Assembly (NCBI GenBank): GCA_030697205.1
Contig: JAUYQP010000015.1
Coordinates: 1-64,000 of the forward strand
Direction of reading: 5' to 3'
Source: Mycobacteriales bacterium
Lineage (GTDB): Bacteria; Actinomycetota; Actinomycetes; Mycobacteriales; SCTD01
DNA: 64,000 bases
The notes beneath the pieces were generated by a model. It saw only the letters and a program-made list of their open reading frames with translations, had not been told where the DNA came from and did not search any database. The position numbers were made by a program, and so were the translations under genes. Shown in pieces: positions 1 through 64,000 of this stretch. Positions within the stretch are counted from its first letter, which is position 1. Every line of letters begins with the position of its first letter.

Positions 1-67
1 GGCCGCCGTTCGAGATGTCGTCGTCCGAGGTGGTCACAGCGGCCTTCGCAAGCGTCGGTGCCTTCAT
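1..67 (-). CDS. Start of an unidentified small ORF running off the window edge
   Basis: On the minus strand an ATG at 67-65 follows a good ribosome binding site (AGGAG, 8 nt spacer) and opens a frame of 22 codons that is still open at base 1. The visible N-terminus begins MKAPTLAKAAVTT and then runs SDDDISNGG. Nothing in it identifies a family. It lies just beyond the broken end of the transposase fragment. A short peptide precursor is conceivable but cannot be supported from 22 residues. The gene is partial. Confidence 0.45.
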   Translation of the reverse strand, partial: MKAPTLAKAAVTTSDDDISNGG

Positions 68-109
68 CGTGCAGTCTCCTGTCCGAGGCGTCAGCCCCAG
101 CGTCGGACC

Positions 110-802
110 TCAGCGACTTACACAGACGATCTGACACGCCCCGAACAAGGCGTCCTCGTCCTTGTCGACCCGCTCCGCCTCAAACAGCAGCGCCGAGACT
201 TCAGCAGCCAGAGCCTTCTGCTTGTCGGTCATCCGGGCGTAGCTCATCGCCTTGCGCCGGGAGGCGTTCGCCCGGACCTTCGTGCCGTCCAGCGCGACCC
301 GACCGAGCCGGACCATCCCGGCGGCCTGGCACAACTCCAAGGCCTGCACGAACAGGTGCCCCAACGCCGACAGGTGCCGCTTACGGAACTTCGCGATCGC
401 CCGATACGCCGGCACCTGCCCGGCCGCCAGCCAGCGGAACGCCACGATGTCGCTGCACGCCGCCTCGAGCTTGCGGGAAGACCGGATCCCACTCGTGTAA
501 CCCAGCAGCAGCACCCGCACCATCAGCCGCGGGTCGAACGGCGGTGCCCCCCGACCCTCGCGGTAATCGGCGTAGAACGCCGACAGGTCCAGGTGCTCAT
601 CGACGAGATCGGCGATGAACCGGGCGATGTGGTCCTGCGGAAGCCACTCGTCCAACGACGGCGGGACCAGCCACGCCTGGCCCGGATCGAAGGGCCGAAA
701 CGTCTTGTCCACCGGGCCCCGCTCGACCACCGGCGGCTCCACCGGCGTCATCTCGAACAGACCGTCATCACCTTGATCCGCAAGCACACTCAAGTGTCCC
801 AA
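110..802 (-). pseudogene. IS1182-type transposase, 3'-truncated remnant
   Basis: The frame encodes about 230 residues resembling the N-terminal half of IS1182-family transposases: an N-terminal segment with PFDPGQAWLVPPSLDEWLP, the helical DUF772-like region (DPRLMVRVLLLGYTSG, RSSRKLEAAC) and the start of the catalytic part (RVALDGTKVRANASRRK). Family members are usually over 400 residues. Here similarity stops after DEDALFG, near base 140, and nine unrelated residues lead to a stop, so most of the DDE catalytic domain is missing. The start is uncertain: a TTG at 802 opens the frame and an ATG at about 751 begins MTPVEPP. No terminal inverted repeats could be recognised. It is almost certainly inactive and marks an old insertion or deletion at the left edge. 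Confidence 0.8.
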
Positions 803-1021
803 GGGTCACTGCTGCGCCGAAGCACCCCGCCGCGCGTGTTTCGGACCCACGCTCCTAGGCATCTGGCTGAACGAACGCGGAGGTTGTTGGCCGTGGCAGG
901 AGCGGACCCCTGGACGGGCAGGAGGACCGCCGCTCTGCGACGGAAGCCCAAGCAGGTACAGCAACGGGTAGGTGCCGTTGGCCATGCGATCGCAACGATG
1001 CAGTGGCCCGGACGGGGACGA

Positions 1022-1255
1022 CTACTGACCGAGTGAGCTGGCGGCTCGAATCTCCTCCACGGCCGCTGCCGGTATGAGCCACCGGCGGTCGGCGGTCCGG
1101 ACTACGCCCCGCGGGCCAAGACGCCGGACGAGCGCGAAGGCATCGTCGGGAGAGCAGCCGAGTCGCTCAGCGAGTTCGTCGACGCTCAGAAACTCTGTCG
1201 TCTCCTCCACCCGCTCAGGGTAGAGCGCGGGGGCGGCGGTGGGGAGGTTCTCCAC
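1022..1255 (-). CDS. Small HTH-like protein, 77 aa
   Basis: GTG start at 1255, preceded by GGAGG with an 8-nt spacer that lies inside the end of the upstream gene. The 77-residue product has a central segment, FLSVDELAERLGCSPDDAFALVRRLG, patterned like the helix-turn-helix of excisionase or MerR-type small DNA-binding proteins, followed by a wing-like stretch (VVRTADRRWLIPAAAVEEI). The family is not certain. It is translationally coupled to the 81-aa ORF at 1259-1504, whose stop lies 3 nt away. The position beside an IS remnant fits an accessory gene pair. The role is unknown; DNA binding is inferred from the pattern only. Confidence 0.6.
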   Translation of the reverse strand: MENLPTAAPALYPERVEETTEFLSVDELAERLGCSPDDAFALVRRLGPRGVVRTADRRWLIPAAAVEEIRAASSLGQ

Positions 1256-1258
1256 AGG

Positions 1259-1504
1259 TCAGTCCTCCGTTTGGGGAGGATGGACTGGGCCAAGGCTGCG
1301 CCACACGTAGCCGAGCGCGGGTTCGTACTCGCAGACCCAGGCGACCTCGAACTCGTCGACGTAGACCGACCCGTCATTGACCTTGTCAGCAACCGGGAAT
1401 CCGTCCTCGTCACGCTCCCCTCGGCTCACCACAGGAGTGTGAAGGCGGACTGACGACATCGGGCGCGTGCAGCCAGAACTGTGGACATCTCGCGAGCACC
1501 TCAT
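1259..1504 (-). CDS. Hypothetical small protein, first gene of a two-gene operon
   Basis: The frame gives up to 81 residues ending WRSLGPVHPPQTED. The middle contains an acidic, aromatic stretch (NDGSVYVDEFEVAWVCEYE) that could form a small beta-rich domain. I recognise no family. Two starts are possible, ATG at 1504 and ATG at 1459 (MSSVRLHTP), and neither has a convincing ribosome binding site. The stop codon sits next to the RBS of the HTH-like gene, so the two are probably co-transcribed and coupled, as a regulator with a partner would be. It lies downstream of gatB on the same strand. Confidence 0.5.
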   Translation of the reverse strand: MRCSRDVHSSGCTRPMSSVRLHTPVVSRGERDEDGFPVADKVNDGSVYVDEFEVAWVCEYEPALGYVWRSLGPVHPPQTED

Positions 1505-1523
1505 GCACTCGCCATCGCGCTCT

Positions 1524-1542
1524 CTCGTCGGGGAGCGACGAG
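1524..1542 (-). terminator. Hairpin just downstream of gatB
   Basis: CTCGTCG at 1524-1530 and CGACGAG at 1536-1542 form a 7-bp stem with a 5-nt loop, 23 nt past the gatB stop codon. There is no T tract, which is common for terminator hairpins in GC-rich actinobacteria. It may end the gat operon transcript. Function is inferred. Confidence 0.35.
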
Positions 1543-1565
1543 CCGCTTCCGACGACGAGCCCCGG

Positions 1566-3062
1566 CTACTCCTCGGAGACGCCGAGCTCGGCGAGGACGA
1601 GGCGGCGGACGGTGGCGGCGTCGGCCTGGCCGCGGGTGGCCTTCATGACCCCGCCGACCAAGGCGCCCACGGCCTGGATCTTGCCGCCACGGACCTTCTC
1701 AGCGACGTCGGGAGCGGCGGCCAGAGCCTCGCGGACGGCGAGCAGCAGAGCACCCTCGTCGGAGACGACAGCGAGCCCGCGGGAGGCCACGACCTCGTCC
1801 GGGGATCCCTCACCGGCCAGCACGCCGTCGACGACCTGGCGGGCCAGTCCGGCGTTCAACGTCCCGTCGGTCACGAGAACGCACACGCGAGCAACCTGCT
1901 CAGGAGTGATCGGCAGGTCGCCCGCGTCGACGCCCAGCTCGTTGGCCTTCTGTGCCAGGGCGCCGAGCCACCAGTTGCGGGCCTCGGCCGCAGCCGCGCC
2001 GGCCTCGACGGTGGCGAGCACGAGGTCGAGCACGCCGGCGTTGACCATGGCCTGCGCGTCGAGGTCCGACAGGCCCAGTCGGGACACGAGCTGCGCACGG
2101 CGCACCGAGGGCGCCTCGGGCAGCGCGGCCTTCAGCGATGCGACCCACTCGGGGTCGGGCGCGACCGGCACGAGGTCGGGCTCGGGGAAGTAGCGGTAGT
2201 CGGTCGCCTCCTCCTTGGAGCGACCCGACGTCGACATGCCGGTGTCCTCGTGGAAGTGGCGGGTCTCCTGGACGATCCGCTCGCCGGCCCGCAGCCGGAA
2301 GGCCTGCCGCTCGACCTCGGATCGCACCGCCCGCTCGACAGAGCGCAGCGAGTTGACGTTCTTGGTCTCCGAGCGGGTGCCCCACTCCTCGCCAGGCTTG
2401 TTGAGCGAGACGTTGACGTCGCAGCGCATCGAGCCCTGCTCCATCTTCACGTCGCTGACGCCGAGGCCGCGCAGGACGTCGCGCAGCTCGGTGACGTAGG
2501 CCTTCGCCACCTCGGCGGGGAGAGCGCCGGTGCCGGTGACCGGCTTGGTGACGATCTCCACCAGCGGGATGCCGGCGCGGTTGTAGTCGACCAACGAGTG
2601 CGACGCACCGTGGATGCGCCCGGTCGCGCCACCGACGTGCAGCGACTTTCCGGTGTCCTCCTCGAGGTGCACCCGCTCGATCGGGATCCGCACCGTCTCT
2701 CCGGCCACGACCACGTCGAGGTAGCCGTCGGTGCACAGCGGCTCGTCGTACTGGCTGGTCTGGAAGTTCTTGGGCATGTCGGGGTAGAAGTAGTTCTTGC
2801 GCGCGAAGCGGCACCAGGTCGCGATGTCGCAGTGCAGGGCGAGGCCGATGCGGATCGTCGACTCGATGGCCATCGCGTTGACGACCGGCAGCGCGCCCGG
2901 CAGGCCGAGGCAGACCGGGCAGGTCTGGGTGTTGGGCTCCGCGCCGAACTCCGTCGCGCAGCCGCAGAACATCTTCGACGCGGTCCCGAGCTCGACGTGG
3001 GTCTCGAGGCCGATGACCGGCTCGAACTCCGCGAGCGCCTCGGCGTAGGGCACTGCCGTCAT
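1566..3062 (-). CDS. gatB: Asp-tRNA(Asn)/Glu-tRNA(Gln) amidotransferase subunit B
   Basis: The 498-aa product is the tRNA-binding and kinase subunit of GatCAB, which converts Glu-tRNA(Gln) and/or Asp-tRNA(Asn) to the correctly charged forms. Visible features are [10 protein letters not shown] near residue 16, the zinc-site cysteines C33, C35, C48 and C51 (MFCGC, TCPVC), and the signature around residues 88-105 ([20 protein letters not shown]). The C-terminus has the helical tail and YqeY-like region ([13 protein letters not shown]). Length is normal for the family. The ATG at 3062 overlaps the stop of the SRPBCC gene by 4 nt (ATGA). The same frame stays open further upstream, but that extension reads through the SRPBCC gene out of frame and is not coding. 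It is the last gene of the gatC-gatA-SRPBCC-gatB operon. Confidence 0.97.
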
Positions 3063-3508
3063 CCGGTGACGACCTCCTCGAGCTTGGCGAGCGTCTTCTC
3101 CATGTTGGTCTTGGTCAGCCCGGCCGCGGCACGGACGATCACCGGGAGCCGCTCGGTGGTCGGGTCCCACGTCTCGCGCACGAGGGTGCCGCCCTCGACC
3201 GACTCCAGCTCGTAGCGCCAGGTGCGCCCACCGACGAGGCGCGACACGAGCGGGTAGTCCGGGACGGGCTGCCACGCGATGAGGCGGTCCTCCTCGAACT
3301 CCGTGACCTTGCTGACCATCTTGTAGGGCGCACCCATCTTCATGCCCATGCCGAAGCGCGCGCCGAGCGAGAGCCGCGCGGGCGCCTTGGTCGGCTGCTG
3401 GACGGTGCCGGAGCCGTCGATCTCCTGGTGCCGCTTCGGGTCGACGAGCACCGCGAAGATCTGGGCTGCGGGCGCGGGGATGACGCGCTCTACGGACACG
3501 GGCTTCAT
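3059..3508 (-). CDS. SRPBCC (START-like) family protein inside the gat operon
   Basis: The 149-residue protein starts [24 protein letters not shown], the typical first strand and helix of the SRPBCC/polyketide-cyclase fold, and continues with a hydrophobic-pocket beta sheet ([30 protein letters not shown]) and a C-terminal long helix ([13 protein letters not shown]). Such proteins bind small hydrophobic ligands; no substrate can be assigned. It overlaps gatA upstream and gatB downstream by 4 nt each, so it is translated as part of the amidotransferase operon. This is odd, because gatA and gatB normally adjoin or are separated by unrelated non-overlapping genes. A direct role in tRNA amidation is not established. 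Confidence 0.88.
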
Positions 3509-4992
3509 CGGGACTCCAACAGCTCGGGGGCGGAGGCGAGCAGCGGCCCGCCCCATCGGGAGAGGTACGCCGCTTCGAGCGCCGCACCGACGCGGTAGAG
3601 GCGGTCGTCCTGCAGCGTCGGCGCCATGACCTGCAGGCCGACCGGCAGGCCCTCGGACAACCCGCACGGGAAGGACGCAGCGGGCCCGCCGTAGAGGTTG
3701 GCGGGGATGCTCGCGACGTCCTGGCGGTACATCGACAGCGGGTCGGACAGCTTGGCGCCCAAGGGGAAGGCGACCGTCGGGCAGGTCGGCGCGACGAGCA
3801 CGTCGACCGACTCCCACGCGGCCTGGAAGTCGCGGGTGATGAGGGTGCGGACCTTCTGCGCCTGGCCGTAGTAGGCGTCGTAGTAGCCGCTGGACAGCGC
3901 GTAGGTGCCGAGGATGATCCGGCGCTTGACCTCGGCGCCGAAGCCCTGGGCGCGGGTCAGCGCCATGACCTCCTCGAGCGAGCGCTCGCCGTCGTCGCCG
4001 ACGCGCAGGCCGTAGCGCACGGCGTCGAAGCGGGCCAGGTTGCTCGACGCCTCCGAGGGCGCGATCAGGTAGTAGGCCGGCAGGGCGTAGCCGAAGTGCG
4101 GGCAGCTGACCTCGGACACCATCGCGCCGAGCTCCTGCAGCAGCGCGACGGCCTCGTCGAAGCGCTCCTGCACGCCGGGCTCGTAGCCGTCTCCCGAGAG
4201 CTCCTTGACGACGCCGACCCGCAGGCCCTTCACGTCGGCCTGGCGGGCGGCCTCGACCACCGGCGGGACCGGGCGGTCGATCGAGGTCGAGTCGCGCGGG
4301 TCGTGACCGGCGATGACCTCGTGCAGCAGCGCCGCGTCCATCACGGTGCGGGCACACGGGCCGGCCTGGTCGAGGCTCGAGCTGAAGGCGACGAGGCCGT
4401 AGCGCGACACCCCGCCGTAGGTCGGCTTGACCCCGACCGTGCCGGTGACCGCGGCCGGCTGGCGGATCGAGCCGCCGGTGTCGGTGCCGATCGCAAGTGG
4501 CGCCTGGTAGGCCGCGAGCGCCGCCGCCGAGCCACCGCCCGAGCCGCCGGGGATGCGGGTGAGGTCCCACGGGTTGTGGGTCGGGCCGTAGGCGCTGTGC
4601 TCGGTGGAGGAGCCCATCGCGAACTCGTCCATGTTGGTCTTGCCGAGCACCACGACGCCGGCGGCCTTCAGGCGCACGGTGACGGTCGCGTCGTAGGGCG
4701 GCCGCCAGCCCTCAAGTATCCGGCTGCCGACGGTCGTGGGGACGCCCTCCGTGCAGATGACGTCCTTCAGGGCAAGGGGTACGCCGGCCAGCGGCCCGGT
4801 GAGCTCACCCGCGTCGACGCGGGCGGCCTGCGCCAGAGCGCCCTCGGTGTCGACGTGCAGGAAGGCGTGGACGGCACCGTCGGTCGCGGCGATCCGGTCG
4901 AGGTGAGCCTGGGCCACCTCAACCGCACTGGCCTGACCGCTCTCGATGGCGGCCCGCGTCTCGACGGCGGTCAGCCGCGTGAGGTCGGTCAT
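3505..4992 (-). CDS. gatA: Asp-tRNA(Asn)/Glu-tRNA(Gln) amidotransferase subunit A
   Basis: The 495-aa amidase-signature protein supplies ammonia from glutamine to the GatB active site. The catalytic Ser-cisSer-Lys triad is intact: K76 (LALKDV), S151 ([10 protein letters not shown]) and S175 ([10 protein letters not shown]), with the same spacing as characterised GatA enzymes. The glycine-rich amidase signature covers residues 148-180. Length is normal. The ATG at 4992 overlaps the gatC stop by 4 nt, and the gene's own stop overlaps the start of the SRPBCC gene by 4 nt, so expression of all four genes is likely coupled. Confidence 0.97.
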
Positions 4993-5291
4993 GCCTCGTC
5001 GTCCAGGATGCGCGGGACGCGGAAGCGGCCGTCCTCGGCCGCCGGGGCGCCGGCGAGCACCGCGTCGCGCGGCAGCGACGGCATGACGACGTCGGGGCGG
5101 GTGACGTTCTCGACCGGGACCGCGTGGGTCGTCGGGGGGACGTCGGCGGCGTCGGTGACCTCGGAGATCTGCGCGACCGCCCCGAGGATGACGTCGAGCT
5201 GGGCCGCGAGGCCGTCGAGCTCGGCGTCGTCGAGGGCGAGCCGCGCGAGCCGCGCGAGGTGCGCGACCTCCTCGCGGGTGATCTCGGGCAT
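4989..5291 (-). CDS. gatC: Asp-tRNA(Asn)/Glu-tRNA(Gln) amidotransferase subunit C
   Basis: The 100-residue protein begins [20 protein letters not shown], the classical GatC N-terminus, and ends with a PRIL motif (VPRILDDEA). GatC wraps around and stabilises the GatA-GatB interface. The ATG at 5291 is preceded by AGGAG with a short 4-nt spacer. It is the first gene of the gat operon. A TAGGCT box at about 5336-5341 on the minus strand is a candidate -10, giving a leader of roughly 40 nt. The divergent neighbour is the ACT-domain gene. Confidence 0.95.
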
Positions 5292-5472
5292 GCGGCTCCT
5301 GCCGGGTCGTCTCGTGCTGCAGCGGACGGGCGTACCGAGCCTAGTGGCGCGGCGCGAACGGGTTCCCGGCGACCTTCACGGGTGGGACACGGCCGCGAAA
5401 CACAGCGGTCACCGGGCAGGCGCACCATGGAGGCGCACCCCCTGCTCCACCCGCCCGCTCCTGGAGGCCCGT

Positions 5473-6138
5473 GTGTCCTACCTGCTCCGCGTCGTGCTGC
5501 CCGACCGCCCGGGGATGCTGGGTGCGGTCGCGACCGCGTTGGGCGAGGCCGGGGCCGACATCCTCAGCCTCGACGTCGTGGAGCGCGGGCCGGAGGGCGC
5601 CGTCGACGACCTGCTCGTCGAGATGCCACCCGGCGGGCTCGCCGACCGGCTCATCTCCTGCGCGCAGTCGGTGCCGGGCGTCGTCGTGGAGTCGTTGCGG
5701 CCCTACCGCGGCGCGCAGGACCTGCACCGCGACCTCGAGCTCGTCGACGAGCTGGCCGCGGCCCCGCAGGACGGCCTGCGGCTGCTCGTCGAGAACGCCC
5801 CGGGGGTCTTCCGCGCCGGCTGGGCGGTGCTGCTCGAAGACGTTGGCGGCTCCCTCCAGGTGCACGCCGCCTCCTCCGCCGCCCCCGACACGACCGGGCT
5901 GACGCTGCCCTGGCTGCCGCTGGCGACCGCCCGCCGGCTCGGCTCGGACGAGGAGTGGGTGCCCGAGTCGTGGGACGTCCTCGGCGTCGAGATGGCCGCG
6001 GCGCCCGTCGGGACCCCGACCCGCGTCGTCCTCGTCGGCCGCCCGGGCGGTCCGCGCTTCCGCGCGTCGGAGGTGCTGCGCCTGGCCCACCTTGCCGGCA
6101 TCGCCGCGACGGTCTCGGCGTCCTACCTCCCGGCCTGA
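5473..6138 (+). CDS. ACT-domain protein
   Basis: The 221-aa product opens with an ACT domain (SYLLRVVLPDRPGMLGAVATAL, residues 2-35), with the D-R-P-G-M-L turn that binds amino-acid effectors. The remaining 140 residues form an alpha/beta region (PGVFRAGWAVLLED, ATARRLGSDEEWVPESW, RVVLVGRPGGPRF) that may be a degenerate GAF-like or second regulatory domain. No catalytic domain is present, so it is probably a stand-alone sensor. The start is GTG at 5473 with GGAGG five bases before it. It is divergent from gatC and convergent with ligA. The cellular target is unknown. Confidence 0.8.
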   Translation: MSYLLRVVLPDRPGMLGAVATALGEAGADILSLDVVERGPEGAVDDLLVEMPPGGLADRLISCAQSVPGVVVESLRPYRGAQDLHRDLELVDELAAAPQDGLRLLVENAPGVFRAGWAVLLEDVGGSLQVHAASSAAPDTTGLTLPWLPLATARRLGSDEEWVPESWDVLGVEMAAAPVGTPTRVVLVGRPGGPRFRASEVLRLAHLAGIAATVSASYLPA

Positions 6139-6155
6139 CCCGGCCTCCCAAGAGG

Positions 6156-9251
<3,096 letters not shown>

Positions 9252-9255
<4 letters not shown>

Positions 9256-9497
9256 GCCCGGCGGGCGCCCCTGGCCGGCGCCTTCGCGGCGGGGGACTTC
9301 GCGGGCGCCTTCGCCGGCGTCTTGGCAGGGGCCTTCGTCGCGGCGGGCTTCGCGGTGCGGCGGCCGGAGCCGGTGAGGAAGGCGAGGTCGCTCTCGAGGG
9401 CTCGGATGACCGCCTCGCGCGGGGCACTCGCGCCGCGGACCGCGAGGCTGAACTGCTGGATGACCTCGAGGTCGGTGAGGCTCACGTCGTCTGCCAT
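9252..9497 (-). CDS. Small protein with a Lys/Ala/Pro-rich tail
   Basis: The 81-residue protein has a predicted helical head (MADDVSLTDLEVIQQFSLAVRG, ALESDLAFLTGSG) and a C-terminal tail of about 35 residues built from repeating A-P-A-K units (TKAPAKTPAKAPAKS), like histone-H1-type tails. That suggests nucleic-acid binding, but this is inferred from composition. ATG at 9497 is chosen because the mnmA stop lies just upstream; GAGGG precedes it closely. A TAGGGT box at 9505-9510, which includes the mnmA stop codon, sits 7 nt before the ATG and could also give a leaderless transcript. It overlaps the methionine-synthase-like gene by 4 nt. Confidence 0.72.
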
Positions 9498-9507
9498 GCC
9501 CTCGACC

Positions 9508-10581
9508 CTAGCGGGGTCCGGCGAGCGTTGCGGACCCGAGCACGACGTCACCGTCGGGGTGCGGCGCGTAGAGCACGACGGCCTGGCCGGGGGCGATGCC
9601 CGAAGCCGGCTCGTCGAGGGTCACCACCCACTGGTCGGCGTCGCCGGTGACGACCCCGGCGTGGACCTCGCCGTGGGCGCGGACCTGCGCGTCGCAGCGC
9701 AGCGGCAGGTCGTGCGGCGGCCCTGTCCAGCGCGGTGCGTCGGCGTGGAGCACGGACGTCCGCAGCGCCTCCTTCGGCCCGACCGTGACCGTGCGACTGA
9801 CCGGCTCGATGCCCAGCACGTAGCGCGGCCTGCCGTCCGGGGCCGGCACCGTGATCGCGAGGCCGCGGCGCTGGCCCACCGTGAAGCCGTAGGCCCCGTC
9901 GTGGCTGCCGACGACCGCACCGGTCAGGGCGTCGACCAGCGGGCCCGGCTGGCTGCCGAGCCGCTCGCGCAGGAAGCCCGCGGTGTCGCCGTCGGCGATG
10001 AAGCAGATGTCGTGGGAGTCGGCCTTGTCGGCCACGCCCAGCCCTCGCTCGCGCGCGATCCGGCGTACCTCGTCCTTGGTCATGCCACCGAGCGGAAGGA
10101 CGGTCGACGCGAGCTGCGCCGGGGTGAGCACGGCGAGCACGTAGGACTGGTCCTTGGCGTCGTCGACGGAGCGGCGCAGGACGCCGTCGTCGAGGCGCGC
10201 GTGGTGGCCCGTGACGACGGCGTCGAAGCCGAGCGCGAGGGCGCGGTCGAGGACGGCGGCGAACTTGATGCGCTCGTTGCAGCGCAGGCAAGGGTTGGGA
10301 GTGCGGCCGGCGGCGTACTCCGCGACGAAGTCGTCGACGACGTCCTCGCGGAAGCGGGCGGCGAGGTCCCAGACGTAGAAGGGGATCCCGAGCGCGTCGG
10401 CGACGCGGGCGGCGTCGCGGGCGTCCTCCTTGGAGCAGCAGCCGCGGCTGCCGGTGCGCAGCTCACCAGGCGCCTCCGACAGCGCGAGGTGGACGGCGGT
10501 GACGTCGTGGCCCGCGTCGACCGCGAGCGCCGCGGCGACGGCGCTGTCGACACCACCCGACAGGGCGGCGAGCAGCCTCAC
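9508..10581 (-). CDS. mnmA: tRNA-specific 2-thiouridylase
   Basis: The 357-aa enzyme (also called TrmU) thiolates the wobble uridine (U34) of Lys, Glu and Gln tRNAs. The PP-loop SGGVDS is at residues 8-13, the acceptor cysteine is C98 (PNPC) and the second catalytic cysteine is C193 (DICFIADGD). RGCCSKEDA at about residues 46-54 is typical of the actinobacterial form. The chosen GTG at 10581 gives a GTGA overlap with the nifS stop and the normal family N-terminus (RLLAALSGG). A further in-frame start at 10596 would add five residues. Sulfur is presumably delivered by the cysteine desulfurase encoded directly upstream. Confidence 0.95.
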
Positions 10582-11753
10582 CGGCGGGGCGCCCACGTCC
10601 CGGCGAGCGCCGCGCGCTCGACCGCGCCAGGCAGCGCGGCGAGCAGCGCGTCGACGTCGTCGGCGGTGGAAGTGTGGCCGAGCGAGAAGCGCAGGGACGA
10701 GCGGGCGACGTCCTCGGCGGCGCCGGTCGCGAGCAGCACGTGGCTGGGGCGCGCGACGCCGGCCGAGCAGGCAGAGCCGGTCGAGACCTCGACGCCCTTG
10801 GCGTCGAGGAGCAGCAGCAGCGAGTCGCCCTCGCAGCCGGGGAAGGAGAAGTGGGCGTTGCCGGGCAGCCGGTCGACGGGGTCGCCGTTGAGGACCGCGT
10901 CGGGCAGGGCCGCACGGACCCGGCTGACGAGGTCGTCACGCAGGGCCGTGAGGCGCCGCGCGGTCTCAGGCTGACGGGCCACCGCGATCTCGGTCGCGAC
11001 GGCGAGCCCGGCGATGCCGGGAACGCCGAGGGTGCCCGAGCGCACGTCGCGCTCCTGACCACCGCCGTGCAGCAGCGGGGTGCAGCCGATGTCGCGGCCG
11101 AGCAGCAGCGCGCCGATGCCGAGCGGACCGCCGAGCTTGTGGCCGGTCATGGTGAGGGCGTCGACTCCGCTCGCGGCGAAGTCGACCGGCAGCTGGCCGA
11201 CGGCCTGCACCGCGTCGGTGTGGAAGGGGATGCCGTGCTCGTGGGCGACGTCGGCGAGGGCGCGGACGTGTTGCACGGTGCCGATCTCGTTGTTGGCCCA
11301 CATCACCGTGACGAGCGCGACCTCTGACGGGTCCTGCACGATCGCGGCGGCGAGCACGTCGGGGTGGACCCGGCCGAGCTCGTCGACCTCGAGCCAGGTG
11401 ACGGTGGCGCCCTCGTGGGCGACGAGCCACTCCACCGCGTCGAGGACGGCGTGGTGCTCGACCGCGCTGGCCAGCACCCGGGTGCGGCGCGGGTCGGCGC
11501 GGTGGCGCGACCACCAGATGCCCTTGACGGCGAGGTTGTCGCTCTCGGTGCCGCCGCCGGTGAGGACGACTTCCGACGGCCGGGCACCCAGCGCGGCGGC
11601 GAGCCGCTCGCGCGACTCCTCGACCGTGCGGCGGGCAGCGCGGCCCGAGGCGTGCAGCGAGGAGGCGTTGCCGACCTCGCCCATCGCGGCCACGACGGCC
11701 GCGACCGCTTCGGGGAGCACGGGCGTGGACGCCGCGTGGTCGAGGTACGCCAC
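10578..11753 (-). CDS. Cysteine desulfurase (NifS/IscS family)
   Basis: The 391-aa PLP enzyme removes sulfur from cysteine. Visible are the N-terminal [10 protein letters not shown], the cofactor lysine K206 (TGHKLGGP) and the active-site cysteine C329 (STGSACSAG) in the short loop typical of group I NifS/IscS proteins. Length is normal. It is followed by mnmA with a 4-nt overlap, so its likely job is to feed tRNA thiolation; a wider role in Fe-S assembly cannot be excluded. The GTG at 11753 has no Shine-Dalgarno sequence but has TAGGCT 6 nt upstream, which fits a leaderless mRNA that heads the five-gene operon ending in ligA. Confidence 0.95.
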
Positions 11754-11759
11754 GCGGCG

Positions 11760-11765
11760 AGCCTA
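11760..11765 (-). promoter_or_regulatory. Candidate -10 box for leaderless cysteine desulfurase operon
   Basis: TAGGCT on the minus strand, 6 nt before the GTG at 11753. No RBS is present and no clear -35 can be seen. The spacing puts transcription start at or next to the start codon. Confidence 0.5.
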
Positions 11766-11790
11766 CGTGTCGGGCGCAGGCCCGGCCGGG

Positions 11791-13182
11791 TCAGCCCAGC
11801 AGGACGCGGCTGGTCAGCGCGGCACCGGTCGGCATCACCGGGTCGACGACGACCTGGGTCGGCAGCAGCCCGGCGGCGGCGCGGACGTCGCGGGCGACGG
11901 CCACGGCGACGTCGGCCTCGTCGGTGCCGGCGGCCGGGGCGACGTGGACGAGCAGCTCGTCGGCCCCGTCGCGGGTGCTCGGCGCGACGACGACCCGCCA
12001 GTCGGCGACCTCGGGGCTGCCGACGAGCGCGCCGGCGACAGCCCGCAGGTCGACGGCCTGCGTGCCCTTGCGCAGCGCGAGGACGGGCACCAGAGCGCGG
12101 CGGCGGGTGCCGACGACGCGGGGGACGGTGCGGCCGCAGGACGGGCAGGCAGCGTCGGTGAGGCTCGCGGCAACGTCGCCGGTGCGCCAGCGCAGCAGCG
12201 CGCTGCCACGCATCCCGAGCTGGGTGACGACGACCTCGCAGCCGGCCGTCGCGGTGCCCTCGCCGCTGTCGGGGTCGACGCCGTCGACGAGCTCGAGGTC
12301 CGGGTAGGTGTGCAGGCCCGCTGCCGCCCCGCCCTCGCGGCACTCGGCCCACAGGAGTCGGTGGCCGTCGGGCACGTGGACGGCGAGCGCCTTCGCCGAC
12401 GCCGCACCGACCCGGCGCAGGGCCGCCTCGGCGGCAGCCCGCTCGTCGTCGCTGGGGGCGCCGACGAGCAGCAGCGTCGTGAGGCTCCCCAGGGGCGCGC
12501 CTGCCTCGTCGAGGTCGTCGAGGACCGTCTCGGCGTCCGCCGCGGGCACTGCGAGGACGGTCGCGGGGACGAGCCGCAGCGCGGCCGCCACCTCGTCGGG
12601 GTCGTCACCGGGCTGCAGGGCAGGCGCACCCGCCCCGAGGGCGGCGAGCTGCAGGCCCTGGCTCGCCGCGGTGGGCAGCAGCGGCAGGGCGCTGACGAGG
12701 ACGTCGGCGCCGGTCAGCCCGAGCACCGCCCACGCGCGGGCTCCCGCCCGGGCGACGACGTCGAGGTCGCGGCGGGTGCTCGCGACCGGGAAGCGCATCG
12801 CGAGGCCGGCCCAGACGAACGACGTCGGGCGCGTGTCGGCCTCGACGACGGCGCGGTAGCTGCCGGGCCGGGCGAGGCGGGCCGCAAGGGCCTTGCGCAG
12901 CGTCGGGCCCTCGGCGTGCAGGGCGAAGCCGGACTCGCCGGCCTGCAGCACCAGTGCCGCGGCACCGGCCGGGTCGCCGTCGGGGCAGACGTCGCGCTCG
13001 CCGGCAGCCGGCAGCGACCGCACGCCCTGCAACGTCGCGACCGAGGTCGCGGTGCGCCCGAGGTCCTTGAGCCGGCCGCGCCACCACGGCGAGAACGGCC
13101 CGACCGCATCCACCACCTGCGTGCGGACCGCCGTCTCCTGCTGCTTGGCCCGCTGATCCGTCGTACGCCTGTCCCAGGTCAC
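11791..13182 (-). CDS. PaaK-like AMP-binding superfamily protein
   Basis: The 463-aa protein resembles phenylacetate-CoA ligase-type adenylating enzymes: the early segment AVGPFSPWWRGRL, the middle VLVSALPLLPTAAS and LGAGAPALQPGDDPDEV, the zinc-ribbon-like CPSCGRTVPRV of PaaK proteins, and a C-terminal ACT-like lid region (ADWRVVVAP, DELLVHVAPAAG). The usual Ser/Thr/Gly-rich ATP loop (SSGTTG type) is not recognisable in the expected segment, where DTRPTSFVWAG is found, so catalysis is uncertain. The start is GTG at 13182, with no RBS but a TAGACT box 8 nt upstream. It is divergent from the SDR gene. The substrate is unknown. Confidence 0.72.
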   Translation of the reverse strand: MTWDRRTTDQRAKQQETAVRTQVVDAVGPFSPWWRGRLKDLGRTATSVATLQGVRSLPAAGERDVCPDGDPAGAAALVLQAGESGFALHAEGPTLRKALAARLARPGSYRAVVEADTRPTSFVWAGLAMRFPVASTRRDLDVVARAGARAWAVLGLTGADVLVSALPLLPTAASQGLQLAALGAGAPALQPGDDPDEVAAALRLVPATVLAVPAADAETVLDDLDEAGAPLGSLTTLLLVGAPSDDERAAAEAALRRVGAASAKALAVHVPDGHRLLWAECREGGAAAGLHTYPDLELVDGVDPDSGEGTATAGCEVVVTQLGMRGSALLRWRTGDVAASLTDAACPSCGRTVPRVVGTRRRALVPVLALRKGTQAVDLRAVAGALVGSPEVADWRVVVAPSTRDGADELLVHVAPAAGTDEADVAVAVARDVRAAAGLLPTQVVVDPVMPTGAALTSRVLLG

Positions 13183-13190
13183 GGTGGGCG

Positions 13191-13196
13191 AGTCTA
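13191..13196 (-). promoter_or_regulatory. Candidate -10 box for the PaaK-like gene
   Basis: TAGACT on the minus strand ends 8 nt before the GTG at 13182. With no Shine-Dalgarno sequence between them, a leaderless transcript is the simplest reading. Confidence 0.42.
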
Positions 13197-13237
13197 GGGA
13201 GGTGGCGCCCGCGGCGCGGGACTGCCACTCTCTGCGG

Positions 13238-14155
13238 ATGCCCTCCTGGTCGCTGTCCGACGTCCCCGACCTCACCGGGCGCACCGCGCTCGTCACCGGC
13301 GCCAACTCCGGCCTCGGCTTCTGGACGACCGTCGAGCTGGCCCGCAAGGGCGCGCGGGTCCTCATGGGCTGCCGCGACGCGGGCCGCGCCGAGGCCGCGC
13401 TGCAGCGGGCGCGGGCGGAGGTCACCGGCGCCCAGGTCGAGCTCGTCACCCTCGACCTGCAGTCGCTGTCGTCCATCGAGGCGGCGGCGAAGGAGGTCGC
13501 TGCGCGCACCCCGTCACTGGACCTGCTCGTCGACAACGCCGGCATCATGGCGACCCCGCGCACCCTCACCGAGGACGGCTTCGAGGCCCAGCTCGGCACC
13601 AACCACCTCGGCCACTTCGCACTGACCGGCCGGCTGCTCCCGACCCTGCTCGAGGCACGCGCACCGCGGGTCGTCGTGGTCTCCAGCGGCGCCCACAAGC
13701 CGGGGAAGGTCGCCTTCGACGACCTCATGGGCGAGCGGTCCTACGGCCCGTGGAAGGCCTACTCGCAGAGCAAGCTCGCCAACCTGCTCTTCGTCCTCGA
13801 GCTCGACCGCCGGGCCCGCGCCGCCGGCTCGCCGCTGGTCGTCACGGCTGCGCACCCGGGCTACGCCGCGACGCACCTGCAGGACACCGACGGCCTGCGC
13901 GGGCTGGCCATGAAGCTCGGCAACCGGCTGCTCGCGCAGTCCGACGCCGCAGGGGCGCTGCCCTCGGTCTACGCCGCCACCGCACCCGACGTCTCGGGCG
14001 GTGACTACTACGGGCCCGACGGGCCGTTCGAGATGCGGGGCACGCCGACGAAGGTCGGTCGGACGAAGGCGGCCCAGGACACCGACGTCGCCCGCCGGCT
14101 GTGGGTGGTCTCCGAGGAGCTCACCGGCGTCACCTACGACGCGCTCCCCGGCTGA
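13238..14155 (+). CDS. SDR-family oxidoreductase
   Basis: The 305-aa short-chain dehydrogenase has the cofactor loop TGANSGLGFW near residue 19, the DNAGIM strand near residue 99 and the catalytic YxxxK (AYSQSKLAN) near residues 170-175, with a serine in VVSSGAHK. Arg after the second strand (MGCRDAGRAEAAL) suggests NADP preference. The pattern matches the retinol-dehydrogenase-like SDR group, but the substrate is unknown. ATG at 13238 gives the normal family N-terminus, although the reading frame is open further upstream. It is divergent from the PaaK-like gene and convergent with etfA. Confidence 0.88.
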   Translation: MPSWSLSDVPDLTGRTALVTGANSGLGFWTTVELARKGARVLMGCRDAGRAEAALQRARAEVTGAQVELVTLDLQSLSSIEAAAKEVAARTPSLDLLVDNAGIMATPRTLTEDGFEAQLGTNHLGHFALTGRLLPTLLEARAPRVVVVSSGAHKPGKVAFDDLMGERSYGPWKAYSQSKLANLLFVLELDRRARAAGSPLVVTAAHPGYAATHLQDTDGLRGLAMKLGNRLLAQSDAAGALPSVYAATAPDVSGGDYYGPDGPFEMRGTPTKVGRTKAAQDTDVARRLWVVSEELTGVTYDALPG

Positions 14156-14212
14156 CGCGCCAATCCCGACGTACGCCGCCCTGCCCCTCCGCCCCACCCA
14201 CCCCTCCCCCGG

Positions 14213-14270
14213 TGATCTTCGCCTCCTTGCGATTCCGCACGCTCGAGCAGCCGCAAGAGGGCGAAGATCA
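14213..14270. repeat. Intergenic inverted repeat between convergent genes
   Basis: Arms TGATCTTCGC (left, from 14213) and GCGAAGATCA (right, ending 14270) extend to 19 nt on each side with two mismatches and enclose a 20-nt loop that carries GCTCGAGC. It sits between the convergent SDR and etfA genes. It could be a bidirectional terminator or a copy of a dispersed palindromic element; its TGATC/GATCA ends resemble those of the element at 49756-49815. Confidence 0.6.
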
Positions 14271-14305
14271 GCCCGGGACGGAGAGGCAACCCCCGGACGC
14301 GCGAC

Positions 14306-14336
14306 GGCCCGGCGACCCACAGGGGGTGGCCGGGCC
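14306..14336 (-). terminator. Hairpin terminator candidate after etfA
   Basis: GGCCCGGC at 14306-14313 pairs with GCCGGGCC at 14329-14336, and inner ACCC pairs with GGGT. It lies 27 nt downstream of the etfA stop. There is no T tract. Termination of the etfBA transcript is inferred. Confidence 0.5.
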
Positions 14337-14362
14337 GGCACGTGTCAGACAGCGGGCGGGGA

Positions 14363-15316
14363 CTAGCCCTTGCGCTTGACGATCTCGTCGGTCAGCGCGG
14401 GGACGACCGTGAACAGGTCGCCGACCAGGCCGTAGTCGGCGAGCTCGAAGATCGGGGCCTCGGGGTCCTTGTTGATGGCCACGATGGTCTTCGAGGTCTG
14501 CATGCCGGCGCGGTGCTGGATCGCACCGGAGATGCCGACCGCGATGTAGAGCTGCGGCGACACGGTGCGCCCGGTCTGGCCGACCTGGTTCTGGTGGGGG
14601 TACCAGCCGGCGTCGGTCGCGGCGCGGGAGGCACCGACAGCCGCACCGAGGGTGTCGGCGAGCTTCTCGACGATGGCGAAGTTCTCGCCCGCGCCGAGGC
14701 CACGGCCGCCGGAGACGACGATGGAGGCGTCACCGAGGTCGGGGCGGCCGCCCTTGTCCTCGACGACCTTCTCGACGATGCGCGCGGCCTTGTCGGTCTC
14801 CGACGCGGTGACGCTGACCTGCTCGATGGCACCGGCGCCGGCGGACTCGACCGGGGCGGTGGAGTTGGCGCGGACCGTGATGATCGGCGTGCCCGTCGCG
14901 ACCTTGGAGGACACGACGACCGAGCCGCCGAAGATCGGCTGCTCCGCGACCAGCTCGGGGGTCACACCGACGGCGTCGGTGATCAGGCCGCTGCCGGTCT
15001 TGACGGCCAGCCGGGCCGCGACCTCCTTGCCGTCAGCGGTGCTCGGCAGCAGCACGGCCAGCGGGCTCTTGTCGGCGACGAGCTGGGCGAGCAGGGCGGC
15101 TCGCGGGCCCGCGAGGAAGTCGTCGTGGTCCGACGACTCGTCGACGTAGACCTTCTCCGCGCCGTAGGCGCCGAGCTTCGCGGCCGCGGTGGCCGCACCG
15201 GCGCCCAGGGCGACCGCGGAGGGCTCACCGAGGGTCTTGGCCAGCGTCAGCAGCTCGTAGCTGACCTTCTTGGGGGTGCCATCGACGTGGTCGATGAGGA
15301 CGAGGACCTCAGCCAT
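14363..15316 (-). CDS. etfA: Electron transfer flavoprotein, alpha subunit
   Basis: The 317-aa FAD-binding subunit pairs with EtfB to carry electrons from acyl-CoA dehydrogenases to the quinone pool. The C-terminal FAD domain is clear: VVSGGRGLG near residue 200, then [23 protein letters not shown] near residues 247-269, and a final [13 protein letters not shown]. The N-terminal half is the variable alpha/beta domain. The ATG at 15316 lies 14 nt after the etfB stop. The pair fits the acyl-CoA genes elsewhere in the window (hydratase, hydroxyacyl-CoA dehydrogenase, thiolase). Confidence 0.96.
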
Positions 15317-15330
15317 GGTTTCCAGACCTC

Positions 15331-16110
15331 TCAGACGAACTTCTGCGACGCGAGGAACTCGGCGACCTTCAGGCCACCGTCACCCTCGTCCTTGACGACC
15401 TGACCGGCCTGGCGCGGCGGCTTGTTGGAGAACTCCACGACCTGCGACGGCGCGGTGGCGAGGCCGACCGTGCCCGCGTCGATGCCGGCGTCGGCCACCG
15501 TCAGCGTGGTGAGGGGCTTGCTCTTGGCGGCCATGATCCCCTTGAAGGAGGGGTAGCGCGGCTCGTTGATCTTCTCGACGACGGAGACGATCGCGGGGGT
15601 CGAGGCCTCGACGACGGCGTAGCCGTTCTCCGTCTGGCGCTCGATCCTCACGCTGCCGCCCTCGGCGGTGACCTTGCGGGCACCGGTGAGCTGCGGCTTG
15701 CCGGTGCGCTCGGCGAGCAGCGCGCCCATGATGGCCATCCGGGAGTCGGTGGCCTCGGAGCCGGCGATGACGAGGTCCCACTCGAGGGTCTCGAGGACCT
15801 TCGCGATCGCGGCGGAGGTCTGCAGGGCGTCCGAGCCGGCGAGGGCGTCGTCGGACAGGTGCACGGCCTTGTCGGCACCCATCGACAGCGCCTTGCGGAT
15901 CGTCTCGACCGCGCGCTCCGGACCCATGGTGAGGATCGTGACCTCGCCGCCCTGGGCCTCCTTGATGCGCAAGGCCTCCTCGACGGCGTACTCGTCGATC
16001 TCGTTCATGACGACGTCGACCGACGCGCGGTCGAGGGTCTTGCTGCTCGCGTCGAGCTTGCGCTCGGCCCAGGTGTCAGGCACCTGCTTCACCAGTACGA
16101 CGACGTTCAC
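15331..16110 (-). CDS. etfB: Electron transfer flavoprotein, beta subunit
   Basis: The 259-aa partner of EtfA binds AMP and contributes to the electron-bifurcation/transfer interface. It opens NVVVLVKQVPDTWAERKLD and carries the EtfB signature (VEEALRIKE, VAASEATDSRMAIMGALLAE-like segment IAGSEATDSRMA near residue 110). Length is normal. The GTG at 16110 has GGAGG 10 nt upstream. A TAGCGT -10 candidate at 16183-16188 implies a leader of about 70 nt that contains a strong GC hairpin. It forms an operon with etfA. Confidence 0.95.
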   Translation of the reverse strand: MNVVVLVKQVPDTWAERKLDASSKTLDRASVDVVMNEIDEYAVEEALRIKEAQGGEVTILTMGPERAVETIRKALSMGADKAVHLSDDALAGSDALQTSAAIAKVLETLEWDLVIAGSEATDSRMAIMGALLAERTGKPQLTGARKVTAEGGSVRIERQTENGYAVVEASTPAIVSVVEKINEPRYPSFKGIMAAKSKPLTTLTVADAGIDAGTVGLATAPSQVVEFSNKPPRQAGQVVKDEGDGGLKVAEFLASQKFV

Positions 16111-16147
16111 GCTGCCGAGTCCTCCGTCAGGCTGTCCATCACCAAGG

Positions 16148-16188
16148 GCGCGCGGGGGCCCGCGCGCACTTCTCGAGGCGGAACGCTA
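16148..16188 (-). promoter_or_regulatory. etfB leader: -10 box and GC hairpin
   Basis: On the minus strand TAGCGT (16188-16183) is a candidate -10. Within the leader that follows, GCGCGCGGG at 16148-16156 and CCCGCGCGC at 16159-16167 form a nearly perfect 9-bp stem. It could affect leader stability; no function is demonstrated. Confidence 0.35.
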
Positions 16189-16307
16189 GCCGCGCGGGTG
16201 GCGTCGGCATGCACCGGTCTCTGCCCTGGAGTCTCCCCCCACCGGAACACGGGTGCAAACTCCTGCAAGCGAGGGGCCGCAGTCGCCTTCGTCACACTGC
16301 CCGTGCG

Positions 16308-17087
16308 TCACCGACCGGTGAAGACCGCCTTGCCGGGCCCGTTGTCCACGAAGGACCGCATCCCGGCCTTCTGGTCGTCGGTGGCGAACAGCGCCGCAAA
16401 CAGCGCGGACTCCAGGCGCAGGCCGCTGTCGAGGTCCACCTCGAGGCCGTCGTCGATGGCCTGCTTGGCGGACCGCAGGGCGACCGCCGGCCCGGTGGCG
16501 TAGGACGACGCCATCGCGAGGGCGGTCTCGTAGACCTCGCCGTCGGGGACGACCCGGTCGGCCAGGCCCAGCGCGAGCGCCTCGTCGGCCGCGACGTGGC
16601 GGCCGCTGAAGATGAGGTCCTTGGCCTTGGCGGGTCCTACCAGCCGGGGCAGCCGCTGGGTCCCGCCTGCGCCGGGGATGACCCCGAGGGTGATCTCGGG
16701 GACGCCGACCTTGGCGCGCTCCCCCAGCACCCGGAAGTCGGCGGTCAGGGCGAGCTCGAACCCGCCCCCGAGGGCGTAGCCCGTGACGGCGGCCACGACG
16801 GGCTTCGGGAGGGTGGCCACGACCCGCAGCGCGTCCTGCAGCATCTTTCCCCAGCCGAGCATGTCGGCATAGGACAGCGACTCCATCTCCTTGATGTCCG
16901 CGCCCGCGGCGAAGACCCGCTCACCGCCGTAGAGCACGACGGCCCGGACGTCGTCGCGCCCGCGCGCCTCCTCCGCCACCTCCTGCAGCTCGGCGCGCAG
17001 CTGCGCGTTGATCGCGTTCATCTTGGGACGATCCAGCCGGATCGTCCCGACCGCGCCGTCCACCTCGAGCCGCACGAACTCGCCCAC
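16308..17087 (-). CDS. Enoyl-CoA hydratase/isomerase (crotonase family)
   Basis: The 259-aa protein is a standard crotonase: substrate-binding AAGADIKEM near residue 70, the oxyanion-hole segment TGYALGGGFELAL near residue 107 and the catalytic-Glu region VPEITLGVIPGAGGTQRL near residues 132-149. It hydrates trans-2-enoyl-CoA in fatty-acid oxidation. The start is taken as GTG at 17087, with AAGGA about 10 nt upstream; the open frame continues upstream through unrelated sequence that overlaps the divergent acidic gene, so longer versions are rejected. It lies upstream of etfBA on the same strand, about 200 nt away, consistent with a shared acyl-CoA role. Confidence 0.92.
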   Translation of the reverse strand: MGEFVRLEVDGAVGTIRLDRPKMNAINAQLRAELQEVAEEARGRDDVRAVVLYGGERVFAAGADIKEMESLSYADMLGWGKMLQDALRVVATLPKPVVAAVTGYALGGGFELALTADFRVLGERAKVGVPEITLGVIPGAGGTQRLPRLVGPAKAKDLIFSGRHVAADEALALGLADRVVPDGEVYETALAMASSYATGPAVALRSAKQAIDDGLEVDLDSGLRLESALFAALFATDDQKAGMRSFVDNGPGKAVFTGR

Positions 17088-17126
17088 GTCTTGGCCGTCC
17101 TTACTCCAGGGGTCCTTCCCGGACCC

Positions 17127-17132
17127 TAGTGT
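17127..17132 (+). promoter_or_regulatory. Candidate -10 box for the acidic hypothetical gene
   Basis: TAGTGT ends 6 nt before the GTG at 17139. No RBS lies between them, which fits a leaderless transcript. No clear -35 was found. Confidence 0.45.
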
Positions 17133-17138
17133 TCGGCT

Positions 17139-17789
17139 GTGTTCCGCGACTCGCGCGGTGTCGTTCACACCGTCTCCTCCGCAGATCCGCTGACCGACCT
17201 CCCACCGGAGGCGGCGGCGGCGCTGCAGGCCGCGCTCCTGCAGCCGGGCGACCTCGGCACCCTGCTGGAGCGCTGCGAGGCGGTCCGCGACCTGCTCGAC
17301 GACTGGCAGACGTCGTTCTTCGAGGGGCTGCCGGCTCACATCGACCTCGAGGAGGAGGCGCGGGTCGCCGCCGAGGCCGGGCTGTCGCTCGAGCAGGTCG
17401 AGGCCGAGCACACCGCCGACGAGCTGCTCGCCCTCGGTGGGCTCGACGACGACGAGGACGAGTGGACCGACAGCCAGGGCGAGCTCGACCTCGAGATGCA
17501 GCTCAGCGACCTCGCCGACCTCGACGACGACCCGCGGTCCCGGCTGTCGGAGGAGCTCGTCGGGATCCTCGAGCGCGCGCTGCTGCTGCTCCCGCTGCGC
17601 GTCCGGCTCGAGGCCCTCATCGCCGCCGAGGGCCTCGTCGACGAGTGGGAGCAGCTGATGGCCGACCACGAGAAGCTCCTCGGCCACCTCGTGCTCGCGC
17701 ACGGCGACCGCCCTGAGCCCGGGACCCACGACGAGCTCGCCGACCGCCACGCCGTGCTGCACACCGCGTCCGGGCCGGGCCACCCGTGA
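17139..17789 (+). CDS. Acidic helical hypothetical protein, 216 aa
   Basis: The product is strongly acidic, with runs such as LDDDEDEW and DLDDDPRSR, and is almost entirely predicted helix (EAAAALQAALLQ, SRLSEELVGILERALLLLPLRVRLEALIAAEGL). It has no signal peptide, cysteine motif or recognised domain. The GTG at 17139 fits a TAGTGT box 6 nt upstream. Its stop overlaps the start of the alpha/beta hydrolase gene by 4 nt, so the two are co-translated. It is divergent from the hydratase gene by 51 nt. The function is unknown. Confidence 0.7.
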   Translation: MFRDSRGVVHTVSSADPLTDLPPEAAAALQAALLQPGDLGTLLERCEAVRDLLDDWQTSFFEGLPAHIDLEEEARVAAEAGLSLEQVEAEHTADELLALGGLDDDEDEWTDSQGELDLEMQLSDLADLDDDPRSRLSEELVGILERALLLLPLRVRLEALIAAEGLVDEWEQLMADHEKLLGHLVLAHGDRPEPGTHDELADRHAVLHTASGPGHP

Positions 17790-18745
17790 CCACCCGGCCG
17801 ACCTGGCGCACGGTCGACGTCGACGGCGCCGCGATGCGGGTGATGGAAGCCGGGTCAGGAGACCCCCTGCTCTTCCTGCACGGCTGGGGTCTCACCCCTC
17901 GGGCGTACGCCGACGGCGTCACCCGGCTCGTCGGCGCGGGCGTCCGGGTCATCGCCCCGGCCCTCCCCGGCTTCGGCGGCTCCGACGGCCCAGCGCTGCG
18001 GCGGCTCGACCTGCCGGCCTACGGACACCGGATCGGGCGGCTGCTCGACGTCCTCGAGGTCGAGCACCCGGTGTTCGTCGCCGGCCACTCCTTCGGCGGC
18101 GGCGTCGCCATCCAGCTCGCGGTCGAGCGGCCCGAGCGGGTGCGGTCCCTGACGCTGGTCAACTCCGTCGGCGGAGCCCCGGGACGAGGCAGCGGGCTCG
18201 ACGACTCCTCCTGGGTCGGGTGGGCCGCCGGCACCCTGGGCGAGCTGTCCCCGCGCACCCTGCTGCACGCCGTGCCCGCGATGGCCCGCGACTTCGTGCC
18301 CAACCTCCTGCGCAAGCCGCTGACACTGGCCCTCACCGCGCGCCTCGCCCTCACCGCGTCCCTGGCCGAGCAGGCGAAGGCGCTGGTCGCGTCAGGCATG
18401 CCGGTGCTCTTCATCTGGGGCGACGACGACCGCATCATCGCCCCGGGAGCATTGGCCCACGTCGTCGGCGACCTGCCGGCCGAGGTCGTGCGGGGCCGGC
18501 ACGGCTGGCTGCTCACCGAGCCCGAGGAGTTCGCGACGCTGATGCGCAACGCGCTGGTGGTCCACGCGATGCTCGAGCGCAAGCAGCGCGGTCAGTCCCT
18601 CGTCCTGCCCCCGGGCACCTCTCTGGCCGACCTCATCCCGGTCGAGCGCCGTCGCGCCTCGCGCGTCCCCCCGGTCACGCCCCGACGTCGTGCAGGTGGT
18701 GCAACGGGTCGTGCAGGAAGTAGCGGGCGAACGAGTCGACCGTGA
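17786..18745 (+). CDS. Alpha/beta hydrolase
   Basis: The 319-aa hydrolase has the oxyanion segment FLHGWG at residues 30-35, the nucleophile elbow GHSFGG with S102, a likely acid in IWGDDDRI and the catalytic histidine in GRHGWLL. The C-terminal 40 residues are basic and Arg-rich (VERRRASRVPPVTPRRRAGG) and look disordered. The GTG start forms GTGA with the stop of the acidic gene. The last 71 nt overlap the convergent DinB gene. The substrate is unknown. Confidence 0.85.
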   Translation: MTTRPTWRTVDVDGAAMRVMEAGSGDPLLFLHGWGLTPRAYADGVTRLVGAGVRVIAPALPGFGGSDGPALRRLDLPAYGHRIGRLLDVLEVEHPVFVAGHSFGGGVAIQLAVERPERVRSLTLVNSVGGAPGRGSGLDDSSWVGWAAGTLGELSPRTLLHAVPAMARDFVPNLLRKPLTLALTARLALTASLAEQAKALVASGMPVLFIWGDDDRIIAPGALAHVVGDLPAEVVRGRHGWLLTEPEEFATLMRNALVVHAMLERKQRGQSLVLPPGTSLADLIPVERRRASRVPPVTPRRRAGGATGRAGSSGRTSRP

Positions 18746-19190
18746 AGCGCGCCCCGTCGCTGCGCCGACCGGGCCGGTCCCAGTCGGTCACCGCCGCGAA
18801 GCGCCGCGCCAGGACCTCGGCCTCCCGCTCGAGGTCGTCGGCGACCTCGGCCGGGTCCTGCTCGAGGTAGCGGTCCGCGACCGCGGAGGCGTCCTGGTCC
18901 CAGTTCGGGTAGAGCGGGTTGTCGGTCTCGAGCATCAGGCGGAGGCGCTCGTCGTAGAGGCGCACGACGTCGCGCACGTGGACGGCGTACTCCAGGGGGG
19001 CCCAGGTGCGGTCGTCGGGTCGCACCGTCGTCGCTCTCCCGTCGCGCAGGAACGCGACCCAGCGGGCAGCGGTCTCGCGCAGCAGCCTCGGCACGTCCTC
19101 GCGGGCGAAGCCGGCAGGGTCGGTCCCGCACTCGTCGCAGCGGGTCTCGACGACCCATGTCCAGTCCTTGGTGTCGGGTGCGATCGCCAT
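18675..19190 (-). CDS. DinB-family protein with CxxC head
   Basis: The 171-aa protein begins MAIAPDTKDWTWVVETRCDECG, with C18 and C21 forming a CxxC pair, followed by a DinB four-helix domain (VPRLLRETAARWVAFL, APLEYAVHVRDVVRLYDERL) and a histidine-rich end (LHDPLHHLHDVG) with the usual metal-binding histidines. Such proteins are putative metal-dependent thiol transferases or mycothiol-type enzymes; the activity is not proven here. ATG at 19190 has no RBS but a TACGGT box 8 nt upstream. The 3' end overlaps the convergent hydrolase gene by 71 nt. Confidence 0.83.
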   Translation of the reverse strand: MAIAPDTKDWTWVVETRCDECGTDPAGFAREDVPRLLRETAARWVAFLRDGRATTVRPDDRTWAPLEYAVHVRDVVRLYDERLRLMLETDNPLYPNWDQDASAVADRYLEQDPAEVADDLEREAEVLARRFAAVTDWDRPGRRSDGARFTVDSFARYFLHDPLHHLHDVGA

Positions 19191-19198
19191 GACCGCAG

Positions 19199-19204
19199 AC
19201 CGTA
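19199..19204 (-). promoter_or_regulatory. Candidate -10 box for the DinB gene
   Basis: TACGGT on the minus strand, 8 nt before the ATG at 19190, with no Shine-Dalgarno sequence in between. A leaderless message is likely. Confidence 0.45.
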
Positions 19205-19283
19205 GGGGCCGATCGCGTCCGGCACCGCGGGTGATCCGGTCGGGGACCGCGCGGTTCCTGCCGGGTCGGGCAGGATGGCGCGC

Positions 19284-21395
19284 ATGGATCCGCGCGCGTG
19301 GCCCGGGAGACCGACCCCGCTGGGTGCGACCTGGGACGGCGAGGGCACCAACGTCGCGGTCTTCAGCCACGGCGCCGAGGCGGTCGACGTGTGCCTGTTC
19401 GACGACGACGGCCGCGAGACGCGCATCCCGCTCGAGGAGACGACCTTCCACGTCTGGCACGGCTACCTGCCCCACGTCGGGCCGGGGCAGCGCTACGGCT
19501 TCCGCGTCGACGGTCCCTTCGACCCGGGCAGCGGGCTTCGCTACAACCCGAGCAAGCTGCTGCTCGACCCCTACGCGCGCGCCATCGAGGGCGACTTCCG
19601 GTCGGTGCCGGAGACCCGCGGGTCGATGCCAGACCGCGACGGCACGCAGGACCACCGCGACAGCGCGCCCTACGTCCCGCGCTCGGTGGTCGTGCACGAC
19701 GCCTTCCCGTGGGGCGACGACGTCCGCCCGCAGACCCCCTGGCCCGACACCGTCGTCTACGAGCTCCACGTCAAGGGCTTCACCGCCTCCCACCCCGGCG
19801 TGCCCGAGCACCTGCGCGGCACCTACGCCGGTCTCGCCCACCCCGCCGCTGTCGAGCACCTCGTCTCGCTCGGGGTGACGGCGGTCGAGCTGATGCCGGT
19901 GCACCACTTCGTCTCCGAGCCGCACCTGCAGGCCCGTGGGCTCAGCAACTACTGGGGCTACAACTCGATCGGCTACTTCGCGCCGCACGCGGCCTTCTCC
20001 GCCGGCGGCAGCCGCGGCGAGCAGGTCCGCGAGTTCAAGGCGATGGTGCGCGCGCTGCACGCGGCCGGCATCGAGGTCCTGCTCGACGTCGTCTACAACC
20101 ACACCGCCGAGGGCGACCAGGGCGGGCCCACGCTCGCCTTCCGCGGCCTCGACAACCCGACCTACTACCGCCTCGAGGCGGACCGCTCGCACTACCGGGA
20201 CTACACCGGCTGCGGCAACACCCTCGACGTCCGCTCACCCCACGTCCTGCAGCTCATCATGGACTCGCTGCGCTACTGGGTCACCGAGATGCACGTCGAC
20301 GGCTTCCGCTTCGACCTCGCCTCCGCACTGGCCCGCTCCTTCCACGACGTCGACAAGCTCTCGGCCTTCTTCGACGTCATCCAGCAGGACCCGGTCATCA
20401 GCCAGGTCAAGCTCGTCGCCGAGCCGTGGGACGTCGGCGAGGGCGGCTACCAGGTCGGCGAGTTCCCGCCGCTGTGGACCGAGTGGAACGGCAAGTACCG
20501 CGACACCGTCCGCGACGTGTGGCGCGGCTCGAAGGTCGGCGTCCGCGACCTGGCCTACCGGCTCTCGGGCTCCTCCGACCTCTACGCCGACGACGGCCGC
20601 CGCCCCTACGCCTCCATCAACTTCGTGACCGCCCACGACGGCTTCACCCTGCGCGACCTCACGTCCTACGACCACAAGCACAACGAGGCCAACGGCGAGG
20701 ACGGCCGCGACGGCGAGTCCCACAACCTTTCCTGGAACTGCGGCGTCGAGGGCGAGACCGACGACCCGGCCGTCAACACGCTGCGCCGCCGTCAGGCCCG
20801 CAACCTCCTGACGACGCTGCTGCTGTCGACCGGCGTCCCGATGCTGACGATGGGCGACGAGGTTCGTCGCACCCAGGCCGGCAACAACAACGCCTACTGC
20901 CAGGACTCGCCCGTCTCGTGGATGCCGTGGGAGCACGACGCCGACGCGCAGGCGATGCGGCGCTGGACCGCCGCGCTGGTCGACCTGCGCCGCAGGCACC
21001 CCGTCTTCCGGCAGAACCACTTCTTCCTCGGGCGTCCCGTGGGTGACGACGGCGTCAAGGACGTCGCGTGGTTCACCTCCGCCGGCACCGAGCTCACCGA
21101 CCACGAGTGGTTCGACCCGTCGCAGCAGCTGCTCGGGATGTACCTCGACGGACGCTCCATCCGCGAGCGCGACGCCCGTGGGCAGCGCATCGTCGACGAC
21201 TCGTTCCTGGTGGTCCTCAACGCCGCCTCGCACGGCACCCGCTTCCTGCTGCCCGCGGAGCCCTGGGCGACCTCCTACGAGACCCTGCTCGACACCGCGT
21301 CGGAGGAGCCGCTTGGTGGCCGCGCCCACCGCGCCGGTGCCCGCATCCATGTCACGGCCCGTTCCGTCGCCGTCCTGCGCGTAGCCCGCACGTAG
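19284..21395 (+). CDS. glgX: Glycogen debranching enzyme
   Basis: The roughly 703-aa GH13 isoamylase-type enzyme hydrolyses alpha-1,6 branches of glycogen limit dextrins. It has an N-terminal CBM48 domain (WPGRPTPLGATWDGEGTNVA), the barrel strands HVKGFTASHPGVP and DVVYNHTAEG, nucleophile Asp in GFRFDLASAL, acid/base Glu in VAEPWDVGEGGY and the third acid in TAHDGFTL. The ATG at 19284 is preferred because AGGA precedes it by 8 nt; another ATG at 19275 would add three residues. It heads the plus-strand end of the alpha-glucan cluster and is convergent with the transglutaminase gene 13 nt away. Confidence 0.95.
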   Translation: MDPRAWPGRPTPLGATWDGEGTNVAVFSHGAEAVDVCLFDDDGRETRIPLEETTFHVWHGYLPHVGPGQRYGFRVDGPFDPGSGLRYNPSKLLLDPYARAIEGDFRSVPETRGSMPDRDGTQDHRDSAPYVPRSVVVHDAFPWGDDVRPQTPWPDTVVYELHVKGFTASHPGVPEHLRGTYAGLAHPAAVEHLVSLGVTAVELMPVHHFVSEPHLQARGLSNYWGYNSIGYFAPHAAFSAGGSRGEQVREFKAMVRALHAAGIEVLLDVVYNHTAEGDQGGPTLAFRGLDNPTYYRLEADRSHYRDYTGCGNTLDVRSPHVLQLIMDSLRYWVTEMHVDGFRFDLASALARSFHDVDKLSAFFDVIQQDPVISQVKLVAEPWDVGEGGYQVGEFPPLWTEWNGKYRDTVRDVWRGSKVGVRDLAYRLSGSSDLYADDGRRPYASINFVTAHDGFTLRDLTSYDHKHNEANGEDGRDGESHNLSWNCGVEGETDDPAVNTLRRRQARNLLTTLLLSTGVPMLTMGDEVRRTQAGNNNAYCQDSPVSWMPWEHDADAQAMRRWTAALVDLRRRHPVFRQNHFFLGRPVGDDGVKDVAWFTSAGTELTDHEWFDPSQQLLGMYLDGRSIRERDARGQRIVDDSFLVVLNAASHGTRFLLPAEPWATSYETLLDTASEEPLGGRAHRAGARIHVTARSVAVLRVART

Positions 21396-21408
21396 CCGCC
21401 CCGCGCGG

Positions 21409-22185
21409 TCAGCGGTGGTCGTCGAGCGGCAGGGCGCCGTCGACGACGGCGGTGACCTCGACGGTGTCGAGACGCAGCCCCGCGCCGTGCGACGACAGGA
21501 ACGCCGTGTCGGCTGCGTCCCGGCCGGTCGCGATGCGGACCAGGGACTGCCGGGGCGCGAGGCGGGTCGCGTCGACGAGGCGCCAGGCACCGTCGACCAG
21601 CACCTCGGCAACCGCGTGGAAGTCCATGGGCGACAGGCCGGGGGCGTAGGCGGAGACGACGCGGGCGGGGACGTCGCGGGCGCGCAGCAGGCCGACGACG
21701 AGGTGGGCGAAGTCGCGGCACACCCCCTCGCCCGCGAGCAGCGTGTCGACGGCACCGTCAGTGACGGTGCTGCTGCCGGGCTCGTAGACGGTGCGGGCGC
21801 CGACCCAGGTCGCGACGGCGCGCACGAGCTCCATCCCGGCTGGGTGGCTGCCCCACTCGGCGGCGGCGACGGCGGCCAGCCGGTCGGACTCGGCGTAGCG
21901 GCTCGGCCGCAGGAACAGCGCGGCGTCGAGCGGCTCGACGGGCACGGGCTCGGCCGGTCCCACGACAGCGGAGTAGCGGACCGCGAGGCGACCAGGACCG
22001 GCCCGCAGCAGGTGCAGCCGTCCGCCGACGGCGGTCGCGTGCTCGACGACGTCGACCGGCCGGTGGTCGAGCTCGACGACGAGCTCCTCCTCGCGGGGGA
22101 GCCCTGCGGCGGCGACCTGCAGCTCGACGGCTGCCTCGCCGTCGAGGTCGGCCACCAGCAGGCAGCCAACCCGTCGGTCGCTCAT
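21409..22185 (-). CDS. Transglutaminase-like protease family protein
   Basis: The 258-aa protein has an N-terminal beta domain (VPVEPLDAALFLRPSRYAES) and a transglutaminase-like core with an intact Cys-His-Asp triad: C156 (GVCRDFAH), H190 (PMDFHAVAE) and D205 (RLVDATRLAP). Members act as cysteine proteases or amidases, mostly of unknown substrate. Its ATG lies 1 nt after the glgP stop, so it is translated with glycogen phosphorylase. A role in glycogen metabolism is not established; the linkage is worth noting. It is convergent with glgX. Confidence 0.88.
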   Translation of the reverse strand: MSDRRVGCLLVADLDGEAAVELQVAAAGLPREEELVVELDHRPVDVVEHATAVGGRLHLLRAGPGRLAVRYSAVVGPAEPVPVEPLDAALFLRPSRYAESDRLAAVAAAEWGSHPAGMELVRAVATWVGARTVYEPGSSTVTDGAVDTLLAGEGVCRDFAHLVVGLLRARDVPARVVSAYAPGLSPMDFHAVAEVLVDGAWRLVDATRLAPRQSLVRIATGRDAADTAFLSSHGAGLRLDTVEVTAVVDGALPLDDHR

Positions 22186-22186
22186 G

Positions 22187-24736
22187 TCACGCCGTCGCCG
22201 TCAGCCCGAGGTCGGCGTCGTCGGGCAGCGCGTCGTGGTGGGGCAGGACGCGGACGGTGTAGCCGAAGGCGCCGGCCCGCTCCATCGGCACGTCACCCTC
22301 GAAGCGCAGCAGCCCGTCGTCACCGGGCCCGGCCGGCACCAGCGAGACCGTGGTCGGGGAGCGCAGCTCGTCGGCCTCGTCGACCCGGCCGTAGACCGCC
22401 TGCACCCGCACGTCGTCGGGGCTGAGCCCACCGAGGTCGACCGTCGCGCGCACCGACAGCGTCGTGCCGACCTGCGGGGCGTCACCGACACCGAGCGCCT
22501 CGACGTGGGCGACCCGCACGGCCGGCCAGGCAGCACTGACCCGCGAGCGCCAGGCGGCGAGCTCGCGCGCGGGGGCGAAGCCGTTGCCGGCCAGGCCGCG
22601 CGAGGCCAGCGCCGCCGGGGTGTAGAGCTCGTTGACGTAGTCGCGCACCATCCGCGAGGCGAGGACCTTCGGCCCGAGCGACTGCAGGGTGTGGCGCACC
22701 ATCTCGACCCACCGCCGCGGCACTCCCTCGGCGTCGACGTCGTAGAAGCGCGCCCGGACCTGCTTCTCGACGAGCTCGTAGAACGCCGTCGCCTCGATGT
22801 CGTCGCGACGGTCGGGGTCGGTGACGCCGTCGGCGGTGGGGATCGCCCAGCCGTTCTCCCCGTCGTACATCTCGTCCCACCAGCCGTCGCGGATCGAGAG
22901 GTTGAGGCCGCCGTTCAGGGCGCTCTTCATGCCGGACGTGCCGCAGGCCTCGAGCGGGCGCAGCGGGTTGTTGAGCCACACGTCGCAGCCGCCGTAGAGG
23001 TAGCGCGCCATCCCGATGTCGTAGTCGGGCAGGAAGGCGATGCGGTGCCGCACGTCCGCGCCGTCGGCGAAGCGCACGATCTGCTGGACGAGCTCCTTGC
23101 CTCCGTCGTCGGCGGGGTGCGCCTTGCCCGCGATGACGAGCTGGATCGGCCGGTCGGGGTCCAGGAGCAGCGCCCGCAGCCGGTCGGGGTCACGGAGCAT
23201 GAGGGTCAGTCGCTTGTACGACGGGACCCTCCGCGCGAAGCCGATCGTCAGGACGTCGGGGTCGAAGGCGGTCTCGGTCCACGACAGCTCCGCGGCTGTC
23301 GACCCGCGCTGCAGCCACGACTCGCGCAGGCGTCGGCGGACCTCGTCGACGAGCCGCGCGCGCAGCAGGCGGCGGGTCTGCCAGACCTCGGAGTCGGCGA
23401 CGGACTGCACCGCCTCGAAGCCCGCGGACTCGGTGGTGATGGGACCGCCGGCGTGCTTCTCGCCCAGCTCGAACACCTCGCGCGACACCCACGTCGGCGC
23501 GTGCACGCCGTTGGTCACCGAGCTGATCGGCACCTCCTCGACGGGGAAGCCCGGCCACAGGTCGGCGAACATCCCGCGCGACACGACGCCGTGCAGCTTC
23601 GCGACGCCGTTGCGGCGCTGCGCCATCCGCAGGCCCATGTGGGCCATGTTGAAGACCGCCGGGTCCTCCTCCGCCCCGAGCTCGAGGATCCGCTCGACGG
23701 GCACCTCCGCGACCGCGTTGTCGCCGCCGAAGTAGGTGGCGATGAGCTCGCGCGGGAAGCGGTCGATGCCGGCCGGCACGGGGGTGTGGGTGGTGAAGAC
23801 CGTCCCGGCGCGGACGGCCTCCTTCGCCTCGTCGTAGGACAGGCCGTGGGCGACGAGCTCGCGGACCCGCTCGACGCCGAGGAAGCCGGCGTGGCCCTCG
23901 TTGGTGTGGAAGACCTCGGGGGCGGGCTCGCCGGTCAGCGCGGTGTAGGCGCGGATCGCACGGACGCCACCGATGCCGAGCAGCATCTCCTGGTGGAGGC
24001 GGTGGTCGGAGCCGCCTCCGTAGAGGCGGTCGGTGACCTGGCGCTCGGCGGGGGCGTTGTCCTCGACGTCGGAGTCGAGCAGCAGCAGCGGCACCCGACC
24101 GACCTGCGCCTTCCAGACCTGGGCGTGCAGGGTCCGACCACCGGGCATCCCGACAGCCACCTTGAGCGGCGAGCCGTCGGCGGCGGTGAGCAGCGACAGG
24201 GGCAGGCCGTGCGGGTCCAGCGGTGGGTAGCGCTCCTGCTGCCAGCCCTCTGCCGACAGCGACTGCTTGAAGTAGCCGGCCCGGTAGAGCAGGCCGACGC
24301 CGAGGATCGGCACGCCGAGGTCGGAGGCCGCCTTGAGGTGGTCGCCGGCGAGGATGCCGAGGCCGCCGGAGTACTGCGGCAGCACCTCGGTGATGCCGAA
24401 CTCCGGTGAGAAGTAGGCGATCGACGCGGGCGCGTCGGTCAGCGACTGGTACCAGCGCGGCGTGGTCATGTACTCGCGCAGGTCGTCGTGGGCGGCGGAC
24501 AGCCGGGCGAGGAACTCCTGGTCCGTCGCCAGCTCTGCGAGCCGCTCCGGGGCGACCTCACCGAGCAGGCGCACGGGGTCCTGCCCGACGGCCTGCCAGG
24601 TCGCCGGGTCGACCGACTCGAAGAGGTCGAGCGAGCGCGGGTGCCACGACCAGCGCAGGTTCATGACCAGCTCGGCCAGGGGCGCGAGCGGGGTCGGGAG
24701 GGCGAGCCGGACGGTGAACCTGCGGAGTGCTCTCAC
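22187..24736 (-). CDS. glgP: Alpha-glucan (glycogen) phosphorylase
   Basis: The 849-aa GT35 enzyme releases glucose-1-phosphate from alpha-1,4-glucan. Recognisable parts are the N-terminal LAELVMNLRWSWHP, SIAYFSPEFGITEVLPQYSGG, HTNEGHAGFL, the SVTNGVHAPTW motif and the PLP-binding EACGTSGMKSALNG near residue 605. It belongs to the form found in mycobacteria and other actinobacteria rather than the E. coli MalP type. GTG at 24736 is chosen because TAGGGT lies 7 nt upstream and no RBS is present; a longer frame exists but crosses the promoter region. It is divergent from glgE. Confidence 0.93.
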   Translation of the reverse strand: MRALRRFTVRLALPTPLAPLAELVMNLRWSWHPRSLDLFESVDPATWQAVGQDPVRLLGEVAPERLAELATDQEFLARLSAAHDDLREYMTTPRWYQSLTDAPASIAYFSPEFGITEVLPQYSGGLGILAGDHLKAASDLGVPILGVGLLYRAGYFKQSLSAEGWQQERYPPLDPHGLPLSLLTAADGSPLKVAVGMPGGRTLHAQVWKAQVGRVPLLLLDSDVEDNAPAERQVTDRLYGGGSDHRLHQEMLLGIGGVRAIRAYTALTGEPAPEVFHTNEGHAGFLGVERVRELVAHGLSYDEAKEAVRAGTVFTTHTPVPAGIDRFPRELIATYFGGDNAVAEVPVERILELGAEEDPAVFNMAHMGLRMAQRRNGVAKLHGVVSRGMFADLWPGFPVEEVPISSVTNGVHAPTWVSREVFELGEKHAGGPITTESAGFEAVQSVADSEVWQTRRLLRARLVDEVRRRLRESWLQRGSTAAELSWTETAFDPDVLTIGFARRVPSYKRLTLMLRDPDRLRALLLDPDRPIQLVIAGKAHPADDGGKELVQQIVRFADGADVRHRIAFLPDYDIGMARYLYGGCDVWLNNPLRPLEACGTSGMKSALNGGLNLSIRDGWWDEMYDGENGWAIPTADGVTDPDRRDDIEATAFYELVEKQVRARFYDVDAEGVPRRWVEMVRHTLQSLGPKVLASRMVRDYVNELYTPAALASRGLAGNGFAPARELAAWRSRVSAAWPAVRVAHVEALGVGDAPQVGTTLSVRATVDLGGLSPDDVRVQAVYGRVDEADELRSPTTVSLVPAGPGDDGLLRFEGDVPMERAGAFGYTVRVLPHHDALPDDADLGLTATA

Positions 24737-24743
24737 CCGACGG

Positions 24744-24749
24744 ACCCTA
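24744..24749 (-). promoter_or_regulatory. Candidate -10 box for leaderless glgP
   Basis: TAGGGT on the minus strand, 7 nt before the GTG at 24736. A T-rich stretch (TTTTGG at 24772-24767), 17 nt further upstream, is a possible -35. Confidence 0.5.
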
Positions 24750-24834
24750 GCCCCGAGCGGCGGTGCCCAAAACCCTCCGGGCCCACGGGTTGCATCCGAG
24801 ACGCTCCGCGACGTTCGGACCTGGACCACCTGGG

Positions 24835-24840
24835 TACGGT
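24835..24840 (+). promoter_or_regulatory. Candidate -10 box for leaderless glgE
   Basis: TACGGT ends 7 nt before the GTG at 24848, and no RBS is present. TTCGGA at 24814-24819 is a weak -35 candidate with a 15-nt spacer. Together with the glgP box it makes a compact divergent promoter of about 110 bp. Confidence 0.48.
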
Positions 24841-24847
24841 CGGCACG

Positions 24848-26791
24848 GTGGTAGGACGCATAGCGATCTCAGACGTACGCCCGACAGTCAGCTGCGGGCG
24901 GTACCCGTCGCGCGCGGTCACCGGCGAGACGGTGACCGTCGGCGCGACGGTCTTCCGTGAGGGACACGACGCCGTCGGGTGCAACGTCGCCGTGCGCCGA
25001 CCCGACGGGACGAAGGGGTCCTTCCTGCGCATGTCCCCCGGCACGCCCGGGACCGACGCCTGGTCGGTGCCGCTGCTGCTCGACCAGGAGGGCCGCTGGT
25101 CCTTCGTCGTCGAGGCGTGGGACGACGAGCTCGGGACGTGGTGGCACGACGCGCCGCTCAAGGTCGAGGCCGGGGTCGACGTCGACCTGATGCTCGAGGA
25201 GGGCGCGCAGCTGTTCGAGCGCGCCGCCAAGGGCGCCCCCAAGGCCGACCGGGCCAGGGTCGCCGGCGTCGCGACGGTGCTGCGCGACCCCTCGCTGACC
25301 CCCGCCGAGCGCATGGCCGCAGCGACCCACGAACCGCTCGTCGCGCTGCTCGAGCAGCACCCGTTGCGGCGCCTGGTCACCAAGCACGAGGCGCGCACGA
25401 TCTGGGTCGACCGCCAGCGCGCTCTCTACGGCGCCTGGTACGAGCTCTTCCCGCGCTCGGAGGGCGCCTCCCTGGACCCGCCCCGCTCCGGCACCTTCCG
25501 CACCGCGATGGAGCGGCTGCCGGCGGTCGCCGCGATGGGCTTCGACGTCGTCTACCTCCCGCCGATCCACCCGGTCGGCAAGGTCAACCGCAAGGGACCC
25601 AACAACACCCTCACGCCGGGTCCGGACGACCCCGGCTCGCCGTGGGCGATCGGCTCCGACGAGGGCGGCCACGACGCGGTGCACCCCGACCTGGGCACGA
25701 TCGCGGACTTCGACGCCTTCGTCGCGCGCAGCCGCGAGCTCGGGATGGAGGTGGCGCTCGACCTCGCACTGCAGTGCGCCCCCGACCACCCGTGGGCCAC
25801 GGAGCACCCGGAGTGGTTCACCACCCGCGCCGACGGCTCGATCGCCTACGCCGAGAACCCCCCGAAGAAGTACCAGGACATCTACCCGGTGAACTTCGAC
25901 AACGACCCGGCAGGGCTCTACGCCGAGGTGCTGCGGGTCGTGCGCCACTGGACCGACCACGGGGTGCGCATCTTCCGCGTCGACAACCCCCACACCAAGC
26001 CGCTGGACTTCTGGGAGTGGCTGATCGAGCAGGTGAAAGCCACCGACCCCGACGTGCTCTTCCTCGCCGAGGCCTTCACGCGGCCGGCGATGATGCACGA
26101 GCTGGCCCGCATCGGGTTCACGCAGTCCTACACCTACTTCACCTGGCGCACCGGCAAGCAGGAGCTGCAGGACTACGCCCTCGAGCTGGTCGAGGCGTCG
26201 GACCACATGCGACCCAACTTCTTCGTCAACACCCCCGACATCCTGCACGCGTCGCTGCAGTACGGCGGCCCGCCGGTCTTCAAGGTCCGCGCGGTGCTCG
26301 CGGCCCTGCTCGCACCGACGTACGGCGTCTACGCCGGCTACGAGCTCTTCGAGCACGTCGCGGTCCGGCCGGGCTCCGAGGAGTACCTCGACTCCGAGAA
26401 GTACCAGTACCGGCCGCGTGACTGGGCCGCTGCGGAGGAGTCGGGCAGCAGCCTCGCGCCCTACCTCACGATGCTCAACCGGGTGCGCCGCCAGCACCCC
26501 GCGACCCACTGGATCCGCAACCTCGTCTTCCACACGACCGACTCCCCCGACGTCCTCGCCTGGAGCAAGCGCACCGGTGACGACATCGTCCTCACCGTCG
26601 TCAACCTCGACCCGCACGGAGCCCGCGAGACCATGGTGCACCTGGACATGCCCGCCCTCGGCCTCGAGTGGAGCGACAGCGTCAGGGTGAAGGACGAGGT
26701 GACCGGCGCGGTCTTCACCTGGGGCGCGGACAACTACGTCCGGCTCGACCCCTTCGTCGAGCCCGCGCACGTCCTGGTGGTGCAGCGGTGA
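24848..26791 (+). CDS. glgE: Alpha-1,4-glucan:maltose-1-phosphate maltosyltransferase
   Basis: The 647-aa GH13_3 enzyme adds maltosyl units from maltose-1-phosphate to growing alpha-glucan. After an N-terminal beta-sandwich (residues 1-110) and a helical insert, the catalytic barrel carries [22 protein letters not shown], nucleophile D379 ([12 protein letters not shown]) and acid/base E408 (FLAEAFTRP); the 29-residue spacing matches characterised GlgE. Length is normal (about 660). The start is GTG at 24848 by the leaderless promoter and family alignment of VGRIAISDV. It overlaps treS by 4 nt and heads the glgE-treS-mak-glgB operon. Confidence 0.96.
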
Positions 26792-28464
26792 CCCTCGAGC
26801 ACGGCGAGCTGGTCAGCCTGGAGGAGTCGCGCGACCCGCTGTGGTTCAAGCGGGCGGTCTTCTACGAGGTGCTCATCCGCGGCTTCGCCGACAGCAACGG
26901 CGACGGCACCGGCGACATCAACGGCCTGATCGGCAAGCTCGACTACCTGAAGTGGCTCGGCATCGACTGCATCTGGCTGCTGCCGATCTACCAGTCGCCC
27001 CTGCGCGACGGCGGCTACGACATCAGCGACTTCCTCACCGTGCTACCGGAGTTCGGCGACCTCGGCGACTTCGTGACGCTGGTCGACGAGGCCCACAAGC
27101 GGGGGATGCGCATCATCGCCGACCTCGTCATGAACCACTCGAGCGACGCGCACCCGTGGTTCCAGGCCTCGAGGTCGGACCCCACCGGCCCCTACGGCGA
27201 CTACTACGTCTGGTCCGACACCGACGAGCCCTACTCCGAGGCGCGCATCATCTTCGTCGACACCGAGCGGTCCAACTGGACCTTCGACGAGGTCCGCGGC
27301 CAGTACTACTGGCACCGCTTCTTCAGCCACCAACCCGACCTCAACTACGACAACCCGGCCGTGCAGGCCGAGATGATCGAGGTCCTGAAGTTCTGGCTCG
27401 ACCTCGGCATCGACGGCTTCCGGCTCGACGCCGTCCCCTACCTGTTCGAGCGCGAGGGCACCAACGGCGAGAACCTCCCGGAGACCCACGACTTCCTCAA
27501 GCGGGTCCGCAAGGAGGTCGACGCGCTCTACCCCGACCGGGTGATGCTCTGCGAGGCCAACCAGTGGCCGCAGGACGTCGTCGACTACTTCGGCGACGAC
27601 GGTGACGAGTGCCAGATGGCCTTCCACTTCCCGCTGATGCCCCGGCTGTTCATGGCCGTGCGCCGCGAGTCGCGCTACCCGATCTCGGAGATCCTCGCCA
27701 ACACCCCGCCGATCCCCGACAGCTGCCAGTGGGGCATCTTCCTGCGCAACCACGACGAGCTGACCCTCGAGATGGTCACCGACGACGAGCGCGACTACAT
27801 GTACGCGGAGTACGCCAAGGACCCGCGCATGAAGTCCAACGTCGGCATCGCGCGCCGCCTCGCGCCGCTGCTGGAGAACAGCCGCGACCAGATCGAGCTG
27901 TTCACCGGGCTGCTGCTCTCGCTGCCCGGCTCACCCGTCCTCTACTACGGCGACGAGATCGGGATGGGCGACAACATCTACCTCGGTGACCGCGACGGCG
28001 TGCGCACCCCGATGCAGTGGAACGCCGACCGCAACGCGGGCTTCTCCACCGCAGACCCGCAGCGGATGTACCTCCCGCTCATCCTCGACCCCGTCTACGG
28101 CTACCAGGCCCTCAACGTCGAGGCCCAGATGCGGTCGTCGAGCTCGCTGCTCAACTGGACCCGGCGGATGCTCGAGATCCGCAAGCAGCACCCCGTCTTC
28201 GGCCTCGGCAGCTACGAGGAGCTCGGGGGCACCAACCCGTCGGTACTCGCCTACGTCCGCGAGTTCGGCGACGACCGGGTGGTGTGCGTCAACAACCTGT
28301 CGCGCTTCCCGCAGCCGGTCGAGCTCGACCTGTCCCGCTTCGAGGGCTGCGTCCTTCGTGAGCTGTCAGGACAGGTCCCCTTCCCCAAGGTGGGCGAGCT
28401 CCCCTACCTGCTGTCGCTACCGGGCCACGCCTTCCTGTGGTTCGGGCTGGAGGCCCCGGAATGA
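26788..28464 (+). CDS. treS: Trehalose synthase (maltose alpha-D-glucosyltransferase)
   Basis: The 558-aa GH13 enzyme interconverts trehalose and maltose. It shows [28 protein letters not shown], nucleophile D214 ([10 protein letters not shown]), acid/base E256 (LCEANQWP), the [13 protein letters not shown] segment and the C-terminal beta domain ([13 protein letters not shown]). No C-terminal maltokinase fusion is present; the kinase is a separate gene directly downstream. GTG at 26788 overlaps the glgE stop by 4 nt, and the stop overlaps the kinase start by 4 nt. Confidence 0.96.
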
Positions 28465-29825
28465 CCGCCACTCTCGAGGACCTGCTGGCCGACTGGCTGC
28501 CGACCCAGCGCTGGTACGGCGCCAAGGGCACCGTCGTCGCGGGCGTGTCCGTCGAGCGGAGCACCTCGCTGCTCACCGAGCCCCGGGTGGACCACCTCGT
28601 CCTGCGGGTCGACTCCCCCAGCGGCGGCAGCGAGCGCTACCAGCTGCTGCTCGGCCGGCGCCGCGGCGAGGTCGAGGAGCGGCTGCAGCACGTGGTCGTC
28701 GGCGAGGTCCACGGCGACGTGCTCTACGACGCGATCCACGACCCGGTCGCTGCGACCGCCCTGCTCGAGGCGCTCGCCGGCGGGTCGACCGTCGACGCAC
28801 TGGACTTCGTCTCCGACGCCGAGCTCGACACGACGCTGGTCCCGCGGGTGCTCACCGGCGAGCAGAGCAACACCTCCGTCGTCTACGGCGACCGCTACAT
28901 CCTCAAGCTCTTCCGCCGCCTCCAGCCCGGTGCCAACCCCGACATCGAGGTGACCAAGGCGCTCGCCGACGCGGGAAGCCCCCACGTCGCGCGACCGCTC
29001 GCCTGGCTCGACACCACCCTCGACGGCACCGTCACCACGCTCGGCCTGCTGCAGGTCTTCCTGCTCGGCGCGACCGAGGGCTGGGCGACCGCGACGGCGA
29101 GCGTGCGCGACCTGCTCGCCGAGGGCGACCTGCACGCCGACGAGGTCGGCGGTGACTTCGCGGGCGAGGCAGAGCGTCTCGGCGTCGCCACCGCCGAGGT
29201 CCACGCGCTCATGGCCCGCGTGCTGCCCGCCTCCGTCGCTGGCCCCGCCGAGTCGGCGGCAACCGCGCAGCAGCTGCACGAGCGCCTCGACGCCGCACTG
29301 CTCGTCGTCCCCGAGCTGGCGCCCTTCGCCGACGACCTGCGCCGCGCCTACGACGTGGTCGCGGAGCGCACCGAGCCGGTGGCGGTCCAGCGGGTCCACG
29401 GCGACCTGCACCTCGGCCAGGTCTTGCGCACGCAGGACGGCTGGGTGCTGCTCGACTTCGAGGGCGAACCCGCCCGCCCGCTGGCCGAACGGACGGCGCT
29501 GATGTCACCGCTGCGCGACGTGGCGGGGATGCTTCGCTCCTTCGACTACGCGGCCCGCCACCTGCTGGCCGACCGCACGCACCATGGTGACGAGGTCCCC
29601 CAGCTGGCGTACCGCGCCCAGGAGTGGGCAGACCGCAACAGGGCGGCCTACTGCGACGGCTACGCCCGCGCGGCAGGCGCCGACCCCCGTGACGACCAGG
29701 CCCTCTTGCGGGCCTTCGAGCTGGACAAGGCGGTCTACGAAGTGGTCTACGAGGCGCAGAACCGGCCGACCTGGCTGCAGGTCCCGCTGTACTCCATCGA
29801 GCGCCTCGTCGGGGCGACCGCGTGA
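28461..29825 (+). CDS. mak: Maltokinase
   Basis: The 454-aa kinase (Pep2 type) phosphorylates maltose to maltose-1-phosphate, the GlgE substrate. The N-terminal cap begins [17 protein letters not shown]. The kinase core has [23 protein letters not shown] near residue 132, the catalytic loop [11 protein letters not shown] and the metal-binding [32 protein letters not shown] near the end is typical. ATG at 28461 forms ATGA with the treS stop. Together with TreS it converts trehalose to maltose-1-phosphate. Confidence 0.95.
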
Positions 29826-29832
29826 GCGCCGC

Positions 29833-32151
<2,319 letters not shown>

Positions 32152-32154
32152 GGC

Positions 32155-33057
32155 TCAGAACAGCGCGTTGGCCAGGGAGCGACGACCGGCGAGCACCATC
32201 GGGTCGTCGTTGTCGAGCGCGTCGAGGATGCTCAGCAGGTGGGTGCGGGCGGTCTCGCGCTCGTCACCAGCGACCCGCCGGACCAGCCCGACGAGCCGGT
32301 CGATCGCGGCCTGCACGTCACCGCTGAGCACCTCGACGTCGGCGGCGGTGGTCTGCGCCGCGAGGTCATCGGGTGCGGCCTGCGCGGCCGCGAGCGCGGT
32401 GGCCGGGTCGACGCCGCCGGAGCGGTCGAGCAGCACCGCGAAGGCCCTGCCCGCCACGGCCTCCGGGTCGGCCGGCTTGCGCGCGAGCAGGGCGTCGTAC
32501 GCCGTGATCGCCGCCGCGTAGTCGCCGGTCGCGAGGGCGTCCTCGGCCGCGACCAGGTCGGGGTCTGCCGGGACGGGCGCGTCCTCTGCGGGCGCCTCGC
32601 CACCGGGGCCGGGCAGGCCGGCCTGGGCAGCGGCCTCCAGCACCTGGTCGAGGAACATCCGGACCTCGCGCTCGGGCATCGCGCCCTGGAAGCCCTGGAC
32701 GAGCCGGCCGCCGATCGCGAGCAGCACCGTGGGGATCGACTGGATCTGCAGCTGACCGGCGATGCCCTGGTTGGCGTCGACGTCGATCTTGGCGAGGACC
32801 CACTTCCCGGCGTCGGCCTCGGCGAGCTTCTCGAGGATCGGCGAGAGCTGCTTGCACGGACCGCACCACGACGCCCAGAAGTCGACGAGCACGGGCACGG
32901 TCAGCGACCGGCGCAGCACCTGCTCCTCGAAGGTCGCCTCGGTGACGTCGATGACGTGGTGGCTGGTGGAGGCGGGGGCCGCGGGTGTCGCCGGCTGACG
33001 CAGGGACGAGAGGTCCACGGCACCGGCGATGGACAGGTCGGTCGGTCTGCGCTGCAT
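32155..33057 (-). CDS. Thioredoxin-domain protein with TPR-like C-terminus
   Basis: The 300-aa protein has a 33-residue variable head, a thioredoxin domain with the active site WASWCGPCKQL (C65, C68) and SIPTVLLAIGG, then an Ala-rich linker and a helical-repeat region (DALATGDYAAAITAYDALLARKP) with the TPR-type pattern. This matches the YbbN/CnoX co-chaperone architecture and is common in actinobacteria. ATG at 33057 is chosen, though GGAGG lies only 1 nt before it; a GTG at 33099 is an alternative. It is cytosolic, as no signal peptide is seen. It is convergent with glgB at 3 nt. Confidence 0.88.
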   Translation of the reverse strand: MQRRPTDLSIAGAVDLSSLRQPATPAAPASTSHHVIDVTEATFEEQVLRRSLTVPVLVDFWASWCGPCKQLSPILEKLAEADAGKWVLAKIDVDANQGIAGQLQIQSIPTVLLAIGGRLVQGFQGAMPEREVRMFLDQVLEAAAQAGLPGPGGEAPAEDAPVPADPDLVAAEDALATGDYAAAITAYDALLARKPADPEAVAGRAFAVLLDRSGGVDPATALAAAQAAPDDLAAQTTAADVEVLSGDVQAAIDRLVGLVRRVAGDERETARTHLLSILDALDNDDPMVLAGRRSLANALF

Positions 33058-33202
33058 GCCTCCATCCAACAGCAACCGTGCCCGGTCGCTTCCGCCCACC
33101 GCCTCCCCGCGACGTGCCCCGAGCTGCCTAGCGTCAGAGCAGCTCAGGAGACGCCAGGCTCAAGACTTATGACGCAAGGGCGGGCGGGGGTGGCGGGACG
33201 GG

Positions 33203-33571
33203 TCAGGTGCCGGGGGTCACGGGGACGAGCGCGTCGGCCTCGTCGTCGGTGAACAGCCGCGACCGGATGAGGAAGCGCACGCCGTCGGGCGACTCGACGG
33301 AGAAGCCGCTCCCCCGCCCGGGTACGACGTCGACGGTGAGGTGGGTGTGCGACCAGTAGGCGAACTGCGACGCCGACATCCAGAACTCGCACCCGTCGAC
33401 CTCACCGAGCAGCACGTCGGACGGCCCCGTGATGAAGTCGCCCTTCGGGTAGCACATCGGCGAGGAGCCGTCGCAGCAGCCGCCGCTCTGGTGGAACATC
33501 AGCTCGCCGTGGCGGGCCTTCAGGCGCGCCAGCAGCTCCGACGCCGCCGGCGTGATCGTGACGCGCTCCAT
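33203..33571 (-). CDS. DUF779 domain protein
   Basis: The 122-aa protein matches the DUF779 family: MFHQSGGCCDGSSPMCYP near residues 25-42 and a beta-rich C-half (FWMSASQFAYWSHTHLTVDVV). These proteins are regularly encoded beside aldehyde dehydrogenases of the AldB/ExaC type, as here. The cluster of cysteines suggests metal binding or redox chemistry, but no activity is known to me. An SD-like GAGAGGTG precedes the ATG at 33571 by 7 nt. It lies 67 nt downstream of the dehydrogenase, probably in one operon. Confidence 0.9.
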   Translation of the reverse strand: MERVTITPAASELLARLKARHGELMFHQSGGCCDGSSPMCYPKGDFITGPSDVLLGEVDGCEFWMSASQFAYWSHTHLTVDVVPGRGSGFSVESPDGVRFLIRSRLFTDDEADALVPVTPGT

Positions 33572-33638
33572 GCGGGGACACCTCTCCCGGCGCGAGGCGG
33601 CCGGCCCACGAGGAGCCGGCCGCCTGCGGCGTACGGGG

Positions 33639-35156
<1,518 letters not shown>

Positions 35157-35294
35157 TGCGTGCTCCTCTTCGACCGCACGCCGCCCCTGTGCGGCGTGAC
35201 CGTCGCCACACTGCGCCGCCATGGTTGGAAGGGGGTTGGGCCGAGGCGTACGCCGCGACGCGGCCGCCGGCTCACGACCCGTCGGCGGCGCCGC

Positions 35295-36524
35295 TCAGCT
35301 GCGCTCGGCCCGCTGCAGCCGGGCCTGCGCCCAGCCGGTGCGCGGGTCACCGACCGGCACCGCCGCCGCCGCGGCCTGCTGCACCTCGAGGTCGTAGGGC
35401 AGGGCATCGGCAAGGCGCAGCAGGGCGTCGGCGTCGCCGGTGCGCAGGACGCTGTCGCGCACGGCCACGTCGACGACGTCGCGCCACTCCCGCACTCCCG
35501 GAGCCTCGCTCGTGGGCAGCAGCGGGCCGCGGTAGAGGCCGGCCACGCGCAGGGCGTCACCGCTGCGGACCGCGTCGAGCAGCTCGACGACGTCGACGGA
35601 GGCGTCGACCTCGAGGCGGTAGCGGCGGCGCGCGATGCCCCCGTCGAGCAGCGCGCGCAGGTGGGAGACGTCGGCCTTGGTGGTGACGAGCGAGACCGCG
35701 TCCTCACCGTGCAGCTTGTCGTGCAGCTGCTCCGGGGTCAGGCCCTCGGGGTGCAGGGCGAGCAGGGCGAGCACCTCGGCCTGCCGCAGTGCGACGGGCA
35801 GCACGATGCCGCCACGCTGGAGGTCGGGGGTGCCGAGCAGCTGGACCTGCCACGGCCGGGGCGCGGCCGCGACCGTCTCGCGGGCGCCCGCGTCGAGGAC
35901 CGCCTGGGCCGCCATCGCCAGCGCGCGCACCGCCGCGAGGGCCATCGGGTGCGCGCGGTCCCAGGTGCTGGACAGGTCGAGGACGCCGAGCGACCGGCCG
36001 GTCGCGGGGTCGCGCAGCGGCGCGGCGAAGCAGCACCAGCCGTGCACCATCTCGGCGTAGTGCTCCGCGCTGAAGACCTGTGCCGGCTTGCCGGTGTCGA
36101 GCGCCAGCGCGAGCGCGTTGGTGCCGACGCTGGCCTCGTCCCAGCGACCGCCCGGCGCGAAGTTGACGCCCTCCGCGCGGCGGCGCATGTGGCGACCGCC
36201 GGCGGTCCAGACCAGCCGGCCGGCGTCGTCCATGACGGCCGCGACGAAGCCGCGGTCCTCGGCGAGCTCGACCAGCTCGTCCTCGACGGCCTCGATCGCC
36301 GGACGCAGCGGGCTGTCGCGCCACAGCTGCACCGGGTCGGTCGTCTCGTCGACGGGCGCGGCGGCCAGGTGCACGCTCGCGGACGTGCTCGAGCGGTCCC
36401 AGGAGTCACGGACCTGCTCGGCGACCTCGACGGGAACGCGCTCGGTGGCACCGCCTCCGGAGAAGCGGGCCCGCCACAGCGCCTCGGCACGTCGCCGCTG
36501 GTCCGCGAGCCGCGACGACGCCAT
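35295..36524 (-). CDS. GAF-domain regulator with SARP/BTAD-like C-terminal region
   Basis: The 409-aa protein starts with an AcoR-type helical head (EVAEQVRDSWDRSS) followed by a GAF sensor domain (residues about 70-230: GFVAAVMDDAGRLVWTAGG, VGTNALALALDTG, HGWCCFAAPLRDPATGRSLGVLDLS). It lacks the sigma-54 AAA+ domain of AcoR. Instead the last 180 residues carry a winged-helix-like segment (VALRQAEVLALLALHPEGLTPEQLHDKL) and a helical region ending in YRGPLLPTSEAPGVREWRD, which looks like a SARP BTAD domain. It probably senses an aldehyde or alcohol signal and controls the downstream aldehyde dehydrogenase. ATG at 36524 has GGAG five bases upstream. Confidence 0.83.
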   Translation of the reverse strand: MASSRLADQRRRAEALWRARFSGGGATERVPVEVAEQVRDSWDRSSTSASVHLAAAPVDETTDPVQLWRDSPLRPAIEAVEDELVELAEDRGFVAAVMDDAGRLVWTAGGRHMRRRAEGVNFAPGGRWDEASVGTNALALALDTGKPAQVFSAEHYAEMVHGWCCFAAPLRDPATGRSLGVLDLSSTWDRAHPMALAAVRALAMAAQAVLDAGARETVAAAPRPWQVQLLGTPDLQRGGIVLPVALRQAEVLALLALHPEGLTPEQLHDKLHGEDAVSLVTTKADVSHLRALLDGGIARRRYRLEVDASVDVVELLDAVRSGDALRVAGLYRGPLLPTSEAPGVREWRDVVDVAVRDSVLRTGDADALLRLADALPYDLEVQQAAAAAVPVGDPRTGWAQARLQRAERS

Positions 36525-36622
36525 CTGCGCTCCAGGTCCGAGAGGGTCCTTCGGACTGTAGGCGCAACACGGCCGAAGCGCATCGGGACCTTCGTCCCGA
36601 CCGCAGGGCTGGGCCGCACACG

Positions 36623-36664
36623 CCAGCGGCACCGTCGGACGAGGGGTCCGAACGGTGCCGCTGG
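36623..36664 (-). terminator. Long hairpin downstream of the small secreted peptide gene
   Basis: CCAGCGGCACCGT pairs with ACGGTGCCGCTGG and, across one bulge, CGGAC pairs with GTCCG, with a GAGGG-type loop. It lies about 65 nt past the stop at 36729 and upstream of the GAF regulator. A terminator for the peptide gene is most likely; an operator for the regulator is possible. Confidence 0.5.
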
Positions 36665-36728
36665 GTGAGTGTGCGAGCGACCGCTGTGGTGGTGCCGTGT
36701 GGTCAGCCGCGCGCGGGAGTCCCTGCGA

Positions 36729-36908
36729 TCAGGGGGTGTCGACGCACTGCGCGACCGGGACGGTCGTGTCCTGCACCGTGACACTGCCGTCGACGCAGAT
36801 CGAGCCGGCCGCGTTGGCACCCGGGGCGGCGAGGACGGCGACGGCGCCGGCAGCGGCAGCGGCAGCGGCAGCGGCAGCGGCGACGCTGAGAGCGGGGATG
36901 CGCTTCAA
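36729..36908 (-). CDS. Small secreted two-cysteine peptide, 59 aa
   Basis: A TTG at 36908 follows AAGGAG with a 5-nt spacer and opens a 59-codon frame. The product starts with Lys-Arg, has a long Ala-rich hydrophobic segment ([21 protein letters not shown]) ending PGANA, an ideal signal-peptidase site, and a mature part of about 26 residues, AGSICVDGSVTVQDTT to VAQCVDTP, with exactly two cysteines. It is likely exported and may form one disulfide. I recognise no family. The poly-Ala core is encoded by a hexanucleotide repeat. A hairpin sits in its leader. Confidence 0.65.
   Translation of the reverse strand: MKRIPALSVAAAAAAAAAAAGAVAVLAAPGANAAGSICVDGSVTVQDTTVPVAQCVDTP
36851..36880. repeat. 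CAGCGG hexamer tandem repeat inside a signal peptide
   Basis: Five consecutive copies of CAGCGG on the plus strand encode the alanine run of the small secreted peptide on the minus strand. Copy-number change would lengthen or shorten the signal peptide in frame. Confidence 0.8.
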
Positions 36909-36930
36909 GGGAGCTCCTTGTGAGAGGGGC

Positions 36931-36952
36931 GACCGGCCCTCGTCGGCCGGTC
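36931..36952 (-). promoter_or_regulatory. Hairpin in the leader of the small secreted peptide gene
   Basis: GACCGGCC at 36931-36938 and GGCCGGTC at 36945-36952 form a perfect 8-bp stem with a 6-nt loop, about 12 nt upstream of the ribosome binding site. It may be an operator or control translation; no evidence decides. Confidence 0.4.
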
Positions 36953-37068
36953 TGACCCTCACAACGCGGGGGGTTCGCAAGCCTCGCGTGCATTCTGAAC
37001 GTCCCTGCGGAGCAAGGTCTTTGTGCCGTTCGGGCCACCCCCCCCTGCTGCGGGGGCGGCGGCTGGGC

Positions 37069-37121
37069 GCGTCTCGGTCAGGAGGGGTCACCAGAGCGAC
37101 CACGCTGACCCGAGACAGCGG
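37069..37121. repeat. 53-nt palindromic repeat, copy 1
   Basis: This copy is nearly identical to the one at 37141-37193, with differences only in the ACGCTGA/ACTGTGA segment. The ends GTCTCGGTCA and TGACCCGAGAC form an imperfect inverted repeat, so each unit can fold back on itself. It lies in a 301-bp gene-free gap. Confidence 0.85.
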
Positions 37122-37140
37122 GCGTCCGCCGGGGCCACCC

Positions 37141-37193
37141 GCGTCTCGGTCAGGAGGGGTCACCAGAGCGACCACTGTGACCCGAGACAGCGG
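37141..37193. repeat. 53-nt palindromic repeat, copy 2
   Basis: Second copy, 72 nt after the first and in the same orientation, with a 19-nt unrelated spacer between. It ends 17 nt from the stop codon of the DUF3817 gene, so it may double as a terminator. Rest of the gap 36909-37209 holds copy 1 and the leader of the secreted peptide gene. Confidence 0.85.
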
Positions 37194-37209
37194 TCAGGCG
37201 GGCAGGCGG

Positions 37210-37485
37210 TCAGGCGGTGGCGCGGACCGGGTCGGGGGTGGCGTGGACGGCGAAGTGGGCGCCCGGGGAGCCGACCGTGAGCATCAACGCGGTGAACCGC
37301 CACGACCAGCCGATCCGGCCGCGGGCCTCCAGGACCAGCACGACCAGCGCCAGGAAGAGCACGCCGTGCAGCGGCCCCATCACCGGCACGAGGTCGGTGT
37401 CCGTCGTCCGCTTGAGGACGCTGCAGACGAGCAGCACCGCGAACGACAGCGACTCCAGCAGTGCCACTGCACGCAAGGCCTTCAC
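37210..37485 (-). CDS. DUF3817 membrane protein
   Basis: The 91-aa protein has three hydrophobic segments (RAVALLESLSFAVLLVCSV, GPLHGVLFLALVVLVLEA, WRFTALMLTVGSPGAHF) and the DUF3817 pattern, including the loop KRTTDTDLVPVMGPLHG. The family is found in actinobacterial membranes and has no known activity. GTG at 37485 has GGAGG seven bases upstream and overlaps the cupin stop by 4 nt. It is the last gene of a thiolase-meaB-cupin-DUF3817 operon. Confidence 0.88.
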   Translation of the reverse strand: MKALRAVALLESLSFAVLLVCSVLKRTTDTDLVPVMGPLHGVLFLALVVLVLEARGRIGWSWRFTALMLTVGSPGAHFAVHATPDPVRATA

Positions 37486-37916
37486 AGGGTTTCCTCCAGC
37501 TCGAAGTCGTCGAAGTCGAAGCCCGGTGACACGACGCAGGCCACCAGGGAGTACGTCGTACCTGCCGGTCGTGCGGCCTGCCACTCGGAGGGGGCGACCA
37601 GGTGCTGCAACGCGTGCCCGGCGGACGGGTCCGGCCCGACCACCACCTCGGAGGCGAGCGACGGCGACGCGCCGAGCCCGCCGAGCGACAGCACCAGCGG
37701 GCCACCGCCCTGCCACAGCCACAGCTCGCCGGAGCGCACCCGGTGCCAGCGCGAGGACTGCCCCGGCTCGAGCAGGAACAGGATGGCGGTTGCGAGCGAC
37801 CGCTCGCCGGCAGCGGTCGTCACCGACGAGGGCACCCGCCAGGTCTCGCGGTAGTAGCCGCCCTCCGGGTGCGGGGCGAGCCCGAGCTCGTCGACCAGAG
37901 ACGCCCGGGCGCTCAC
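37482..37916 (-). CDS. Cupin-fold DUF985 family protein
   Basis: The 144-aa protein begins LVDELGLAPHPEGGYYRETWR and contains the cupin strands FLLEPGQSSRWHRVRSGELWLWQGGGPL, GHALQHLVAPSEWQAARP and VACVVSPGFDFDDFEL, which match the YML079-like DUF985 cupins. Histidines at SRWHR and ALQHL are candidate metal or ligand contacts. The enzyme activity is unknown. GTG at 37916 overlaps the meaB stop by 4 nt, and its stop overlaps the DUF3817 start by 4 nt. Confidence 0.88.
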   Translation of the reverse strand: MSARASLVDELGLAPHPEGGYYRETWRVPSSVTTAAGERSLATAILFLLEPGQSSRWHRVRSGELWLWQGGGPLVLSLGGLGASPSLASEVVVGPDPSAGHALQHLVAPSEWQAARPAGTTYSLVACVVSPGFDFDDFELEETL

Positions 37917-38872
37917 CGCGACGCCACCAGCTCGTCGGCAGCGGCGTAGGGGTCGAGCACCCCGGCGACGACCCGCTCGGCCAGGGCGGTCAGCGCAGGG
38001 CCGGAGCGCAGGTCGACGCGTAGCGAGGTGAGCGCGATCGCCTCGACCTCGTCGCACGCCCGCGCGACCCTGCGCTGCTCGAGCTGCCCGGTCGCGGCGA
38101 GCCAGGCGCCGTGCTGCTCGATCGCCTCGACGACCTCGTCGGCGCCCTCGCCCTTGGCCGCGACCGTCTTGACGATCGGCACCTTCCAGCCGCCGTCGGC
38201 ACGGCGGTCGCCGAGCGAGAGCATGTTGCGCAGGTCCCGCACGACGGTGTCCGCGCCCTCGCGGTCGGCCTTGTTGACGACGAAGACGTCGGCGACCTCG
38301 AGGATGCCGGCCTTGGCGGCCTGGATGCCGTCGCCCATCCCGGGGGCGAGCAGCACCAGCGTCGTGTCGGCGAGCGCGGCGACCTCCACCTCGGCCTGTC
38401 CAACCCCGACGGTCTCGACGAGCACGACGTCGCAGCCCGCGGCCGACAGGACCCGCAGGGCCTGGGGCGTCGACCACGACAGCCCGCCGAGGTGTCCGCG
38501 CGAGGCCATCGAGCGGATGAAGACGCCGTCGTCGGTCGCGTGGTCCTGCATCCGCACCCGGTCACCGAGCAGCGCGCCGCCGGAGAAGGGCGAGGAGGGG
38601 TCGACCGCGAGCACCCCGACCTTCAGGCCACGCCGGCGGTACGCCGCGACGAGCGCGTTGGTGGACGTGCTCTTGCCGACGCCGGGCGAGCCGGTGAGCC
38701 CGACCACGCGCGCGGCGCGGCCCTTCGGTGCGAGCAGTCGCATGACCTCGCGCAGGGCGGGCGAGGCGTCCTCGACGAGGCTGATCAGCCGGGCGACGGC
38801 ACGCGCCTCACCGGCCTCGGCGCGAGCGACGAGGTCGGGGACGTCTGGGGTCCCCCGGGAGGCGCGGGCCAG
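37913..38872 (-). CDS. meaB: Methylmalonyl-CoA mutase-associated G protein
   Basis: MeaB is the GTPase chaperone that loads and protects adenosylcobalamin-dependent methylmalonyl-CoA mutase. The P-loop GLTGSPGVGKST, the VDPSSPFSGGALLGDRVRM segment, the switch region ETVGVGQAEVEV and NKAD are intact. The first ATG (38743) would leave a protein that starts just before the P-loop. The sequence upstream still encodes the conserved MeaB head (DLVARAEAGEARAVARLISLV), back to the thiolase stop, but has no ATG, GTG or TTG. I therefore place the start at CTG 38872, giving 319 residues, the usual length. No mutase gene is in the window. Confidence 0.88.
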   Translation of the reverse strand: MARASRGTPDVPDLVARAEAGEARAVARLISLVEDASPALREVMRLLAPKGRAARVVGLTGSPGVGKSTSTNALVAAYRRRGLKVGVLAVDPSSPFSGGALLGDRVRMQDHATDDGVFIRSMASRGHLGGLSWSTPQALRVLSAAGCDVVLVETVGVGQAEVEVAALADTTLVLLAPGMGDGIQAAKAGILEVADVFVVNKADREGADTVVRDLRNMLSLGDRRADGGWKVPIVKTVAAKGEGADEVVEAIEQHGAWLAATGQLEQRRVARACDEVEAIALTSLRVDLRSGPALTALAERVVAGVLDPYAAADELVASR

Positions 38873-38875
38873 GAC

Positions 38876-40078
38876 TCAGCTCTTCGGGACGGTGAGGAGC
38901 AGCGCGTCGCCCTGACCGCCGCCACCGCACAGCGCGGCCGCACCGAGGCCGCCACCGCGGCGCTTGAGCTCGTGGGCGAGGTGGAGCACGACGCGGGCGC
39001 CGGAGGCACCGATCGGGTGGCCGAGCGCGATGGCGCCACCGTTGACGTTGACCTTGTCGGCGTCGACGCCGAGCGCGCGGGTCGAGGCGATGCCGACCGC
39101 GGCGAAGGCCTCGTTGAGCTCGAACAGGTCGATGTCCTCCACCGACACGCCCTGCTTGGCGACCGCCGCGCGGATGGCGTTGGCGGGCTGCTCCTGCAGG
39201 GAGTTGTCCGGGCCGGCGACGACGCCGTGGGCGCCGATCTCGGCGAGCCAGGTGAGGCCGAGCGACTCCGCCTTGGCCTTGCTCATGACCACCACGGCGG
39301 CCGCGCCGTCGGAGATCTGCGAGGCGTTGCCGGCAGTGAGGGTGCCGTCCTTCACGAAGGCCGGCTTGAGGGCGCCGAGCGACTCGGCGGTCGTGCCCGG
39401 GCGCACGCCCTCGTCCTCGGTGACGAGGATCGGGTCGCCCTTGCGCTGCGGGATCGACACCGGGACGATCTCCTCGGCGAAGCGGCCGTCCTTGATGGCG
39501 GCGGCGGCGAGCTCGTGGGAGCGCGCGGCGAACTCGTCCTGCTCCTCGCGGGTCTGCGGGGCGAAGTTCTTCGCCGTGCCCTCGGTGGCCTCGCCCATCG
39601 GAACGCGGTCGAAGGCGTCGAACAGCCCGTCGTGGAAGGTCACGTCGAGGATCTCGGCGTTGCCGTAGCGGTAGCCGCCGCGGGCCTTCGGCAGGAGGTA
39701 CGGCGCCTGGGTCATCGACTCCATGCCACCGGCGACGACGACCTCGAACTCGCCCGCACGGATGAGCTGGTCGGCGAGCGCGATCGCGTCGAGGCCGGAC
39801 AGGCAGACCTTGTTGATGGTGAGCGACGGGACGCTCATCGGGATGCCGCCCTTGACCGCGGCCTGGCGCGCGGTCATCTGGCCCTGGCCGGCCTGCAGCA
39901 CCTGGCCCATGATCACGTAGTCGACCTGGTCGCCGCTGACGCCGGCCTTCTCCAGGGCGCCCTTGATGGCGATGCCGCCGAGGTCCATGGCGGTGAAGTC
40001 CTTGAGCGCCCCCGACAGCTTGCCGATCGGGGTGCGGGCGCCCGCGACGATGACGGACGGGTTGTCGGTGCGGGCCAC
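38876..40078 (-). CDS. Acetyl-CoA C-acetyltransferase (thiolase)
   Basis: The 400-aa thiolase has nucleophile C92 ([11 protein letters not shown]), the NEAFAAVG loop, the histidine motif [15 protein letters not shown] and the C-terminal second cysteine loop ([12 protein letters not shown]). It belongs to the biosynthetic/degradative acetoacetyl-CoA thiolases. GTG at 40078 has a perfect AGGAGG six bases upstream. MeaB follows after 3 nt and is probably translated by coupling. It lies divergent from the methylmalonyl-CoA epimerase gene. Confidence 0.95.
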
Positions 40079-40173
40079 GAGGGGACCTCCTGCGTAGGGG
40101 TGAGCGTGCCAGCGGGAACAGCCCTGCAACGATAGGTCCGACCCACTCACCGCTGGAACACCGGGAGCCTGTC

Positions 40174-40602
40174 GTGCGCATCACAGCCATCGACCACGTC
40201 GGGATCGCCGTCGCCGACCTCGACGAGGCCATCGCGCTCTACGAGAAGGCCTACGGCATGACCTGCGTGCACACCGAGGTCAACGCCGAGCAGGGCGTGC
40301 GCGAGGCGATGATGGCCGTGGGCGACTCCGGCAGCTTCATCCAGCTGCTCGCCCCCCTCGACCCCGACACGACGATCGGGCGCTTCCTCGCCAAGAGCGG
40401 CCCCGGCATCCAGCAGATGGCCTACCGCGTCGAGGACCTCGACGCGGCCTCCGCCCACCTGCGCGAGCAGGGCATGCGACTGCTGTACGACGAGCCGCGC
40501 ACCGGCACCGCGGGCTCGCGCGTCAACTTCATCCACCCGAAGAGCTCCGGCGGCGTGCTGGTCGAGCTCGTCGAGCCCGGGCCCGACGGCATGGGCCACT
40601 AG
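40174..40602 (+). CDS. mce: Methylmalonyl-CoA epimerase
   Basis: The 142-aa vicinal-oxygen-chelate protein interconverts (R)- and (S)-methylmalonyl-CoA. It opens [20 protein letters not shown] with the first metal histidine, continues with [13 protein letters not shown] and [15 protein letters not shown] with the conserved Gln/His-region, and ends [12 protein letters not shown] with the metal glutamate. Length is normal. GTG at 40174 has GGGAG six bases upstream. With MeaB next door it supports propionate or ethylmalonyl-CoA metabolism. Confidence 0.95.
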
Positions 40603-40770
40603 CACGGGACGTCCTCCAGCGGGAGCGTCCTCGACGTACCCCTGTGTCCTGTTCGTGACGGTCCGGGTGCTTCGCTGGGCAAACTCGTCACACGGTCGGG
40701 CAGGAACCCGCGGCGGCGGGGCGAAGTAGGTCGCAACGTCCTCGCCCCCGTCCGACCCGGAGCCCCTGTG

Positions 40771-41931
40771 ATGCGTCGTCTGCCCCTGATCGCCATGACC
40801 ATGGCCCTGCTCGGCGGGCTCGTCCCCGGCGTGCTGATGACCGCCCAGGCCGGGCCGACCGTGCCGCTCGTCGGCGGGTTCACGAGTCCCAACGTCGAGT
40901 ACGTCGGCCTGGTCCCGTTCGAGGTCGGCACCGCGACCGGCGCCAACCTTTTCAAGCGCGAAGGCAAGGACTACCTGCTCGTCACGTCCTGGAAGTCGTT
41001 CTCCATCTACGACATCAGCGACCCCGTGGCCCCGACGCTGATCGGCACGCCCGTGCCGTTCGGCTTCAAGTTCGAGAACGAGGACGTGGCCACCAACGGC
41101 CGCATCATGATCTTCAGCGAGGAGCTGCCCGGCGACGTCCTGCACGTCTGGGACATCCAGTCGCTGGAGAACCCCCGCGAGATCGCGACCGTCGACGGGC
41201 TCGGCGGCCACACCGCGAGTTGCATCCTGGACTGCAAGTACGTCATCTCCAGCGACGGCCACATCATCGACCTCCGGCGGCCCGACCAGCCCAAGGAGAT
41301 CGGCGACTGGCGCACCGGGATGCCCGGCAAGAGCCCGCACGACGTCTCCGAGGTCGCGCCCGGCCTGGTGCTCACGAGCACCCGTCCGACGATGCTGCTC
41401 GACTTCAACGCCAACCCCACCAAGCCCAAGCTCCTCGCCGTCGGTGACGAGACCGAGTTCGTCCACTCCAACAAGTGGCCGCGCAAGGCCAAGGACCGCT
41501 GGGCGCTCGTCGGCGGCGAGACCGTCCTCACCGGCGCGCAGTTCTGCACCGAGGACTCCGCGACCTTCAACGTCGTCGACACCCTGAACTGGAAGAAGAC
41601 CAAGAAGTTCAAGACGGTCGACAAGTACGAGTTCAAGAACGGCGTGTACGTCGACGGCAACCCGGCCGTGGGTGCCTTCGGCTGCTCACCGCACTGGTTC
41701 GAGACCCACCCGACCTGGAAGGACGGTGGCGTCCTGGCGCTCGGCTCCTACGAGGCCGGCACCCGCTTCCTGACCGTCGCGAAGAAGACCGGCAAGATCA
41801 AGGAGGTGGGCTGGTTCGTGCCCGCCGCCGGCGCGACCTCGGCCGCCTACTGGCGCACCAACGAGATCGTCTACAACATCGACTACCAGCGCGGCATCGA
41901 CATCCTGCGCTACACGGGCCCGCTGGGCTGA
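40771..41931 (+). CDS. Secreted LVIVD/beta-propeller-like protein
   Basis: The 386-aa product begins MRRLPLIAMTMALLGGLV, a signal peptide cleaved near TAQAGP. The mature part has repeated units of the LVIVD type (YLLVTSWKSFSIYDISDPVAP, LHVWDIQSLENPREI, GHIIDLRRPDQPKEI), typical of secreted choice-of-anchor or propeller proteins. Cysteines occur in pairs (CILDC; CTED and GCSPHW). No catalytic motif is seen. An in-frame GTG at 40768 directly precedes the ATG; GGAG lies 8 nt before the ATG. It is followed 19 nt later by another secreted protein gene. Confidence 0.8.
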   Translation: MRRLPLIAMTMALLGGLVPGVLMTAQAGPTVPLVGGFTSPNVEYVGLVPFEVGTATGANLFKREGKDYLLVTSWKSFSIYDISDPVAPTLIGTPVPFGFKFENEDVATNGRIMIFSEELPGDVLHVWDIQSLENPREIATVDGLGGHTASCILDCKYVISSDGHIIDLRRPDQPKEIGDWRTGMPGKSPHDVSEVAPGLVLTSTRPTMLLDFNANPTKPKLLAVGDETEFVHSNKWPRKAKDRWALVGGETVLTGAQFCTEDSATFNVVDTLNWKKTKKFKTVDKYEFKNGVYVDGNPAVGAFGCSPHWFETHPTWKDGGVLALGSYEAGTRFLTVAKKTGKIKEVGWFVPAAGATSAAYWRTNEIVYNIDYQRGIDILRYTGPLG

Positions 41932-41950
41932 CGCCCGGACGACAGGCACC

Positions 41951-43204
41951 GTGACCTCCCGCCGCCGCCTGCTGGCGGTCGCCCTCGCGGCGACCGCCGG
42001 CTTCGGCGTGTGCGTCGCGGTGCCGGCCGGCGCCCACAACCCGCGCAACACGCCGTCCGGGGCGCCGCGGATGGACCTCGAGGTCATGGTCACGCCCGAG
42101 CTCCAGGGCCGGATCACCCCCGGGGGCACCGACCCCCTGGTGTCGGTCGACGGCTTCGGCAACCGCTTCGCCGTGGCTCGCAAGGAGGACGCGCAGACCG
42201 TCGTCGGCGTCGACCAGCGCGCCCGCACCGCGACCCGCACCGCCGCCTGGGCCTGGACCTCCGACGACGACGGCCTCACCTGGCGCAACCTCGACACCGT
42301 GACCCGCGGCCTCGACGGCCTGGTGCCGCAGGGCCTCGGACGCGACCTGGCCTCGGCCGGGCCGCTGACCCTCGTCGCCGAGACCTACGCCGCAAGCGTG
42401 CTCGTCAAGCGCGTGACCGCCACCGGCAAGGGCCGTCTCGTCGAGCAGCTGCCCGCGCTCGTGCCGGTCGCCGCGGGCGCGACCGGCACGCCCTCGGTCG
42501 CGACCAACGGCCTGCAGGCGGCCCTGGCGGTGCCGGCGCTGGACGGCAGCACCGCCACCTTCCACTCCGCCGACGCGGGTGCCACCTGGACCGCCGGCCC
42601 GGCGCTCGACGGCAGCTGCGACGTCGCGGCCGACCCGCGCCCGACCACCCGTGCCTTCCACGCGGCCTGCGCCGTCGGCGAGCAGGTCGTGCTCGCCACG
42701 AGCCGCGACGGCGCCGGCACCTTCGGCGCGCCCCGGGCGCTCGCGGCCGTGGACCGTCGCGGCAGCGGGGCGGTGGCGAGCGCCGAGGTCGGCCCCGACG
42801 GCACGCCCTTCGTGCTGTCCGGCCTGAGGCTGACCCGCCTGGTCAAGGGCCGCGTGATCACCCAGGACCTCCAATTGCTGCCGGGCGCCCACAGCGGCGC
42901 GTCCTTCGCGGTCTCCTCGAGGGGCCGGGTCGCGGCCGCGGTCTACCGCCAGGCAAGCGACGGCGCGGCCTGGCAGGTCATGACGGCGCTGTTCACCCCT
43001 GGCACGCGGCCCGCCTGGTACTCCTTCGCCGACCACGACCCGGTGACGCCGGCCGGCGCCGAGCCGCCGTCAGTGGCCACGTCGGTCGACACCGACCCGA
43101 CCGGGCGGCTGCAGCTGGTGTGGGCGTCGACGTTCCTGCACAGCGAGGAGCTCGGCCGCCCGCTGCTGCGCAACGTCTTCACCGCCCGCTCGGTGACGAC
43201 CTGA
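41951..43204 (+). CDS. Secreted BNR-repeat-like protein
   Basis: The 417-aa product has a signal peptide (TSRRRLLAVALAATAGFGVCVAVPAGA) and then a beta-propeller-like sequence with Asp-box patterns (TSDDDGLTWRNL, HSADAGATWTAG, TSRDGAGTFGAP). Such repeats occur in sialidases, but the catalytic Arg triad and Tyr of sialidases cannot be recognised, so an exported structural or binding role is more likely. GTG at 41951 is chosen for the signal peptide; the RBS is weak. It lies between two other secreted-protein genes. Confidence 0.75.
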   Translation: MTSRRRLLAVALAATAGFGVCVAVPAGAHNPRNTPSGAPRMDLEVMVTPELQGRITPGGTDPLVSVDGFGNRFAVARKEDAQTVVGVDQRARTATRTAAWAWTSDDDGLTWRNLDTVTRGLDGLVPQGLGRDLASAGPLTLVAETYAASVLVKRVTATGKGRLVEQLPALVPVAAGATGTPSVATNGLQAALAVPALDGSTATFHSADAGATWTAGPALDGSCDVAADPRPTTRAFHAACAVGEQVVLATSRDGAGTFGAPRALAAVDRRGSGAVASAEVGPDGTPFVLSGLRLTRLVKGRVITQDLQLLPGAHSGASFAVSSRGRVAAAVYRQASDGAAWQVMTALFTPGTRPAWYSFADHDPVTPAGAEPPSVATSVDTDPTGRLQLVWASTFLHSEELGRPLLRNVFTARSVTT

Positions 43205-43235
43205 GCGAGCGGCGGGCGCTCGCACCGGTGACAGG

Positions 43236-46097
43236 ATGAGGACCATGAGCAGCCGCTGGGCCGGTCGCTGGAGGATGGCTGCCGGAGCGCTGCTGTGCCT
43301 CGCGGTCGTCGGGCCGCTGACCCCCACGGCGTCGGGCGCCGACGCGCTGCCCCCGACCCGGTGCGCGGACCGCTCGGCGGTCACCCGGGTCGGCGACTGG
43401 GAGGCGGTCCGCTCGCCCGCCTTCACCACTCGCCCCGCCGGTCGCGGCCAGGCAGTCACCAACTTCGCCGTCCACGCGTCGCGCCCCGCGACCCGCTACG
43501 CCACGAACGGCACCAGCGTCGAGCGCACCGACGACGGCGGCTGCACCTGGCGCGAGGTCTACGCGCTGCCCGACGTGCCCAGCGAGGAGGACACTCTCGC
43601 GGTCGCGACCTCAGAGGTCGTGGAGCTGGTGGCGCCGCTCGACCCGCGGGCCCACGACCGCCTCGTGCTGCTGCTGCGCGACGGCAACGGCGGTCCGCGC
43701 GTCCTGGTCAGCGTCGACGGTGGCGTCGAGCCCTTCCGCGACCGCTCTGAGGGCCTGCCGCCGGTCGGCGCACCCACGGACCTGCTCGTCGCGGCCACCA
43801 ACCCGGAGTTCCTTTTCCTCGGCGTGCGCGTCGTCCCCGGCGAGCCGGAGCCGGGCGGCTCGCCACTGCCGGTGCCCGTGCCGACCCTCCCCCCGCTGCC
43901 GGGCCTGCCAGGGTCGGACCCGGTCACTCCCGCTGCCACGGGCGGCCTCTGGGCCTCCGTCGACGGCGGCGTCACCTGGGAGGCGCGGATCGACCCTGCT
44001 GACCTCGAGGGCAGCACCCGCGGCATCGACCTGCTGGCCGGCCACCCGATCGCGCCCAACCGGCTGTGGGCCGTGAGCGACGGCGTCCTGCGCGCGTCCA
44101 CCGACGGCGGCCGGACCTTCCGCGGCAAGGCTCCCAGCGAGGAGCAGCAGCGCGACCTGGACTGGGACGTCACCGCCATCGCCGCTGACGTGCTGTCGGC
44201 GAGCGCTGGGGACGGCGCCGGCCTCCTGGTGCTGCTGGCGTTCTCGCGGACCAGCGCCCAGGACGGCGGGCCCGTGTCGCTGACGAGCGTCGACGAGGGC
44301 GCCACCTTCGACCAGGTCCGTGCACCCGGCACCGTGGACGCGGTGGCGTCCTTCGTGCCGGGCACCGGCGCGTTCGCGGTCTCGACCCGTGCCGGCGAGT
44401 CCGGCCGGCCGACGGCCGCGGTCTACTCCGTGCGCCGAGGCGTCATCCAGAGCGTGACCGACGTGTCGCCCCCGGTGTCCGCGCCCTCGCTCGCCGTGAC
44501 GACCGACCGCTCGCCGACACCGACCTTCCACGCGCGCACGGCGACCAGCCTGCTGCGCTACGTGGGTCCCGCGGCCGCGATCCCGCCGCAGCTGCCCCCG
44601 GTCATCGGTGGCTCGCAGCTCGACGCGCTGTCACCGCTGGGCGAGGCCGTCGTCGCCCCGGACCGCGACGTCGTCGAGCTCGAGGTCGGACAGAGCGTCA
44701 CCGTCCCGCACGCGCTCACCACGCCTCGCCGGCTCACCCCGCTCGACCTCTACGTGCTCCTCGACACCAGCGAGTCGATGGCCGACGACCTCGACACCGT
44801 GCGTCGAGACCTCGAGGGCCTCGTCGCGGGGCTGCGCGCGCGCGGCCTCGACCTCTCGGTGGGCCTCGGGGAGTTCAAGGGCGGCGAGTCCAGCGTCGTC
44901 TATCGCCGCGTCGTCGGCGTCGGCCCGAACACCCGGGCGTTCACGGCCGGGCTCGGCACCCTCGTCGCGGACGGCTTCGGGCTCGAGGCCCAGCTCATCG
45001 CCCTCGAGCAGGCGCTCGACGGCCGGGGCGAGACGGCTGCCGACCTGCTGCCGGCCGAGTGCAAGCTCACCGTCGCCGACCCTGACCGGTTCGTCACCGA
45101 GGAGCGGCGGACCGCCCCGCCCGTCGTCGGGGGCCAGGCTGCCGACTTCCGACGCGGCTCGGTGCCGGTCGTGCTGATGGTGACCGACACCAACTTCCTG
45201 CGGCCCGCGGGCACGCCGCTCAAGCCCGACTGCTCCGTCGACGTCGAGAGCGTCGCCACCGCCTACTCCCGCGCCGGCGTGCACGTCGTCGGCCTCGGCG
45301 TCGACGACGTCGACAACGCCCCGCGCGCGGCGGACATGACCCAGCTCGCGGTCGCCACCGGTGCCATGCAGCCCCCTGGCCAGGCCTGCGCACCCAGCAT
45401 CTCCGGCCGTCCCGGCGGCCCCGCCGTCTGCCGCCGGGCCGTCGACCTGACCCCCACCCTCGAGCGGCTGGCCGGTGCGAAGCGCGAGCTGGTCGACCTC
45501 GACGTCGTCGAGAGCTCCGGCAGCAGGGTCGTCGCGCAGGTCGCGAGCCGCGTGTCGCCCGTTGACCTACGCAGTCAGCAGACCGTCGCGCTGCCGATCA
45601 CCTACAGCTGCGCCGACGTCGAGCCCGGCGACTACGCCGCAAACGTCGAGGTGCGGCTGGCCGGGGTGACGCTCACCGAGGTGCTCGCCAACGTCCGGTG
45701 CGTCCCGCCCGTCGCGCCGCTCGTGCCACCCGTCGTCGCCGTCGCCGCACCCCCGGTCGTCGGGCTGCTGCCACCGCCGGCCGCTGTCCCCCCGCCGCCC
45801 CCGCCGGCGCAGGTCGTGCAGCCGCAGGTGCAGACCCAGCCGCAGGCCAACCCGCAGGTGCAGTCCGGCGCGCAGGAGGACCAGCAGGAGCAGGTCGACC
45901 TGGCGCTCGCGCTGCAGGCCGGACCGCGCGCCGACGAGCAGACCGAGCTCGCGATGAGCGCCCGCGCTCCCGTCGTACCTGCCCCTGCCTTCGTCCTGGT
46001 CGTCGCCGCGTTGGCGTCGGGCGCGGCCGGGCTGCAGCTACGGCGCCAGCGGCGCGAGCGCGAGGCCCTGCTCGGGCGCCTGGTTACCGCTCGGTAG
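43236..46097 (+). CDS. Secreted, membrane-anchored VWA protein with Asp-box head
   Basis: The 953-aa product has a signal peptide (MAAGALLCLAVVGPLTPTASGA), an N-terminal half with Asp-box units (RTDDGGCTWREV, SVDGGVTWEAR, STDGGRTFRG), a von Willebrand A domain from about residue 500 with an intact MIDAS opening (YVLLDTSESMADD), a Pro/Gln-rich spacer (residues about 835-900), a C-terminal membrane helix (AFVLVVAALASGAAGLQL) and a positive tail RRQRRERE. It is probably displayed on the cell surface. ATG at 43236 is used; ATG at 43245 is also possible. The stop codon lies within a -10 box candidate for ccr. Confidence 0.82.
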   Translation: MRTMSSRWAGRWRMAAGALLCLAVVGPLTPTASGADALPPTRCADRSAVTRVGDWEAVRSPAFTTRPAGRGQAVTNFAVHASRPATRYATNGTSVERTDDGGCTWREVYALPDVPSEEDTLAVATSEVVELVAPLDPRAHDRLVLLLRDGNGGPRVLVSVDGGVEPFRDRSEGLPPVGAPTDLLVAATNPEFLFLGVRVVPGEPEPGGSPLPVPVPTLPPLPGLPGSDPVTPAATGGLWASVDGGVTWEARIDPADLEGSTRGIDLLAGHPIAPNRLWAVSDGVLRASTDGGRTFRGKAPSEEQQRDLDWDVTAIAADVLSASAGDGAGLLVLLAFSRTSAQDGGPVSLTSVDEGATFDQVRAPGTVDAVASFVPGTGAFAVSTRAGESGRPTAAVYSVRRGVIQSVTDVSPPVSAPSLAVTTDRSPTPTFHARTATSLLRYVGPAAAIPPQLPPVIGGSQLDALSPLGEAVVAPDRDVVELEVGQSVTVPHALTTPRRLTPLDLYVLLDTSESMADDLDTVRRDLEGLVAGLRARGLDLSVGLGEFKGGESSVVYRRVVGVGPNTRAFTAGLGTLVADGFGLEAQLIALEQALDGRGETAADLLPAECKLTVADPDRFVTEERRTAPPVVGGQAADFRRGSVPVVLMVTDTNFLRPAGTPLKPDCSVDVESVATAYSRAGVHVVGLGVDDVDNAPRAADMTQLAVATGAMQPPGQACAPSISGRPGGPAVCRRAVDLTPTLERLAGAKRELVDLDVVESSGSRVVAQVASRVSPVDLRSQQTVALPITYSCADVEPGDYAANVEVRLAGVTLTEVLANVRCVPPVAPLVPPVVAVAAPPVVGLLPPPAAVPPPPPPAQVVQPQVQTQPQANPQVQSGAQEDQQEQVDLALALQAGPRADEQTELAMSARAPVVPAPAFVLVVAALASGAAGLQLRRQRREREALLGRLVTAR

Positions 46098-46100
46098 GCT
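46095..46100 (+). promoter_or_regulatory. Candidate -10 box for ccr overlapping a stop codon
   Basis: TAGGCT begins with the TAG stop of the VWA-protein gene and lies 36 nt before the ccr start, which has its own GGAAGG ribosome binding site. It suggests that ccr is transcribed independently. Confidence 0.35.
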
Positions 46101-46136
46101 TCCGTCGGACGCATCACCCGACCGGAAGGCCCCGCC

Positions 46137-47474
46137 GTGCAGGAGATCCTCGACGCCATCCAGTCCGGCGACCCCACCGCGGTCGCCGGCCTGTCCGTCC
46201 CCGAGTCCTACCGCGGCGTTGTCGTCCGCAAGGACGAGCAGGGGATGTTCGAGGGCGTCGCGACCCGTGACAAGGACCCGCGCAAGAGCCTGCACGTCGA
46301 CACGGTCGCGACCCCGGAGCTCGGCCCCGGTGAGGCGATCGTCGCCGTGATGGCGTCCTCGGTGAACTTCAACACCGTCTGGACCTCGATCTTCGAGCCG
46401 GTCTCGACCTTCGGCTTCCTCGAGCGCTACGGCAAGCTCTCTGCGCTCACCAAGCGCCACGACCTGCCCTACCACGTGGTGGGCTCCGACCTGTCCGGCG
46501 TCGTGCTCGCGGTCGGCCCGGGAGTCACCAAGTGGAAGGCCGGCGACGTCGTCGTCGCGCACTGCCTGTCGGTCGAGCTCGAGGACCACCAGGGCCACGA
46601 CGACTCGATGATGGACCCGCAGCAGCGGATCTGGGGCTTCGAGACCAACTTCGGCGGCCTGGCCGAGCTGGCTCTGGTCAAGGCCAACCAGCTGATGCCC
46701 AAGCCCGCCCACCTCACCTGGGAGGAGGCGGCGGCTCCCGGCCTCGTCAACTCCACCGCCTACCGCCAGCTCGTCAGCAAGAACGCCGGCCAGATGAAGC
46801 AGGGCGACAACGTCTTGGTCTGGGGCGCCTCGGGCGGCCTCGGCTCCTACGCCACGCAGTACGTCCTCAACGGCGGCGGCCAGCCCATCTGCGTCGTGAG
46901 CTCGCCGGAGAAGGCGGAGATCTGCCGGCGGATGGGCGCCGAGATGATCATCGACCGCAGCGCCGAGGACTACCGGTTCTGGAAGGACGAGCACAACCAG
47001 GACCCGAAGGAGTGGCAGCGCTTCGGCAAGAAGATCCGCGAGCTGACCGGCGGCGAGGACATCGACATCGTCTTCGAGCACCCGGGCCGCGAGACCTTCG
47101 GCGCCTCGGTCTACGTCACGCGCAAGGGCGGCGTCATCACGACCTGCGCCTCGACCAGCGGCTACATGCACCAGTACGACAACCGCTACCTCTGGATGAA
47201 CCTCAAGCGGATCGTGTCGTCGCACTTCGCCAACTACCGCGAGTCGTGGGAGGCCAACCGCCTCATCGCGAAGGGCAAGATCCACCCGACGCTGTCGAAG
47301 ACCTACGCGCTCGAGGACACCGGCCAGGCTGCGTACGACGTGCACAAGAACCTGCACCAGGGCAAGGTCGGCGTCCTGTGCCTCGCGCCGGAGGAGGGCC
47401 TGGGCGTCTCCCCCGAGGCTGCCGACTTCCGTGCGCAGCACCTGCAGGCCATCAACCGCTTCCGCGACGTCTGA
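46137..47474 (+). CDS. ccr: Crotonyl-CoA carboxylase/reductase
   Basis: The 445-aa MDR-superfamily enzyme reductively carboxylates crotonyl-CoA to ethylmalonyl-CoA with NADPH and CO2. Family features are SSVNFNTVWTSIFEPVSTF, HVVGSDLSGVVLAVG, the NADPH-binding WGASGGLGSYATQY and the long insert with DDSMMDPQQRIWGFETNFGG; the FE pair and the SVNFN asparagine match the CO2-handling positions of the family. Length is normal. GTG at 46137 follows GGAAGG. It links to the epimerase, MeaB and thiolase genes 6 kb upstream through ethylmalonyl-CoA metabolism, and may also supply polyketide extender units. Confidence 0.95.
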   Translation: MQEILDAIQSGDPTAVAGLSVPESYRGVVVRKDEQGMFEGVATRDKDPRKSLHVDTVATPELGPGEAIVAVMASSVNFNTVWTSIFEPVSTFGFLERYGKLSALTKRHDLPYHVVGSDLSGVVLAVGPGVTKWKAGDVVVAHCLSVELEDHQGHDDSMMDPQQRIWGFETNFGGLAELALVKANQLMPKPAHLTWEEAAAPGLVNSTAYRQLVSKNAGQMKQGDNVLVWGASGGLGSYATQYVLNGGGQPICVVSSPEKAEICRRMGAEMIIDRSAEDYRFWKDEHNQDPKEWQRFGKKIRELTGGEDIDIVFEHPGRETFGASVYVTRKGGVITTCASTSGYMHQYDNRYLWMNLKRIVSSHFANYRESWEANRLIAKGKIHPTLSKTYALEDTGQAAYDVHKNLHQGKVGVLCLAPEEGLGVSPEAADFRAQHLQAINRFRDV

Positions 47475-47514
47475 CCTGCGCGTCACGCGGGCTGTCATGG
47501 GGGAGGATGGCGGC

Positions 47515-48420
47515 ATGAGCCGCGAGGAGACCCCCGACACCGAGGTCGTCCCCCTGCACGACGACAGCGCACCCACCGGCTTCGACGTGGTCCGGCGGGG
47601 CTACGACCGCCGGCAGGTCGACGACTACCTCGACCGCGTCGAGGTGGCGCTGTCCGATGCCGACGCCCGCCACGCGGCCGACGGCGAGCGGCTGGCCGTC
47701 CTCGAGCAGCAGTTGGCGGCGGTCCAGGCCCAGGTCGCCGACGCCGAGCGGCGCGCCTCCGGGCAGCCCGAGCCGGCCAGCCTGCTCGGCGAGCGGTTGG
47801 CGCAGATGCTGCGGCTGGCCGAGGAGGAGGCTGCCGAGATGCGGTCCTCCGCGGCCGCCGACGCCGCCGCCCTGCGCGAGTCCGCAGCCAAGGAGGTGGA
47901 GGTCCTGCTCACCGTCGCCAGGGACCGCGCGGCCGACGAGACCGCCGTCCAGCGGGCCGCGCTGTCGCACCGCGAGACCGAGCTCGAGCAGGCGCTGCGC
48001 ACCGCCGACGAGGCCCGGCTCGAGGCGCAGCAGGACGCCGAGCAGGTCCGCGCGCGTGCCGGTCGCGACGCCATCGCCGCCCGGGAGGAGGGCGACGCGG
48101 CCCGCGCTGCGGCGATCGCCGACGGAGAGGCCACCCGTGACCGGCTGGTCGCGGAGGGCGAGGCCGCCCGCGAGCAGGCCCGCGCGCAGGCACAGGAGGA
48201 GTTCGAGCAGGCCCGCTCACAGACCCTCGCGGAGGCGACCCGGGTGCGGGAGGCCGCGCGCGACGAGGCCGCGGCGATGACGGCCGAGGCCCGCCGCCAG
48301 GTCGAGGAGCTGTCCCGTCAGCGTGACGCGATCTCGGCGCAGCTGCAGAGCCTGCGCGACACCGTCGCCGCCGCTGTCGGCCCGCTGTCGGCCCCGCCCG
48401 GGCCGCCCGGTCCCGCGTGA
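47515..48420 (+). CDS. DivIVA-domain coiled-coil protein
   Basis: The 301-aa protein has a DivIVA-type N-terminal motif (TGFDVVRRGYDRRQVDDYLDRVE, residues about 23-45) followed by about 230 residues of nearly uninterrupted charged coiled coil rich in Ala, Glu and Arg, and a short Pro-rich end (GPLSAPPGPPGPA). DivIVA proteins mark curved membranes and organise polar growth or division; this one looks like the Wag31/FilP-type helper proteins rather than the main DivIVA. ATG at 47515 has GGAGG eight bases upstream. It overlaps the permease gene by 4 nt. Confidence 0.82.
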   Translation: MSREETPDTEVVPLHDDSAPTGFDVVRRGYDRRQVDDYLDRVEVALSDADARHAADGERLAVLEQQLAAVQAQVADAERRASGQPEPASLLGERLAQMLRLAEEEAAEMRSSAAADAAALRESAAKEVEVLLTVARDRAADETAVQRAALSHRETELEQALRTADEARLEAQQDAEQVRARAGRDAIAAREEGDAARAAAIADGEATRDRLVAEGEAAREQARAQAQEEFEQARSQTLAEATRVREAARDEAAAMTAEARRQVEELSRQRDAISAQLQSLRDTVAAAVGPLSAPPGPPGPA

Positions 48421-49703
48421 GCGACGAGCACGCACCCGACGAGGCGGTCGGGGACGCGCAGGACGCAGCCCGCGAGGCCCGGTCCGCCGAGGCCGGGGCG
48501 GTCGACGCGAAGGCGTCCGCGGAGCAGGCCCGTGACGCCTCCGTGCGCGCCGCCACCGGGGCGACCGAGGCGGCCGCGGTCGTTGCCCCCGACGACCCGC
48601 TGCTCGACACCGCCGTACGCCGGATCGAGGCGCAGGTCAGCGACGAGAAGCCCTTCGGTGAGCCCGGCCGCCCGATGTCGCGTCGCTCCCCCTTCCGCGT
48701 CGCCTTCACGGCGTCGCTCGGCGTGGCGCTGGCTTACGGCCTCGTGCAGGCGCTCGTCACGGTGCGCTCCGTGCTCATCCTGCTGCTGGTCAGCGGGTTC
48801 CTCGCGATCGGCCTCAACCCCACGGTCGAGTTCTTCGAGCGCCGCGGGATCGCCCGCGGACGCGCGGTGGGCATCGTGCTTGCGGGAGTGCTCGTCTTCT
48901 TCACGGCCTTCTTCGCCGCGATCGTGCCCCCGATCGTCGACCAGGCGGGGCAGTTCCGCGAGGCCGTCCCGGGCTACGTCCAGGACCTGCAGGACAACCG
49001 CCGCATCGCGGACCTCAACGAGCAGTACGGCTTCCTCGAGAAGGCCAAGGACCTCGCGAAGAACCCGGAGAAGCTCGCGCCCAGCGTGTTCGGCGGTGTC
49101 GTCGGCGTCGGCAAGGTCGTCTTCAGCGCGTTCTTCAGCGCGCTGACGGTCCTGATCCTCACGCTCTACTTCCTGTCGTCCCTGCCGTCGATAAAGCAGA
49201 GCGCCTACCGCATGGTGCCGCGTTCGCGTCGCGCCCGCGTCGGTCTGCTCACCGACGAGATCCTCAGCCGGGTAGGAGGTTATGTCGCCGGCGCGCTGAC
49301 GATCGGTGCCATCGCGGGCGTCACGACGTTCGTCTTCTGCATGGCCTTCGGGATCCCTTATCCGGTGGCGCTGGCCATGGTCGTGGCCGTCACCGACCTC
49401 GTCCCGCTGATCGGCGCCACCATCGGCGCAGCCGTCGTGACGCTGGTGGCCTTCTTCGTCTCCGTCGAGGTCGGACTCATCGCCCTCGTCTACTACCTCG
49501 TCTACCAGCAGGTCGAGAACTACGTCCTCTACCCGCGCATCATGAAGCGGTCCGTCGACGTCTCCCCCGCGGCGACCGTGGTGGCCGTGCTCATCGGCGG
49601 CTCGTTGCTCGGCGTGCTCGGGGCGCTACTGGCGATCCCGATCGCCGCCGCGGTGCAGCTGGTGCTGCAGCAGGTCGTCGCGCCCCGCCAGGACGACCAC
49701 TAG
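48417..49703 (+). CDS. AI-2E family transporter (permease)
   Basis: The 428-aa membrane protein has a hydrophilic Ala/Glu-rich N-terminus of about 90 residues and then several membrane segments (SVLILLLVSGFLAIGLN, VGIVLAGVLVFFTAFFAAIVPPIV, TIGAIAGVTTFVFCMAF, LAMVVAVTDLVPLIGATIGAAVVTLVAFF, TVVAVLIGGSLLGVLGALLAIPIAAAVQ). The DLVPLIGATIGA motif is the family signature. These are putative small-molecule or ion exporters of unclear substrate. GTG at 48417 overlaps the coiled-coil gene by 4 nt, so the two are co-translated. Confidence 0.9.
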   Translation: MSDEHAPDEAVGDAQDAAREARSAEAGAVDAKASAEQARDASVRAATGATEAAAVVAPDDPLLDTAVRRIEAQVSDEKPFGEPGRPMSRRSPFRVAFTASLGVALAYGLVQALVTVRSVLILLLVSGFLAIGLNPTVEFFERRGIARGRAVGIVLAGVLVFFTAFFAAIVPPIVDQAGQFREAVPGYVQDLQDNRRIADLNEQYGFLEKAKDLAKNPEKLAPSVFGGVVGVGKVVFSAFFSALTVLILTLYFLSSLPSIKQSAYRMVPRSRRARVGLLTDEILSRVGGYVAGALTIGAIAGVTTFVFCMAFGIPYPVALAMVVAVTDLVPLIGATIGAAVVTLVAFFVSVEVGLIALVYYLVYQQVENYVLYPRIMKRSVDVSPAATVVAVLIGGSLLGVLGALLAIPIAAAVQLVLQQVVAPRQDDH

Positions 49704-49730
49704 CAGGTACGCCGCCAGCGCGCCCAGCGT

Positions 49731-49751
49731 GCCACCTGCCACCTGCCACCT
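49731..49751. repeat. Three tandem copies of GCCACCT
   Basis: A 7-nt unit is repeated three times, with a partial fourth, 27 nt after the permease stop and immediately before the palindromic element. It looks like simple slippage expansion. Confidence 0.7.
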
Positions 49752-49755
49752 GCCA

Positions 49756-49815
49756 GATCATCAGGGGATCTGCACGCGACACGCCGGTGTGTCGCGTGCA
49801 GACCACCTGTTGATC
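49756..49815. repeat. Nested 60-nt palindrome between convergent genes
   Basis: The inner stem TCTGCACGCGACAC (49769-49782) pairs perfectly with GTGTCGCGTGCAGA (49789-49802) over a 6-nt loop. Outer arms GATCATCAGG (49756-49765) and CCTGTTGATC (49806-49815) match at 9 of 10 positions. It sits between the convergent permease and hydrolase genes and may be a bidirectional terminator or a small mobile palindromic element. Confidence 0.7.
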
Positions 49816-49838
49816 ACGGGGCGGGCGGGGCGCTCGGG

Positions 49839-50615
49839 TCAGAGGTCGGCGAGGAAGCGGGAGACCGCGAGGTTGAAGGTGTCCGGCACCTCGACGGCGG
49901 TCAGGTGACCCGAGCCGGGCAGCACGGCGAGCCGGCCCTGCGGCAGCGCGTCGACCATCGCCTGCGCGTCCTCGGCGCTGGACAGCTCGTCCTCGTCACC
50001 GACGACGACCAGCGCGGGCACGTCGGCGGAACGCAGCACGTCGAGAGAGTCCGGGCGCGCGGCCATCGCCCGCTGGGCCCAGGCGACGGCCGGCGGCGGC
50101 GCCGACTGGACCAGTCCCTTGACCCGGCCGACGACGTGCGGGCGTGACGTCACCGAGGTCGCGCCGAGCAGCTTCGGCAGCACCTCCTCGACGAGCACGC
50201 CCGTGCCGTCAGCGACCACGGCGTCGGCGATCCGCAGCCGGTTGGCCCGGGCTGCCTCGGGGTCGGCCGTCGCCTTGGTGTCGGCGAGCACGAGCGCCTC
50301 GACCCGCTCCGGGTAGGAGCGCAGCAGCGCCATCGCGATGTAGCCGCCCATCGACAGCCCACCGAGCACGACCCGGTCGAGGCCGAGCCGGTCGAGCAGC
50401 GCCACGACGTCGTCGGCGCTGCGGTCGAGGGACGGCTCGTCGAAGCCCAGTGGCGAGCCGCCGAACCCGCGCAGGTCCGGCGTGACGACCCGGGCCAGCG
50501 ACGACAGGTGCTCGCGCTGTGCGAGCCACATCGCCGACGACAGCGGGAAGGCGTGCAGCAGCACCAGCGGCCGGCCGCTGCCGACCTCGCGCGAGACCAG
50601 CTCGACGGCGCTCAT
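49839..50615 (-). CDS. Alpha/beta hydrolase
   Basis: The 258-aa hydrolase has the oxyanion loop LLHAFPLSSAMW, the nucleophile elbow GGLSMGGYIAM with Ser near residue 96, an acid in VVGDEDELSS and the catalytic histidine in PGSGHLTAVE. It resembles small esterases and 3-oxoadipate-enol-lactonase-like enzymes; the substrate is unknown. ATG at 50615 forms ATGA with the stop of the SDR gene, so the two act in one operon. It is convergent with the permease gene. Confidence 0.87.
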   Translation of the reverse strand: MSAVELVSREVGSGRPLVLLHAFPLSSAMWLAQREHLSSLARVVTPDLRGFGGSPLGFDEPSLDRSADDVVALLDRLGLDRVVLGGLSMGGYIAMALLRSYPERVEALVLADTKATADPEAARANRLRIADAVVADGTGVLVEEVLPKLLGATSVTSRPHVVGRVKGLVQSAPPPAVAWAQRAMAARPDSLDVLRSADVPALVVVGDEDELSSAEDAQAMVDALPQGRLAVLPGSGHLTAVEVPDTFNLAVSRFLADL

Positions 50616-51373
50616 CCGGCCGTCTGCCCGCCGTCGACGACCAGGCACTGGCCGGTGACGTAGGACGACGCGTCGCTCGCGAGGAAGACCGTCGGCCCCA
50701 CCATCTCCTCGACCTCGGCCCAGCGCTGCAGGCCTTGCCGCTCCACCCAGCTCGCGCCCGCGTCAGGCCCGCCCCACAGGTCGCGGTTGAGGTCGGTGCG
50801 GGTCCAGCCGGGGCACAGCGCGTTGACCCGCACCCCCGACGGCCCCCACTCGAACGACAGCGTCCGGGTGAGCGAGATGACCGCCGCCTTCGACGCGCCG
50901 TAGGCCGCCATCATCGGTGTGCCGCCGAGCCCCGCGACGGAGGCGACGTTGACGACCGAGCCCTTCCCCCGCGCGGTCATGTGGGCGCCCGCAGCCTGCG
51001 ACAGGTGGACGATCGAGTCGACGTTGAGCCGCATCGTCTTCTCCCAGCCGGAGAAGCGCAGGTCCGACACCGGCCCGAAGAACGACGAACCGCCCGCGTT
51101 GTTGACGAGCACGTCGAGCTGGCCCAGCCCCTCCACCGCGTCGGCGATGAGCCGACGACAGGCGTCGGCGTCGGTCACGTCGGCGGGCAGCACGACCGCG
51201 CGGCGGCCGAGCACGCCGATCTCCTTGGCGAGCGACTCGAGAAGGGCCTCGTCGCGGGCCGAGACGGCGACGTCGGCGCCCGCATGGGCCAGACCCAGGG
51301 CGAGCGCGCGCCCGATGCCGCGCGAGGCCCCGGTGACGAGCGCGGTGCGCCCGGTCAGGTCGAACGACGTCAT
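50612..51373 (-). CDS. SDR-family oxidoreductase
   Basis: The 253-aa classical SDR has TGASRGIGRALA near residue 14, VNNAGGSS, catalytic Ser in VNVASVAGLGG and YxxxK in AAYGASKAAV, and ends with the usual GQCLVVDGGQTAG. It resembles gluconate-5-dehydrogenase/3-oxoacyl reductase-like enzymes. ATG at 51373 has GAGGAG five bases upstream. A TAGGGT box at 51422-51427 gives a leader of about 45 nt. It forms an operon with the alpha/beta hydrolase downstream. Confidence 0.9.
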   Translation of the reverse strand: MTSFDLTGRTALVTGASRGIGRALALGLAHAGADVAVSARDEALLESLAKEIGVLGRRAVVLPADVTDADACRRLIADAVEGLGQLDVLVNNAGGSSFFGPVSDLRFSGWEKTMRLNVDSIVHLSQAAGAHMTARGKGSVVNVASVAGLGGTPMMAAYGASKAAVISLTRTLSFEWGPSGVRVNALCPGWTRTDLNRDLWGGPDAGASWVERQGLQRWAEVEEMVGPTVFLASDASSYVTGQCLVVDGGQTAG

Positions 51374-51421
51374 GCGGTCTCCTCGTAGCTGCGCGGCAGC
51401 GGGCGTTGTCCCACGCCCCGG

Positions 51422-51427
51422 ACCCTA
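51422..51427 (-). promoter_or_regulatory. Candidate -10 box for the SDR-hydrolase operon
   Basis: TAGGGT on the minus strand. Its first three bases are the TAG stop of the small zinc-ribbon-like gene, the same arrangement as at 46095 and 9505. Confidence 0.35.
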
Positions 51428-51712
51428 ACGGGGCCGGCGCCGGTCGCGCGCGGCCCAGCAGGGGGTGTGCCAGTGCCGACGCAGGTCGGGCTGCCCCTCC
51501 GGCCAGGCGACGACGTGCGGTGTGCGGGCAGCGACCTCGTGGTCGCAGCCCGGGCAGCGGTAGGTCTTGTCCGTCGCCGCACCCGAGAGCGACCGCACGA
51601 CCCAGCCGTCCTCGACCCGCTCGCCGGCGGGCAGGCCGACGACGGGGTCGCCGCTGCGCAGCTCCTGCATCGCCCGGCAGCGCTGCTGGGAGCGCCGCGA
51701 GCCGCGGGGCAC
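51425..51712 (-). CDS. Small zinc-ribbon-like protein
   Basis: The frame encodes up to 95 residues. GTG at 51712 shares a base with the TAG stop of the dehydrogenase gene; an internal ATG at about 51670 (MQELRSGDPVVG) is the alternative. The C-half shows TYRCPGCDHEVAARTPHVV followed by HWHTPCW, that is CxxC plus His/His/Cys, a plausible zinc site. The end is very basic (ARDRRRPR). Homologues appear as uncharacterised proteins in actinobacteria. It follows the tandem hydroxyacyl-CoA dehydrogenase, probably in one transcript. Confidence 0.65.
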   Translation of the reverse strand: MPRGSRRSQQRCRAMQELRSGDPVVGLPAGERVEDGWVVRSLSGAATDKTYRCPGCDHEVAARTPHVVAWPEGQPDLRRHWHTPCWAARDRRRPR

Positions 51713-53493
51713 TAGCTCTTGGCGTAGTCGCGGAAGCCGCGGCCAGTCTTGCGCCCGAGGTAGCCGGCCTTCACGAGGTGCTCGAGCATCGGCGCGGGCG
51801 CGTAGCCCGGCTCGCGGAACTCGCCGTAGAGGGTCTTCTGGATCGCCAGCGTCACGTCGAGTCCGACCACGTCCATCAGCGCGAACGGGCCCATCGGGTG
51901 GCCGCAGCCCTTGGTCATCGCGAAGTCGATGTCGTCGATGGTCGCGTAGTGCGCCTCGAGCATCTTCACCGCGTCGTTGAGGTAGGGGAACAGCAGCGCG
52001 TTGACGATGAAGCCGGCGCGGTCGCCGCAGAGCACCGGGTGCTTGCCGGTGGCGGCGCACACCTCGCGGATCGTCGCGACGACGTCGGGGGCGGTGGTCA
52101 CCGTCGGCACGATCTCGACGAGCTTCATGACGGTGGCGGGGTTGAACCAGTGCATGCCGACGACGTCCTGCGGACGGCTGGTCGCGGTCGCGCACTCGAT
52201 GACCGGCAGCGACGAGGTGGTGGTCGCGAGGATCGCGCCGGGCTTGAGGACGTCGTCGAGTGCGCCGAACAGCGCCTTCTTGATCGCGAGGTCCTCGACG
52301 ACGGCCTCGATGACGAGGTCGCAGTCGCGCAGGTCGTCGAGCTCGGTCGTGCCGGTGATGCGCCCGAGCGCCGCACCACGGGCGTCCTCGGACAGCTTGC
52401 CGCGCTGGACGGCCTTGTCGAGCGAGGACTCGATCTTCTTGCGGACGGCGGCGACCTTGTCCTCACCGCGGGCCCGGAAGACGACGTCGTAGCCGCTCTT
52501 CGCGCAGACCTCGACGATGCCGCTGGCCATCGTGCCGGTGCCGATCACGCCGATCGTGCGGACCTCGCGCGGCGCGGCACCGGTGGCCGCGCCACCGGGG
52601 GTCTCGGCGTCGGCGACGACGACGGGCGAGTCGGCGGCCTCGTAGGTGTAGAAGCCGCGCCCGCTCTTGCGGCCGAGCAGGCCGGCGGTGACGTACTGCT
52701 TGAGCAGCGGCGCGGGGGCGTGCAGGTGGTCGCGCGACTGCCGGTACATCGTCTCGAGGATCTCGTAGGCGCTGTCGAGGCCGATGAGGTCGAGCAGCGC
52801 GAGCGGGCCCATCGGGTGGCCGCAGCCGAACCGCATGGCGGCGTCGATGTCCTCGCGGGTCGCGTAGCGCGACTCATACATCCGGACGGCGTTGTTGAGG
52901 TAGCCGAACAGCAGCGCGTTGGCGATGAAGCCGGCGCGGTCGCCGGCGGTGACGCCGGTCTTGCCGGCGGCGGCCACGAGGGCCTCGACGTCCTCGACGA
53001 CGGAGGGGTCGGTGACGACGGTGCGGACGACCTCGACGAGCTCCATGACGGGAGCGGGGTTGAACCAGTGCAGCCCGACGACCTTGGAGGGCCGGTTGGT
53101 CGAGGTGGCGAGCTCGGTCACCGACAGCGCGGAGGTGTTGGTGGCGAGCACCGCGTCCTCGCCGAGCAGCTCGTCGAGCCGGGCGAAGAGCTCCTTCTTG
53201 AGGTCCATGTGCTCCGGGACCGCCTCGACGACGAGCTCGCAGTCCTTGAGCGCGGTCAGGTCGGTGCCCGTGCTGATCCGGCCGAGCAGCGCCTCGACGT
53301 CGGCCTCGGTGAGCTTGCCGCGCTTCACCGCCCGGGCCGTCGAGCTCTGCAGGTGACCCTGGGCGCGGATGACGCCGGCGTCGTCGTGCTCGACGCCCAC
53401 GACCTCGACGCCGGAGCGGGCCAGCACCTCGGCGATGCCCGCACCCATCGTGCCCAGACCGACGACCCCGACCTTGCGGAACTCACGCGCCAC
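51712..53493 (-). CDS. Tandem (double) 3-hydroxyacyl-CoA dehydrogenase
   Basis: The 593-aa protein contains two full 3-hydroxyacyl-CoA dehydrogenase units in series. Each has its own NAD loop (VGLGTMGAGIAE near residue 10; VIGTGTMASGIVE near residue 318), catalytic-His segment (VGLHWFNPAPVMELVEVV; VGMHWFNPATVMKLVEIV) and C-terminal dimer domain (GCGHPMGPLALLDLIGLD; GCGHPMGPFALMDVVGLD), each closing with GRKSGRGF or GRKTGRGF. It oxidises 3-hydroxyacyl-CoA in beta-oxidation or acts on 3-hydroxybutyryl-CoA. GTG at 53493 has GGGAG five bases upstream. The architecture is an internal duplication and is divergent from the GAF-ANTAR gene. Confidence 0.93.
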   Translation of the reverse strand: MAREFRKVGVVGLGTMGAGIAEVLARSGVEVVGVEHDDAGVIRAQGHLQSSTARAVKRGKLTEADVEALLGRISTGTDLTALKDCELVVEAVPEHMDLKKELFARLDELLGEDAVLATNTSALSVTELATSTNRPSKVVGLHWFNPAPVMELVEVVRTVVTDPSVVEDVEALVAAAGKTGVTAGDRAGFIANALLFGYLNNAVRMYESRYATREDIDAAMRFGCGHPMGPLALLDLIGLDSAYEILETMYRQSRDHLHAPAPLLKQYVTAGLLGRKSGRGFYTYEAADSPVVVADAETPGGAATGAAPREVRTIGVIGTGTMASGIVEVCAKSGYDVVFRARGEDKVAAVRKKIESSLDKAVQRGKLSEDARGAALGRITGTTELDDLRDCDLVIEAVVEDLAIKKALFGALDDVLKPGAILATTTSSLPVIECATATSRPQDVVGMHWFNPATVMKLVEIVPTVTTAPDVVATIREVCAATGKHPVLCGDRAGFIVNALLFPYLNDAVKMLEAHYATIDDIDFAMTKGCGHPMGPFALMDVVGLDVTLAIQKTLYGEFREPGYAPAPMLEHLVKAGYLGRKTGRGFRDYAKS

Positions 53494-53526
53494 GACTGCT
53501 CCCTGCTCCAGAGTGTTACCGCCCAG

Positions 53527-53532
53527 TATCCT
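53527..53532 (+). promoter_or_regulatory. Candidate -10 box for the GAF-ANTAR gene
   Basis: TATCCT ends 6 nt before the GTG at 53539, with no RBS. It supports the upstream start over the GTG at 53569. Confidence 0.5.
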
Positions 53533-53538
53533 CACGCC

Positions 53539-54336
53539 GTGAGAGTCGACCCGACGGGGGGTGACACGGTGACGACGACCGACCGGAGCCCCAGCGACGC
53601 CACCAGCGAGCTCGTGGACGCCCTGAGGGAGCGCACCGAGGAGCAGCCCGAGGAGCTGGCGGCCGCGCTGGTCGAGCTCTCCGAGATGCTGCTGGACAGC
53701 GAGCCGCTCCACGCCACGCTGCAGCGGGTCGCGGAGCTCGCCGTGACCGCCGTGCCCGGGTGCACAGCCGCGGGCGTGACGCTGATCCGGGGGACCCAAC
53801 CGGTCACCGCCGCGGCGACCGACGAGCTCACCCTCACCGTCGACGCCCGGCAGTACGCCGCCGACGAGGGCCCGTGCCTCGATGCCGCTCGCCACCGGCG
53901 CGTCAACCGCGTCGACCTCGAGGAGGCCGACCAGCGCTGGCCGGACTTCGCAGCCAGCGCCCGTGAGGTCGGCATCCGCTCCTACCTCGCGGCCCCGCTC
54001 GTCGTCCGCGACACCTCGATCGGCTCCCTCAACCTCTACAGCTCGTCGCACGACGGCTTCGACGCCCTCGACGACGCGCTGGTCTCGCTGTTCTGCGCCC
54101 AGGCCTCCATCGCGCTGGCCAATGCCCAGCTTTACGACCGCACCGCCAGCCTCGCCGAGCAGCTGCGCACGGCGATGGCCAGCCGAGCCCTCATCGAGCA
54201 GGCCAAGGGAGTCCTCATGGCCCAGCACCGGGTCGACGCCGACGCCGCCTTCGCCCTGCTGCGGGACCGGTCGCAGCACGCCAACCGCAAGCTGCGCGAC
54301 GTGGCGCAGCAGGTCGTCGACGACGTGATGATCTAA
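53539..54336 (+). CDS. GAF-ANTAR transcription antitermination regulator
   Basis: The 265-aa protein has a helical head (ELAAALVELSEMLLDSEPLHATLQRVAEL), a GAF domain (VPGCTAAGVTLI, GPCLDAARHRRVNRV, YLAAPLVVRDTSIGSLNLYSSSHDGF) and a C-terminal ANTAR domain (LIEQAKGVLMAQHRVDADAAFALLRDRSQ) that binds paired RNA hairpins to prevent termination. Its ligand and targets are unknown. GTG at 53539 is chosen because TATCCT stands 6 nt upstream; GTG at 53569 is the alternative. A STAS-domain gene follows 48 nt later. Confidence 0.9.
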   Translation: MRVDPTGGDTVTTTDRSPSDATSELVDALRERTEEQPEELAAALVELSEMLLDSEPLHATLQRVAELAVTAVPGCTAAGVTLIRGTQPVTAAATDELTLTVDARQYAADEGPCLDAARHRRVNRVDLEEADQRWPDFAASAREVGIRSYLAAPLVVRDTSIGSLNLYSSSHDGFDALDDALVSLFCAQASIALANAQLYDRTASLAEQLRTAMASRALIEQAKGVLMAQHRVDADAAFALLRDRSQHANRKLRDVAQQVVDDVMI

Positions 54337-54384
54337 AGTCCTCTCCGGAGGGTTGAGACCACAGCCGACCGCAGGAGACCGCCG

Positions 54385-54720
54385 TTGGGGCAGGTCCCGG
54401 GGAGGCTGTCCGTGGACGGTGTGCTGGAGGTCGTGCTGACGACCTCGGGCCGCACGGCGTTCCTGCGGCTCAGCGGTGAGCTCGACCTTGCGACGGCACC
54501 GGGACTTCACCGGCGACTCGCGACGCTGCCGGACACGGTCGAGACCGTCGACGTCCAGGCCGCCGAGCTCACCTTCCTCGACCTCGCCGGCCTCGACGTG
54601 CTGCTCGACCTCGCAACCAGGCTGCGCACCGACGGGGGTGCTCTCGTCGTACGCGCTCCGAGCCCTCCCGTGCGACGCCTGCTGGGGCTGCTGGCCGACC
54701 CGCTGCCGGTCAAGGGCTAG
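54385..54720 (+). CDS. STAS-domain anti-anti-sigma-like protein
   Basis: The 111-aa protein has the STAS fold (AFLRLSGELDLATAPGLHRRLATL; VDVQAAELTFLDLAGLDVLLDLATRL). In SpoIIAA-type antagonists the conserved motif is D-S-S/A-G-L with the phosphorylated serine; here the sequence is FLDLAGL, with leucine at the phosphosite. Switching by an anti-sigma kinase in the usual way is therefore not expected. TTG at 54385 has AGGAG seven bases upstream. It follows the GAF-ANTAR gene and may act with it in stress signalling. Confidence 0.82.
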   Translation: MGQVPGRLSVDGVLEVVLTTSGRTAFLRLSGELDLATAPGLHRRLATLPDTVETVDVQAAELTFLDLAGLDVLLDLATRLRTDGGALVVRAPSPPVRRLLGLLADPLPVKG

Positions 54721-54733
54721 CGACCCGGCGGAC

Positions 54734-56086
54734 TCACGAGGCCTGGCTGACCGAGCTCATGTTGAAGTCCGGCACTCGCAGCGCGGGCATCCGGGTCCAG
54801 GTGAAGTAGTCGCTCCACTCGCGCGGCAGCGTCGAGCCCGACACTCCGACCTCCACGACCCGACCGAGCAGCCCGATCGGCGACTCGTTCCAGCGGAAGT
54901 TGCTGCAGGTGCCGACAACCTCGCCGTCCTCGACGACGTAGACCCCGTCGCGGGTGAGGCCGGTGAGCAGCAGGGTCTCCGGGTCGACGACCCGGATGTA
55001 CCACAGGCAGGTGAGCAGCAGGCCGCGCTGCGTGCTCGCCACCATGTCGTCGAGGGTCGCGCTGCCGCCACCGTCGACGACGAGGTTGTCGACGTAGGGC
55101 GTCATCGGGACGCCCCGCTGCTCTGCGGTGGAGCGGGTCTCGACGAGCGCGTCGAGCCGACCGTCGGAGACCCAGGACGTCGCGGGCAGGTCGAGGCCGT
55201 TGTCGAACACGCTGCCCATCGCGCTCGACCCGTGCGCCACCGCCCAGGGGCGGACGCCGAGGGCGGGATCGCGCGGGTCCGAGCGGACCGAGAAGCCCTG
55301 CGGCGCAAGGACTTCTCCGACCCGGGTGCCCCCGGGCCTGGAGTAGACGGTGCGACCCTCGGCGGCATCACGGCCGCTCGCCGTCCAGTGCGCGTAGACC
55401 AGCAGGTCGGCGACCGCGCTCGGCGGCAGCAGCACCTCGTGACGGCCTGCGGGCACGTCGACCCAGCGCTCGGTCCAGCCCAGCCGCCGCCGGAGCTCAC
55501 CGTCGTGGGCTGCCACGGAGACGTCGCTCCAGTCGCGGGTGTGCTGACCGACCCAGGAGGAGCCACCGCGGCGGTCGTTCTTGGCGGTGAGCTCGACGTA
55601 GCCGCGCGGCTGCACGTGCCGACGACGCAACCCGGTCGACGAGCCGAGCCAGGTGGTGGTGACGTCATGCGTGGCGTAGCCGTAGTGGCGGATGCCGTCG
55701 GAGTCGCCGGCGGCGAAGGCCTCACCGAGCCCGCGCGCCAGGCCCTCGAAGACCGCGACAGTGGTGACCGCGGCGGGGTCGCTGAAGCCCGCGTCCGCGT
55801 CGCCAGTCACGAGGGGGCCAGCGTCCTGCGCGGGCCCCGCCTCGCGGGCCGCGGCCTCGCTGGCCCGCACCAGCCCTTCGAGGTCGTCGAGCACGGATGC
55901 CGACCGGGTGCCGACCTGGTCGCCGACGACGCTGATGACCGTCACCGAGCGCTCGTTGCGGGAGCCGTTGGTGGTCAGCGTCGAACCGGCCCAGCGCAGG
56001 TCGACGGTGCTCGACTCCTCGACGAGCACGACGCACCCGTCGGCCCTGGACAGCGCGAGCGCCCGCTCGACGACGTCGGCGCTCAT
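54734..56086 (-). CDS. TldE/PmbA-type metalloprotease subunit
   Basis: The 450-aa protein is the non-catalytic partner of TldD. It shows the TldD/PmbA N-domain (GCVVLVEESSTVDLRWAGSTLTTNGS) and the C-domain segments AHGSSAMGSVFDNGLDLPAT, TRDGVYVVEDGEVVGTCSNFRWNESPIG and an ending FNMSSVSQAS. No HExxxH motif is present, as expected for TldE. The complex degrades unfolded or leader peptides. ATG at 56086 forms ATGA with the tldD stop. The substrate here is unknown; no RiPP cluster is adjacent. Confidence 0.92.
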   Translation of the reverse strand: MSADVVERALALSRADGCVVLVEESSTVDLRWAGSTLTTNGSRNERSVTVISVVGDQVGTRSASVLDDLEGLVRASEAAAREAGPAQDAGPLVTGDADAGFSDPAAVTTVAVFEGLARGLGEAFAAGDSDGIRHYGYATHDVTTTWLGSSTGLRRRHVQPRGYVELTAKNDRRGGSSWVGQHTRDWSDVSVAAHDGELRRRLGWTERWVDVPAGRHEVLLPPSAVADLLVYAHWTASGRDAAEGRTVYSRPGGTRVGEVLAPQGFSVRSDPRDPALGVRPWAVAHGSSAMGSVFDNGLDLPATSWVSDGRLDALVETRSTAEQRGVPMTPYVDNLVVDGGGSATLDDMVASTQRGLLLTCLWYIRVVDPETLLLTGLTRDGVYVVEDGEVVGTCSNFRWNESPIGLLGRVVEVGVSGSTLPREWSDYFTWTRMPALRVPDFNMSSVSQAS

Positions 56087-57597
56087 CGCCCGGCCTCCCT
56101 GACGGTGTTGAGGATGGTGACCCCGCGAAACACCGCGGCCGGGCAGCCGTGGCTGACGGCCGCGGTCTGCGAGGGCTGCGCCTTGCCGCAGTTGAAGGCG
56201 CCGCCGAGGACGTAGGTCTGCGGCCCGCCGATCGCCTCCATGGAGCCCCAGAACTCCGTCGTGACGGCTTGGTAGGCCACGTCGCGCAGCTGCCCCACGA
56301 TCCGGCCGGACCTGATCTCGTAGAACCGCTGCCCGGTGAACTGGAAGTTGTAGCGCTGCATGTCGATCGACCAGCTCTTGTCGCCGACGACGTAGATGCC
56401 GCGCTCGACGCCCGCGATCAGCTCCTCGGTGCTCGGCCCACCCGCGAGCGGCTGCAGGGAGACGTTGGGCATCCGCTGCACCGGCACCCGGTGCGGCCCG
56501 TCGGCGTACGCGCAGCCGTTGCTTCGTCCGAACCCGTTCTGCTTCGCCATCCTGCGGTCGAGCTGGTATCCGACCAGGGTGCCGTCACGCACGATGTCCC
56601 ACTGCTGCGCGGCGACGCCCTCGTCGTCCCAGCCGACGGTCGACAGGCCGTGCGGGGTGTGGCGGTCGCCGGTGACGTGCATCAGGTCGGTGCCGTAGCG
56701 CAGCGTCCCGAGCTGGTCGAGGGTGGCGAAGCTCGTGCCGGCGTAGGCCGCCTCGTAGCCCAGCGCGCGGTCGAGCTCCGTCGCGTGGCCGATCGACTCG
56801 TGGATGGTGAGCCACAGGTTGCTCGGGTCGATGACGAGGTCGTAGCGGCCCGGCTCGACGCTGCTCGCCTTCGCCTTCTGCACCAGGTCGTCGGGCATCT
56901 GCGCGAGTTCGGACGCCCAGTCGTAGGCGCCGTCGGTGAGGTACTCCCAGCCGCGGCCCACCGGGGCGGCGAGCGTCCGCATGGTCTCGAAGCCACCCCC
57001 GGGGTCGACCCGGGTGCCGGTGACCTGAGGCTGCAGGCGCACCCGCTGCTGCGTCGTGCGGGTGCCCGCCGAGTCGGCGTAGAAGACGTTCTCCATCGCC
57101 TGCTGGAGGCTGACGTCGACGTGGTCGACCTCGTCGCTGGCCAGCAGCCGCTGCGACCACTGCTCGAACAGCGCGACCTTGTCGGCGGGTGGCACGGCGA
57201 AGGGATCGACGGAGTACGCCGACACCCACTCGCCGACATGGACCGGCTCGTCGGCGAGCTTGACCGGCTCGCGGTTGAGCGGGCGGGCGACCCGGGCGAC
57301 GTCGACGGCCGTGCGGGCGAGGCGGACCGCCTCGTCAGGTGTCACGTCCGGCGAGGAGGCGAAGCCCCAGGTGCCGTCGTGCACGACACGCACGGCGAGC
57401 CCGAGGGTGACGTCGTCACCGAGGCGTTCGAGGCGGCCGTCGCGCAGGCTGAGGTCCTGGCCGCGCAGCCGGTGGACGCGGACATCGGCGTGGGTGGCAC
57501 CGGCATCGCGGGCCGCCTGCAGGGCGGCGTCGGCAGCCTGCTGCAGGGGCAGGGCGGTGAAGGTCGGGTCGACCGTCCGGTCGGTGGGCGCTGTCAC
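56083..57597 (-). CDS. tldD: TldD-type zinc metalloprotease
   Basis: The 504-aa catalytic subunit has the HExxxH zinc motif TIHESIGHATELD with H266, E267 and H271. Other family segments are RALGYEAAYAGTSFAT, GCAYADGPHRVPVQRMPNVSL and the C-terminal VAYQAVTTEFWGSMEAIGG and FNCGKAQPSQTAAVSHGCPAAVFRGV. Length is normal. GTG at 57597 has no RBS but a TAGGGT box 6 nt upstream, so it is probably leaderless. It is the first gene of the tldD-tldE operon. Confidence 0.94.
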   Translation of the reverse strand: MTAPTDRTVDPTFTALPLQQAADAALQAARDAGATHADVRVHRLRGQDLSLRDGRLERLGDDVTLGLAVRVVHDGTWGFASSPDVTPDEAVRLARTAVDVARVARPLNREPVKLADEPVHVGEWVSAYSVDPFAVPPADKVALFEQWSQRLLASDEVDHVDVSLQQAMENVFYADSAGTRTTQQRVRLQPQVTGTRVDPGGGFETMRTLAAPVGRGWEYLTDGAYDWASELAQMPDDLVQKAKASSVEPGRYDLVIDPSNLWLTIHESIGHATELDRALGYEAAYAGTSFATLDQLGTLRYGTDLMHVTGDRHTPHGLSTVGWDDEGVAAQQWDIVRDGTLVGYQLDRRMAKQNGFGRSNGCAYADGPHRVPVQRMPNVSLQPLAGGPSTEELIAGVERGIYVVGDKSWSIDMQRYNFQFTGQRFYEIRSGRIVGQLRDVAYQAVTTEFWGSMEAIGGPQTYVLGGAFNCGKAQPSQTAAVSHGCPAAVFRGVTILNTVREAGR

Positions 57598-57603
57598 CCG
57601 CCG

Positions 57604-57609
57604 ACCCTA
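57604..57609 (-). promoter_or_regulatory. Candidate -10 box for leaderless tldD
   Basis: TAGGGT on the minus strand, 6 nt before the GTG at 57597. No Shine-Dalgarno sequence or clear -35. Confidence 0.5.
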
Positions 57610-57652
57610 GGACCTCGCGCCGCCTCGCGCGGGTCGGGCAGCTCGCGCAGCC

Positions 57653-58309
57653 TCAGAACAGCGTGGGCGTGAGCGACTCCAGGCCGCGCAGGTGGTCGTA
57701 GTCGACCTGCACGCAGGCGATGCCGCGGTCGGCGGCGAGCACCTTCGCCTGCGGCTTGAACGACTGCGCAGCGAGGACGCCGCGCACCCCGTCGCCGAGC
57801 ACGGTCGACACCCGCTGCAGGTAGCGGGTGAGCTGCTCGACGCTGTCGATCTCGGCGTGCCGCTTCACCTCGACCAGCACGTGGGCACCCGCCGCGTCGC
57901 GGCACAGCAGGTCGACCGGGCCGATGTCGGTGAAGTACTCCCGCTGCACCAGCGTGAAGCCGTCACCGAGGACGTGGCACTGGTCGGCGAGCAGGGCCTG
58001 CAGCTGCTTCTCGACCCCGTCCTTCTGCAGGCCCGGGTCGGTGCCGAGCTCGTGCGCGGTGTCGTGCTGGACGTCCTCGACGGTGATGACGAGCTGCTCG
58101 CCGCCCTTGTTGGTGACCGTCCAGACACCGTCGACCTCGGCGGTCGCGCAGGGTGGGGTCATCCACATCAGCGGCTTGTAGCCCCCGGTGTCGGAGTGCA
58201 CGAGGACCGAGCCGTCCGCCTTCACCATGAGCAGCCGGGTGGCCAGCGGCAGGTGGGCGGTGAGGCGGCCGACGTAGTCGACCGAGCAGGTCGCGAGGAC
58301 GAGGCGCAC
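57653..58309 (-). CDS. nucS: Mismatch-specific endonuclease NucS
   Basis: The 218-aa nuclease provides mismatch repair in actinobacteria that lack MutS/MutL. The N-domain begins [20 protein letters not shown]. The C-terminal RecB-like nuclease has D133 (GPVDLLC), E147 and K149 (VEVKRH) and the QLTRYLQ helix. It ends in TPTLF, matching the usual C-terminal tail that contacts the beta clamp. GTG at 58309 has a TAGCCT box 6 nt upstream and no RBS. A diverged copy of part of this gene (residues about 31-50) lies upstream at 58410-58468. Confidence 0.95.
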
Positions 58310-58315
58310 GCGTCG

Positions 58316-58321
58316 AGGCTA
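58316..58321 (-). promoter_or_regulatory. Candidate -10 box for leaderless nucS
   Basis: TAGCCT on the minus strand, 6 nt before the GTG at 58309, with no RBS. Confidence 0.48.
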
Positions 58322-58409
58322 GCCGCGGGCGGCAGCGGCTGGCGCGAGAGCCCGTCCGCGCTCCATCTCGTCGGTGTGCGCGCCGTGAAGGCGCTCGGCG
58401 AGGCGCGGC

Positions 58410-58468
58410 TCATCCACATCAGCGGCGTGTAGCCGCCTGCCTCCGAGTGCACCAGGACCGAGCCGTCC
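58410..58468 (-). pseudogene. Diverged duplicate of an internal nucS segment
   Basis: Bases 58410-58468 align without gaps to nucS at 58159-58217, in the same orientation, with 52 of 59 positions identical by my count. The duplicate reads [19 protein letters not shown] against [19 protein letters not shown] in NucS. No other nucS sequence can be recognised on either side. The gap 58310-58551 otherwise holds the nucS promoter and nothing I can identify. Confidence 0.75.
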
Positions 58469-58551
58469 ACAGCTCGCACAACGGCGCCCCAACGGCACGC
58501 CGGTCCCAACGGGTCATGTGCTCGGCGTTTCCGGCCGTCGATGTCGTGTCC

Positions 58552-59475
58552 ATGCCGGACGAATGCACACCCCTCAGCGACGACGGCTTCTCCCTCGTGG
58601 AGGTGATCGTCGCCATGATGCTCGCCGTCGGCATGATGACGGCGCTCGCCGGCAACCTCGTCAGCGCCCTGCATGCCGCCGCGTACGCGCGGCACGTGCA
58701 ATCCGCCGGAGACCTGCTCATGAAGGAGATCGAGGAGCTGCGGGCCCTTCCCTGGGCAGCGCTGGGCCACGCGTCCACGGATCTCGGCACCGACCCGTCC
58801 CTGGTCCTGCAGAGCGGGGTTCTCACCGCCCCCGTCCTGGCGGCCCGCGAGCCGGTGGTGGTCCTCGCGACGGGCGCCGGAGTCGCGCAGCACGTGCGGC
58901 CGGTGGCCTTGCCCCCCGCAATTCGCGCGACCGTCAGCAGCTATGTGACGTCACCGCCGGGCTGCCTCTGTCGCCGGGTGCAGGTCGCGATCGCCTGGTC
59001 CGAACGCAACAAGGCCAAGTCCCGGAGCACCAGCACCCTGGTCTACAGCGCCGCCCCTGTCGGCCGGACCTCGGGCGCCTTCGTGCTCGGGGCGTCGACG
59101 CTGACGGTGCCGGACGCGCCTCGCGGCACCGCCGCGCCAGTCGGCGTCCTGCTGTCCAACGACGGCCAGCAGCAGCCGTTCCGGCTGACCGCGAACGTGG
59201 TGCGGGGAGTGACTGTCCTGCCGTGGGCGATCAGCTGGTACGCCGACCCGAACCGCAACGGCAGGGTGGACCTTGGAGAGCTGCGGCTGGACACCGCCTT
59301 GCCGGGCACGGGCGCGCTCGACCTCGTGGGCTCGGGGACGACCGTCCCGGTGACTGCCGTGGTGGCGGTCCCGCCGAGCACCTCCACCGGGGACGTGACC
59401 GTGACGGTGACGGCTACGTCCCCGGCCGATCCGAGCGCCAGCGTGCGCAGCTTCTTCACTGTGCGGGTCACGTGA
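58552..59475 (+). CDS. Prepilin-like protein, first of three
   Basis: The 307-aa protein has a type IV prepilin N-terminus: short leader ending DDG, then FSLVEVIVAMMLAVGMMTALAGNLVSAL, with the processing site after the glycine and Glu at mature position 5. The rest is a Ser/Thr/Val-rich extracytoplasmic part with a CLCRRV pair and VDLGELRLD, and an Ig-like end (TVTVTATSPADPSASV). It would be handled by a prepilin peptidase, none of which is encoded nearby. The start is uncertain; ATG at 58552 is used, with GTG at 58546 possible, and no RBS is clear. It overlaps the next gene by 4 nt. Confidence 0.75.
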   Translation: MPDECTPLSDDGFSLVEVIVAMMLAVGMMTALAGNLVSALHAAAYARHVQSAGDLLMKEIEELRALPWAALGHASTDLGTDPSLVLQSGVLTAPVLAAREPVVVLATGAGVAQHVRPVALPPAIRATVSSYVTSPPGCLCRRVQVAIAWSERNKAKSRSTSTLVYSAAPVGRTSGAFVLGASTLTVPDAPRGTAAPVGVLLSNDGQQQPFRLTANVVRGVTVLPWAISWYADPNRNGRVDLGELRLDTALPGTGALDLVGSGTTVPVTAVVAVPPSTSTGDVTVTVTATSPADPSASVRSFFTVRVT

Positions 59476-59978
59476 GGCGGGATGACGCGGGCGTGACGCT
59501 CGCGGAGCTGCTCGTCAGTGTGGTTCTCCTCGGCATCGTCATGTCGGTCCTGTTCGGGGGCGTGCTCTCGGTGCACCGGACCTACCGCAGCGTGACCTCC
59601 GACGTGTGGAACCGGGAGGACGCGATGCGGGCGACCGCCTGGCTCAGCCGAGACCTGCGCGACGCCCTGACGGTCACCCGCGGGGCCACAGCCAGCACGG
59701 TCAGCGTCTGGCTGGACCGCGACGACGACGGCCTGCAGTCCGCCGCGGAGACGATCACGTGGTCCGCGGGCACGACCGCCGCCGGTGCGCCCGCCCTGCT
59801 GCGGACGGCTGGAGACGGCAGCAGGCGCGTCCTCCCGTCAATCACCGAGCTGCGCCTGGCGTACACGCCGGCCGCGCCGGCCTCCGTGCGCACCGTGACG
59901 GCCACGGTGAGCTATGCCAGGGCTGACGGTTCGCCTCGCGGCGACACCTGGACCGTCCGGAACAGGAACACAGCGTGA
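59472..59978 (+). CDS. Prepilin-like protein, second of three
   Basis: The 168-aa protein starts RRDDAG and then VTLAELLVSVVLLGIVMSVLFGGVL: a prepilin leader with the cleavage glycine, Glu at mature position 5 and a 20-residue hydrophobic helix. It continues with a PilW/GspJ-like region (HRTYRSVTSDVWNREDAMRATAWLSRDLRDA). These minor pseudopilins prime pilus assembly. GTG at 59472 overlaps the previous stop by 4 nt, and its own stop overlaps the next start by 4 nt. Confidence 0.78.
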   Translation: MRRDDAGVTLAELLVSVVLLGIVMSVLFGGVLSVHRTYRSVTSDVWNREDAMRATAWLSRDLRDALTVTRGATASTVSVWLDRDDDGLQSAAETITWSAGTTAAGAPALLRTAGDGSRRVLPSITELRLAYTPAAPASVRTVTATVSYARADGSPRGDTWTVRNRNTA

Positions 59979-61252
59979 GGCGGCTTCGGCGCGATGACGG
60001 CTTCGCGATGATCATGGTCATCGGGACCGCCTCCGTGCTCGTGCTGCTCGTTGTGATCCTGTTCCAGGTCACCGTCCGGGCTCTGGGCACGCACGCTGCT
60101 CACGCCGTGCGCCATACGAGCCTCGACGCGGCGGACGCTGGCATCGACGACGCCCTTGCCCGGCTGTCGGTAGACAGGTCCTGGAACACCGGCCACGTCC
60201 TCGCTCCCGGGGCTGGGGAAGCGGCCGCGGCCAGGGCCGCCCTGGAGGCGCTCGCTCCCACGGGCCGGGTCCGGACGCCGACCGGGGACTACGTCGTCCT
60301 ACGGCCTTCGGACCGCCGGGTCCTGTGGGCGCTGGGCTACGCGCCGAACTACGAGCGGGCCACCTCGCGGCGGCTCGTGCGCGTCGAGTTCGCCTTCCCC
60401 CGTGACCCGGCGCCCGCGGCGCTGCTCACAGGCCGGGACATCGCCATGTCGGGTGGCTTCGAGGTCCGGAGCGGCACCGGGGTCGGCAGCGGCGCTGACG
60501 TCCACTCCAATGTCAACATCACCGGGACGGCTGGCAGCGTGTCCGTCACCGGCGGAACCTTCACGGCGACCGGCCTGAACCAGTTCGCGCCGGCGGCGTC
60601 GGGCGCACCTGCGCGCACCATGCCGACCATCGACCCACGGCTGCTCTACGCGGGCGCCGTACATCCGTCGGTCAAGCCGTTCTGGACCGACCTCTGCCCC
60701 GGGGGCGAGACCAAGGAGCCCGCCGGCACTCCCTGCACCGGACCGTCGAAGCCCACACCGGCCGGGTGGTCGTGGTCGTGGTCGTCCAAGGACAACACCA
60801 ACATGTGGACGCAGTCCTCCGCCGGGCCCGTGGGCGTGTACTACGTCTACCGAGGAAACGCGGAGCTGCGCACCAACGGCGACAGCGTCCAGCAGACGAT
60901 CATCACCGAGTCCTCGACCAACCGCACCTGCCCGTCGCTCGGCGACGGCGCCATCACCGTGCAGAAGACCAAGGTCTACGCCTACCTGCCGGGCATCACG
61001 CTCTACGCGGGTGGCTCCCTCTCCATGGTGACCGGCAGCGGCGCCTACAGCGGTCTCGTGGCAGCGCAGAACAGCCTGAGTCTGTCCACAGCCAGCGCGC
61101 CAGGCATCACGGGGTGGGTCATCGCCGAGAACCTGTGCCCGACGGACAGCAACAGCTTCCAGGGGTCGCAGCTCGTCTACCAGCCGCAGGTGGCGCAGCC
61201 GCGCTCCGGACCGCCGCAGGTGACATCCCGACACGAGGCCTTCGGGCCGTGA
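59975..61252 (+). CDS. PilX-like pilus-associated membrane protein, third of three
   Basis: The 425-aa protein opens MRRLRRDDGFAMIMVIGTASVLVLLVVILFQV, the PilX-type N-terminus that lacks Glu at position 5 (Met/Ile-rich instead). A large Gly/Ser/Thr-rich exported part follows, with beta-helix-like stretches (VHSNVNITGTAGSVSVTGGTFTATG, LYAGGSLSMVTGSGAYSGLVAAQNS) and four or more cysteines. This is the likely tip or adhesive component. GTG at 59975 overlaps the previous stop by 4 nt. No PilB, PilC or PilD is encoded nearby. Confidence 0.75.
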   Translation: MRRLRRDDGFAMIMVIGTASVLVLLVVILFQVTVRALGTHAAHAVRHTSLDAADAGIDDALARLSVDRSWNTGHVLAPGAGEAAAARAALEALAPTGRVRTPTGDYVVLRPSDRRVLWALGYAPNYERATSRRLVRVEFAFPRDPAPAALLTGRDIAMSGGFEVRSGTGVGSGADVHSNVNITGTAGSVSVTGGTFTATGLNQFAPAASGAPARTMPTIDPRLLYAGAVHPSVKPFWTDLCPGGETKEPAGTPCTGPSKPTPAGWSWSWSSKDNTNMWTQSSAGPVGVYYVYRGNAELRTNGDSVQQTIITESSTNRTCPSLGDGAITVQKTKVYAYLPGITLYAGGSLSMVTGSGAYSGLVAAQNSLSLSTASAPGITGWVIAENLCPTDSNSFQGSQLVYQPQVAQPRSGPPQVTSRHEAFGP

Positions 61253-61540
61253 GCGGGTCGGCGGGCCCGCGGACGTGACGGTTCGGCCGGGCTAGTAGGA
61301 CTGACGGCGTGGGACTGATCGCCGTACTCCTGGCCGTCCTCGTCGTCAGCGACGCGACGGTCCCCAAGGGAACCCGAGCGTGGTCTTCACAGCGTTGTCC
61401 AGATGAGGGGAAGTCGTGGCCCCACCAGCCGCCGGCCCGAGCTCCGGCTCCACCGACTGCCTCTCGAGCAGTCAGCGGACCAGCATCTCGCACGCAAGGC
61501 GGGTCGAGCTGAGCTCGGGCCTCCGCGGCGCGGTAGCAGC

Positions 61541-61624
61541 CAGATCTACGCCGAAGGCGTGGAGCAACCGAAGGAGTTGACAGCGCTGCAGCAGGCGGGT
61601 TGTCAGCTACCGCGGCCACAGACG
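61541..61624 (+). pseudogene. EAL-domain remnant
   Basis: A short stretch reads IYAEGVEQPKELTALQQAGC, which matches the conserved VIAEGVET/EQLAALRELGC segment near the end of EAL (cyclic-di-GMP phosphodiesterase) domains. Upstream and downstream sequence in this frame is unrelated, so only about 25 codons of the domain survive. It lies in a 61253-62126 stretch with no intact gene. Confidence 0.6.
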
Positions 61625-61711
61625 CTCCGGGACACCACCCGATCGTGCGCAGCCACGCTGTCTGGACGGCACCGGACGGGAGGCTCTCACCGTTCGAACC
61701 CGCAACCGAGC

Positions 61712-61933
61712 CTGCAGGACGTGGCTGACCAGTGGATGCTCGGCGACGACGTCCTGGTCGCACCCGTCCTGCGCGAGGGTGCTCGCACGCGCGACGTGGT
61801 CCTGCCACGAGGGTGCTGGCGCTACGAGCCGAGCGGGCGCCGGTACGACGGCGGTCGACAGGTCCGGGTGGCCGCCGACCTGTCGACGCTGCCGTACTTC
61901 AGCACGTGCGTCTCGCGTCCCTTCGGCCAGTGA
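61712..61933 (+). pseudogene. GH31 alpha-glucosidase C-terminal remnant
   Basis: In the same frame the sequence VADQWMLGDDVLVAPVLREG followed by ARTRDVVLPRGCWRYEPSGRRYDGG and LSTLPYFSTC matches the end of the barrel and the proximal beta domain of GH31 glycosidases (DQF-LGD-LLVAPVL, then VYLP-G-W). About 70 codons to a stop at 61933 remain; the catalytic part is absent. The 5' boundary is a frame disruption near 61700. Confidence 0.68.
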
Positions 61934-62114
61934 TCCCCCGCGCTCCCAGGCGCGGACGCCGGGTCGCTCGCGTCGCACGCGCATGGAGAGCACGTCGATG
62001 CACGCGGCCGACGCCGTCGACCGAGCAGGTCATGCGGATGAGGCGTACGCCGCGACGCTAGCCCTGCCGGGGGCGCAGGTCGCGCGAGCCCTGCCGCTCA
62101 GAGGCAATCTGCTC

Positions 62115-62120
62115 TACCGT
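62115..62120 (+). promoter_or_regulatory. Candidate -10 box for the methyltransferase gene
   Basis: TACCGT ends 6 nt before the ATG at 62127. The intervening CGAGGG is too close to act as a ribosome binding site, so a leaderless transcript is likely. Confidence 0.45.
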
Positions 62121-62126
62121 CGAGGG

Positions 62127-62927
62127 ATGCCTGACGAGGCACGTCACATCTGGGCCGAGGACATGTCCACGGCGTACGACGAGCTCCTGGTCCCCGCGGT
62201 CTTCCGTCCATGGGCCACCGACCTCGCCACCCGTGCGGCCGCGCACGGGCCGCAGGACGTGCTCGAGCTCGCCGCGGGCACAGGTGTGCTCACGCGGGCC
62301 CTTGCGGTCGCCCTGCCCGCTGCGCGGACCACCGCGACAGACCTCAACGACGCGATGGTCGACGTCGGACGCACCAAGGCACCAGCGGCGACCTGGCGCC
62401 AGGCCGACGCGATGCAGCTGCCCTTTGACGACGACAGCGCCGACCTCGTCGCCTGCCAGTTCGGCGTCATGTTCTTCCCCGACCGGCCGGCCGCCTACCG
62501 CGAGGTCGCACGGGTGCTCCGACCCGGTGGCCGCTTCCTGTTCACCACCTGGGCAGCGCTCGCGACGCACGAGGTCGAGGCGGAGGTCATGGCAGCTCTC
62601 GCCGCCGTCTTCCCCGACGACCCACCGTCCTTCCTCGCCCGCGTGCCGCACGGCTACCACGAGGTGGACCGCGTCGCCGCTGACCTGGCGATGGCCGGCT
62701 TCCGCGACCTCGACGTCGAGACGGTCGAGCGCGAGTGCCGCGCGCCGAGCGTCGACGACCTCGCACGGGGCTACTGCCGAGGCACACCGCTGCGCGCCGA
62801 GATCGAGGCGCGCGGTGACCTCGAGACGTGCACGGGGCAGGTCGCAGCCGCGCTGCGCACGCGGTGGGGGACCGGACCGGTCCTCGCCCGGATGTCGGCT
62901 CACATCGTGACCGCCAGCCTCGGCTAG
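62127..62927 (+). CDS. Class I SAM-dependent methyltransferase
   Basis: The 266-aa protein has motif I VLELAAGTGVLTRALA near residue 50, motif II-type TATDLNDAMVDVG, the motif IV region ADLVACQFGVMFFPD and post-III RVLRPGGRFLFTTWA, a UbiE/Methyltransf_11 pattern. The substrate is unknown. ATG at 62127 is chosen because TACCGT is 6 nt upstream, although the frame is open further up into degenerate sequence. It is followed by the homocysteine methyltransferase gene 35 nt later. Confidence 0.87.
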   Translation: MPDEARHIWAEDMSTAYDELLVPAVFRPWATDLATRAAAHGPQDVLELAAGTGVLTRALAVALPAARTTATDLNDAMVDVGRTKAPAATWRQADAMQLPFDDDSADLVACQFGVMFFPDRPAAYREVARVLRPGGRFLFTTWAALATHEVEAEVMAALAAVFPDDPPSFLARVPHGYHEVDRVAADLAMAGFRDLDVETVERECRAPSVDDLARGYCRGTPLRAEIEARGDLETCTGQVAAALRTRWGTGPVLARMSAHIVTASLG

Positions 62928-62962
62928 GTCCAGGCAGTCCGTATCGCAGGGAGGGGAAAGTC

Positions 62963-63853
62963 ATGGCGCTGGAGTGGGTGACCGACGGTGGTCTGGAGAC
63001 GGACCTGCTGTTCCACAAGGGACTCGACCTGCCGGAGTTCGCGGCGTTCCCGCTGGTGGAGCAAACGGCAGGAGCGACTGCGCTGGCGACCTACTACCGC
63101 GACTACGTCGAGGTGGCCTCCGCTGCAGGTGCTGGGCTGGTGCTCGAGACGCCCACGTGGCGCGCCAACGCCGATTGGGGAGCGCGGCTCGGCTACGACG
63201 CCGCCGCGCTGGACCGCGTCAACCGCTCGGCCGTCTCACTCGTGCGGGACGTGGCGCCCCCGGGTGCCCGGGTCCGGATGTCCGGCGTCGTCGGGCCGCG
63301 GGGCGACGGCTACGTCGCGGCAGGGCACCGCGCGGACGAGGCAGCGGGCTACCACCTGCCCCAGGTGCGGAGCCTCGCGGAGGCCGGCGTGGACGTCGTG
63401 CACGCCATGACGCTCAGCGAGGTGGCGGAGGCCGTCGGCGTCGTGCGCGCGGCACGCGAGGTCGGCGTCGCGGTCGGCGTCTCGTTCACGGTCGAGACCG
63501 ACGGGCGCCTCCCCGACGGCACGCCGCTTCGCGACGCGGTCGAGCAGACCGACGCCACCGCAGCGCCCGACTGGTACGGCGTGAACTGCGCCCACCCCAC
63601 CCACCTGCTGCCGGCCCTCGACGGCGGCGCGTGGCAGTCGCGCCTGCAGTGCCTGCGCCCCAACGCGTCGATGCTCACCCACGCCGAGCTCGACGTCATG
63701 GAGGAGCTCGACGAGGGCGACCGCGGCCTGCTGCGGTCCAGCGTCGCGGATGTGCTCGCGCAGCTGCCGTCGATCACCACCCTGGGCGGCTGCTGCGGCA
63801 CGGACGTCACCCACGTCGCGGCGCTCTGGGGCGTCGCGGCGCCCGCGCGCTAG
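62963..63853 (+). CDS. Homocysteine S-methyltransferase family protein
   Basis: The 296-aa protein has the homocysteine-binding barrel (WVTDGGLETDLLFHKGLDLPEF, ETPTWRAN) and the zinc ligands: Cys in YGVNCAHPTH and the pair in LGGCCGTDVTHV. It transfers a methyl group, probably from S-methylmethionine or SAM, to homocysteine to make methionine. No cobalamin or folate domain is present. ATG at 62963 has GAGGGG six bases upstream. The TAG stop shares CTAG with the convergent UvrB-like gene. Confidence 0.92.
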   Translation: MALEWVTDGGLETDLLFHKGLDLPEFAAFPLVEQTAGATALATYYRDYVEVASAAGAGLVLETPTWRANADWGARLGYDAAALDRVNRSAVSLVRDVAPPGARVRMSGVVGPRGDGYVAAGHRADEAAGYHLPQVRSLAEAGVDVVHAMTLSEVAEAVGVVRAAREVGVAVGVSFTVETDGRLPDGTPLRDAVEQTDATAAPDWYGVNCAHPTHLLPALDGGAWQSRLQCLRPNASMLTHAELDVMEELDEGDRGLLRSSVADVLAQLPSITTLGGCCGTDVTHVAALWGVAAPAR

Positions 63854-64000
63854 CCGCGCCCGGACAGCTCCTGCTCGACCGCGGCGAGCTCGTCGCGCAG
63901 CCGGGCGGCAGCCTCGAAATCCAGGTCGTCGGCGGCCCGGGCCATGTCGCGCGCGGTGCGGTCGCGCTGCTGCTCGAGCTGGGCGACGGTGCGGTCGGCC
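63850..64000 (-). CDS. C-terminal end of UvrB-like protein (partial)
   Basis: About 50 codons of a minus-strand gene enter at the right edge. They encode TVAQLEQQRDRTARDMARAA and then DLDFEAAARLRDELAAVEQEL, a UVR motif of the kind found at the C-terminus of UvrB (where it binds UvrC). Another UVR-containing protein is possible because the helicase part is outside the window. The stop TAG overlaps the stop of the homocysteine methyltransferase gene. Confidence 0.65.
   Translation of the reverse strand, partial: ADRTVAQLEQQRDRTARDMARAADDLDFEAAARLRDELAAVEQELSGRG

Follow-up and report, generated by a model that had tools for sequence, protein, structure and literature searches.

The locus described here raises the question of which filament, if any, could be served by three coupled genes for prepilin-like proteins that have no pilus machinery beside them. 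The genes lie in the window analyzed in this study, which is the first 64 kb (64,000 nucleotides) of contig C15 (138,567 bases) in a Mycobacteriales draft genome of 4.0 Mb and 59 contigs, rated 100% complete. They are arranged head to tail and are referred to as V, W and X (a slash in a motif marks the putative cleavage site):

58552..59475, plus strand: V, PilV/GspI-like minor prepilin, 307 aa, motif DDG/FSLVE
59472..59978, plus strand: W, PilW/GspJ-like minor prepilin, 168 aa, motif DAG/VTLAE
59975..61252, plus strand: X, PilX/GspK-like tip minor prepilin, 425 aa, motif DDG/FAMIM

All three frames are intact, comprising 900 codons in total, and stop and start codons overlap by the four bases GTGA at both V/W and W/X. 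A preliminary description of the window had reported these coordinates, overlaps and motifs, and all were found as described. Judged from the translated sequences, the proteins have the short leader, the Gly before the cleavage site and the hydrophobic N-terminal helix of type IV prepilins. W passes the Pfam N_methyl model (26.9 bits, cut-off 21.2), and V, which is under the Pfam cut-off with 17.3, passes the NCBIfam model IV_pilin_GFxxxE (17.3 against 16.3). X has the prepilin motif and the helix; it gave no match to any Pfam family at E<1, PilX_N (PF14341) included, nor to an NCBIfam prepilin model, and PilX_N matched none of 15 X homologues at E<0.1. The earlier label “PilX-like” for X is accordingly retained by position, loss of Glu5 and predicted fold only, and its class placement comes via homology to the X proteins of pil operons. 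The prepilin signal is not a chance one, because all three proteins can be aligned along most of their length to the corresponding proteins of a pil operon on contig C14. Three collinear minor pilins, the third of which has no Glu at position 5, correspond to a PilV-PilW-PilX (GspI-J-K) tip set. Sequence searches of V, W and X against the PDB returned pilin N-termini or weak matches only, and a PHROGs search gave nothing of use.

The genome was searched by protein family for pilus machinery. No match to the T2SSE ATPase, the T2SSF platform protein or the A24 peptidase was obtained anywhere on C15, which bears out the earlier remark that no such genes are nearby; the set is therefore not a complete type IV pilus locus, as its own ATPase, platform and peptidase are absent from this contig. 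Such a locus was found on C14, where genes for a small GTPase, PilB, a PilT-like ATPase, PilC, two PilA, V, W, X, PilD, PilM, PilN and PilO are present (domains were confirmed for PilB, the PilT-like ATPase, PilC, PilD and PilM, while PilN and PilO were assigned by position and homologues). The C14 PilD is the only A24 prepilin peptidase detected in the genome. A second locus, on C45, has genes for PilB, another T2SSE ATPase, PilC, prepilin-like V, W and X, and PilA; no A24 peptidase was found on this contig. The proposal that a minor-pilin set could borrow machinery encoded elsewhere is thus supported, with the complete C14 locus at hand and C45 as an alternative. One more large T2SSE ATPase match, the third (E 7e-130), was observed in a 918-aa open frame on C16 (G000:C16:17656-18810; L002, L018), a contig without platform protein or peptidase matches. 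On C10, far from both pilus loci, an orphan gene for a pilin-like protein matches N_methyl strongly (G000:C10:54054-54440; L019 4055-4441).

The window set was compared with the two operonic sets of the same genome. Against the C14 proteins, V showed 31.6% identity over 244 aa (E 3e-22), W 30.8% over 185 aa (E 2e-18) and X approximately 32% (32.1%) over 448 columns (E 2e-40), and the window genes are one-to-one collinear paralogues of C14 V, W and X at about 31% identity. Similarity to the C45 proteins was weak and mostly confined to N-terminal parts. Operonic V proteins that were recovered whole have 491-557 aa, and the alignment indicates that the 307-aa window V consists of the core only, without the roughly 220-aa C-terminal domain. 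The preliminary description had named a rearranged pilus operon as the alternative to a separate cassette. Relatives do carry V-W-X inside an operon, but nothing is missing from the C14 operon, V-W-X included, and a rearranged piece of the main operon was rejected; the window triplet is an additional, off-operon PilV-W-X (GspI-J-K-type) set. A recent duplication from C14 was not supported either, given 31% identity and a worse tree when window and C14 sets were placed as sisters (p-AU 0.0385, borderline).

No second set of this kind was found by protein searches with X in the 24 family and 298 order genomes sampled, among which there was no congener. The full-length X matches in family and order were the operonic X of two genomes, G005 and G015, adjoining pilD and pilM, and a profile search of the class (394 genomes) revealed further full-length homologues in other orders. 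Every full-length X homologue in relatives adjoins pilD where the contig is long enough, and on longer contigs it is found within pilB-T-C-A-V-W-X-D-M-N-O. Identity between the window proteins and any full-length homologue recovered does not exceed about 35%. Many weaker X-like matches were also obtained, and 13 of these regions were inspected. One of them (G311:C73; L157 5950-10033) holds a further V-W-X-like triplet, likewise coupled by 4-base overlaps, around which no pilus machinery was recognised in 15 kb. Stand-alone V-W-X sets therefore probably recur. In one draft genome (G355; L125, L126), two V-W-X-pilD stretches were observed on different contigs, reflecting duplication or mixed strains. 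Two scans of genome contigs gave no useful named relative and one weak match, to Rubrobacteraceae.

In phylogenetic trees, window V, W and X were on long branches, and the joint tree grouped the set with G005, G363 and G418 (96/98). Direct transfer from a G005-like donor was rejected, as was the sister placement with G005 alone on which it was judged (p 0.0017). The pilD tree united the four f28 genomes (100/99), a grouping that V-W-X rejected with a p-AU of 3.7e-6 without the window set; the comparison is subject to long branches, to an incomplete PilD sequence in one row and to the choice of the tested group once the trees were known. Operonic V-W-X and pilD conflict as if the tip module had been exchanged between operons. 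Either such exchange or ancient paralogues that were differentially lost could account for the pattern.

The surroundings of the set were analyzed for traces of its arrival:

57653..58309, minus strand: intact nucS, mismatch repair endonuclease; conserved left neighbour, present in 22/24 family genomes
58390..58468, minus strand: left nucS relic, an internal segment corresponding to nucS 58139-58217; 81% identity over 79 nt, 87% over 62 nt
61403..61933, plus strand: open frame with a remnant of glycoside hydrolase family 31 (GH31), residues 102-166 being a C-terminal fragment (PF21365, E 3.1e-12)
62004..62097, minus strand: right nucS relic, 5' end and upstream flank corresponding to 58265-58359; 83% identity over 60 nt, 77% over 95 nt

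The duplicated nucS fragment and the gene remnants noticed earlier at this locus are real, the latter including the GH31 fragment; the second nucS fragment, at the other end, had gone unmentioned. The two nucS relics bracket the cassette and the GH31 remnant, and the right one takes in non-coding DNA upstream of nucS. The left relic matches the genome's own nucS and that of a relative equally. In relatives, variable genes are found upstream of nucS, followed by a methylmalonyl-CoA mutase gene. The distance from nucS to the homocysteine methyltransferase homologue is about 95 bases in G002 and about 4.6 kb in the window. On the simplest reading, part of nucS was duplicated, after which the cassette with the GH31 remnant landed inside the duplicate, with the loss of ~47 bases. 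The data support a lineage-specific insertion of V-W-X at a variable site, and this part of the earlier suggestion of a “recently acquired” cassette stands. Its recency is not established: nucS relics at 77-87% identity to the intact gene are not fresh, identity to all homologues is low, the base composition is native (70.7-72.4% G+C for V, W and X vs 72.7% for the window, so that foreign composition was dismissed) and no donor was found.

Two further observations were made by eye. Contig C242 of G002 (L078, 5705-5920) also has a degraded piece of the nucS 5' end, in the midst of genes that resemble toxin-antitoxin and transposase genes. At 51406-54510 of the window, two very long open frames occupy opposite strands of the same DNA, the minus frame looking like a tandem 3-hydroxyacyl-CoA dehydrogenase and the end of the plus frame GAF/ANTAR-like.

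The structure of X was predicted using AlphaFold2 with 15 homologues (pLDDT 75.7), replacing a model from 4 sequences (pLDDT 54). The model consists of a long pilin helix (8-64), a small pilin-like head and a beta-solenoid (138-405). The best Foldseek match was ComZ of Thermus (6qvi, E 3.9e-7). With VIA-align, ice-binding proteins occupied the top 23 rows, residues 140-404 being matched to the ice-binding protein 4nu2 with Z 15.7 and an rmsd of 2.9 for 182 aligned residues; the next unrelated fold after ice-binding proteins and ComZ had Z 7.3. ComZ itself gave Z 13.9 with an rmsd of 10.8 over 301 residues, and the domains are therefore oriented differently in the model. The predicted X matches ComZ over both parts, although the strand that determines where the solenoid is inserted, the last one (419-422), is of low confidence; in ComZ the solenoid is inserted ahead of the last strand of the GspK-like domain. 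Sequence profile searches of X against the PDB gave no ComZ or ice-binding match, so the resemblance to ComZ is one of architecture. Similarly, X has no Pfam match to the ice-binding DUF3494 family and resembles it in predicted fold only; ice binding by X is not proposed. Thus, X is modelled as a GspK-type pilin that carries a beta-solenoid, the architecture of ComZ, for whose two domains the closest folds were reported to be GspK and 4NU2 (PMC6561018). A full-text literature search found no paper that brings ComZ, solenoid, pilin and Actinobacteria together.

Accordingly, we hypothesize, with moderate confidence, that V-W-X is an accessory minor-pilin tip module that uses the C14 machine. According to the model for type 4 filaments, the filament is started by minor pilins in a complex whose cap is a subunit without Glu5, and this complex stays at the tip (PMC10191384); PilX and GspK lack Glu5 (PMC7541494). 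As pilins of the GspI, GspJ and GspK types, V, W and X would initiate a type IV pilus and remain at its tip, offering an alternative to the V-W-X tip of the C14 operon itself. If expressed, they would presumably be processed by C14 PilD, and the pilus would be polymerised by the PilB/PilT/PilC/PilMNO machine of C14, which we infer rather than that of C45 because of the paralogy. X would be the outermost subunit, and its predicted ComZ-like beta-solenoid, similar to ComZ at the level of the fold only, may contact a surface ligand, which could be DNA or another surface. An alternative tip for the C14 pilus is suggested by analogy with Myxococcus xanthus, whose three minor-pilin/PilY1 clusters are believed to share a single machine, either cluster 1 or cluster 3 being enough by itself (PMC7541494), and with Xylella, where the functions of paralogous pilus genes have diverged (PMC9956873). 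More tentatively, and with rather less confidence than not, V-W-X triplets in this part of the bacterial tree could be exchangeable modules that move between the pil operons of different orders and are also kept off-operon as spare or alternative tips, letting one machine display different ComZ-like tip receptors.

The main rival is a silent or decaying remnant, that is, a set that was inserted in a nucS duplicate, was deprived of its native promoter and of the V leader where the left junction formed, and makes no functional tip although its frames remain open. The start codon of V is uncertain, with GTG 58546, ATG 58519 and GTG 58447 also in frame, and the shortest leader, from ATG 58552, is MPDECTPLSDDG, which has zero Lys or Arg, whereas the other V leaders compared have basic residues. 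Basic residues are also present in the leaders of W (VRRDDAG) and X (VRRLRRDDG). No Shine-Dalgarno sequence is evident before window V, while C14 V has AGGAGG, and scans for promoters (sigma-70-type sites only) and terminators gave nothing. Translation may begin further upstream, or the junction may have damaged the 5' end; reading V from GTG 58447 would give a leader with basic residues, a point against the remnant reading. The relics of nucS and GH31 on the flanks, the long branches and the fact that none of the sampled relatives keeps the set fit a remnant as well. Against a remnant stand the three intact frames with exact GTGA coupling. Moreover, the third-position G+C of V and X (~0.90) is within the range of operonic minor pilins, and most invariant family positions are kept (26/34 in X, 18/23 in W and 16/22 in V), although this conservation is the lowest or equal lowest among the sets compared. 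We therefore regard a silent remnant as unlikely.

Two other readings keep the set functional. In a more specific form of the accessory-tip reading, X would act, in the manner of ComZ, as a DNA receptor devoted to natural transformation: DNA bound at the C14 pilus tip would be drawn in by PilT-driven retraction and passed to ComEC. ComZ has been argued to sit at the pilus tip and bind DNA (PMC6561018), and the predicted architecture of X, the PilT-like ATPase in the C14 operon and a ComEC homologue on C37 are in line with this. The operonic X proteins are homologous over the same region, however, which means that the fold is not peculiar to competence modules; ComEC homologues are widespread (10/14 control genomes); and the solenoid of X is slightly acidic overall (net -2), although ComZ too has no obvious positive patches (PMC6561018). 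We consider this specialization rather improbable. It is very unlikely that the set serves the pilus of C45 instead of that of C14: this locus does encode ATPases, a platform protein and pilins, but its V, W and X resemble the window proteins N-terminally only, where the C14 set aligns over most of the length, and a pilus of C45 would need C14 PilD anyway, as no peptidase was found there. An accessory tip for the C14 pilus remains our preferred reading.

Pilus tips decide what a cell grips, be it surfaces, neighbours or DNA, and the presence of a stand-alone and an operonic tip set in one genome offers a test of pilus retargeting by the swap of a three-gene module. The closest counterparts of the window set are the operonic PilV-W-X of the same genome and class, which match it in gene content and gene order and, by homology, in fold, at 25-35% identity; the window set differs in being off-operon and additional, in its V without the C-terminal domain and in its long branch. 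The GspK-GspI-GspJ pseudopilin tip complex of type II secretion likewise comprises three minor pilins in the roles I, J and K with a tip subunit without Glu5, but in the model X adds a beta-solenoid to the pilin head, apparently at an insertion point different from that of GspK, as reported for ComZ, and neither secretion substrates nor a secretin are implied for the window set. Clusters 1-3 of Myxococcus xanthus resemble it in that several minor-pilin sets would serve one machine and PilX has no Glu5 (PMC7541494); they also encode FimU and a large PilY1, neither of which was recognised here. With ComZ of Thermus thermophilus (6qvi; PMC6561018), X shares a predicted GspK-type pilin domain, an ice-binding-protein-like beta-solenoid and a predicted tip position. 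The two have no detectable sequence similarity, and X belongs to a V-W-X triplet while ComZ belongs to the pilA1-4/comZ locus. The model would thus extend to a high-GC lineage the kind of tip architecture that was described for ComZ in Thermus, and it suggests that the cell may be able to change what its pilus tip grips.
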